DNA of 37,251 bases from Pseudomonadota bacterium (lineage in GTDB: Bacteria; Myxococcota_A; Polyangia; Polyangiales; JAKSBK01): the NCBI GenBank assembly GCA_022361155.1, contig JAKSBK010000189.1, positions 1-37,251 on the forward strand. Direction: 5' to 3'. The notes under the pieces were generated by a model that made no database searches, was not told where the DNA came from, and saw nothing but the letters and a program-made list of their open reading frames with translations. This document shows, in pieces, positions 1 to 37,251 of this stretch. Numbering within the stretch: the stretch's first letter is position 1; every line of letters starts with the position of its first letter. A program made the position numbers and the translations under genes.

Positions 1-1
1 A

Positions 2-193
2 CCGCTGCCGCCCCTGCAGAGGGGGGACCTGCTCGTTATCAGGGGTGCCGGGGCGTATGGAGCTTCCATGGCGAGCAACTACAATGGGCGCCCACGAGCG
101 CCTGAGGTGATGGTGGAGGCCGACCTGACGCAGCTGATTCGCTCTCGCGAAACCATCGAAGACACGTGGCGCGGCGAGATGTGTTGTACGTGA
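2..193 (+). CDS. lysA: Diaminopimelate decarboxylase, C-terminal fragment
   Basis: This is the last 63 codons of a gene that enters from the left edge and ends at TGA 191-193. The translation carries the LysA C-terminal signature: a GDLL-x-I segment, then [15 protein letters not shown] and an EV-V strand, ending in a RETIED-RGE tail. LysA is a PLP enzyme that decarboxylates meso-diaminopimelate to lysine in the cytoplasm. The Tyr of GAYG and the SNYN segment belong to the C-terminal beta-barrel that completes the active site in this family. The start, PLP lysine and upstream operon lie outside the window. The same reading frame stays open after the stop as far as 406 (see the next entry). Confidence 0.9.
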
Positions 194-280
194 GCATCCC
201 ATGGTAACCGTTCAGGCTCCTGGAAGTCGGGTTTTCAGGCGGTTTTCTGGGCGAGCGCGCCCGCAGGAATCGCCCGAGGA

Positions 281-406
281 GTGCTGTACGGCTGCGGTTC
301 AGATCAGCTGCAGCGCAGGGCGAGGACGAGGACGAAAGCCGCCCAGAGAGCCGCCTGGGAAGCCGTCGGCGAGGCGAAGATCCCGGTGAACGGCTACATC
401 CCATGA
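281..406 (+). CDS. Possible small ORF between lysA and the GNAT gene
   Basis: A 41-codon frame begins at GTG 281 and ends at TGA 404-406. That stop overlaps the ATG of the acetyltransferase gene in an ATGA arrangement, which is typical of translational coupling. The frame is the same as lysA and is open from the lysA stop onward. Upstream of the GTG it encodes a fairly hydrophobic stretch ending in L-Y-G-C-G, which faintly resembles a lipobox. However, no ATG or clear ribosome binding site supports it, and an Arg interrupts the hydrophobic part. The C-terminal part is Arg/Ala-rich. I do not recognise a family. It may instead be a decayed remnant or chance. Confidence 0.22.
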   Translation: MLYGCGSDQLQRRARTRTKAAQRAAWEAVGEAKIPVNGYIP

Positions 407-858
407 AGACCAGCGTGGAGCGGTTGTGCGACCATCCGGGGTTGGTCTCGCAGGTTGCGGACTGGTTGCTCGGGGAGTGGCCCGGGTTCTTTTCGGTGCG
501 CGATCCCAAGAGCTATCTCGAGGCGCGCCTAGAGCGTCACAAGCTGCCTCTGACGTTGATCGCATTGCGGGGCCAGGAACCCGTCGGCACGGTAGCCCTC
601 AGCCCCAGGAGCTTGCGAGCCTACGCACACCTTTCGCCGTGGATCTCCGGGCTGGTGGTCCGGCGCGGTTATCGCCGTCATGGCATCGGCAGTCAGCTGG
701 TTGCCTCTGCGACCGAGCTGGCCTGGAGCCTGGGCACTCGGCGCCTGTACGTCGCGGCCTGCTACCCGAAGCTATTCGAACGACTCGGCTGGCGTCTCAT
801 TACCAGAGCGCATCATGGCGGCCGGCGTATCGCCGTAATGGGCCTGTCGCAGCGCTGA
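403..858 (+). CDS. GNAT-family N-acetyltransferase
   Basis: The protein is 151 aa with the GNAT fold. A central strand (about residues 50-85) reads as substrate-side beta strands. It is followed by motif A, V-x-x-x-YRRHGIG-x-QL (about 90-102), the acetyl-CoA pyrophosphate-binding loop. A late strand contains L-YVAACYPKLFERLGW, a common GNAT motif B/C region where the Tyr can serve as general acid. These enzymes transfer acetyl from acetyl-CoA to an amine; the acceptor cannot be read from sequence. The length is normal for a stand-alone GNAT. The ATG at 403 overlaps the stop of a possible small ORF. The gene ends just before a hairpin and converges on the DUF2330 gene. Confidence 0.85.
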   Translation: MKTSVERLCDHPGLVSQVADWLLGEWPGFFSVRDPKSYLEARLERHKLPLTLIALRGQEPVGTVALSPRSLRAYAHLSPWISGLVVRRGYRRHGIGSQLVASATELAWSLGTRRLYVAACYPKLFERLGWRLITRAHHGGRRIAVMGLSQR

Positions 859-872
859 GAGCAGCAGCGCTG
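850..872 (+). terminator. Hairpin at the end of the GNAT gene
   Basis: Two copies of the self-complementary octamer CAGCGCTG lie at 850-857 and 865-872, separated by 7 nt, so an 8-bp stem can form. The T-containing stretch TTCTT follows at once. The first arm overlaps the GNAT stop codon. This is hairpin-like but has no long U-run, so termination is only probable. Confidence 0.35.
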
Positions 873-1024
873 TTCTTCGCGCTCTACAGCAGAACCAGGC
901 TCTTGCAGTAACCTGAACCAGCGGTTCCCGCCGAGTCCGCTCGTGGGCCAGCCCATCGACTCCGAGCGGTCCAGCATCAGATGGATCGCCACCGGGGCCG
1001 GCTCGGCCGCGACGAAGCTCCGGG

Positions 1025-2857
1025 TCAACGCCGGCGCCGCAGTCGCAGCCCAACAACCAATCCCAGCACGCCCAGCGTGGCCAGCCAGGCGTTGCCTCCC
1101 GCTCGCGACCCGCCAGGCAGCGCACACGAGCAGCCTTCTTCGCTGCTGGCGCTCGGATCGAGCACGCCCGGCGTGACTATGCCGGCTCCTGCATCTGTGC
1201 CGGCCCCTGCCGTGCCGCCTATGCCAGCTCCTGGTGCGCCGCCGACCGTGCCGGCTCCCGCTCCGCCGGCCACGCCGGCGGCGCCTGTGGGCAGCATCGG
1301 GCTCGTGACGGTGGCGTTGTGGGCGGCCAACGCGGCTGCGATCGCGGCAGTGTTATCCATGACGGTGTTGCCCGCCCCCGTTGTACCCACCTCGAAGATG
1401 CGACGCGCGGCCGGCTGCGTTGCCGTGGGGTCGGGCCACGTGCGGCCCATTCCACGCACCTTGTCGCCTTGCGGTAGGGTGATCTCCCAGGTGCCGCCGC
1501 ACTCGATCACCTGCTCGGCCACGTGGGTGTTCGAGTAGTCCGGCAGGTCCGGATTGAAGTCAAACTCCGGGTCCAGCGTCATCTCGCTTGCCGACATGGT
1601 CGTGTACAAGCGAGTAACGTAGGGACGGCTGCTCAGCAGCCGCTGGGTCTCGATCATCGGCTTGACCACGTCCTCGTACAGCGCGCGAAGCACGTCCGCT
1701 TCGATCACGCTGACCCCGGGCTGACCGATGTAGCAGCGCGGGCATTGCTGGAAGTCCGCGAAGGGAAGGCCGGGAGGCAGCGTAATCCCCTTGCGCAGAG
1801 CATCCTCGTAGCCGTCCCAGGCCCCGTAGACCTGCTGCAGCATGACCAGCATCGCCACGGGGCCCGGATAGTGCTGCGACATGATGCTCTGCCAGGTAGC
1901 CTCGTCGCTCGGGCTGAACACGACTTCGTCGAGGCCACTGGTGGGCGCGGCCAGCTCGGTCACGAAACCCTGCCCATTGGCTTCATCGGCGGCGTCGCTG
2001 ACTACTTCGTTGTAGTTACTGTTCGGGTTGAACCAGTTCAGGCGCGCCTCGTTGAGCTCGAGGGCCTTGTAGTTGGCTGGAATGGCGCGGTTCGCACCAA
2101 CGACCCAGACCATGATGCCCATGTTGTCGTTGGCTGCCACGGCGGTCGGCACGATCGGGATGCTCGCTCGCTCGGCGTTGTAGGTGATGATGATGGGCCG
2201 GATCGAGCCCTCGTTATTGCCCTTGGTCAGCCGGAACGCGAGCAGGTTCATGCCCTTCATGAGGTAGGGAGCCAGCACCCGGGGCCCGATCGCGGTGACG
2301 TCGTAACCGTTATCGGTCAGCCACTTGACCGCCACGTCGGCCGGAGCGTTGGGGTCGACCAGCGAGATGACACTGTAGTCGTAAGGGCCCACCGTGCCCT
2401 GGTCGCGCACGACCACCGGCGGACCGGCCGGTGGTGGGGCTGCAAACCCCGCAGAGCCCCCAACAGCGGCGGGAACCCCGGGGGCTGCGCTGCTCGGACC
2501 GCCGCAGGGCAGCACATTTCGCTGCAGTCGATACAGGGGATTCGACGCCTGCTGCAGCCGCATAAAGGCCTGGTCCGAGGACACGTTCACCTCGGGAACG
2601 CCCGGAACCGGTAGCACCCAAGCAAAGAGCTCGGAGGGCCCTTCGTACAGGATCTGCACCACGGCCGTTAGCGTGCCATCCCCGTTGTCGACGAACATAA
2701 TGCGCTCGGCTGCTTGGTTGACGGGTTGTGCCTGGGAGCAGAACAGACCACCGCACGCCGCGACCGGCTGCGCCAGAGCAGTCAACGTCCCCGCGACCAG
2801 CAGGGCACTACTTCCGGCACGCCAGTTCCACGCTCGGACTCTCCATGCTTGCATCAT
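1025..2857 (-). CDS. DUF2330 surface protein with MYXO-CTERM tail
   Basis: The protein is 610 aa. A signal peptide (Arg-containing start, hydrophobic core about residues 17-33) ends just before the mature start, which holds a CGGLFC motif. That motif is followed by the I-FV-nGDGT-T-VVQI-Y-G and FAWVLPVP segments that define DUF2330. The function of the family is unknown. The last 35 residues read G-C-S-C-A, then a hydrophobic helix, then an Arg-rich end (RLRRRR). This matches the MYXO-CTERM class of C-terminal sorting signals used for surface display after processing at Cys. A Gly/Ala/Pro-rich linker precedes the tail. A GAGG box lies about 9 nt upstream of the ATG at 2857. The gene converges on the GNAT gene and diverges from the GST-like gene across about 250 bp. 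Confidence 0.9.
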   Translation of the reverse strand: MMQAWRVRAWNWRAGSSALLVAGTLTALAQPVAACGGLFCSQAQPVNQAAERIMFVDNGDGTLTAVVQILYEGPSELFAWVLPVPGVPEVNVSSDQAFMRLQQASNPLYRLQRNVLPCGGPSSAAPGVPAAVGGSAGFAAPPPAGPPVVVRDQGTVGPYDYSVISLVDPNAPADVAVKWLTDNGYDVTAIGPRVLAPYLMKGMNLLAFRLTKGNNEGSIRPIIITYNAERASIPIVPTAVAANDNMGIMVWVVGANRAIPANYKALELNEARLNWFNPNSNYNEVVSDAADEANGQGFVTELAAPTSGLDEVVFSPSDEATWQSIMSQHYPGPVAMLVMLQQVYGAWDGYEDALRKGITLPPGLPFADFQQCPRCYIGQPGVSVIEADVLRALYEDVVKPMIETQRLLSSRPYVTRLYTTMSASEMTLDPEFDFNPDLPDYSNTHVAEQVIECGGTWEITLPQGDKVRGMGRTWPDPTATQPAARRIFEVGTTGAGNTVMDNTAAIAAALAAHNATVTSPMLPTGAAGVAGGAGAGTVGGAPGAGIGGTAGAGTDAGAGIVTPGVLDPSASSEEGCSCALPGGSRAGGNAWLATLGVLGLVVGLRLRRRR

Positions 2858-3108
2858 TGTTATGCCTCGTTTTTCCGGACCGGCACCTGCTGGCCTAAAT
2901 CGACTAGTATCACCTCTGCTCGATCGAACGAGAGATCAGCATGATCGCTGACCGCTGACCATGACTTTAGCATACTGAGCTTTATCTCCGATCGCGTGTT
3001 CAACCTCGGCCAGCCGACCTGACCTGAGTTGCTGCGTTGAGTGGCGGCCGTGGGCCTCGAGCATGCGCTCGTCTTGGGCTAGACCGCTGCCAACAGGAGC
3101 ACCAGAGC

Positions 3109-3765
3109 ATGAACGAGTCTGCTCGGCCGCACGTAGTTCACTTCTATGACTCCCGTATTCCGTCGGGCAACGCGTACAAGGTCCACCTGCTGCTGCGCCA
3201 GCTGGAGGCACCTGCCTACGCAACCACGGAGCTCGACCTGCTCGCGAGTCCGTCCGATACCCGCCGCCCGGCGTTCCTGGCCAAGAACCCCAACGGTAGG
3301 ATCCCCACCGTGGAACTGTCAGATGGCAGCCTGTTGCCCGAGTCCAACGCGATCCTCTACTACCTGGCCGAAGGCACGCCGATGCTTCCAGCCTCGCCAC
3401 TCGAGCGCGCGCGGGCTCTAGCCTGGATGTTTTTTGAGCAGTACAGCCACGAGCCCTTTGTGGCCGTGCTCAAGTTCTGGACCTATTGGGGCGGATTGGA
3501 GCACAAGGCGCCCCAGGAGCTAGAGCGGCTGCGAAAGCAAGGTCAGGCCGCGCTCGATGTGATGGAGCAGCATCTCGACAAGCACACTTTCTTTGTTGCA
3601 GAGCACTACTCGGTAGCGGACATCTCCTTGTTTGCGTACACCCAGAGCGCCGAGACGATCGGCTACCGCGTAGGTCCGAGGGTCAAGGCTTGGCTCCAGC
3701 GCGTCGCAGCACGACCCCGCTACATCCCGATCAAGCCCGATCCGCTCGGCAAGATTCCTCGCTAG
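3109..3765 (+). CDS. Glutathione S-transferase-like protein
   Basis: The protein is 218 aa. The N-terminal thioredoxin-like domain (about 1-90) contains the SGNAYKV-LLL-L helix, KNPNGRIPTVEL with its cis-Pro, and the LPESNAILYYLA motif (Glu-Ser binds the glutathione gamma-glutamyl group). The C-terminal all-alpha domain ends with an SVADISLFAY motif, the GST N-cap box. These enzymes usually conjugate or reduce electrophiles with glutathione in the cytosol; the substrate is unknown. I chose ATG 3109 because AGGAGC at 3095-3100 gives a good ribosome binding site; the frame is open from further upstream. The gene converges on the glutaminase gene with a gap of about 43 bp. Confidence 0.88.
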   Translation: MNESARPHVVHFYDSRIPSGNAYKVHLLLRQLEAPAYATTELDLLASPSDTRRPAFLAKNPNGRIPTVELSDGSLLPESNAILYYLAEGTPMLPASPLERARALAWMFFEQYSHEPFVAVLKFWTYWGGLEHKAPQELERLRKQGQAALDVMEQHLDKHTFFVAEHYSVADISLFAYTQSAETIGYRVGPRVKAWLQRVAARPRYIPIKPDPLGKIPR

Positions 3766-3808
3766 TGCCCGTCCCGAAACTCCGGACCGAGCATGGCGCA
3801 GCGCCGGG

Positions 3809-5485
3809 CTACCGCGCGCAGCGCCGGGCTCCGTGGCGTTCGAGGAGGGCGGCGATGTCTGCGTGTCCCTCGCGGTAGGCATCGTCCAGGGGACTGCCGC
3901 CCCATCGATCGCGGGGATTGAGCGAGCCGCCTCGAGCGATCAGGTAGTCGATGACGTGCTTGTGGCGGCCGCAGGTTGCGAGGTGAAGGGCTGTGCGGCC
4001 GTCGTAGTCGCCCGTGTCGATGTCGACGCCCCGGGCCACCAGGCGCCGTACGGCACCGAGGTCGCCCTCGCTGGCCGCCCAACAGAGCTCCGTAACGCCT
4101 TCGCAGCGCAACCGGGACCTCGCAAGGCGCGGGTCCTTGCGTTCGCGAACCGCCCCCACCAGATCGTCGTAGTTGTGGAACTTGAAGGTGCTCACCAGCT
4201 CCCGGAAGAAGTCGACGCCTCGCACGCTGTTTCCTATCTCATCCAGTCGCGGCGACCAGGTACACAGGCCGGCGACGTTGGGGACGGCGGCGTAGACGGC
4301 GCCACCCACACCGCTCTTGCCCGGCATACCGATGGAGAACGCCCACTCGCCAGAGAAATCGTACATGCCGCAGGAAGACATGAGCGACAGGCATTTCCGC
4401 ACGGTGTCCGGCTCGAAGACCCGTTCGCCGGTGGTGGGACAGATGCCGCCGTTGGCAAAGGTAGCCGCCACCACCGACATGGCCTCGGTGGTCATCTCCA
4501 GAGAGCAGCACTGAAAAAAGAACTCCAGCGTCGCCGCCAGGTCCGTCCCGCTCGGGAATGCGCCCTTTTCCCGCATGAAGTAGCCCAGGGCGAAGTTGCG
4601 ATCTGCGGTCTGTCGTTCGGACAGGTAGGTGGGGTTGCTGAACCCCGGCTTTTTGCCGCCGGCGAGCCTGGTCCACACATCGATCACCAAATCGAAGCGA
4701 TCGGCGCTGGTCAAATCGGGACGAATCAGCGAACAGGCCATCACGGCCCCGGCGTTGATCATGGGATTGTGCGGAAGGCCGGCCCTGTTCAAGGTCAGCT
4801 CGTTGAAGCTGTGCCCACTGGGCTCGCGACCGATGTGCTGGTGCACGATCTTCTCTCCGCTGCATTCCAGAGCGATGCAGTAGTTGACAGGCTTGCAGCA
4901 CGATTGCACGCAGAAGTCCATCCTCGCATCGCCCGTGGAGAAGCGCTGGCCGTCTACGGTGCAGATGGCCACCCCATATTGATCGGGATTCACCCTAGCG
5001 AGCTGCGGGATGTAGCTGGCAACCTTGCCGGCTTCGTTACCCTTGGTCTTTTCGTAGAGTGCCGCGATGTCGGCACAGAAGGCTTCGAAGTCGGGAATCA
5101 CCAGATTTCCCTGCAATGCGCGCTCGATCAGCACGATTGCGGGAGCGATGACGGTGCGGAATTCGTCGTACGACATGCGGCCGCGCTGTTTGGCGTTGAC
5201 CGTCACGTTCTCGAGGGCTGCCACGCTTTCCAAAAGGCGGGGGTCATCCGCTAAGAGCCCCATGCTGCAAAGGGCGTTCATGAAAACCTCGACGGCAAGA
5301 GACTCCTCGTCGTCCGCGCGCAACGCATCGAACAGGGCGCGCTCGCGGGCTTGCCTGGCACTCAGGGTCGGTCGTGGCCCCCCGTTCGATCGTGGATCGA
5401 CGCCGGAAGTTCTGGTCCCGCCGCTATCCTGCTTGCGGCCTCTCGTCCGCTTCGCGGCGGACACCTGCGGTTGCGCGTTTGACAT
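3809..5485 (-). CDS. glsA: Glutaminase with animal GLS-like domain order and C-terminal ankyrin repeats
   Basis: The protein is 558 aa and hydrolyses glutamine to glutamate and ammonia. A helical N-terminal domain (about residues 45-140) precedes the serine-dependent beta-lactamase-like core. In that core I see VDGQR-STGD, QSCCKP (SxxK, Ser195/Lys198), EPSG-FN-L, PHNPM-NAGA, SGMYDFSG-like and KSGVGG motifs. The last 90 or so residues are ankyrin repeats (YDGRTALHLA, then RWGGSPLDDA). From recall, this domain order and many motifs match vertebrate kidney-type GLS rather than the short bacterial glutaminases of about 310 aa. I chose ATG 5485 because GGAGGA lies just upstream. The start overlaps the end of amt by 62 nt. 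The gene is the last of the glnII-amt-glutaminase block. Confidence 0.93.
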   Translation of the reverse strand: MSNAQPQVSAAKRTRGRKQDSGGTRTSGVDPRSNGGPRPTLSARQARERALFDALRADDEESLAVEVFMNALCSMGLLADDPRLLESVAALENVTVNAKQRGRMSYDEFRTVIAPAIVLIERALQGNLVIPDFEAFCADIAALYEKTKGNEAGKVASYIPQLARVNPDQYGVAICTVDGQRFSTGDARMDFCVQSCCKPVNYCIALECSGEKIVHQHIGREPSGHSFNELTLNRAGLPHNPMINAGAVMACSLIRPDLTSADRFDLVIDVWTRLAGGKKPGFSNPTYLSERQTADRNFALGYFMREKGAFPSGTDLAATLEFFFQCCSLEMTTEAMSVVAATFANGGICPTTGERVFEPDTVRKCLSLMSSCGMYDFSGEWAFSIGMPGKSGVGGAVYAAVPNVAGLCTWSPRLDEIGNSVRGVDFFRELVSTFKFHNYDDLVGAVRERKDPRLARSRLRCEGVTELCWAASEGDLGAVRRLVARGVDIDTGDYDGRTALHLATCGRHKHVIDYLIARGGSLNPRDRWGGSPLDDAYREGHADIAALLERHGARRCAR

Positions 5486-6812
5486 ACCCGTCTCCTCCCG
5501 TCTTGCGTGGCGCATCTGTTTCGAACGGCAAAGGTGATAGGAGGGCCGGATCGCCACGGTCCATGACGTAACCAGCTTCTCCGTGCTCGCTGGCGTCGAT
5601 GCCAAGCACTTCCTGTTCGGCGGAGGGCCGCAAGGCCATGAACATCTTCATGGCATGCAGAATCACGGCCGTCCCTGCAGCAGCCAGGGCGGCGCTTGCT
5701 GCTACGCCGAGCAGCTGCAGCAGCAGCAATCTCGGGTTTCCGTAGAGGAGGCCGTCGGCGCCGGCCGGGTTGACTCGTGTGGTCGCGAACACGCCGGTCA
5801 GCAGAGCCCCGACGATTCCGCCGATTCCATGGCAGGCAAACACGTCCAGGGTGTCGTCCAGTCGGGTCAGCTTGCGCCGGAACAACTTCATCGCCCGATC
5901 GCTGATGATCACGGCGATCGCGCCGATGGCCAGGGCCGCCATGGGCGTAACGAACCCCGCAGCCGGCGTGATCGCGACCAGACCTACGACGGCAGCGATC
6001 GCAACCCGAACGGCGGAGGGCTTGTCGCCCCGGATGATGTCGCTGGCAACCAGAGCGACCACTGCCGATGCCGAGGACAGCATGGTGGTCACGAAAGCCA
6101 GCGCCGCCAACCCGTCGGCCGCCAGGCTCGAGCCCGCGTTGAAGCCAAACCATCCGAACCAGAGCAAGGCGGCGCCAAGCAGCACGAACGGCACGTTGTG
6201 CGGCCCCGCGGGCGCCGGTTCGTCTCCTCCTCGATGCTCCGCGGCGGCTGCCGGCCGGGCACGCGGCCCTATGACGACGGCCGCCACGAGCGCCGAAATA
6301 CCCGAGCTGATGTGCACCACCGTTCCACCGGCGAAATCAAGCGCGCCAAGCTCGCGGATCCAGCCGCCGCTGCCCCACACCCAGTGTGCCAGCGGATCGT
6401 AGACCAAGAACGCCCACAGCACGATGAACATCGCATACGCCTTGAAACGCATACGGCCGACCACCGCGCCGGAAATCAACGCGGGAGTAATGATGGCGAA
6501 CATCATTTGAAACGCCATGAACGACAGATGTGGCGCCGTGGGAGCGTAGTCGGGGCTTGGTTCGGGCCCAACGCCGTCCAGCCCCGCCCAGGCGAGGCTG
6601 CCGAGCCAAGCAGAGCCGGGGGAGAAGGCCAGGGAATAGCCCACCAGCGACCACTGTAGGGCGATGACACCCAGTGCGATGAAGCACATCTTCATCGTAT
6701 TGAGCACCGCCCGCTCGGGGACGAGCCCCCCGTAGAAGAACGCTAGTCCCGGCGTCATGAGCAAAACCAGCGCGCAGGACGTGAGCAACCACGCGGTATC
6801 GCCTGCATCCAT
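5424..6812 (-). CDS. amt: Ammonium transporter
   Basis: The protein is 462 aa and almost entirely membrane helices, as expected for the 11-helix Amt/Mep family. Visible landmarks are the FFYGGLV motif in helix 1, YDPLAHWVW, the Asp at 160 with GGTVVHISSG (pore His 167), FNAGSSL, and DTLDVFACHGIGGIVGALLTG with the second pore His at 328. The channel brings ammonium/ammonia into the cytoplasm. The C-terminal tail is longer than the conserved GEAGY end and runs into the glutaminase coding region. Start ATG 6812 lies 53 nt after the glnII stop, so the two are probably co-transcribed. No glnB/glnK PII gene is beside it, which is unusual for amt. Confidence 0.95.
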   Translation of the reverse strand: MDAGDTAWLLTSCALVLLMTPGLAFFYGGLVPERAVLNTMKMCFIALGVIALQWSLVGYSLAFSPGSAWLGSLAWAGLDGVGPEPSPDYAPTAPHLSFMAFQMMFAIITPALISGAVVGRMRFKAYAMFIVLWAFLVYDPLAHWVWGSGGWIRELGALDFAGGTVVHISSGISALVAAVVIGPRARPAAAAEHRGGDEPAPAGPHNVPFVLLGAALLWFGWFGFNAGSSLAADGLAALAFVTTMLSSASAVVALVASDIIRGDKPSAVRVAIAAVVGLVAITPAAGFVTPMAALAIGAIAVIISDRAMKLFRRKLTRLDDTLDVFACHGIGGIVGALLTGVFATTRVNPAGADGLLYGNPRLLLLQLLGVAASAALAAAGTAVILHAMKMFMALRPSAEQEVLGIDASEHGEAGYVMDRGDPALLSPLPFETDAPRKTGGDGYVKRATAGVRREADERPQAG

Positions 6813-6865
6813 GGATCGTCGTCCCGTGATCCTGTTTGAACCGGCTCACAAGTGCCTGGCAGCCG

Positions 6866-7933
6866 TCAGGCAGCCAGCTTGCCGACGTCCATTCCGCAGA
6901 CGGTCGTGATGATGGCCGCACAAACCAGGTAGGGATCGCAGTTTGCCCCTGGTCGACGGTCCTCCAGGTAGCCGTGGCCGCGCGCCGCCACTGCGCGCGG
7001 AATCCGCACCGATGCACCACGATCCGCCACGCCGTGGCGGAACTCGCTGATCGCGCAGGTTTCGTGCAGGCCCGTCAGTCGCTCGGCAAGGCCGTGGCCG
7101 TAGAGCTCGATGTGCTCGGCGTGCAGATCCCCGAGACGCGTGACCGCGTCCTCCAGAGCCGCCATGCCGGTTTTGGGATCCCGAGTGGCCTTGGTGGAGA
7201 AGTTGGTATGGGCGCCCGCGCCGTTCCAGTCGCCCTTGACCGGCTTGTTGTCCAGTCGCACCGAGATGCCGAAGTCCTCGCCCAAGCGAGCCAGAAGCCA
7301 GCGCGCGAGCCAAAGGTGGTCGCTCACCGTGAGCGGGTCGGCAGTTTCGCCCTCGAACCCGCGGTGCCCGATTTGAAACTCCCACTGTCCCGGCATGACT
7401 TCTGCGTTGATACCGTAGATCAAGAGGCCCGCTTGAATGCACGCGCGCGCATGGGCCTCCACGAGCTTTCTGCCGTAGACATGGTCGCAGCCGACGCCGC
7501 AATAGAAGGGCCCCTGGGGAGCCGGATAGCCTCCGTCCGGCCAACCCAGAGGATTGCGGCCCGTGAAGAGCGTGTACTCCTGCTCGAAGCCAAACCAGGG
7601 TTCTAGGGCTGCCCCTCCGCTTTCCAGCACTCGGCGGAGCTTCGCGCGCTGATTCGTGGCATGCGGGCTGCCGTCGCCGTTCAGCACCTCGCACATCACG
7701 AGGTAGCAGCCGTCCCCCCGCAACGGATCGGCGGCATGGGCCACCGGCTGCAAGGTAAGATCGGAATCGGCGCCCTTGGCCTGGTAGGTAGACGAGCCGT
7801 CGAAGTTCCATACCGGAAAGCTCCCGACTCCCACGTGCGGCTGGGCCGGTGGTTCGATGAATCGCGTCTTGGACCGCAAGCGTTGTGTCGGTGTCGCTCC
7901 GTCCAGCCAGATGTACTCTGCTTGGCTTGTCAT
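6866..7933 (-). CDS. glnII: Glutamine synthetase type II (eukaryote-like GSII)
   Basis: The protein is 355 aa, the length of GSII and much shorter than the bacterial GSI of about 470 aa. Visible motifs include VWNFDGSST near the N terminus, WFGFEQEYTLF (metal-binding Glu), INAEVMPGQWEFQIG, PVKGDWNGAGAH-NFST (ATP/glutamate site) and EFRHGVADRGASVRIPR. The enzyme joins ammonia and glutamate with ATP to give glutamine. I start at ATG 7933 because GGGGA lies directly upstream; the open frame extends 51 codons further without conserved content. It is the first gene of a minus-strand block with amt and a glutaminase, which suggests local control of glutamine/ammonia balance. I found no convincing sigma-54 -24/-12 promoter upstream. 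Confidence 0.95.
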   Translation of the reverse strand: MTSQAEYIWLDGATPTQRLRSKTRFIEPPAQPHVGVGSFPVWNFDGSSTYQAKGADSDLTLQPVAHAADPLRGDGCYLVMCEVLNGDGSPHATNQRAKLRRVLESGGAALEPWFGFEQEYTLFTGRNPLGWPDGGYPAPQGPFYCGVGCDHVYGRKLVEAHARACIQAGLLIYGINAEVMPGQWEFQIGHRGFEGETADPLTVSDHLWLARWLLARLGEDFGISVRLDNKPVKGDWNGAGAHTNFSTKATRDPKTGMAALEDAVTRLGDLHAEHIELYGHGLAERLTGLHETCAISEFRHGVADRGASVRIPRAVAARGHGYLEDRRPGANCDPYLVCAAIITTVCGMDVGKLAA

Positions 7934-8372
7934 TCCCCTTCGCTCCTTTTTTGGATGCTTCGCCGGCTCGGCGCGTCGACTTGTATCCAATAGACGCCAC
8001 GCCGCCATCCTCGCATTGAGTGCGCTGGACGGTTCTTTTTTGCTAACGCACGTACGCCATTCGTGCCGAAGACTCGCGCTTCCCAACTGCGTGGATCGCA
8101 GATAGACTGCGTTGCCGGAGGGGTTCCAACGAGATGAAGTGCCATGGCATCGAAGGGAGATGCGAACCCAACGGGACCTTCACGCTGTGCAGATCCCGGC
8201 TTCGGTGCACCGCCTTGTGGCCACGCTCGCTGACTCTGGACGTAGGTGTTTCGCTCGTTGTCTCGGCGGAACTTCTGGTCCCGGCACGCGTAGCAGAAGC
8301 AGGGGACTGCGAATTGGAGGCTGCGATGAAGCGACATGCGCTGTTCCGCTGCCGTTGCTGTGGCCGAAGGCC
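7934..8372. other. Non-coding spacer upstream of glnII
   Basis: About 440 bp lie between the divergent glnII start and the next plausible plus-strand gene. The stretch is less GC-rich in places (for example GGTTCTTTTTTGC near 8030-8042) than the flanking genes. The reading frames across it show no coding bias or family motif. It must hold the glnII promoter. I looked for a GG-N10-GC sigma-54 site on the minus strand and saw none that was convincing. Confidence 0.4.
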
Positions 8373-8843
8373 ATGCGCTCTGGGCGGTCCGGTTGCTTTC
8401 CGGCCTGCGCCGACGGCTCACAGGCCAGGGACTACGGCGCCAGGGACGGCGAGCTTGTCGCTGCTCCCGAACGCGATGGCATCGTTGTTGCCCTGTGTTC
8501 AGGCACCCAGGGTTTCGCCGAAGACGAGCGGGCCCTGTTCGCGGCCGTTGGCTCGGGCAAGGCCTACCGCACGGTGCTTCTTGCAGAGGCACCGCAGATC
8601 GTCCTGGCGCGCGGGGTACCGGCGACGGACCTGTCGTGCGCCACTCGGGAGCGGTATCGAGTAGTGCACTGCTTCGGACGGTCGAAGGCTCGCGCGGGTT
8701 TGTCCTCGCATTTGCGGCCCCACGCCGCACGACCAGAGCGGGCCTTGCCGCGAATCGGCGGACATTTCGCGGGCACGCGCCCGCTTCGCGCCCTGGGACA
8801 GCAGGTCGCGGCTCGGGTCAGGCTCGCCCGGGGCCTCGCATGA
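8373..8843 (+). CDS. Unknown small protein coupled to the histidine kinase
   Basis: A 156-aa frame ends at TGA 8841-8843, overlapping the kinase ATG at 8840 in an ATGA arrangement. Third codon positions are strongly G/C, and the translation from about residue 20 onward has a normal globular composition (for example GELVAAPERDGIVVAL and YRTVLLAEAPQIVL). These points support a real gene. I do not recognise a family. The start is uncertain: ATG 8373 has only a short-spaced GAAGG, while ATG 8160 or TTG 8112 would add a low-quality N terminus. The coupling suggests it works with the kinase, perhaps as an input or accessory subunit; this is inference from position only. Confidence 0.45.
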   Translation: MRSGRSGCFPACADGSQARDYGARDGELVAAPERDGIVVALCSGTQGFAEDERALFAAVGSGKAYRTVLLAEAPQIVLARGVPATDLSCATRERYRVVHCFGRSKARAGLSSHLRPHAARPERALPRIGGHFAGTRPLRALGQQVAARVRLARGLA

Positions 8844-10159
8844 CGCCTGGCGCCGGCGGCGGTGGCCTCTTCAGCCTGCTCGCCGCGGCCTACCTTGGCA
8901 TTGGCTCGCTTCACCTGCTCGAAGCGGCGGTTCTCTTTCACCGGCAGCGCGAGCCGGCCGAGGGGCAGCGCCTGCTCACCTGGAGCGCCGCCCTTGCGGT
9001 CTACTTCGTGCATACGAACCGCACCGACAACGAGCTGCTCGTAGCCATGGGCCTCGGCAGCCAACTCGTTGTCTCATCCGCGCTTGTGGCTCGGCTGTGT
9101 TGTTACGCTCGAATCCCTTTCTCGTGGTCCCACAGCGTCGTCCCCTTTCTCCTGGCGCTGCTTGTGTCCACGCTCTTGCACCTTTCAAGACGTGGTTGCG
9201 TATGGGTCGTGGCGCCGGCCGCGCTGGCAAGTGTGTACCCGCTGCTGGCGTGCTGCTTCCGGTTGCGCGGCTTTCGTTGGCGCAGTGTTCCCGCCAGGGG
9301 GTACATGCGGGGTTGTCTCGTCTTGGCGCCCTACCTGCTGTCTCTGCCTCTTCTCGTGCGAGAGCCGGCTCTGGCGCCCTACGGCCTGCTGCTGCTGCTT
9401 TGCTTGCTTATCGGGCTCGAGATGCTCTGGCAGCATACGATGCTGCACGTCGCAGGCGAAGCGAGCCGGCTCAAGGACGAGTTCGTCTCGAACGTCAGTC
9501 ACGAGATCAGGACGCCTCTGCTGGGCGCGCGCTACCTCACGGACAATCTTCTAGAGGGGCTGCATGGCGCACTGTCTCCGGCGCAAGCAGCCTGCGTAGA
9601 GAGTATCCGGAAGCAGCATCAGGACTTGAACAGACTGCTGGCCGATATTCTCGACATATCCAAGATCGAGGCGAACCATCTGACATTGAAGCTGGAGCCT
9701 GTGCCCGTTCAAGAGATCGTGAACGAGTGTGCGGGGCTGATTCGACCCGCGCTGGAAAACAAGCGCCTCCATTGGCAACTGGACGTTCCGGACCGAGACG
9801 TGGTGGTGTGGGCGGACCGTGCACGGGTGAAGCAAATTCTGATGAATCTGCTCGACAACGCCGTCAAGCACACCACTTGCGGGAGAATCGGTGTTGGATG
9901 CCGGCAGGAATGTGGAACCGCAGCGATCTGGGTGTCCGACACCGGTTGCGGGATTGCGCGGGACGAGCAGGCGCGCATATTCGAGGAGTTCCACCGGAAG
10001 AGGGGCGCAGGAGCCGGCGGTTTCGGCTTGGGCCTCTCGATAGCGCGCAAGCTCGTTAAATTGCAGGGCGGCCAGATCCGCGTCGAAAGCACGCTCGGGC
10101 AAGGCAGCCGTTTCACATTCAGCCTTCCGCTGGCCGCCGAGCAACGAGCCTCGTCGTGA
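8840..10159 (+). CDS. Membrane-bound sensor histidine kinase
   Basis: The protein is 439 aa. The first 200 or so residues hold about seven hydrophobic helices, a membrane sensor of unrecognised type with no periplasmic domain. A HisKA dimerisation domain follows (SNVSHEIRTPL, phospho-acceptor His 221), then an HATPase domain with an N box (NLLDNAVKH, Asn 340), G1 (DTGCGI, 367-372), F box (FEEFHRK) and G2 (GFGLGLS). All catalytic motifs are intact. It autophosphorylates and passes phosphate to a response regulator. ATG 8840 overlaps the stop of the preceding small gene, which supports this start over the long upstream extension of the frame. The convergent response regulator at 10431-11141 is the obvious candidate partner, although NarL regulators more often pair with HisKA_3 kinases. 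Confidence 0.9.
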   Translation: MTPGAGGGGLFSLLAAAYLGIGSLHLLEAAVLFHRQREPAEGQRLLTWSAALAVYFVHTNRTDNELLVAMGLGSQLVVSSALVARLCCYARIPFSWSHSVVPFLLALLVSTLLHLSRRGCVWVVAPAALASVYPLLACCFRLRGFRWRSVPARGYMRGCLVLAPYLLSLPLLVREPALAPYGLLLLLCLLIGLEMLWQHTMLHVAGEASRLKDEFVSNVSHEIRTPLLGARYLTDNLLEGLHGALSPAQAACVESIRKQHQDLNRLLADILDISKIEANHLTLKLEPVPVQEIVNECAGLIRPALENKRLHWQLDVPDRDVVVWADRARVKQILMNLLDNAVKHTTCGRIGVGCRQECGTAAIWVSDTGCGIARDEQARIFEEFHRKRGAGAGGFGLGLSIARKLVKLQGGQIRVESTLGQGSRFTFSLPLAAEQRASS

Positions 10160-10202
10160 CAGCTGGTGAGCAGCTGCGTGCGCAGGCCCTGGCAGCCGCC
10201 CC

Positions 10203-10275
10203 AAGCCCGCATCAATCACCAGCCTCCGGCTCGATCGGCCGATCCGCCCGCGCAAGCGGCCGCGTCCTCGTTTCC
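10203..10275 (+). repeat. 3'-flanking dispersed repeat, copy A
   Basis: This stretch matches 30883-30955 at about 62 of 73 positions by eye. It begins GCCCGCATC-RR-TCACCA and ends near GCGGCCGCGTCCTCG. It starts about 44 nt after the kinase stop codon, in the same orientation as that gene. A partial inverted copy lies at 10378-10415. Confidence 0.6.
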
Positions 10276-10377
10276 AGAGCATCCGCCAGGATCGCAGGAG
10301 CGAAGCGACGAGAACTCCGATGGTGTCGACCATGCCTCCGGTGCCTCAACCGCGGATCGGCCGCCAGCTCAGACGCC

Positions 10378-10415
10378 TCGACCGATCGAGCTCGAAGTTG
10401 GTGACCGATGCGGGC
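10378..10415 (-). repeat. 3'-flanking dispersed repeat, inverted copy C
   Basis: Read on the minus strand, this stretch begins GCCCGCATCGGTCACCA, identical over 17 nt to the copy at 30883-30955. It continues with CTCGATCGG as in copy A. It starts about 15 nt after the stop of the minus-strand response regulator, so it too points away from its gene. Together with copy A it forms an imperfect inverted repeat in the spacer between two convergent genes. Confidence 0.5.
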
Positions 10416-10430
10416 AGGGAGGCGTTGAGC

Positions 10431-11141
10431 TCAGGTCAGTCTTCTCGCAGCAGGTTGCGTGTCATCGACGGAAATGAGCCCGTACTTGATCGCAAGGGCT
10501 ATCGCGTGTGTCTGGTTGCGCGCACCCAGCTTCGAGTAGATGCGCTGCAGGTGCTTGCGAACCGTGTTCTCCGATAACGCGCCGTCGGTCCTTCCCAGCT
10601 CAACCGCGATCTCCTTCATCGAAAGGCCCCTGTGGGCAGCAAGCTTGATCACTTCAAGCTCCGCTTTCGTCAGCTGACCGGGACCCAGAGGCAGTCTGTC
10701 CGCCCGGAGGTTCCTGAGCGCAAAGAGCAGCTTCCTCTGAAGCGGATTGCGCTGCGCAAGATGGCCACGCAGGGTCTGGAGCATGTGATCGGCGACGGTT
10801 TGGGCGGTGGCGTGCCCCTTGAAAAGGTAGTCATCCGCCCCGGCATGGATGGCTTCCACCACGTGGGCCTGATCCTCATAGACTGAAAAAACGAGGACGC
10901 GCGTGCCTTCAGACACCTGCTTGAGCCGCCGCAGCGTCTCGATACCGCTCACGCCCGGCATGTGAAGGTCGAGCAAGGCCAGGTCGGGCCGGTGCTCCTG
11001 TGCAAGCCTCAGGGCGGTCGGTCCGTCTGCGGCCTCTCCCACGACCACCAGCTCGGAGCCGCACCTTGCGCGCAGGAACGCTGCGATGGACTCCCGCAGT
11101 ACAGGGTGGTCATCGACAAGGATGATCTTGAACCTCGTCAT
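10431..11141 (-). CDS. NarL/FixJ-family response regulator
   Basis: The protein is 236 aa. The receiver domain (1-125) has the acidic pair DD at 10-11, the phospho-acceptor Asp 58 in LALLDLHMPG, the switch residue in VLVFSVYED, and the conserved Lys in DDYLFKGH. A LuxR-type helix-turn-helix follows (about 165-225), with LTKAELEVIKL, MKEIAVEL, ENTVRKHLQRIYSKLGARNQ. It therefore probably binds DNA when phosphorylated. Start ATG 11141 fits the receiver start; a TTG 39 nt upstream would add a poorly conserved extension. It converges on the histidine kinase 8840-10159, its likely partner. Confidence 0.92.
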   Translation of the reverse strand: MTRFKIILVDDHPVLRESIAAFLRARCGSELVVVGEAADGPTALRLAQEHRPDLALLDLHMPGVSGIETLRRLKQVSEGTRVLVFSVYEDQAHVVEAIHAGADDYLFKGHATAQTVADHMLQTLRGHLAQRNPLQRKLLFALRNLRADRLPLGPGQLTKAELEVIKLAAHRGLSMKEIAVELGRTDGALSENTVRKHLQRIYSKLGARNQTHAIALAIKYGLISVDDTQPAARRLT

Positions 11142-11613
11142 GGTGCTCGTGCGTCGGGTCAGCGGGGTAAGGTCCCTCAAACGAACAACTCATGCGCCTG
11201 GCCGGTTCCGACCCCCGCTGACTGTATTGCTCCTCCTCGAAGTATCCCCAATATTCCTCGCCGTTGCGCCTCGCCGGCGGCGCCCGCTCCTCGCCCAAAC
11301 ACGCAGGTTGTTCTTTCGAGGGCCCCTAACTGGGTCAGCGCGACGTGCCCATTCCGGCCCCCGGCGATGCGGGGGAAAACAGACTGGGCATGCGTGCACC
11401 AACCTACGCCCGCCAGACAGTCCCGCCAGACAGTCCCGCCAGACAGTCTAGCCGGAACAGCCAGCAACCCTCCTGTTCCCGGAACTCCACGGTCCCGCGC
11501 ATAGGATCATGCGTAACGGCATCGTGTAATCGAATCTGCGCGAGGATTCAAGGGCGTGTCTCCGCCTACGAATCTGAGCTCCGCCTCGGTCCACTTCTAT
11601 GTTTTCGCGCCGG
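11142..11613. other. Non-coding spacer downstream of arsM
   Basis: About 470 bp lie between the arsM stop and the response-regulator start. Weak frames cross it on both strands, but none shows family motifs or coding bias. It contains a 13-bp tandem repeat (separate entry) and must hold the response-regulator promoter. No radical-SAM arsS gene is present here, although arsS often accompanies this type of arsM. Confidence 0.4.
11409..11447. repeat. 13-bp tandem repeat, three perfect copies
   Basis: CCCGCCAGACAGT occurs three times head-to-tail (11409-11421, 11422-11434, 11435-11447), followed by a diverged start of a fourth unit. It lies in the spacer between arsM and the response-regulator gene. 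Direct iterons of this size can be regulator sites or replication-slippage products; nothing here distinguishes the two. Confidence 0.8.
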
Positions 11614-12600
11614 CTAGCAGCAACCGTCGCCGGGGTAGTGCCAGGTGGAAGGGGTCAGCACGATGTCGTCGCGCTCCAGCGACGCCAGCGCGCAGGCGGT
11701 CTTGTCGCAGACGCCGGCGGGCAGGTTGCGCGTCAGCGAGTGTCCTTTGCCATCGTCATAGAATTCTTCGGAGCCCACGTAGGTTGCGGTGCGTCCAGTG
11801 AAGATGCACGGCCCGTCCTCGGCAACCGGGTCCTTGATCGCGACGATTTCGACGCTCTCGAGCAAGAGAGGCTCCGCTAGCCCGTACTGGGAAGCTCCGA
11901 GCACCCGGTAAGGGCGCTTGGCGCGCACCTCGATCGTTCCGAAGCCAGCGTCCACGATCGCGCCCAGGTACTCGTCGAGCTTCAACGCTCCGGACAGGCA
12001 CTGCGCCCTCAGCTTGGGATCGTCCACCAGATTCTGGGGGAGCGGTCGAGTAGCCACCGGATCGCTCAGAGCGAGCTTACCCCGTGGCCTGAGCACGCGG
12101 TGCATTTCTCGGAGCGCCCGGGATAGATGCTGCCGAGTGAAGATGTTGAAAAGGCAGTTCTGCGACGCCAGATCCACGCTTTCGTCTCCGATGGGAAGTG
12201 ATAGCGCGTCGCCTTTCCTGAGTGTTACAAAGTTCCGCCGAAACCAAGGATTGAGCTTCTCCGCCAGATCCAGAAGCGCGCTAGCCGTTTCCAGCATTTC
12301 GCTGACCTTGTCGAGCGCGATTACGGCGCCTTCCCTGCGCATGAACCAGCTCATCTGAAGAGCTTCGAGCCCCGCGCCCACGCCGACGTACAGTGCCGTG
12401 TTGGCGCTGCTGAGATCGCTCGGGTGAACCGTGGTTCCGCAGCCGTAGTTGCGCTCGATCATTCCTTGAGGAATCGTCAAGCCCGGTAGCTTCCACACGG
12501 GCGTCTGGGTGCAGCAGAGGCTGGGCTGCGGCGAGTCGGCGGCTCGCGCATACAGCGATTCCACGTCTTCGAGGTAGTCTTCGTCCAGAGCGGAAACCAT
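11614..12600 (-). CDS. arsM: Arsenite methyltransferase of the arsenosugar-biosynthesis type
   Basis: The protein is 328 aa. The N-terminal part carries QPSLCCT-T-PVWKLPGL and NYGCGTTVHP. A class I SAM-methyltransferase core follows: LYVGVGAGLEALQ (motif I), VIALDKV, GDALSLPIGDESVDL and SQNCLFN. The C-terminal part has the AIKDP--EDGPC-FTGR-A-Y, DDGKGH-L and AVCDKTA-AL-like segments and a terminal GDGCC. These features match, as I recall them, the ArsM family tied to arsenosugar synthesis rather than the classic shorter ArsM. It would methylate As(III) with SAM, using the conserved Cys residues to hold arsenic. It is the third gene of a minus-strand operon, 11 nt after the anti-sigma gene. 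Confidence 0.88.
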   Translation of the reverse strand: MVSALDEDYLEDVESLYARAADSPQPSLCCTQTPVWKLPGLTIPQGMIERNYGCGTTVHPSDLSSANTALYVGVGAGLEALQMSWFMRREGAVIALDKVSEMLETASALLDLAEKLNPWFRRNFVTLRKGDALSLPIGDESVDLASQNCLFNIFTRQHLSRALREMHRVLRPRGKLALSDPVATRPLPQNLVDDPKLRAQCLSGALKLDEYLGAIVDAGFGTIEVRAKRPYRVLGASQYGLAEPLLLESVEIVAIKDPVAEDGPCIFTGRTATYVGSEEFYDDGKGHSLTRNLPAGVCDKTACALASLERDDIVLTPSTWHYPGDGCC

Positions 12601-12611
12601 GGTGCTTTCGG

Positions 12612-12815
12612 TTACCTGTCGTGCCCGCGCTCGGGCTGCGGTGGATGGTCACGCAGCTCGCCGAGCAGATGCACGGTCTCTTTGAGCGACTTGTAGAGTT
12701 TGAGACAGACCCTGCACATCGCCAGATGAGCGTAGATCTGCATGCGCCGGAAGAACGAAAGCTCGCCATCCACGAGCTCGCTCAGCTCCCGACTTACGTC
12801 ATCGCATCCCAGCAT
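12612..12815 (-). CDS. Zinc-type anti-sigma factor (zf-HC2)
   Basis: This small soluble protein of 67 aa has a Cys at position 4 and the motif H30-x3-C34-x2-C37, the zinc-binding HxxxCxxC of ZAS/zf-HC2 anti-sigma factors. It has no membrane helix, so it would act in the cytoplasm. Family members hold the partner ECF sigma factor inactive and release it when the thiols are oxidised or metal-bound. The coding region overlaps the end of the sigma gene by 17 nt, so translation is coupled. Its place directly before arsM suggests, by inference, that thiol-reactive arsenite or oxidative stress could be the signal. Confidence 0.88.
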   Translation of the reverse strand: MLGCDDVSRELSELVDGELSFFRRMQIYAHLAMCRVCLKLYKSLKETVHLLGELRDHPPQPERGHDR

Positions 12816-13407
12816 CTTCCAACGCCTTACGCAGCTTGTGTCGGCCGCGGTGAAGCAGCACTCGCAGGTGGACCGGCGTCACCCGCAGGGACATGCAGAC
12901 CTCGCCGCGTTCCACTTGTTCTATGTCGCACAGAAGCACGGCCAACCGTTCCAGGGTGGTCAGTTGGCCCAAGGTGCGTTCCACCACCTCCAGCGCGGCT
13001 CTGCGATCAAGTCGTCCATCCGCCTCCCCGGCCGCGTAGGGCGCAAACGTGCGCACGGGAGCCGCTTGCTCTTCGGGCTCGGCCGTGACCATTTCGCGCT
13101 TCGTCCGTCTATAATGGTCCACGATCTTGCGGGCCAGGATACCCGCCATCCAGGTGCGCACGCTCGAGCGACCCTGGAATCTCGAGCCTGCTTCCAGCGC
13201 CGCAACGTAGGTTTCCTGGACCAAGTCTCTGGCAACGGCCGCATTGCGCACCGCGCGAACGGCAAGCCCATACAGTACGGGCTCTGCGGCCCGAACGACT
13301 TCCTCGGTCACCACCGGCTGTGGCCGCGCTTGCATCTGAAGGGCTGGCTTACACGGCTTCAAAGCTGGTGGCAACAATGCCTGAGGGTGCAACGCCGTCG
13401 ATATCAT
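12799..13407 (-). CDS. ECF-type RNA polymerase sigma factor
   Basis: The protein is about 202 aa. Region 2 is visible as V-DLVQETYVAAL with FQGRSSVRTWMAGILARKIVDHYRR, the core-binding and -10 recognition helices. Region 4 is visible as LGQLTTLERLAVLLCDIEQ, a V-P-HLRVLLHRGRHKLRKAL helix for -35 recognition. There is no region 3, as expected for ECF factors. It would direct RNA polymerase to its own operon and other targets. The start is uncertain: ATG 13407, ATG 13335 and TTG 13434 are all in frame and none has a strong ribosome binding site. Only residues after about 25 are conserved in type. The partner anti-sigma gene overlaps its 3' end. Confidence 0.9.
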   Translation of the reverse strand: MISTALHPQALLPPALKPCKPALQMQARPQPVVTEEVVRAAEPVLYGLAVRAVRNAAVARDLVQETYVAALEAGSRFQGRSSVRTWMAGILARKIVDHYRRTKREMVTAEPEEQAAPVRTFAPYAAGEADGRLDRRAALEVVERTLGQLTTLERLAVLLCDIEQVERGEVCMSLRVTPVHLRVLLHRGRHKLRKALEDAGMR

Positions 13408-13518
13408 GCCGTACAAACCACACGTGAGCGCCAAACGCAGTGCGATCCGCCAGCGAGTCTTGGCCGCCAGAAGGCCTGGGTTCTCCCAGGCGGGTCATCG
13501 CTTGACGATTCCCCGTGC

Positions 13519-13545
13519 GTCGCGCTGGGGCCCGGTAACGTTACA
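13519..13545 (-). promoter_or_regulatory. Candidate ECF promoter for the sigma/anti-sigma/arsM operon
   Basis: On the minus strand TGTAAC (13545-13540) is followed after 17 nt by CGAC (13522-13519), which resembles the bipartite TGTAAC / CGT-type promoters of several ECF groups. The -35 element overlaps the perfect palindrome GTAACGTTAC at 13535-13544. It lies about 110 nt upstream of ATG 13407. This was judged by eye only. Confidence 0.35.
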
Positions 13546-13584
13546 GGAGCGTCGAGTTGCTCGGCAGCTAGACTCGAATTGAGC

Positions 13585-15957
13585 CTAGCGGCGCCGTTTC
13601 TGCAGCCGTTTCAAGAGAGCCGCCGCCCGCTCTCTGACCTGGGGGTTCTTGTCCTTCTTGGCAGCGGTTCGAAGATAGGGCACGCCGGCACGACCGATCT
13701 TGCTTGCGAGAAGCGAAGTTGCCGTGCGTCGGGTCCTGTGGCTACCCAGCGCGCGAATGGTGTTGCGGATGAGGGTCGGCCGTTTGCGGTAGCTGCGGTC
13801 GTTGTCGATGGCGTGAGCGTATCGGGTCAGCGCGTCGCTCCACCACTGCCTTTCAAAGAACAGATTGCCAAGCCAGTAGGCCAGGTACGCGTTGCGGGGA
13901 TGCTCGCGGCGCAGTTTCTGTAGCGCGGCGATAGCCTCCTCCTGCTTGCCGCGCTTGAGCAACCTGCGGATGTCGCTGAGGGTCCGTGCCTGCTTCCGCT
14001 TGTGTGAGGCTGCGGCTGCCCTGGTGCTGCGCCGTCTTGGCGGGCGTGGCTTGGGCTTCGGCCGCTTCGCGCGCGCTGCGGCAGCCGACTTCCTCGAGGC
14101 AGGGCGCGCCTTGCGCGTAGCCGATGCGTTTCGTGCGGCCGCGTGTGAAGCTGCCGCGCGTCTCTTCGCTCTTGCTGGAGCGGCAGGCCGACTAGCTTTG
14201 GGCTTCTCGGTGACCGCAGTTTTCGTTGCCGCCTCGAGCGATTCCGAGCTGGCGGCGGCGCGTCTCACCCTTGGCTTCTTTGCGATGGCCGGTTTCCTCG
14301 CCGCCTCGGGCGGCTCCGGGGCGTCCGAGGGCGAGGCGGTCCCTTCCGCCGGCGCCGCCGCGGGCACGCGCTGGTCAGACCGTGTCGACGAGTCGTCTCC
14401 GCTTGAGCTGGGCGCGCCTACTGGACGAGCGGGGGGCGCCAGCGCCTTGGCCGCCTGCGCTGCCGCCACGATCGTTTCGGGGGCAGGTCCAGGCGGGTCC
14501 TTCTTCGGTGTGGTCCCGGCATCGCGATCCCGCGGCGGCACAGCTGCGCTTGAAGTGAGCACGGGCGGTTGATCGCTTGTGGATGGCCCGTCTGCGCGTC
14601 CCGGAGCCGAGGCCGGTCCCGAAACGGGCGCCTGGCCAGCGCGTGCCTTGTTCGCGCGCTCCGGATGCGTCGAGGCTCTTCGAGCTTGGGCCGTTTCCGT
14701 TTTTGCCTCAGGTCTCTTGGCCGCGGCCCGTTTTCCTCGAGCAGCGGTCGCTCCACTTGCTGGGCGACGCTCCTGGGGGCCGCTGTCTCGCACGACCAGA
14801 GGGTCGTGTTCCGGGCGCACGAACGCGACCCAGACCAGGCCGCCGGCTCCAAGCAGCAGAGCCACGGTCCCCAGGCTGACCCCGGCGCCGGTCATCCGTC
14901 CCCCGCTGCGTGCGCGTCCCGGACCGGGTGGAGGGGCCGCGGCTTCCGGCGGTGTCGGGGGTGGCCTTGAAGACCTGTGCCGCCCCTTGCCGGTGGCGCC
15001 CATCTCCCCGACCGGCAGCTGCTGAGTAGCTGCGAAGGCCAGGCCTGCTTGCCCACTGGGGGGGACGTGGCTCCACTCGGGCACGGCCCGAAGGCCGGCC
15101 GTGAACTGCGCGGCCGTCTGGAACCGTTGCTCCCGGGACTTGGCAAGTGCCCGGTCGGCGACGCGCTGCAGGGGTGCGGAGAAGCTGCGTTCCGGGTTGA
15201 CATCGGCAAGCCGCGGCGGCGGGTCCTCGCGGTGCATGCGCAGCACTTCGAAGGCGGATTTGTCGACGAACGGCCGGCGTCCGGTCAAGAGCTCGAACAG
15301 AACCACACCAGCCGAGTACAGGTCGCTGCGCGCATCGACCGGCCGCGCCCAGCACTGCTCCGGCGACATGTACATGGGTGTGCCAGCCACCAGGGAGGCA
15401 TTGGACTGGTCCGGATCGTGCTCGCCCGTGCGCAGCTTCGCGAGCCCGAAGTCGAAGATGCGGATGTGATCGCCCATGCCCGTTGCTGCCGAGAGCATGA
15501 TGTTGGCAGGCTTGATGTCCCTGTGCACCACGCCCTTGCCGTGGGCGTGTTCCAGTGCGGCCAACAGCTGGCCGACTATGGGCAGCGCACGGGCGACCGG
15601 CAGCATCCCCTGATTCGCCAGCAGCTCCTGCAGGGTCAGCCCTTGCACGAAGTCCATCACGATGTAAGGCGCGCCCTGCACACCAAAGTCGATCACGGAC
15701 ACGCAGTAGGGGTGCGACAGCTTGCTCATAGCCCGAGCTTCTCGCTCGAAGCGCTCCAGGAACTGGGGCTGCTCCGCATACGCCGTGTGCAGGAACTTGA
15801 TCGCGACCGGCCGCCCCAGCCGCAGCCGTTCGCCGGCGTAGACGATCCCCATGCCACCTTCCCCAATGCGCTCGGTGATCCGGTAGCGGTCGCTGAGCAC
15901 GCTGCCCAGCCTGGGGTCCGCGGCTTGCTGCCGCTTGTTCGGTTCTGGATTGGTCAT
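13585..15957 (-). CDS. Transmembrane Ser/Thr protein kinase with histone-H1-like linker
   Basis: The protein is 790 aa. The N-terminal PknB-type kinase domain (about 24-290) has GEGGMG (32-37), VAIK (Lys 54), HRDIKPAN (145-152), DFG (169-171), GTPMYMSPEQ and DLYSAGVVLFELLTG. All catalytic residues are present. One membrane helix spans about 358-380. A linker of about 300 residues rich in Ala, Lys, Arg and Pro follows, resembling histone H1-like tails. The last 120 or so residues hold a TPR-like pair (KQEEAIAALQKLRREHPRN, WW-DALTRYAHAI) and a short HEAT-like end. The kinase faces the cytoplasm and the basic region would then be periplasmic. I chose ATG 15957, 23 residues before the kinase domain; a GTG at 16017 is the alternative. 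Confidence 0.9.
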   Translation of the reverse strand: MTNPEPNKRQQAADPRLGSVLSDRYRITERIGEGGMGIVYAGERLRLGRPVAIKFLHTAYAEQPQFLERFEREARAMSKLSHPYCVSVIDFGVQGAPYIVMDFVQGLTLQELLANQGMLPVARALPIVGQLLAALEHAHGKGVVHRDIKPANIMLSAATGMGDHIRIFDFGLAKLRTGEHDPDQSNASLVAGTPMYMSPEQCWARPVDARSDLYSAGVVLFELLTGRRPFVDKSAFEVLRMHREDPPPRLADVNPERSFSAPLQRVADRALAKSREQRFQTAAQFTAGLRAVPEWSHVPPSGQAGLAFAATQQLPVGEMGATGKGRHRSSRPPPTPPEAAAPPPGPGRARSGGRMTGAGVSLGTVALLLGAGGLVWVAFVRPEHDPLVVRDSGPQERRPASGATAARGKRAAAKRPEAKTETAQARRASTHPERANKARAGQAPVSGPASAPGRADGPSTSDQPPVLTSSAAVPPRDRDAGTTPKKDPPGPAPETIVAAAQAAKALAPPARPVGAPSSSGDDSSTRSDQRVPAAAPAEGTASPSDAPEPPEAARKPAIAKKPRVRRAAASSESLEAATKTAVTEKPKASRPAAPARAKRRAAASHAAARNASATRKARPASRKSAAAARAKRPKPKPRPPRRRSTRAAAASHKRKQARTLSDIRRLLKRGKQEEAIAALQKLRREHPRNAYLAYWLGNLFFERQWWSDALTRYAHAIDNDRSYRKRPTLIRNTIRALGSHRTRRTATSLLASKIGRAGVPYLRTAAKKDKNPQVRERAAALLKRLQKRRR

Positions 15958-16089
15958 ACGTGCATGCCGGCCGCGATGCGATCCTCGATACTCGCCGATT
16001 CCCTTGCGGAACTCCACGGGGGATGCAAGGCTGGAGCACGGTGCACTGGAATCCGGAGGGAATCCGGACCGATGCTCCAGCTCGGGTCC

Positions 16090-16173
16090 GACCGGAGCCG
16101 CTGGTTCGACCGGAGCCGCTGGTTCGACCGGAGCCGCTGGTTCGACCGGAGCCGCTGGTTCGACCGGAGCCGT
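16090..16173. repeat. 18-bp tandem repeat in a divergent promoter region
   Basis: GACCGGAGCCGCTGGTTC repeats four times without error (16090-16107, 16108-16125, 16126-16143, 16144-16161), followed by a fifth partial copy to about 16173. It lies between the divergent kinase (start 15957) and phosphatase-family gene (start 16227). The frame is open on both strands because 18 is a multiple of 3, but I take it as non-coding. Confidence 0.85.
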
Positions 16174-16226
16174 CGTCCTCGGTGTCGAGTCTCGGTGAGC
16201 CGCATGCGGCGCGAGTCAAAGAGAGA

Positions 16227-16949
16227 ATGGCCTCGATGCGGATCCGCATCATCACCTACAACATACGCAAGGGACTGGGGGCCGACGGTCGCTCCAACAT
16301 GGCAGATGCGCTGGCTCAGGCGCTCGACGGGCAGGACCTGGACCTGCTCATGTGCCAGGAGGTGTTTCATGATGGCCGTACGGGCGCCTCGCAGAGCACC
16401 GAGATCGCGGAGGCGCTGGGACTCGAGTCGTATTATGGCGCAAACCGCTTTCGTCGCGTGGGACACCATGGGAACACAACGTTCTCGCGTCACCAAGTGT
16501 TCAAGGTCCAGAATCATGATATATCCACCAATCGTGTGGAGCGCAGGGGTGCTCTCTATCTGCGGATCGGGGTGCGCGGGCGGGTCCTGCACGCGATCAA
16601 CGTACATCTGGGCCTGAACGCCAGGCAGCGGGCTACCCAGATCATGCGCGTGGCCGAGATCGTGGAGGCGTGCTGCCCCGAAACGGAACCGGTCTTGCTG
16701 GCAGGGGACTTCAACGACTGGCGGCGCAGCCTGGACGCGGTGATCACGCGCGAGCTGGGCTTCCAGAATGCTTTCTCCTCGGCAGTCGACGACAGTGTCA
16801 GAACCTGGCCGGCACGCAGGCCGGTGTTTCCCCTAGACCGCATCTATGTTCGTAATCTCCGTTCGTTGGAGGTCGAGTGCCTTCGCGGTGACCCATGGAA
16901 CGAGCTTTCGGACCACTTGCCGCTCCGGGCCGATCTACTGCTGCCCTGA
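16227..16949 (+). CDS. Endonuclease/exonuclease/phosphatase-family enzyme
   Basis: The protein is 240 aa with the full catalytic set of the EEP superfamily. ITYNIRKG supplies the first Asn, LMCQEV the metal-binding Glu, INVHLGLN the His, LLAGDFNDW the Asp/Asn pair, and LSDHLPL the terminal Asp-His. Members hydrolyse phosphodiester or phosphomonoester bonds in DNA, RNA, lipids or inositol phosphates with Mg2+. The substrate is not readable, but small single-domain proteins of this kind are often annotated as lipid- or nucleic-acid-directed. No signal peptide is seen from ATG 16227, so it is probably cytoplasmic. A second ATG at 16236 is possible. It diverges from the Ser/Thr kinase. Confidence 0.9.
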   Translation: MASMRIRIITYNIRKGLGADGRSNMADALAQALDGQDLDLLMCQEVFHDGRTGASQSTEIAEALGLESYYGANRFRRVGHHGNTTFSRHQVFKVQNHDISTNRVERRGALYLRIGVRGRVLHAINVHLGLNARQRATQIMRVAEIVEACCPETEPVLLAGDFNDWRRSLDAVITRELGFQNAFSSAVDDSVRTWPARRPVFPLDRIYVRNLRSLEVECLRGDPWNELSDHLPLRADLLLP

Positions 16950-17070
16950 AACACCGGGATCACTTCTACGGGTCGTGCGGCTGCTCTCCGCAAGTCCGCA
17001 TGCGCGGCGACGATTCGTTCACCGACCTTGGGGCACGAGCCCTTACCCGGCGTCGTGGGGGTCTCGCTCT

Positions 17071-18330
17071 TCAGCGCGCCGGCAGCTGCGCCCAGGCCGG
17101 CGGCTCGTACACGTACGAGTGAGGCTCGAAAGCCAGCCAGGCAAACGAGAAATGCACGCCGCGAACGACCGGCTCGAGCTGGTGACCGCGCAGCCGGCCG
17201 TTGACCGCCCGGCCCAGCAGATTCCATTCCGAACCGGTCTGCAGATCGATCGTGCGCCCATCGTACCTGGCGAAGCGCAGCGTTATGCCGGTCACCACGC
17301 TGCTGAACGCGTTGGCGGAGCGTATGCGCCGCGATTCGCGGATATTTTTCTGATCCAGCACCGATAGCGTTCCCGGTCGACTCAAGACCACGATGGGCTC
17401 ACCGGCCACGACGTCGTTGATGAGCGGCATGCGTTCCAGGACCGAGTGGGGATAGAGCACGTCCTGCCCGCGCACGGTCACACGCAGTACGCGCTCGAGC
17501 GGCGGCAGACGCCGATCAAAGCCCCTTTCGAAGCTGAAGGGTGGCTCGCGGATTCGCTCGTAGCCCTGGTACGGGCTCGTGCCGTAGGGCCGCCTGTAGC
17601 CGGTCTGCCGCGATAGGATGCGACCCCGCGGATAGGTCCGCCGAAAGCTCTGGTAGGGAACCACGCTGTAAGGGATCTGCGCCAATACGCGACCGGCGTG
17701 CGCTCCGACCACGCCTTCGCCGCTCAGCTGCTGCCACCAGCTGTGAGTCTGCCGGTCGTACATGATCAGGTTGCTACGTCGCACCTGACCTGTGCTGCCG
17801 AAGTCGAGCACCTGCCCTTGCAGACGGCGATCGAAGACCGCCGGTGAGTTGCACAGCGCGCTGTAGGTTACCGTGACGGGCAGGCCGCCTATGCGGTCGT
17901 TGACGATGGCATGCCAAAGCAAGATCTGCAGTGGATACGCGCGCGCCTGTTGTGCAAGGTGCACAACCACCACGGGTTCGTTGGGATGGAGCCACGGGTC
18001 GGCTTGCTCCGAGTTGACCCAGTGAGGCGAATCGATGGCCGGGATGGCGTCCCTCGCCGGCCCCGCAGGCTCGATCTCGTCCAGATTCACGCTGGCGCTG
18101 GTGAAGTCCGTGAGCTGCCAGCCCCAACGGTTGGCCAGCCCCGAACCGTCGACGAGCAAACCGCCCCAGCAGCCGACGACCCCGAGCAGCGCCAGGTCCA
18201 CGACGGCCGCCAGCGGCGTAGAGGTGCGCCGGGTAGACCGAGAGCCTCGTAGCGAAATCGGTCGTTGCTTCGAGGAGGACTGATTTGTTGGCGCTCGCTT
18301 GATTCTCAGGCCTTCGTGGGGCTGTGCCAA
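17071..18330 (-). CDS. DUF3179 domain protein, probably membrane-anchored
   Basis: The protein is 419 aa. A basic N terminus precedes one hydrophobic helix (about residues 38-60), so the protein is probably anchored or exported. The rest matches DUF3179: DAIPAIDSPHWV, PVVVVHL-QQARAYPLQILLWHAIVND--GG-PVTVTYSALCNS--VFDR, FGSTG-VRRSNLIMYDRQT-SWWQQL-GEG, and YPRGRILSRQTG-RRPYG-SPY-GY. The role of this family is unknown. No ATG exists near the start; TTG 18330 is preceded by GGGGA at good spacing and I take it as the start. The gene converges on the EEP-family gene with a spacer of about 120 bp that shows nothing clear. Confidence 0.87.
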   Translation of the reverse strand: MAQPHEGLRIKRAPTNQSSSKQRPISLRGSRSTRRTSTPLAAVVDLALLGVVGCWGGLLVDGSGLANRWGWQLTDFTSASVNLDEIEPAGPARDAIPAIDSPHWVNSEQADPWLHPNEPVVVVHLAQQARAYPLQILLWHAIVNDRIGGLPVTVTYSALCNSPAVFDRRLQGQVLDFGSTGQVRRSNLIMYDRQTHSWWQQLSGEGVVGAHAGRVLAQIPYSVVPYQSFRRTYPRGRILSRQTGYRRPYGTSPYQGYERIREPPFSFERGFDRRLPPLERVLRVTVRGQDVLYPHSVLERMPLINDVVAGEPIVVLSRPGTLSVLDQKNIRESRRIRSANAFSSVVTGITLRFARYDGRTIDLQTGSEWNLLGRAVNGRLRGHQLEPVVRGVHFSFAWLAFEPHSYVYEPPAWAQLPAR

Positions 18331-18473
18331 CGCAAAGTCCCCAATTTCAGGGTAGCAGCCCCTTGTCCATAGACGACCAACTTTCCCCTTTTTGTTGTGC
18401 CTGTCAGGGGAGCTTGGGACTGCAACCGTTCGGCCCCCTCGAACACCCCCGGTGAACGGTTAGGGCCCGGGGG

Positions 18474-18533
18474 GCGATCGCATCCACCCTGCGCTGCGCG
18501 GCCGGTCTCGACCAGATATTCTCGGACGGGCCC
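18474..18533. repeat. Second intergenic repeat, contiguous copy
   Basis: The left part, beginning GCGATCGCATCCACCCTGCG and ending GCGCGGCCGGTC, matches 28533-28560 apart from a 5-nt gap and one change. The right part, CCAGATATTCTCGGACGGGC, matches 28967-28986 at 18 of 20 positions. Here the two parts are only about 3 nt apart. The repeat sits in the spacer between the DUF3179 start and the end of the APH/AAA gene. Confidence 0.6.
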
Positions 18534-18563
18534 TTACCTGAGCGTTGACCAGAAGCTCGCACG

Positions 18564-20162
18564 TCAACGCATATGTGGGCAGCCCCCCAAGGCTGCCAGT
18601 CGCTCGCGCACTCGTGCCAGGTTTTCTTCCTCGGATCGCGTCGTGTTCAGACACAGATGCGCCTGGGGTTCGAGCTCCGTGACCGGTGTCCAGGCGGCTG
18701 CAAAGGCATCGAAGATGTCGGCTCTACCGTCGCTTACGCCGGCCCGGGTCTCCCTTAGCTGCAGGCGCGCAAGGCAGGTTTCTCGAGGAGCCTGACATTC
18801 CAGAAAGAGGAACGGAGCTCCGTGCATCTCTGCGATCTCTAGTGCGGCCTGCCTGAGTTGGGGTGTGCGGAAGCTCGCGTCGAGCACCACCGGCCGGTTC
18901 GCTTCAAGGACACAGCGAGCGCGGCGCATGATCTCGTCGTACACGCGTGCGCTGAAGCTCGGGCTGTAGGCCCCGTGCCAGCTTTCGTGCAGCAGCGGCG
19001 TCGTGGGGGACACGCCCGCCAAGAACTTGCGGGTCCGATCTGCGTCGATGACGGGAGCGTTCAGAACCTCGGCCACTCCTGCCGCGAGCGTGCTCTTTCC
19101 GCTTCCGATCAAGCCACCGATCGCCACCACGATGGGCCGCAAGAGCGGACCGTGCGTTGCCGCGAGCGCCAACAGATAGTAGCGACGGGCTTGCTTGCGT
19201 GCGGCATCGCGCACGGCACTCGACGTCTGGGCGTCGAGGGTCAGGATGGAGCTCACCTTACCCCGTACGTGGGCTCGATAGCTCTCGTAGAAGTCCAGTA
19301 AGGGGTACAGGTCGTAGTCGTTGGCCTCGCGTGCGTAAGCAGCCACGAAGCGCTCGGATAGATCGCTCCGATCATGCCACGCGAGGTCCATGGCCAGAAA
19401 AGCGATGTCGGCGCACACGTCTGCGTAGCGAAAGCGGTCGTTGAACTCGATGCAGTCGATGACATCCCAGCGGCCGCGCGGGTCGAGGTACGCGTGCTCG
19501 AGTCGCAGGTCCCCGTGCCCGTCGCGAATGCGCTCGTTCCGAACCCTGGACTCGAAGTGCTGGGCCTTTTCGCGTACGAACGCGTGCTGCCAGTGCTCGA
19601 GCTCGCGAATCTCGCTGGACGAAAGATAGCGCGGCAGTGTTTCCCGCGTCTGCGCGAAGTTCTCCGTTACGTTCACCGTGATCGCTTCAACCGATCCATA
19701 CTTCGCGACGTGCTCGCCACGTTCGGCGCGCGCGTGAAAGGCCGCAAGGAGGGCCGCCAGGCTGCCGAGCTCATCTGGGCCCAGGCTACCTGCTTCGAGA
19801 AGTCTCTCGGCGTTGTGTGCGTCAGGAAGCCGTCGCATCTCGACTGCCCAGTCCACCGGGTCGCCCGCGCGCCCCAGGCGATGCTTACCCTGTTTGTCGC
19901 GGGCAACCGGAACGACACGCCGGTAGACGTCGGGCGCAAGACGTCGATTCAGGTCGAGCTCCGCCTCGCAGGCCGCGCGTCTTTTTTCCAAGGTGCTGAA
20001 GTCGAGAAAGCCGAGGTCGACCGGTTTCTTGATCTTGAAAACGCTGCGCTCCCCCAGAAACACGCGCGAGATGTGGGTCTCGCGCAACTGGAAGCCCTGG
20101 TCGACCAGGTCCTCGCTCAGGCGTCGGGTCACGATGACATCACCACTTCGATTTCGATCCAT
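18564..20162 (-). CDS. Aminoglycoside-phosphotransferase-like / AAA kinase fusion
   Basis: The protein is about 532 aa with two domains. The N-terminal part (about 1-330) is APH/choline-kinase-like: THISRVFLGE, VFKIKKPVDLGFLDFSTLEKR, the catalytic-loop-like DGHGDLRLEHAYLD and the metal-binding IDCIEFND. The C-terminal part (about 340-532) is a P-loop kinase with GGLIGSGKST (about 349-358), VIDADRTRK and VVLDASFR. Similar two-domain proteins are common in proteobacteria and are annotated as APH/ATP-binding proteins; their substrate is unknown and they need not give drug resistance. I chose ATG 20162 because homologous content begins soon after; ATG 20219 is possible. It diverges from the RpoH-like gene. 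Confidence 0.88.
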   Translation of the reverse strand: MDRNRSGDVIVTRRLSEDLVDQGFQLRETHISRVFLGERSVFKIKKPVDLGFLDFSTLEKRRAACEAELDLNRRLAPDVYRRVVPVARDKQGKHRLGRAGDPVDWAVEMRRLPDAHNAERLLEAGSLGPDELGSLAALLAAFHARAERGEHVAKYGSVEAITVNVTENFAQTRETLPRYLSSSEIRELEHWQHAFVREKAQHFESRVRNERIRDGHGDLRLEHAYLDPRGRWDVIDCIEFNDRFRYADVCADIAFLAMDLAWHDRSDLSERFVAAYAREANDYDLYPLLDFYESYRAHVRGKVSSILTLDAQTSSAVRDAARKQARRYYLLALAATHGPLLRPIVVAIGGLIGSGKSTLAAGVAEVLNAPVIDADRTRKFLAGVSPTTPLLHESWHGAYSPSFSARVYDEIMRRARCVLEANRPVVLDASFRTPQLRQAALEIAEMHGAPFLFLECQAPRETCLARLQLRETRAGVSDGRADIFDAFAAAWTPVTELEPQAHLCLNTTRSEEENLARVRERLAALGGCPHMR

Positions 20163-20633
20163 CCCGTCCGGCGGTGTTGCGTCGCCTTCGAATACAGGGA
20201 GTCCCACGATCCGGCACATCTGGTGTTGAAAAGCACCATTGGGAATGGGTGCTGAACTCGAGACTTGTCTGCGAGCGACCCGTGTGCAGGTGTCCTCTTG
20301 AGCCTGCAAGCGACTTGGAGAGCGCAGCAAGAGGCGTGCCGCCACCTGGTGTCGCTGCAGCGGGAGGATTGCGGATTCGTCGCGCAAGAAGTGCGCGAGC
20401 CAGGGCGTGGGGCGAAGGCCTTGCATGACGCCCAGGGCGCTTGGCGGTCCAGGCGGCGGTTTGTGGCGGGCTCCCTCGAGGTTTTCCGCGCTTCTGCGCT
20501 CGGGAAGTCTCTTGGCACGCGTCGTGCTGAACCATGGCGTGCAAGTTTAAGGTGCGCTCTACCAGCGGCGCCCGGCTCTCACCGGCCCGCAACAGTCATG
20601 GTCGAGCGGCTCCCAACGTCAGGAGGTGTAACG
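20163..20633. other. Divergent spacer with a dyad
   Basis: About 470 bp separate the APH/AAA gene from the RpoH-like gene. Frames run through it, but none has a recognisable family or good start. An imperfect dyad, AGCACCATT / AATGGGTGCT with a 3-nt centre, lies at 20232-20253, about 70 nt upstream of ATG 20162; it could be an operator or hairpin. No confident promoter was found for the sigma gene. Confidence 0.35.
20621..20626 (+). promoter_or_regulatory. Ribosome binding site fixing the sigma gene start
   Basis: A perfect AGGAGG lies 7 nt before GTG 20634, which decides in favour of this start over ATG 20598 further upstream in the same frame. Confidence 0.75.
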
Positions 20634-21461
20634 GTGCCCGAGCAAGCAGCCCATCCTGAGTCGACACCGGCTACGCGTGTCTTGCGCGCAGCCAGGCAGG
20701 CCCCGTTGCTGACACACGATGAGGAGCGGCGGCTGTCGCAGCGGGTGCATGGAGGTGACAGGGATGCCACCGAGATGCTGCTGATCTCCCACCTGCGGCT
20801 GGTGATCTCGATCGCTCAGGGCTACGCCCGGCACGGCATACCGCTCGAAGACCTGATCGGCGAAGGCTGTGTAGGGCTGGTGGAGGCCGCCCGGCGTTTC
20901 GAGCCGGAACGGGGAACTCGCTTCGCAGTGTACGCCGCGTGGTGGATTCGTGCCCACGTGCGCCGCTACACGGTCGCTAATCGGCGTATCGTGCGCGCAC
21001 CCTCGACGCGCGTGGCCCGCCGGCTGCTGGCCCAGCTTCGAAAGACCCAGCGTTCGCTGGCACAGACGAGCGGCGGTCCCGTGTCGAGCGATGTCGTTTC
21101 CAGGGTTCTGGGCGTCACCACGGAGGAGGTGCAGGACATGGAGGCCGTGCTGACGGGGCGAGATGTGCCGTTGGCTGCTGGCGGGGAGGAAGGCTACGAA
21201 GTCAGCGACTCCTCGCCATCGCCCGAAGAGCGCGCTGCCGAGGCCGAGTCGCGCCGATTGCGCGAGACGGACGTGCGCCGGGCCCTGGTCCAGCTCGACG
21301 AGCGCGAGCGTGAGATCGTCCATCGGCGTTACTTGGAGCCCGACAAGACGAGCTTGGCCACGATCGCGAAGAGCATGGGGTTGTCCCGCGAGCGCGTGCG
21401 ACAGCTCGAGCAGCGTGCCCGCTCCAAGATGCGCGGTGCGATCCCTCGCCACGTGGCCTGA
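20634..21461 (+). CDS. RpoH-like (group 3) RNA polymerase sigma factor
   Basis: The protein is 275 aa. Region 1.2/2.1 is visible (LLTHDEERRLSQRV, SHLRLVISIAQGYARHGIPLEDLIGEG-VGLVEAARRF). Region 2.4 has FAVYAAWWIRAHVRRYTVANRRIVR. The RpoH-box-like segment (R-LLAQLRKTQRSL, about 130-142) follows, and region 4 has ALVQLDEREREIVHRRYL and L--IAKSMGLSRERVRQLEQRARSKMR. The RpoH-box position and length favour the heat-shock sigma family over sigma-70 proper, although the box differs from the enterobacterial form. It would direct RNA polymerase to a stress regulon. It starts at GTG 20634 after a perfect AGGAGG. It converges on engB with only 14 nt between the stops. Confidence 0.87.
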   Translation: MPEQAAHPESTPATRVLRAARQAPLLTHDEERRLSQRVHGGDRDATEMLLISHLRLVISIAQGYARHGIPLEDLIGEGCVGLVEAARRFEPERGTRFAVYAAWWIRAHVRRYTVANRRIVRAPSTRVARRLLAQLRKTQRSLAQTSGGPVSSDVVSRVLGVTTEEVQDMEAVLTGRDVPLAAGGEEGYEVSDSSPSPEERAAEAESRRLRETDVRRALVQLDEREREIVHRRYLEPDKTSLATIAKSMGLSRERVRQLEQRARSKMRGAIPRHVA

Positions 21462-21475
21462 TCCGGGGTTGCGGG

Positions 21476-22117
21476 TTACGCGAGCGTGGGCGGCGCGGCG
21501 AGGCTCGCGATACCGCGCCACAGGGAACCGAGCCCCTGTTTGCTGGTTGCGCTGACGCCGAAGACGGGGTGCCGGCCTACACGCTTGATGCGGGACAAAG
21601 CAGGTTTGCGCTGGCTGCTCGAAAGCTTGTCCAGCTTGGTGACCGCCAACAGGATCTCGATGTCGAGCCCTTCAAGGAAAGCCATCAGCTGCGTGTCCGA
21701 GGCCGTTGGCCCGTGACGCGCGTCCACGATCGCCACCGCGCCCGCTGGTGACGCCCGCGCAAGGTAGGCTTCGATCAACGAGCGCCATCGCTCTCGCTCC
21801 CGCTTGCTGCGTCGCGCGTAGCCGTATCCCGGAAGGTCGACCAGCTCGAGGCGCAGACACTCCTTGGTTGCGCCATCCGCGGCGCGTTGATCGCGCGGCA
21901 GGCTGACCTCCACCTGCACGCAGCGAATCGCACGAGTACATCCCGGCGTCGAGCTGGTGCGGACGAGGTCTCTTCGGTTCAGCAGCGCGTTGATGAGGCT
22001 CGACTTGCCCACGTTGGAGCGCCCGGCAAAGACCACTCGAGGGACGTTACCTGACGCAATGCCGGCGGGATCGCGTAGCTCCTGGAGCAGCAGCGCGCTG
22101 TGAATGCGAACGGACAT
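21476..22117 (-). CDS. engB: Ribosome-biogenesis GTP-binding protein EngB (YihA)
   Basis: The protein is 213 aa and carries the full set of GTPase motifs: G1 GRSNVGKSS, the switch Thr segment RTSSTPGCTR, G3 DLPGYGYARRSK, G4 TKLDKLS and G5 SATSKQG. The PGYGYA sequence is typical of EngB. This essential GTPase helps assemble the large ribosomal subunit in the cytoplasm. ATG 22117 follows a GAGG; an in-frame GTG lies 9 nt upstream. It is 24 nt downstream of murJ on the same strand, so the two are probably co-transcribed. Confidence 0.95.
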   Translation of the reverse strand: MSVRIHSALLLQELRDPAGIASGNVPRVVFAGRSNVGKSSLINALLNRRDLVRTSSTPGCTRAIRCVQVEVSLPRDQRAADGATKECLRLELVDLPGYGYARRSKRERERWRSLIEAYLARASPAGAVAIVDARHGPTASDTQLMAFLEGLDIEILLAVTKLDKLSSSQRKPALSRIKRVGRHPVFGVSATSKQGLGSLWRGIASLAAPPTLA

Positions 22118-22141
22118 GGACCTCACCGAAACACGCGAGCC

Positions 22142-23749
22142 CTAAGAACGCTGCGGGCGCCTCGATCGAAGCGCGCGTACGAGCTCGCCTAGCTCGGGGC
22201 TTCCGAGCAGGTGGGCCACGGCTACATAGACCATGCCACCCACCAGCACGGCCGCAACGAACACGGAAAGGTTTCGAAGGTCGTTGCCGCCGCGTTCCCA
22301 CTGACCCATACCGATCGTCAGGTGCGCGCACAGGCCCATGGCGATCGCCGCGGACACGAAACGCAGAGTGGAACGTGCGAGCGTGGCGAAGGGGTACGGG
22401 CCGATCCGCCTCCTGAGCAGTCCCAGCAGAGCAGCCAATTGCACCATGGCTGCGAGCGAGTTGGCGGCGGCGATTCCCGCATGCTGGAGCGGCTCCATGA
22501 GTGCCAGGCTGGCACTCACGAATACGCACAAGTTCAGGAGGCTGCACACGACGGGCGTCCGGGTATCGTTGTAGGCGTAGAACATCTGCACGGTCGCCCG
22601 GACGCTCGCGATCGCCCAGACACCGAGCGCCATGAACGTCAAGGAGCGCGCCGTCTCGGCGACCTCATGGGCTTGAAACGAACCGCGGCCAAAGAACACG
22701 GTGACCGCGGGCAGTGCCAGCACCGCCAGAGCGATCGAGGCAGGGATCGACACCAGGAGCGAAAGCCGCAAGCTGTGTCCGAAAACTTCCTTGGCCTGCT
22801 GGTGCTGCTCACGGTTTACGAGATCGGCAAGGCTGGGGAGCGAGGCGGAGGCGATGGCCAGCGCGAACACCCCCTGGGGAATGTCCACCAGTCGTTGTCC
22901 ATAGTACAGAAAGCTCTGAGAGCCACCGGGCAGGTAGGAAGCGAAATGGCGCGAAAGCAGAATGTTGACTTGGTAGGTGCCAGCACCAAGGGCGACCGGT
23001 CCCAGCAGTCGCAGGGTCTTGAGGACCGCGGCGTCCCGGAAGTTGAAGCGGGGCAGCTGCAGGAAACCGGCTGATCTCAGTGCAGGAAACTGGGCTACCA
23101 CCTGCAGCAGTCCGCCGGCCAGCGCGGCGAGAGCCAGCGCTCCCACACTCGGAAGTCCCAGCGCAGTCGCGGGCGGGACCAGCAGGAACGGGGCGGCGAT
23201 CATGGCGACGTTGAGCAGTGCAGGCGCGAACGCCGGCGGCGCAAAGCGCCGGCTCACATGAAGCGCCGCCATTGCGAGCGCGGCCAGCCCCATGAACAAG
23301 ATGTAGGGAAAGACGACGCGTGTGAGTGTTACGGTTGCGTGGAGTTTCTCTGGTTCTCGTTCGAACCCGGCAGCGTAGAGCTCGACCAGCAGCGGGGCGG
23401 CCAGCACGCCCGCGGCACTGACCAGCGCAAGGATGATCAGCATCACTCCCGTTAGCGACGCGTAGAATCCGCGGGCGCGGGCAGCACCCTCGCGCTGCCG
23501 CATCTCCGAGAGCACGGGCACGAACGCGTTCGCCACGGCGCCTTCGGCGAGCAGCGCCCGCAAGGTGTTTGGGATCGTGAATGCAACAAAGAAGGTGTCG
23601 GTGGCGCGGACGCTGAACGAGGCCGCGATCACCAGGTCGCGCGCCAGCCCCAAAAGACGCGAGGTCAGCGTGCCCAGCGCGATGACGCCGGCACGCCGCG
23701 GCAGATCCGGCGGCCGTTGATGGTCAGCGGTCCTAGTTGGCGTGCCCAT
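22142..23749 (-). CDS. murJ: Lipid II flippase MurJ
   Basis: The protein is about 535 aa, nearly all membrane helices, as expected for the 14-helix MviN/MurJ family of the MOP superfamily. Diagnostic segments are [75 protein letters not shown], and [26 protein letters not shown]. It carries lipid-linked peptidoglycan precursor across the inner membrane. ATG 23749 places the start 21 residues before the conserved part; ATG 23818 is also open. It heads the murJ-engB pair and diverges from rpsT. Confidence 0.96.
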   Translation of the reverse strand: [535 protein letters not shown]

Positions 23750-23877
23750 GGTGCCAGTATCCGTACCCCCGCGGTGGCGGCAAAGCTCGATTTGCGTTCC
23801 AGGAGGCGCCGGCGTCATGCCGTGGGTTCACCGCGGGCCCATTGTCCAACCTGTTTTTCCTGTCAGGATCGGTTTGC

Positions 23878-23906
23878 TTGACAAGCCCTGGTTCGACAGG
23901 TAGCCA
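23878..23906 (+). promoter_or_regulatory. Candidate sigma-70 promoter for rpsT
   Basis: TTGACA at 23878-23883 is a perfect -35. After 17 nt comes TAGCCA at 23901-23906, a weak -10. It lies about 70 nt upstream of the rpsT start. CCTGTC and GACAGG arms also flank the site and could form a dyad. Confidence 0.4.
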
Positions 23907-23972
23907 GCGTTGTCGTCGTTTGCTCGCTCAAGCGGCGCGCCTTCGGGTAGCCCAGAATACCGGAGAGCACGA

Positions 23973-24236
23973 GTGGCAAACCACCGTTCGGCGAAAAAGC
24001 GAATACGTCAGACCCTGAAGCGCACGCTGCGCAATAAGCACATTCGGGCGACCGTTCGCGGCAGCATCAAGCGGGTGCGGGCGGCGATCGGCGAGCGGGA
24101 TGCGGAGGGGGCGAATGCGGCTCTGGCCCTGGCTGCGAGGCATATCGATCGGGCGGTCTCCAAGGGGGTGTACCACCGCAAGACCGGCTCGCGCTACATC
24201 TCGCGCTTGAGCGGGCAGGTCGCTCGCCTTAGCTAG
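23973..24236 (+). CDS. rpsT: 30S ribosomal protein S20
   Basis: The protein is 87 aa, the normal S20 length. It opens ANHRSAKKRIRQ as S20 proteins do, with the RNKHIRATVRGSIKRVR basic helix and a C-terminal GVYHRKTGSRYISRLS segment. It binds 16S rRNA early in small-subunit assembly. The start is GTG 23973, fixed by homology and by GGAG at 23962-23965. The frame is open 21 codons upstream without conserved content. The gene diverges from murJ and converges on mgtE. Confidence 0.97.
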   Translation: MANHRSAKKRIRQTLKRTLRNKHIRATVRGSIKRVRAAIGERDAEGANAALALAARHIDRAVSKGVYHRKTGSRYISRLSGQVARLS

Positions 24237-24339
24237 TTGCCAATGCGCGACAGCGACCCGCCCTCCGATCCGAGCAGCGCCCAGCGGACCATCGCAGCCG
24301 CTGCTAGCGCGCACCCTCATGGGGTCGGTTCTGCGTCCG

Positions 24340-24368
24340 GACCGGCAGGATAACGAAGCGTGCTGGTC
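24340..24368 (+). terminator. Possible terminator after rpsT
   Basis: GACCGGCA (24340-24347) can pair with TGCTGGTC (24361-24368) with one G-U pair, and TTTTT occurs about 14 nt later. The T-run is too far for a classic intrinsic terminator, so the call is weak. The spacer separates convergent rpsT and mgtE. Confidence 0.25.
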
Positions 24369-24385
24369 CCGTCGGCGGAGCTTTT

Positions 24386-25756
24386 TCACAGCACGATCGA
24401 GAAAAAGAGGCGTGCGGCGCTGAAATAGACCACGAGGCCGATCACGTCGACCAGCGACGCTACGAACGGCGTCGACGACACCGCGGGATCACCACCCAGT
24501 CGCTTGATGGCCAAAGGCAGCAGCGAGCCCGTGAGCGACCCGATGCTCACGACGGCCAGAATGCTGGATGCGACCGTAACGCCCATGGTGAGCGCGTTCG
24601 CCGAGGCCATCAAGAAGTAGGCGCGAATGAAGCCGACAGCGGCCAGCAGCGCGCCGAGCATCAAGCCGATCGACAGCTCGCGCCACAGGATCCGCAGCCA
24701 GTCAGCTGGTCCGATCTCGTCGAGGGCCAGTGCGCGGATGATCAGGGAGGAGGACTGGGAGCCCGAATTGCCCCCCGAGGAGATGATCAGCGGGATGAAG
24801 ATGGCCAGGTCGAGCAGAACGGCGAGGTCGCCCTCGTAGGTCTCCATCACCGACGCGGTCAAGAGCTCACCCACGAAAAGCAGGGCCAGCCACGTAATAC
24901 GCTTGCGCACGAATTTGAGGATTCCGGTGTCGAGGTAGCGATCGCTGATGGGCTCGACAGCGCCCATCTTCTGTGCGTCCTCCGTGGCCTCCTCGATGAC
25001 CACGTCCACCACATCGTCGACCGTGACTACGCCGAGCATGCAGCCCCGGGCATCGACCACCGGCAACGCCGTGTAATCGTAACGCGCCATCGTGTTGGCC
25101 ACGTCTTCCTGGTCGGTCTCGGGCGCAACCGTGACCAGCTTCCTCGTCATGGCCTCCGAGATCCGCTGTCCCGGATCGGCCAGGATCAACTCCCTGAGCG
25201 ACAGTACCCCCGTCAGTCGCCCGTCCTGCGCGATCGCGTACACGTAGTAGAGCATTTCGACGTCTTGCTCGCGTCCGAGGCGGCGCAGCTCGTCAAGCGC
25301 GTCGCGTGCCCGCAGCTCGGAGGACAAGGCGACGTATTCGGTCGTCATGAGGCCGCCGGCGGTCTCCGGCTCGTGCGCGCTCAACGTCCTCAGGTCGCGG
25401 GCAACCTCTGGCTCGTTCAGGTCGAGATGGCTCAGGATCTCATCACGCAAGGGCGACGGCAGCTCCTGCACCACGTCGGCTCGGTCGTCAGGAGCCATCT
25501 CCACCATGAGATCGGCCGCGTGATCGGTGTGAAGGCCACCCAGAATGCCGCTCTGCAGCTCGTCGGGAAGCCGGTGCAGCACCTCGGCCGCCGTCTCGAC
25601 CGGCAGCTGCCGCATCAACGCCAGCGCCTGCTCGTCGCTCAGCTCGCCCAACACTTCGGCTACGTCTTCGGCATGCGCGCCAACGAGGATCCCTCGCAGA
25701 CGCGCAGGATCGCTCTCGAGCAAGGCGCGGATCTCGTCTTCGCTGGGGAGGCCCAT
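24386..25756 (-). CDS. mgtE: Magnesium transporter MgtE
   Basis: The protein is about 456 aa with the MgtE domain order. A cytosolic helical N domain (about 5-130; H-ADLMVEMAPDDRADVVQEL) is followed by two CBS domains (about 130-260; MTTEYVAL near 140 and YDYTALPVVDARG-MLGVVTVDDVVDVV near 225-250). The membrane part has five helices (about 275-456), starting with a plug-like segment and containing the pore motif PLIISSGGNSGSQSSSL. The channel takes up Mg2+ across the inner membrane, gated by Mg2+ binding to the N and CBS domains. ATG 25756 is used; GTG 25798 is an alternative. I saw no M-box riboswitch upstream. It diverges from the PLP-enzyme gene. Confidence 0.95.
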   Translation of the reverse strand: MGLPSEDEIRALLESDPARLRGILVGAHAEDVAEVLGELSDEQALALMRQLPVETAAEVLHRLPDELQSGILGGLHTDHAADLMVEMAPDDRADVVQELPSPLRDEILSHLDLNEPEVARDLRTLSAHEPETAGGLMTTEYVALSSELRARDALDELRRLGREQDVEMLYYVYAIAQDGRLTGVLSLRELILADPGQRISEAMTRKLVTVAPETDQEDVANTMARYDYTALPVVDARGCMLGVVTVDDVVDVVIEEATEDAQKMGAVEPISDRYLDTGILKFVRKRITWLALLFVGELLTASVMETYEGDLAVLLDLAIFIPLIISSGGNSGSQSSSLIIRALALDEIGPADWLRILWRELSIGLMLGALLAAVGFIRAYFLMASANALTMGVTVASSILAVVSIGSLTGSLLPLAIKRLGGDPAVSSTPFVASLVDVIGLVVYFSAARLFFSIVL

Positions 25757-25866
25757 AGGGCGGCTATTCTGCTCGAAAGTCGCCGGGAAGCCAGTCACGG
25801 TTTGGAGCCGGCATGGAGCCAGCCCTCGCTGCTGTGAAACGAGCGCGATGAAGGTAGGCTACGCGC

Positions 25867-27033
25867 ATGAATCCACGCTTTGCCCAAATCGAGACCCTCG
25901 CGCTTCATGCCGGGCAACCGCACGACCCTCAGACCGGAGCGGTGATACCCCCGATCTCGCTGTCCACGACCTTTGCCCAGGAGGCTCCGGGAAGGCACAA
26001 GGGCTTCGACTACTCGCGCAGCGACAACCCCACGCGCCGCATGCTCGAGCAGTGCGTGGCCGCGCTCGAGGGCGGGACGCATGCCCTGGCCTTCGCCTCC
26101 GGCTGCGCAGCCGCCGCAAGCGTGATGCAAACGCTCGAGCCTGGATCGCACGTGGTGGCCTGCGACGATGTCTACGGAGGCACATTTCGGCTGCTAGAGC
26201 ACGTCTTCCGCAACTACGGCATCGAGACGACCTGGGTCGACCTGACGAGCCTTGGCTCCCTGCACGATGCGCTGCGGCCCGAGACCCGCCTCGTCTGGAC
26301 CGAAACGCCGACCAACCCCCTGCTCAGGGTCGTAGACATCGCCGCCGTGAGCGCCGTGGCTCGAGCCCACGGGGCGCTGCTGTGTGTGGACAACACCTTT
26401 GCTACACCTGTGCTTCAGCGACCCCTGGCGCTAGGGGCCGACGTGGTCGTGCACTCCACGACCAAGTACCTGAACGGCCACAGCGATTCGGTAGGCGGAG
26501 TGGTGGTGACCCATGACGCGCAGCTGCACCAGCGGCTGCGGTTTCTGCAAAAGTCGCTCGGCGCCGTACCCTCTCCCTTTGACTGCTTCCTGGTCCTCAG
26601 GGGCCTCAAGACGCTGCCCGTTCGAATCGAGCGCCATTGCGGCAATGCCACGCGGCTGGCCCGTTGGCTGAGCGCGCAACCAGGCGTGGACAAGGTCATC
26701 TATCCGGGCCTCGCGGATCACCCCCAGCACACGCTTGCGGCCGAGCAGATGAAGGCGCCCGGGGGCATGCTGAGCTTCGTGCTGGGTGGAGGCCGAACCG
26801 CGGCCGACCGCCTTCTGGGGGCGCTCGAGCTGCTGGCGTGCGCGGAGAGCCTCGGCGGCGTCGAGTCCTTGATCGAGCACCCGGCAAGCATGACCCACGC
26901 TGGGCTCCCGCCTGCCCTTCGGGCGCGCTTGGGGATCGACGAAGGCCTGGTGCGGGTGTCGGTGGGCCTGGAGGCCGAAAGCGACTTGCGGGAAGATCTG
27001 CGGGCAGGCCTGGATCGCGCCCGCGAGCCATGA
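25867..27033 (+). CDS. Cystathionine gamma-synthase/lyase family PLP enzyme
   Basis: The protein is 388 aa of the Cys/Met-metabolism PLP family. Landmarks are H-GQPHDPQTGAVIPPI, the FDYSRSDNPTR phosphate-contact segment (Tyr 49, Arg 51), AFASGCAA, DDVYGGTFRLLE, WTETPTNP, VDNTFATP (Asp 175) and HSTTKYLNGHSD with the PLP Lys 200. The C terminus has ESLGGVESLIEHPASMTH and a VRVSVGLE end. Family members catalyse transsulfuration or direct sulfhydrylation between cysteine and homocysteine. Sequence alone does not separate MetB from MetC or gamma-lyase, so I give no symbol. A GAAGG lies before ATG 25867. The next gene follows 76 bp later on the same strand. Confidence 0.92.
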   Translation: MNPRFAQIETLALHAGQPHDPQTGAVIPPISLSTTFAQEAPGRHKGFDYSRSDNPTRRMLEQCVAALEGGTHALAFASGCAAAASVMQTLEPGSHVVACDDVYGGTFRLLEHVFRNYGIETTWVDLTSLGSLHDALRPETRLVWTETPTNPLLRVVDIAAVSAVARAHGALLCVDNTFATPVLQRPLALGADVVVHSTTKYLNGHSDSVGGVVVTHDAQLHQRLRFLQKSLGAVPSPFDCFLVLRGLKTLPVRIERHCGNATRLARWLSAQPGVDKVIYPGLADHPQHTLAAEQMKAPGGMLSFVLGGGRTAADRLLGALELLACAESLGGVESLIEHPASMTHAGLPPALRARLGIDEGLVRVSVGLEAESDLREDLRAGLDRAREP

Positions 27034-27109
27034 CCGCTGCGGGTCAAAGCCGCCAGGGGGGACTTCCGGTTGGTCTTTGCCGGCAAGCCTGCTATGGACA
27101 CGAGCCGCG

Positions 27110-28498
27110 ATGTCCGAAAACCCAACACACGTAGCGCTCTCCCCAGTGCCTCCCGCAGACGCTTGGTCCACGACCAGCTGGCGGCAACGAGTGGCCAAGC
27201 AGCAGCCCATGTATCCGGACGCCGAGGAGTTCGCTCGCTGTGTGCAGAAACTAAGCAGCAAACCTCCCCTGGTGGCACCAGGCGAGGTCGTGCGGCTGCG
27301 CCACAGGCTCGCAGAAGCCGCACGGGGCGAGCGTTTCGTGTTGCATGGTGGTGACTGCGCCGAGACGTTCGACGACTGCACGGCGGAGTCGCTCCAAGCC
27401 AGGCTCAAGATGCTGCTGCAAATGAGCCTGGTGCTGACTCATGCCACCCGGAGGCCGGTGCTGCGCATCGGCCGGCTGGCCGGCCAGTACGCAAAGCCGC
27501 GCAGCGCAGCCACCGAACAGCTCGCGGGTCAAGAACTGCCATCGTACCGGGGGGACTTGATCAACGGCCTGCAAGCCACGCCCCAGGCGCGCCGGCCCGA
27601 CCCAGAGCGCATCCTGCATGGATACCACCACGCTGCAGCGAGCTTGAACTACATCCGAGCTCTGATCGAAGGGGGCTTTGCAGACCTTCACGACCCGCGC
27701 CGGTGGGATCTGGCGTTTATCGAGCGCAGTCCGCGTAGGCAAACCTACAGGCGCATAGTCAACGCGATCATGGACGCCGTGGCGCTCATGGACACGGTCG
27801 GAGCGTCGACCGAAGCGCTCAAGCGCATCGAGATCTACACCTCCCATGAAGCGTTGCTGCTCCCGTACGAAGAGGCGCTGACGCGTGAGACCTCCGCGCA
27901 TGGCGTCATGAACCTGGGCGCCCACCTGCTGTGGGTGGGCTACCGTACCGGTGATCTGGATGGAGCCCACGTGGAGTACCTGCGCGGGCTAGGCAATCCC
28001 GTCGCGGTCAAAGTAGGACCCAAAATGCAACCCGAGCATGTGCTCGGCCTGCTCGAACGGCTCAATCCAGGGCGCGAAGCGGGTCGCATCACGCTCATCA
28101 GCCGCTTCGGTGCCGAGGGCGTGGCACAGCACTTGCCGGAGCTGATCCGGGCCGTGCGTACGACCGACCAACCTGTGCTGTGGAGCTGCGACCCCATGCA
28201 CGGCAACACGGAGACCGTCGCAGGCCGCAAGACCCGTCGCGTCGAAGCCATCTTCTCGGAGCTCGAGCAGACGTTCGCTCTGCACTGCCAGGCCGATTCG
28301 AGGCTCGGCGGAGTGCACTTCGAGATGACCGGAGAAAACGTCACCGAGTGCGTCGGCGGGGCAGTGCAAATCAGCGAGGAAGACCTCGGGCGTTCCTACG
28401 AAACCGCCTGCGATCCGAGGCTGAACCCAAGCCAAGCGCTGGAGGTGGCGTTTCTGATCGCTCAGACATTGCACGCCGAGTCGGAAGACCACGGATAG
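27110..28498 (+). CDS. Class II 3-deoxy-D-arabino-heptulosonate-7-phosphate synthase
   Basis: The protein is 462 aa, the size of plant/actinobacterial class II DAHP synthases and much longer than class I AroFGH. Motifs include [11 protein letters not shown] (metal-binding Cys), [69 protein letters not shown] (metal His) and [16 protein letters not shown]. It condenses PEP with erythrose-4-phosphate, the first step of the shikimate pathway to aromatic amino acids. I use ATG 27110, because residues before it do not look conserved. It may be co-transcribed with the upstream PLP enzyme. Confidence 0.95.
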   Translation: [462 protein letters not shown]

Positions 28499-28532
28499 CA
28501 AGCGCGGTGGCGGTTTTTCTCCGGGCGCGCCA

Positions 28533-28560
28533 GCGATCGCATCCAACCTGCGCGGCCGGT
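28533..28560. repeat. Second intergenic repeat, left half
   Basis: This stretch begins GCGATCGCATCCAACCTGCG and ends GCGGCCGGT. It matches 18474-18507 except for a 5-nt gap and one change. It lies at the 3' end of the Cys-periodic gene. Confidence 0.6.
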
Positions 28561-29000
28561 CAGTCGTCGGGGCAGCTGCGGTTGCACACCAGCAAGCCGC
28601 CGCCGCAGTCGCGAACCTGCCCGTCGCATTGCAGGTTGCAGTTGGCGCCGCCGCAATTGTAGGCAGTGCAGCGCGCACCGCCCAGGCATTGAAGCGTGCA
28701 ACTTCCTGGAGTGCGGCAGTCGAGCGAGCAGCTCTCGCCTGCGTTGCACCGTTGCAGGCAGTTGCCGGGACCGTGGCAGTCGATGTCGCAGTTCGCTTGG
28801 CTCCCGCAGTGCTGGACGCACGGTCCGGCAACTGCATTGCAGTCAAGGTTGCACTCGGAGCCGGCCGAGCAGTGCTGTTCCGCCTGGACCGCCTTCTCCG
28901 CGTTCAGGGGCCGCGCTCCTTGCGGGCGACGAGGGCTGTAGCTTACGGTCACGGGGTCGGAGAGCGCCAGATTCTCTCGGACGGGCTGGCAGGGGGCCAC
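28560..29000 (-). CDS. Cys-periodic repeat protein lacking a visible signal peptide
   Basis: The frame is about 146 aa. From about residue 43 it is a regular array with Cys pairs C-x3-C separated by five or six residues, about 20 Cys in total. The pairs alternate between C-[NDS]-[LI]-D-C and C-[VLT]-x-x-C types, giving a 20-residue double unit. Disulfide-rich arrays like this are normally exported, but the N-terminal 42 residues have no hydrophobic core. The only starts are GTG 29000 or GTG 28952, both without a ribosome binding site. The 5' coding end coincides with the right half of an intergenic repeat (28967-28986). The gene may have lost its signal sequence. I do not recognise the family. 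Confidence 0.5.
   Translation of the reverse strand: MAPCQPVRENLALSDPVTVSYSPRRPQGARPLNAEKAVQAEQHCSAGSECNLDCNAVAGPCVQHCGSQANCDIDCHGPGNCLQRCNAGESCSLDCRTPGSCTLQCLGGARCTAYNCGGANCNLQCDGQVRDCGGGLLVCNRSCPDD
28967..28986. repeat. Second intergenic repeat, right half
   Basis: CCAGATTCTCTCGGACGGGC matches 18514-18533 (or within 1-2 nt) at 18 of 20 positions. It lies inside the annotated 5' end of the Cys-periodic gene, so one of the two annotations is probably displaced. Confidence 0.5.
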
Positions 29001-29049
29001 GCGATTGAGCTACCCTCTTGGCCATCTGTATGTCGCGGGCGGCAGTTCC

Positions 29050-30858
29050 ATGAACGATTCTGGAGGCTATGGCGTGCGTTCGTTCTGGATAGCGGGCTAC
29101 ACGTTGCTTGGTTGTTTGATCGCTTCGTCCGGCCTGGCGCAATCCTCGGCTACGCTAAACCGCTTCAGTGCCGCGGAGACACCGGAGGATGATTTCCACC
29201 TGAGCCGGCCGAGCGCGCTGGGCGATCCCGGTTTGGGTGTCCAGGTACACGTGGACTACGCGAACGACCCGCTCGTTGTCGAAGCCAACCTCGGCGACCC
29301 CAGCAGCGAGATCGCGCGCGTCGTGGAGCACCAGCTCAACGGGACCTTGGGTATCAGCTTGGGTGTCCTGGACCGGTTGGTGCTGTCGGTGGGTCTACCG
29401 GTGGTGTTTGTGCAGCGCGGCGATGCGGTTGGCGATTTGGCTGCGCTCGGCGTGCAGCTCGCGGCGGACGGTGAAGGTCTGGCCGACGCATACGCGGGCC
29501 TGCGCGTGCGACTCGCGGGGGAGGCGCAGGACGCTGCTGCCCTCGCGCTGCAGGTCGTGGCGACTTTCCCGAGCGCTGGCGAGCAGCGCCTGCGCGGCGA
29601 TGAGGGCGTTTCGTTGGCGCCGGAGCTGCTGCTGGAGCTGCGGCCCGGTCCCGCGCGCATGGTGCTCAATGTGGGTGGCCGTATTCGCAAGAACGCGTCG
29701 GATCCGAGCAGCAACATGTTGTTCTCGGACGAGCTGAGCTTCGGACTGGGCTTCGGCGTGCCGATGTTCGGCAAGGCCGTGGATCGCGAAACGCATCTAG
29801 ACCTGGTCGCGCAGATCTACGGAAGCACTCAGCTCGAAGAGAGCTTTGGCCGGGAGACCACGGCGCTCGAGGCGGTCTTCGGGTTGAAGTACCAGCATGC
29901 TTCGGGTGTGACCTTGGGTGCCGTTGCCGGGCCCGGGCTCAGCCGCGGCCTCGGCTCTCCCGACGTGCGCGTGGTAGGCCAACTGGGTTATCGCTTGCCT
30001 CGCAAGGCCCCCCCGCCGCCGGAGCCTGTGGAGCCGCCGGCTCCCCCTGTCGTTGACAGCGACGGCGACGGTATCATGGACCCGGACGACAAGTGTGCGG
30101 CGGTGCCGGAGAACGTCAACGGTCTCGAGGACGACGACGGTTGTCCCGACGAGTACGGGGACCAGGACGGCGACGGCATCAGAGACAATCTCGACAAGTG
30201 CGTGGACCAATCGGAGGACAAAGACGGTTTCGAGGACAGCGACGGCTGTCCCGAGCCGGACAACGACGGCGACGGAGTGCTGGATCAGGCCGACACCTGT
30301 CCAGATAAGCCAGGCCCGGTCGAAAACCGTGGCTGTCCGGACAGGGACCGGGACGGCGACAGCGTAGTCGACAGGCTCGATAACTGCCCGGACGAGCCCG
30401 GCACCGTGGAAAACCACGGCTGTCGGGCGAGGCAACGGGTGCGGCTCCGAGCCGAGCGGCTGGAGATCCTGGAGCGGGTGTACTTCCGAACCAACCGCGC
30501 TGCGGTTCGGCCGCGCAGCTTCCCGCTGCTGCGCAACGTGGCACGGGTGCTCAACAACCACCCGGAGATTACCCGCGTGCGTGTGGAAGGACACACCGAT
30601 TCGCGGGGCCGCTACGAGTACAACCTCGACCTGTCCCTTCGCCGGGCCCAAGCGGTCGTCGACTTCTTGACCAGGCGCGGCTCGGTCGATCCATCGCGGC
30701 TCGAGATCAAGGGCTATGGGCCCGATCGGCCGGTCATCCCGGGCGCGCGAACCCTCTCGGAGCACGCGCAAAACCGCCGCGTGGAGTTCACGATCGTCGA
30801 GACGACTGCGGGTGTCCCGCAAGCCAAGGCCCGCCCCCATAGCGGCATCATCGAGTGA
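29050..30858 (+). CDS. OmpA-family outer-membrane protein with TSP3 calcium repeats
   Basis: The protein is 602 aa. A signal peptide (helix about residues 10-30, ending SSGLAQ) leads into about 300 residues that read like outer-membrane beta strands. A Pro-rich hinge follows (KAPPPPEP), then thrombospondin type-3 repeats (about 336-458; DSDGDGIMDPDDKC and NDGDGVLDQADTCPD units with paired Cys). The C-terminal OmpA domain (about 470-590) has the VYFRTN start and the peptidoglycan-binding VRVEGHTDSRG-YEYNLDLSLRRAQAVVDFL and NRRVEFTI motifs. It would tie the outer membrane to peptidoglycan and bind Ca2+. Start ATG 29050 sits 9 codons before the hydrophobic core. The stop TGA overlaps a GTG in the frame of the next gene. 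Confidence 0.93.
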   Translation: MNDSGGYGVRSFWIAGYTLLGCLIASSGLAQSSATLNRFSAAETPEDDFHLSRPSALGDPGLGVQVHVDYANDPLVVEANLGDPSSEIARVVEHQLNGTLGISLGVLDRLVLSVGLPVVFVQRGDAVGDLAALGVQLAADGEGLADAYAGLRVRLAGEAQDAAALALQVVATFPSAGEQRLRGDEGVSLAPELLLELRPGPARMVLNVGGRIRKNASDPSSNMLFSDELSFGLGFGVPMFGKAVDRETHLDLVAQIYGSTQLEESFGRETTALEAVFGLKYQHASGVTLGAVAGPGLSRGLGSPDVRVVGQLGYRLPRKAPPPPEPVEPPAPPVVDSDGDGIMDPDDKCAAVPENVNGLEDDDGCPDEYGDQDGDGIRDNLDKCVDQSEDKDGFEDSDGCPEPDNDGDGVLDQADTCPDKPGPVENRGCPDRDRDGDSVVDRLDNCPDEPGTVENHGCRARQRVRLRAERLEILERVYFRTNRAAVRPRSFPLLRNVARVLNNHPEITRVRVEGHTDSRGRYEYNLDLSLRRAQAVVDFLTRRGSVDPSRLEIKGYGPDRPVIPGARTLSEHAQNRRVEFTIVETTAGVPQAKARPHSGIIE

Positions 30859-30866
30859 GGCGCCTC

Positions 30867-33800
30867 ATGGACACACACGGACAAGCCCGCATCGGTCACC
30901 AGCCTTCGGGCCAATCGCCCCATCCGCCCGCGCAACCGGCCGCGTTCTCGTCTCCCGTCTCCCGTCTCCCCTCTCCCACCTCCCGTCTCCCCTCTCCCGC
31001 CTCCCGTTTCCCGTCTCGTGCCGGCCGCCCGGGCCACTCGCGTCTCAGCTCGGGCTGCGTTCTGAGCTTGGTAGCCGGCGCATTCGCGCTCTCGAGTGTC
31101 CGGGCGAGCGGGCAGACGGCCTGTCTGCCGAGCGCTGCCGACCAGACGGTCACATCGCGAGCCGTGCTCAACACGTACTACCCAGGGCCCGAGGCCGGTC
31201 TTGGCGACACCGCGGCGGGCAGCCGGAGCATTGCCGTGGACGCGTCGGCCATGGCAGGTGGTCCCGCGCTCGGTGCCGGCGACCTGGTCCTGATCGTCCA
31301 GATCCAGGGTGCCGAGATCCAGACGGGCGGCGAAGCCATGGTGGGCGGCGCCTACGGCGACGGCCCCGGCGGTTCGGACCGGGCCGGCGTGCTCGACAAC
31401 GCCGAGGCCATCGCGGGCGACTACGAGTTCAACGTAGCGGACGGGCCCGTCATGGCAGGGGTATTGCCGCTGCGCGAGCCGACCCGACATCGTTACGTGT
31501 CGCACGACGCCGTGGTCGACAACGGCGACGGCACGGGCCGCGGCTACCGTCGCTACCAGGTCGTGCGTGTTCCAAGGTTCAACAACCTCAGCATCGAACA
31601 ACCCGGCGGGGTGCTGACCGCCGAGCCCTGGAACGGGCGCACCGGCGGCATCGTGGCCGTGGACGTGAGCGGGACGCTGACGGTCAACGGAGCGATCGAC
31701 GTAACCGGTCTCGGGTTTCGCGGTGGCGCGCCGACCATTCCGCCGGGCATGGTCGGGACCGAAACGAACACGCCCACCGCAGCAGTCAAGGGGGAGGGCA
31801 ACGCAGGTTCGCCGAGCCGTCTGTGGAGCCGAGCGGGAGGGCTCGTGGTGGGCCCGGTCGCGCTGTTTGGCAGCTCGGAAGGTCAGGGCGCGCCTGGAAA
31901 CGCCGGGGGTACCGCAGCCATGGGCGCGAGCGATGCCGGCGGTGGCGGTGGCGGCGGGGCCGCCCCCGGTGGGCCCGGCGCTGTTGGTGTAGGCGTCGGA
32001 CCCGGACCGGATGCCGACCGCGCCCGCGGCGGCGAGGGCTACCAGGACGTGGACCGCATCTTGTTCGGGGGCGGTGGCGGCTCCGGCTCGCTCGACGACC
32101 CGGCCGTGCGCGAGGCCGTCAGCGGACAGGCCGGCGGCGGCATCATCTACCTGCGGGCGGTGAGCCTTACCGGCAGCGGTGTGATCAGCGCCGACGGGGA
32201 CGACGGCGGCCTTCAACCGCAGGAGGGCGGCGGCGGTGGCGGCGGCGGCGGAAGCCTCTTCGTTCACACCGAGAGCGAGGATCTGTTGGGGCTCACGATT
32301 CGCGCGACCGGCGGCGACGGCGGCTCTTCGCAGGAGCCCCTGGACGGCGGCGGTGGCGGCGGCGGCGGCGGGTTTGTGGTGCTCGCGCACCCCACGATGA
32401 GCATCATGGCGAGCATCGACGTGGGCGGCGGCATGGGCGGCAACGCGCCCGGTGGTTCCGGCGCTGGCGGCGGCGGCGGTTTCCAGCAGATAGGCGCGCC
32501 CCCGGTTTCGAGCTCCTGTCCGCCGCCTACGATCGCCATCGGTGCGCCGAGCGGCGTCGTTCAGCTGGAAGCCACCACGGCATCGGGCACCACGACCGGC
32601 GTGCCAGATGGCGCAAGCGTCAGCGTCACGGTCACGGGCCCGGGCGGTTACAGCGCCGGCTGCACGGCCGTGGTGACGGCGGGCGTCTGGTCGTGTCCCG
32701 CCGAGGCGATCGATGGCCTGGTTCCCGGTTCGGGCTACACCGCCAGCGCCACGGTAACCGCGGGCACGCTGACAGCCAGCGACAGCGCCGGTTTCGATGT
32801 GGTGCAGTGCCTGGCGTTGTCCGAGGGCGACCCGTGCACCACGCACGCCGGCGCCAGCGGAATCTGCCGCGGACCGGCTGCGACGCTGACCTGCTGCGCG
32901 GGCTGCTGGGACGGCTCGACCTGCCAGGCGGGGGACGCCGCGGCCGCCTGCGGTCAGGGCGGCGCCCTGTGTGCAGCGTGCGACGACGCGAACGAGTGCA
33001 CCGCGGACGCTTGCACGGCCGCGTCCTGCGCGAACACGGTCCGGCCCGCCGGCAGCAGCTGCAGTACGGGTGGCACGGTCTGCGATGGGCTTTCGGCGCC
33101 TGCCTGTGTGGCCTGCGTCGATGACGCGCCCGCGGGTGCGACCGACAGCGGTTGTGCCGCGGGGGCGCCCGTGTGCGACACCTCGGAGGTCGCGCCCGTA
33201 TGCGTCGGGTGTCTGGTGAATGGGGACTGCCCGAGCGGCATCTGCAGCGGCGGCGCGTGCGTGCCGTGTGCGGATACGGCTGCCGGCAGCGGCATCGATC
33301 AGGGCTGTGCCAGCGCACTCCCCGTTTGCGACGAGAGCGGCGCAGCGCCGGTATGCCGCGGATGCCTCGTGGATGGTCATTGCCCATCGGGGGCGGTTTG
33401 CGGTGCCGGGTTCGTCTGCACCATGGCGTGTACGAGCGACACCCATTGTGCGGCAAGCCCCGGCACGCCCGTATGCGATACGAGCGCCGGCCAGTGCGTG
33501 ACCTGCCTGGACGACATGACAGGCGCCTCGATCGATTCGGGCTGCGACGCTAGCGCGCCGCTCTGCGACACTTCCGGCGGCAGTCGCGTTTGCGTGGTCT
33601 GTCTAAACGACACGGTCGGCGGTCAAGACCTCGGCTGCTCCGCGGCCCAACCGGCATGCGATACGAGCGCTGCGAGCCATGCCTGCGTGCCATGCGAGGA
33701 CTCGGCTGCCGCGGGCTCCATCGACAACGGTTGCACTGCAGCCGCACCGGCCTGCAACACCGCGTTGCCGGCGGGTCCCGCATGCCGGCAGTGCGTGGTC

Positions 33801-36740
33801 GCCGGGGACTGCCCCGGTACGGGCGCCGAGTGCTCGCCGGCCGGGCTGTGCGTGCTCGGTTGCTCGAGCAACAGCGACTGTGCAGGCACGCCGCCGACTC
33901 CCATTTGCGATCCGGGCTCGGCCGTGTGCGTCGCCTGTTTGGTCACGGCCGACTGCCGCGGCACCCAGATCTGCACACCCGATCGGGTTTGCCGCTTCCC
34001 GGATAGCGATCGAGACGGGGTTCACGACGATGTCGACGTGGACGACGACAACGACGGGATCCTCGACACGGCAGAGCACGATGGCCAGGACCTGAGCCTC
34101 GACAGCGACATGGACGGCGTCCAGGACTTCCAGGATCCCAGCTCCGTCGTCTGCCCCGACACCGGGGGCGACGGCATCTGCGACACGCTTCCGCTCAACG
34201 TGGACTTCGACCAGGACGGGGTGGCAAACCAGATCGACCTCGACGCAGACGGTGACGGGCTGGCCGATGTGATCGAGGCGGGGGGTGAAGATGGCGCCAA
34301 CCGGGATGGGGTCATCGACGGCTTCGCGGACGCCAATCGCAACGGCTACGCGGACGCGCTCGAGGCCATGGCCTTGCCGCTGCCGAACACCGACGGCCTT
34401 TCCGCCCCTGACTTCCTCGACCTGGATGCAGACGCGGATGGCGTGACGGACACACACGAGGCGGGCGGAGTGGACACGGACGGCAACGGGCGGCCCGACG
34501 GCGCATTGCCCGGCAGCGCATTGCCCGACAGCGACGGCAACGGTCTGGCCGACAGCTTGACCGGCTCCGGTGCGCTGGCGCTGACCGACACCGACGGCGA
34601 CGGGCTGCCAGACTATCGATCGCCCGACTCGGACGCCGACGCGGTGGCCGATCGGATCGAATCACGTGACACGGATGCCAGCGGAGCCGCCCCCTTGCCG
34701 AGCAACATCGACAGCGATGCGGATGGACTCGACGATTTGTTCGATCCCGACTGTGCCGACGCGGCTGCATGCGGCGGCCGGCTGGGCTCGAAGGCGGCCA
34801 TGCCCGATCTGGACGCGGATGGCAAGGTGGACTACCGGGACGTGGACGACGACGCGGACGGGATACCGACCCGTGCGGAATGCCGGCTGGTGGCCGGCTG
34901 CGTGGCCTCCGACGCGGACGGCAGCCCCGATTACCTGGACATCGATTCGGACGGGGATGGGCTGCTCGATCTGGTGGAGGGCCACGACACCGACTTCAAC
35001 GGCGTGCAGCAGGTGGGGCCTGCCAACGCCGACAGCGACGGGGACGGTCTGGACGATGCGTACGACCCCGACTGCGCGACCGCCACCGATTGCTCCGGAG
35101 TCCTGGGCGTGCGTGCGCCCTTGCCCGATACCGACGGCGACGCGCTCGCGAACTACCGTGACCCCGACGACGACGCCGACGGGCGTGCAACCGCCGACGA
35201 GGTCCAGGACGCGATGAGCTACACGGGGCCCGCCGCCGATCCGACCGACGTCGACGCCGATGTGCTGCGCAACTGGTACGACGTCAACTCGGACGGAGAC
35301 GGACTCGACGATCTCACGGAGATCGCAGGTGGCCTGGACAAGGACGGCAACGGCATTCTCGACTACCTCGATCCCAACTTCGGTCCGCTCGATAGCGACG
35401 GCGACGGAATACCCGATGTGGTGGAGTGCCCCGGCGTGTTTCCGCTGACTCCGCTGGCGTGCCGAGACAGCGACGGAGACACCGCACCGGACTACCTCGA
35501 TGTCGACGACGACAACGACGGCGTGCTGACCAAAGTCGAATATGCGGCGCCCGATTTCCTCGACGGCGATCCGGGCAACGATCGCGACGCGGACGAAGAC
35601 GACGTGCAAAACCACCTCGACCTCGACTCGGACAACGATGGCATACCCGACCTGTGGGAGAACGGCTCGGGCGCGCTCGACGCAGACGGCGACGGAAGGG
35701 TCGACCAGCCTCTCGATCAAGATCGGGACGGCCTGCTTTCGGTGTTCGACGCGAACGACGTCGATCCCAACAACACGATGACCAGGGAGCCCACGAACAC
35801 CGACGGGCTGGGTTCCCCGGACTTGCTTGACCTGGATTCGGACAACGACGGCATCAGCGACCTCGTCGAAGCCGAGGGGCTGGACGCCGACGCCAACGGG
35901 CAGGTCGACGACTTCGCGGATGCGGACGGCGACGGTCTCGCGGATCTCGTGGATCCCGACAGCGGCGGCCAGCGCTTGCCGATTCCGGACAGCGACCACG
36001 ACGACACAGCCGATTACCAGGCTATCGACGGGGACGGCGATGAAGTGCTCGACGCGATCGAGGGCCACGATGCCAACGCGGACGGGATAGCGGACGTGAT
36101 GCTGTTGGGTCTCGATGCGGACGGCGACGGTCTCGACGACGGCTTCGATGCCAGCGAGGGCGGCAGCCCCGCGTCGCTTCCCGACAACGACTCGGATAGC
36201 GTGCCCGACTACCGCGATCCGGACGACGACGCCGACAGCCTGCCCACGTCGATGGAGCTTCGCATCGGCACCGGACCGGTGCCGGCGGACACCGACTCCG
36301 ACGGGGTTCCCAACTACCTCGATCCCGACGACGACGAGGACACGCTGCCGACGGCGACCGAGTACCGCGACGGCGTCATGCTCAGCGGCGGACCCAACCA
36401 GGACGTGGACCGCGATGGCACGCCCAACTGGCTCGACACCGATTCGGATGGGGACGGGCTCCTGGATCAGGTCGAGGGGCGGGGTGATATCGACGGCGAC
36501 GGCGACCCCGATTACCTGGATCCCCTGGAGCCACCGTCGGGCATGCCGCCGGTAGATCCTGGAACGCCGCCGTTGGGGCCCCTGGATCCGACTCCCGGGC
36601 CGCCTCCGCCGAACGTGGGCATTGCCGGGGGCGCGCTTTGCAGCGCTGCCTGGCCGGGCTCGAGCACGCCGGGGTCGTGCTGGCTGATCGTGCTCGTCTT
36701 GCTGGGGTGGCGCAGCTTTCGGCGTAACCCGCGAGGATGA
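30867..36740 (+). CDS. Giant Gly-rich/Cys-rich/TSP3 surface protein with sorting-like tail
   Basis: The protein is about 1957 aa. From ATG 30867 come 60 or so low-complexity residues, partly encoded by a repeat and a heptamer tract, then a hydrophobic segment (about 63-82) that looks like a signal peptide. A domain with GDLVLIVQIQGAEIQTG, a beta-rich stretch, and poly-Gly runs follow (nt 31900-32500). Then come an Ig-like stretch, a Cys-rich array (nt 32805-34000; recurring DSGC----PVCDTS----VC-C units), and about 2.5 kb of D-x-D-x-DG calcium repeats (nt 34004-36520). The end has a Pro-rich spacer, a Cys, a hydrophobic helix and an Arg-rich tail (FRRNPRG), like MYXO-CTERM but divergent. I infer a cell-surface adhesin. 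GTG 30855 is an alternative start; no in-frame ATG or GTG lies between the tract and the signal. It is coupled to its neighbours on both sides. Confidence 0.88.
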   Translation: MDTHGQARIGHQPSGQSPHPPAQPAAFSSPVSRLPSPTSRLPSPASRFPSRAGRPGHSRLSSGCVLSLVAGAFALSSVRASGQTACLPSAADQTVTSRAVLNTYYPGPEAGLGDTAAGSRSIAVDASAMAGGPALGAGDLVLIVQIQGAEIQTGGEAMVGGAYGDGPGGSDRAGVLDNAEAIAGDYEFNVADGPVMAGVLPLREPTRHRYVSHDAVVDNGDGTGRGYRRYQVVRVPRFNNLSIEQPGGVLTAEPWNGRTGGIVAVDVSGTLTVNGAIDVTGLGFRGGAPTIPPGMVGTETNTPTAAVKGEGNAGSPSRLWSRAGGLVVGPVALFGSSEGQGAPGNAGGTAAMGASDAGGGGGGGAAPGGPGAVGVGVGPGPDADRARGGEGYQDVDRILFGGGGGSGSLDDPAVREAVSGQAGGGIIYLRAVSLTGSGVISADGDDGGLQPQEGGGGGGGGGSLFVHTESEDLLGLTIRATGGDGGSSQEPLDGGGGGGGGGFVVLAHPTMSIMASIDVGGGMGGNAPGGSGAGGGGGFQQIGAPPVSSSCPPPTIAIGAPSGVVQLEATTASGTTTGVPDGASVSVTVTGPGGYSAGCTAVVTAGVWSCPAEAIDGLVPGSGYTASATVTAGTLTASDSAGFDVVQCLALSEGDPCTTHAGASGICRGPAATLTCCAGCWDGSTCQAGDAAAACGQGGALCAACDDANECTADACTAASCANTVRPAGSSCSTGGTVCDGLSAPACVACVDDAPAGATDSGCAAGAPVCDTSEVAPVCVGCLVNGDCPSGICSGGACVPCADTAAGSGIDQGCASALPVCDESGAAPVCRGCLVDGHCPSGAVCGAGFVCTMACTSDTHCAASPGTPVCDTSAGQCVTCLDDMTGASIDSGCDASAPLCDTSGGSRVCVVCLNDTVGGQDLGCSAAQPACDTSAASHACVPCEDSAAAGSIDNGCTAAAPACNTALPAGPACRQCVVAGDCPGTGAECSPAGLCVLGCSSNSDCAGTPPTPICDPGSAVCVACLVTADCRGTQICTPDRVCRFPDSDRDGVHDDVDVDDDNDGILDTAEHDGQDLSLDSDMDGVQDFQDPSSVVCPDTGGDGICDTLPLNVDFDQDGVANQIDLDADGDGLADVIEAGGEDGANRDGVIDGFADANRNGYADALEAMALPLPNTDGLSAPDFLDLDADADGVTDTHEAGGVDTDGNGRPDGALPGSALPDSDGNGLADSLTGSGALALTDTDGDGLPDYRSPDSDADAVADRIESRDTDASGAAPLPSNIDSDADGLDDLFDPDCADAAACGGRLGSKAAMPDLDADGKVDYRDVDDDADGIPTRAECRLVAGCVASDADGSPDYLDIDSDGDGLLDLVEGHDTDFNGVQQVGPANADSDGDGLDDAYDPDCATATDCSGVLGVRAPLPDTDGDALANYRDPDDDADGRATADEVQDAMSYTGPAADPTDVDADVLRNWYDVNSDGDGLDDLTEIAGGLDKDGNGILDYLDPNFGPLDSDGDGIPDVVECPGVFPLTPLACRDSDGDTAPDYLDVDDDNDGVLTKVEYAAPDFLDGDPGNDRDADEDDVQNHLDLDSDNDGIPDLWENGSGALDADGDGRVDQPLDQDRDGLLSVFDANDVDPNNTMTREPTNTDGLGSPDLLDLDSDNDGISDLVEAEGLDADANGQVDDFADADGDGLADLVDPDSGGQRLPIPDSDHDDTADYQAIDGDGDEVLDAIEGHDANADGIADVMLLGLDADGDGLDDGFDASEGGSPASLPDNDSDSVPDYRDPDDDADSLPTSMELRIGTGPVPADTDSDGVPNYLDPDDDEDTLPTATEYRDGVMLSGGPNQDVDRDGTPNWLDTDSDGDGLLDQVEGRGDIDGDGDPDYLDPLEPPSGMPPVDPGTPPLGPLDPTPGPPPPNVGIAGGALCSAAWPGSSTPGSCWLIVLVLLGWRSFRRNPRG
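30883..30955 (+). repeat. 3'-flanking dispersed repeat, copy B
   Basis: This stretch matches 10203-10275 at about 62 of 73 positions by eye. It begins GCCCGCATCGGTCACCA and contains CATCCGCCCGCGCAA. It starts 25 nt after the OmpA-gene stop, in that gene's orientation, and runs into the heptamer tract. It is translated as part of the giant protein's N terminus if ATG 30867 is the start. Confidence 0.6.
30951..31013. repeat. Heptamer tandem repeat (TCTCCCG-type, nine units)
   Basis: Nine 7-nt units run head to tail: TCTCCCG (30951 and 30958), TCTCCCC, TCTCCCA, CCTCCCG, TCTCCCC, TCTCCCG, CCTCCCG and TTTCCCG (31007-31013). The plus strand is nearly pure pyrimidine; the minus strand has many GGG runs separated by 3-4 nt. 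It lies between ATG 30867 and the signal peptide of the giant protein. The present unit count keeps the frame open. Confidence 0.9.
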
Positions 36741-37251
36741 GCGACAAAAACTCCCGTGCCGCAGGGCAAGTGGCACGGATCACAAGCTCGGTCGGCTTTC
36801 CGACAGTGCTCGCGTTGCTTCTTGGCGCCTGCTCCCAGGCTGCTCGCCCTTGCCTTGCCGACGCCGACTGCCAGACGGGCGTATGCAGGGCAAGCTTGGA
36901 TGAGGGGGTCAGCGAAGACCTGGCGCCGCTGCCACTTGGCTGCGGCAGCCGGGGTGGCGGCTCTGCGGCGCTCGAGCGCTGCGAGACCGAAGGCGACTGC
37001 GCCCGTGGTATCTGCCTGATCTCCGGCGTGTGTGCGGCGCCCTGCCAGTCGCGCCAGGATTGCGCCGAGCGCGAGCGCTGTCGCGAAGTGTTCGCACGCC
37101 GCGGAGCAGCGAAGCTGCAATGGCTCAACGCGTGCGCGCCGATCGCTACCCACGCCATGGCCGTGGCAAGCGACGAGCACCTGCTGCCCAACGCGCTGTC
37201 CGGCAGCGTGGATGGCGACGTGGTGGTGCTGCCGGAGTCGGCGCCGACGAC
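36737..37251 (+). CDS. Cys-rich lipoprotein, 5' part of a gene leaving the window
   Basis: ATG 36737 overlaps the stop of the giant protein (ATGA), so the two are translationally coupled. The visible 171 codons begin with a basic n-region and a hydrophobic core ending at the lipobox LLGAC, so Cys 32 would be lipidated and the protein anchored in a membrane. The mature part has short Cys motifs: C-x4-DC-x-x-G-x-C, CETEGDCARGIC and CQSRQDCAERERC. These closely resemble the CLVNGDCPSGIC units in the giant protein. I do not recognise the whole protein. The C terminus is cut off by the window edge. Its place suggests a partner or accessory of the OmpA/giant-protein system. Confidence 0.85.
   Translation, partial: MSDKNSRAAGQVARITSSVGFPTVLALLLGACSQAARPCLADADCQTGVCRASLDEGVSEDLAPLPLGCGSRGGGSAALERCETEGDCARGICLISGVCAAPCQSRQDCAERERCREVFARRGAAKLQWLNACAPIATHAMAVASDEHLLPNALSGSVDGDVVVLPESAPT

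Follow-up and report, generated by a model that had tools for sequence, protein, structure and literature searches.

A degenerate GGGAGAC heptamer tract and a truncated dispersed element ahead of the signal peptide of a large surface protein: a probable repeat-derived N-terminal extension

A gene for a large surface protein, located in the window analysed here (the whole stretch of 37,251 nucleotides), carries nine 7-nt units between its start codon and its signal peptide. Is this tract a phase-variation switch, as a sequence-only reading of the same DNA had proposed, and by what route did a repeat whose unit is not divisible by three come to lie there? On balance, our analysis favours a recent, repeat-derived N-terminal extension, which would be wired like a coding heptamer switch but is degenerate and would slip slowly, if at all.

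Structure of the heptamer tract

The tract covers 63 nt of the forward strand (30951..31013) and was defined from the sequence, a unit list, TRF, and lag analysis. Its consensus is TCTCCCG on the + strand, equivalent to GGGAGAC on the - strand, and is in frame with the ORF. The units read, in order, TCTCCCG, TCTCCCG, TCTCCCC, TCTCCCA, CCTCCCG, TCTCCCC, TCTCCCG, CCTCCCG, and TTTCCCG; a TCCC core is constant in 9/9 units, and variation is confined to unit positions 1, 2, and 7, with departures from the consensus in six of the nine. TRF reported a period of 7 with 9.9 copies (30949-31017, score 96), and a 21-bp period of the same tract scored higher (106). This hint of frame-keeping selection within the tract was dropped and the 21-bp order of the units dismissed, because permutation of the units gave P=0.13. 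Lag-7 identity reached 46/56 positions, far above the maxima of 33 in 200 first-order Markov simulations of the window and of 30 in 200 codon-shuffled copies of the ORF. Thus, the nine heptamers and the small differences between them, both described in the sequence-only reading, are confirmed.

The long perfect run prone to slippage that marks a contingency locus is lacking, as the longest perfect period-7 run of the tract is 22 nt (30949-30970), about three units. Given a start at ATG 30867 or GTG 30855, the tract does share another mark of such loci, namely a coding tandem repeat with a unit not divisible by three. On the - strand, a GGG run recurs each seven bases, and the tract is the sole G4-type cluster in the window; the CCCN4 x5 pattern matches 30954-31012, so that at least four GGG runs with four-base spacing, as in G3N4 repeats, are present. 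By its sequence pattern, the tract is best filed as a G3N4 heptad repeat, translated or otherwise, and would be a phase-variation tract only in principle. Two further tandem arrays were seen in the window, one with an 18-bp unit (16085-16172, 4.9 copies, 98%) and one with a non-triplet 13-bp unit (11409-11448, 3.1 copies, 100%).

The surface-protein gene and its start codon

According to its translation, the ORF (30855..36740, + strand) encodes 1961 aa from GTG 30855 or 1957 aa from ATG 30867, including an AgmC_N-like region, Cys-rich repeats, and D-rich (DSDGDG) repeats, with a hydrophobic stretch followed by RRNPRG at the C-terminus. The NCBIfam model gliding_AgmC_N scored 121.7 bits, under its 275-bit cut-off, Myxo_Cys_RPT (NCBIfam) matched weakly, and Pfam gave no match to this protein. 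"Giant surface protein" is a fair label for the product, whereas "adhesin" goes beyond these observations. The upstream neighbour (29005..30858, + strand) is a TraB-like gene of the OmpA family (Pfam OmpA, 1.3e-17), for which TraB is the best NCBIfam model, below cut-off at 263.9 bits of 700. TraAB is the outer-membrane exchange pair of myxobacteria, and the TraB-like OmpA-family gene beside a Cys-rich surface protein with such a C-terminal hydrophobic stretch and RRNPRG (29005-36740) recalls this pair, both proteins being below the curated cut-offs.

The likeliest start codon is ATG 30867..30869 (+ strand), the first ATG, which lies 8 bases past the stop of the OmpA-family gene and has GAGG six bases upstream. 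Alignment and hydropathy locate the hydrophobic core of the signal peptide and its end (VLSLVAGAFALSSVRASG, then QTAC) at 31059..31109 on the + strand; the tract therefore stands between start and signal-peptide core, in agreement with the sequence-only reading. With nine units the gene is in frame (ON), the ORF being open for about 1,960 codons to 36740. From this start, one unit fewer was computed to give a stop after 63 codons and one unit more an unrelated 754-codon frame, and neither frame yields a secreted protein, so the claim that a one-unit change breaks the frame stands. Calling ATG 30867 or GTG 30855 the "only good start" is fair as well, because the only in-frame ATG, GTG, or TTG from the tract to the conserved mature region is TTG 31068, within the hydrophobic core.

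A search with the N-terminal region identified three orthologs (G048, G023, and G017), all from other families of the same order, and the heptamer tract is absent from 3/3 of them; the repeat is thus not kept at the same gene in these relatives, whereas a contingency locus would be expected to keep it. The end of the signal peptide and QTAC could be aligned with all three, which begin at, or shortly before, an ordinary signal peptide: the N-terminus is MKKTLLGL in G048 and MPQLSVRC in G017, while in G023 the signal peptide (MTKRAVWALC...) follows about 20 in-frame residues that begin at an ATG 11 bases past the OmpA-family gene, a neighbour conserved upstream in this genome. ATG 30867 and the first in-frame ATG of G023 correspond in their placement behind the OmpA-family gene, and the two contexts agree in 10/13 bases with a similar ribosome-binding site, although this match is short (13 bases) and ribosome-binding sites resemble each other anyway. 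ATG 30867 is probably the old start, and element and tract were probably inserted downstream of it.

The dispersed element and the heptamer in other places

The stretch directly upstream of the tract is a dispersed repeat, which the sequence-only reading had missed. Alignment of about 30 copies showed that the element spans about 211 bp and is bounded by the terminal inverted repeats GCCCGCATCGGTCACC / GGTGACCGATGCGGGC, and a full-length reference copy with both terminal repeats lies at 10204..10415 on the + strand (92% identical to the consensus, ends found by pattern). Copies were counted by sequence search of the genome: a 110-base query returned 56 matching stretches, many with an inverted partner 100-215 bp away, and at least 27 of them beyond the window's own are about 50 bp or longer. 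With dozens of short copies carrying terminal inverted repeats and no transposase gene, the element is MITE-like. Among the aligned copies, several are flanked by CTAG/TA letters and others are without them. The consensus is open throughout, two + frames and one - frame having no stops. Further copies of the element occur, for example, at L121, L059, and L127, together with 50-bp palindromic short versions (L086). In addition, element positions 85-114 (30 bp) are 97% identical to four places (L122, L124, L126, and L128) in the genome of another family (G181), suggesting that a smaller repeat may be nested in the element.

The copy at the surface-protein gene is the left half (30884..30957, + strand), which fills the 71-74 bases directly upstream of the tract, begins with the terminal repeat GCCCGCATCGGTCACC, and ends in the internal TCTCCCG of the element, which is itself unit 1 of the tract. 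The full element reads ...GCGTCCTCGTCTCCCGAGCATCC... and the gene's copy reads ...GCGTTCTCGTCTCCCGTCTCCCGTCTCCC..., so that identity ends exactly after one TCTCCCG; eight more units follow, and then the gene. A pattern search near 31000 did not find the right half or the right terminal repeat, so that the tract adjoins the internal breakpoint of a truncated element. We saw no target-site duplication beside the half-element, the copy differs from every other copy, and the tract carries private variants.

Four other heptamer arrays are present in this genome, with 10 units in C24, 10 in C546, 4.9 in C593, and 9 in C243 (as CCTCCCG). Their right flanks are unrelated, and all four have in common a left flank that belongs to another dispersed repeat, at least 107 bp long (GGTGGCAACAGGGAGCCGGATGGG...GGCTCGGTTCTTGCCCG; L026:4571-4690, L028:2948-3067, L027:3-96, and L029:486-604), which always ends in a heptamer array; two contigs stop at the same base of this second repeat, indicating that it extends further. 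Over the 107 flanking bases up to the array, C24 and C593 do not differ at all, yet they contain 10 and 4.9 units, which means that heptamer arrays do change length over time. All five arrays of the genome, the window's included, stand between a dispersed repeat and unique DNA, a pattern that is noteworthy but, resting on five cases, no proof. The GAGCCGGATG letters of the second repeat had raised the suspicion that it derives from a group II intron, which was rejected, as Rfam gave no support at the flank. Elsewhere on a contig that carries a heptamer array, a group II intron D1-D4-6 match was detected at L027:4389-4629 (58.2 bits, above the gathering score).

Three exact tandem units were found in only three of 84 genera (184 genomes of the order): this one, g81 (hits in four of six genomes, numbering 22, 25, 64, and 10), and g67 (one genome). 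The sampled g81 arrays lie mostly beside coding-like ORFs and not within them, and one g81 array, traced to the matching place in five other g81 genomes, was absent in 5/5, indicating that arrays come and go, which says nothing on the speed of slippage. In public genomes, five exact units occur in at least 119 stretches, and the matches listed include Acidobacteria, Gemmatimonadetes, Streptomyces, Bacteroidetes, Planctomycetota, Chloroflexi, cyanobacteria, Firmicutes, and Proteobacteria, as well as strains of Sorangium cellulosum, a hint, though no proof, that g81 may be Sorangium. Exact TCTCCCG arrays of 5-36 units are thus seen across unrelated phyla (L142-L260, among the matches listed). 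Among the same matches, 51% of 93 usable arrays fall inside crude ORFs, called mechanically in these genomes, versus 85% of random positions; the public scan covered this one heptamer alone. The heptamer is therefore dispersed and mostly intergenic, as G3N4 repeats are, without a tie to surface genes, and the window's copy would be an exception if translated. The unit number modulo 3 over the public arrays (25/23/45, among the matches listed) was disregarded, as searching with a five-unit pattern confounds it. A literature search for GGGAGAC returned unrelated matches only.

Origin of the extension, alternative readings, and known systems

According to the reading that we favour, an array of the GGGAGAC heptamer (- strand, G3N4), lineage-specific and built of a heptamer that recurs across bacteria, would have been seeded at, or joined to, the single TCTCCCG within the inverted-repeat element. 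The left half-element lies between the probable old start ATG 30867 and the signal peptide, and translation would now add about 45 repeat-derived residues before the signal peptide. This extension is readable because the half-element and the heptamer are stop-free in frame and their present length keeps the frame. When element and tract were removed by eye, MDTHG was joined to RAGRPGHSRLSSGCVLSLVAGAFALSSVRASG-QTAC, an ordinary signal peptide. From these sequences, we infer translation from ATG 30867, a low rate of slippage, and, more tentatively, the order of insertion, deletion, and expansion. Any gain or loss of units other than in multiples of three would silence the gene, making the tract a slippage switch in principle, and the degeneracy of the tract (22 nt perfect) suggests that switching would be rare. 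The locus would then be an accident of repeat insertion, not an evolved phase-variation device. A bolder version, which we consider doubtful, holds that GGGAGAC, recurrent across phyla, forms at repeat/unique junctions and was made here into a length-adjustable N-terminal module, a contingency locus at birth.

The alternative that survives best, possible but unlikely, is that the tract is an upstream, intergenic G3N4 array of the template strand that is not translated, whether inert or regulatory, and that the protein starts at CTG 31062 or TTG 31068 or has a damaged 5' end. The apparent extension would then exist because half-element and heptamer happen to have no stops in that frame. From ATG 30867, the signal-peptide core begins at residue 65, unusually far from the N-terminus, compared with residues 5, 25, and 14 in the three orthologs, which leaves room for a non-translated tract. 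The extension also lacks the codon-position signature of the gene body: its G+C is 0.75/0.61/0.71 and then 0.62/0.81/0.71, compared with 0.72/0.55/0.83, as would be expected of recruited non-coding DNA, which suits the favoured reading as well. Moreover, about 18 of the 47 in-ORF arrays among the public matches listed fall in the first 55 codons of the ORF, as happens when an ORF call is prolonged across an array that lacks stops. An array on the template strand close upstream of a coding start would also match the place preferred by G3N4 heptads, no more than 50 bp ahead of an ORF on the antisense strand (PMC4692102), a location that fits the favoured reading too. However, neither ATG nor GTG occurs in frame from the end of the tract up to the conserved mature region, a start at CTG 31062 or TTG 31068 would leave the signal peptide without a positively charged N-terminus, and ATG 30867 is preceded by a plausible ribosome-binding site and corresponds to an ATG in G023.

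A working switch, in which heptamers slip frequently and a secreted protein is made only at multiples of three units, as in Escherichia coli K1 neuO or Neisseria opa, appears quite unlikely. Part of that proposal stands: unit length, position between start and signal-peptide core, and frame wiring all suit a switch, which would be ON at nine units and without a secreted protein in the alternative frames; the gene encodes a surface protein; heptamer arrays on copies of one element differ in length (10 versus 4.9 units); and neuO offers a precedent of coding heptamers that are ON at multiples of three (PMC13001214). Against it, six of the nine units are off consensus with a perfect run of 22 nt at most, nine units lie at the bottom of the neuO range (3-53 repeats in 64 K1 genomes, most often 20; PMC13001214), and the tract is lineage-specific, absent from the three orthologs, and made of a heptamer that is mostly intergenic in many phyla.

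An artefact of assembly or binning, by which half-element, heptamer, and gene were wrongly joined at a repeat or the unit number altered, is highly improbable. The genome comprises 608 contigs, and in three of the four that carry sister arrays the contig end is about 80-110 bp away from the array, indicating that such repeats do break assemblies. However, the 37-kb contig continues for 6 kb beyond the junction, the order of OmpA-family and surface-protein genes across it is the same in G023, and the gene's element copy and tract variants are private.

If the repeat-derived extension is correct, a dispersed element can carry a non-triplet repeat into the 5' end of a surface-protein gene, a possible origin of phase-variable genes. 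Caution is also called for, as ORFs called through stop-free G3N4 arrays can mimic phase-variable genes. That one heptamer recurs in unrelated phyla has been little described and lends itself to testing.

Several known systems resemble the locus in part. Rickettsia palindromic elements are MITE-like, palindromic dispersed elements found inside ORFs; like them, the element here is short and dispersed, with terminal inverted repeats and an open frame, and lies inside an ORF, but, unlike in these elements, the gene's copy is truncated. The opa genes of Neisseria carry CTCTT pentamers in the region of the signal peptide, a pyrimidine-rich non-triplet repeat that also lies between the start codon and the mature surface protein. 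Unlike the tract, however, the opa repeat is a pentamer, perfect and highly variable, found in many paralogs and without a link to a dispersed element.

The statement of the sequence-only reading that no heptamer switch is established in myxobacteria holds within the literature searched, while elsewhere such a coding switch is established in neuO of the Escherichia coli K1 prophage CUS-3, where phase variation of the heptamer AAGACTC requires a unit number that is a multiple of three for ON and produces 2-5% one-unit variants within a culture (PMC13001214). The two share heptamers in the 5' coding region and a full-length protein in one modulo-3 class only; in contrast to neuO, for which variation was measured, the window's tract is degenerate and stands ahead of a signal peptide. 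Finally, the G3N4 heptad repeats of Xanthomonas (GGGAATC) and Nostoc (GGGGA(C/T)T) favour the antisense strand within 50 bp upstream of ORFs and avoid coding regions (Rehm et al. 2015, PMC4692102). The heptamer resembles them in its GGG every seven bases, its dispersal, its variable unit number, its depletion in coding sequence, and its place on the antisense strand a short way ahead of an ORF. It differs from them in its loop letters (GGGAGAC) and, in the window, in nine degenerate units that are in frame within an ORF, in a quadruplex type assigned by sequence pattern, and in being joined to a truncated inverted-repeat element.
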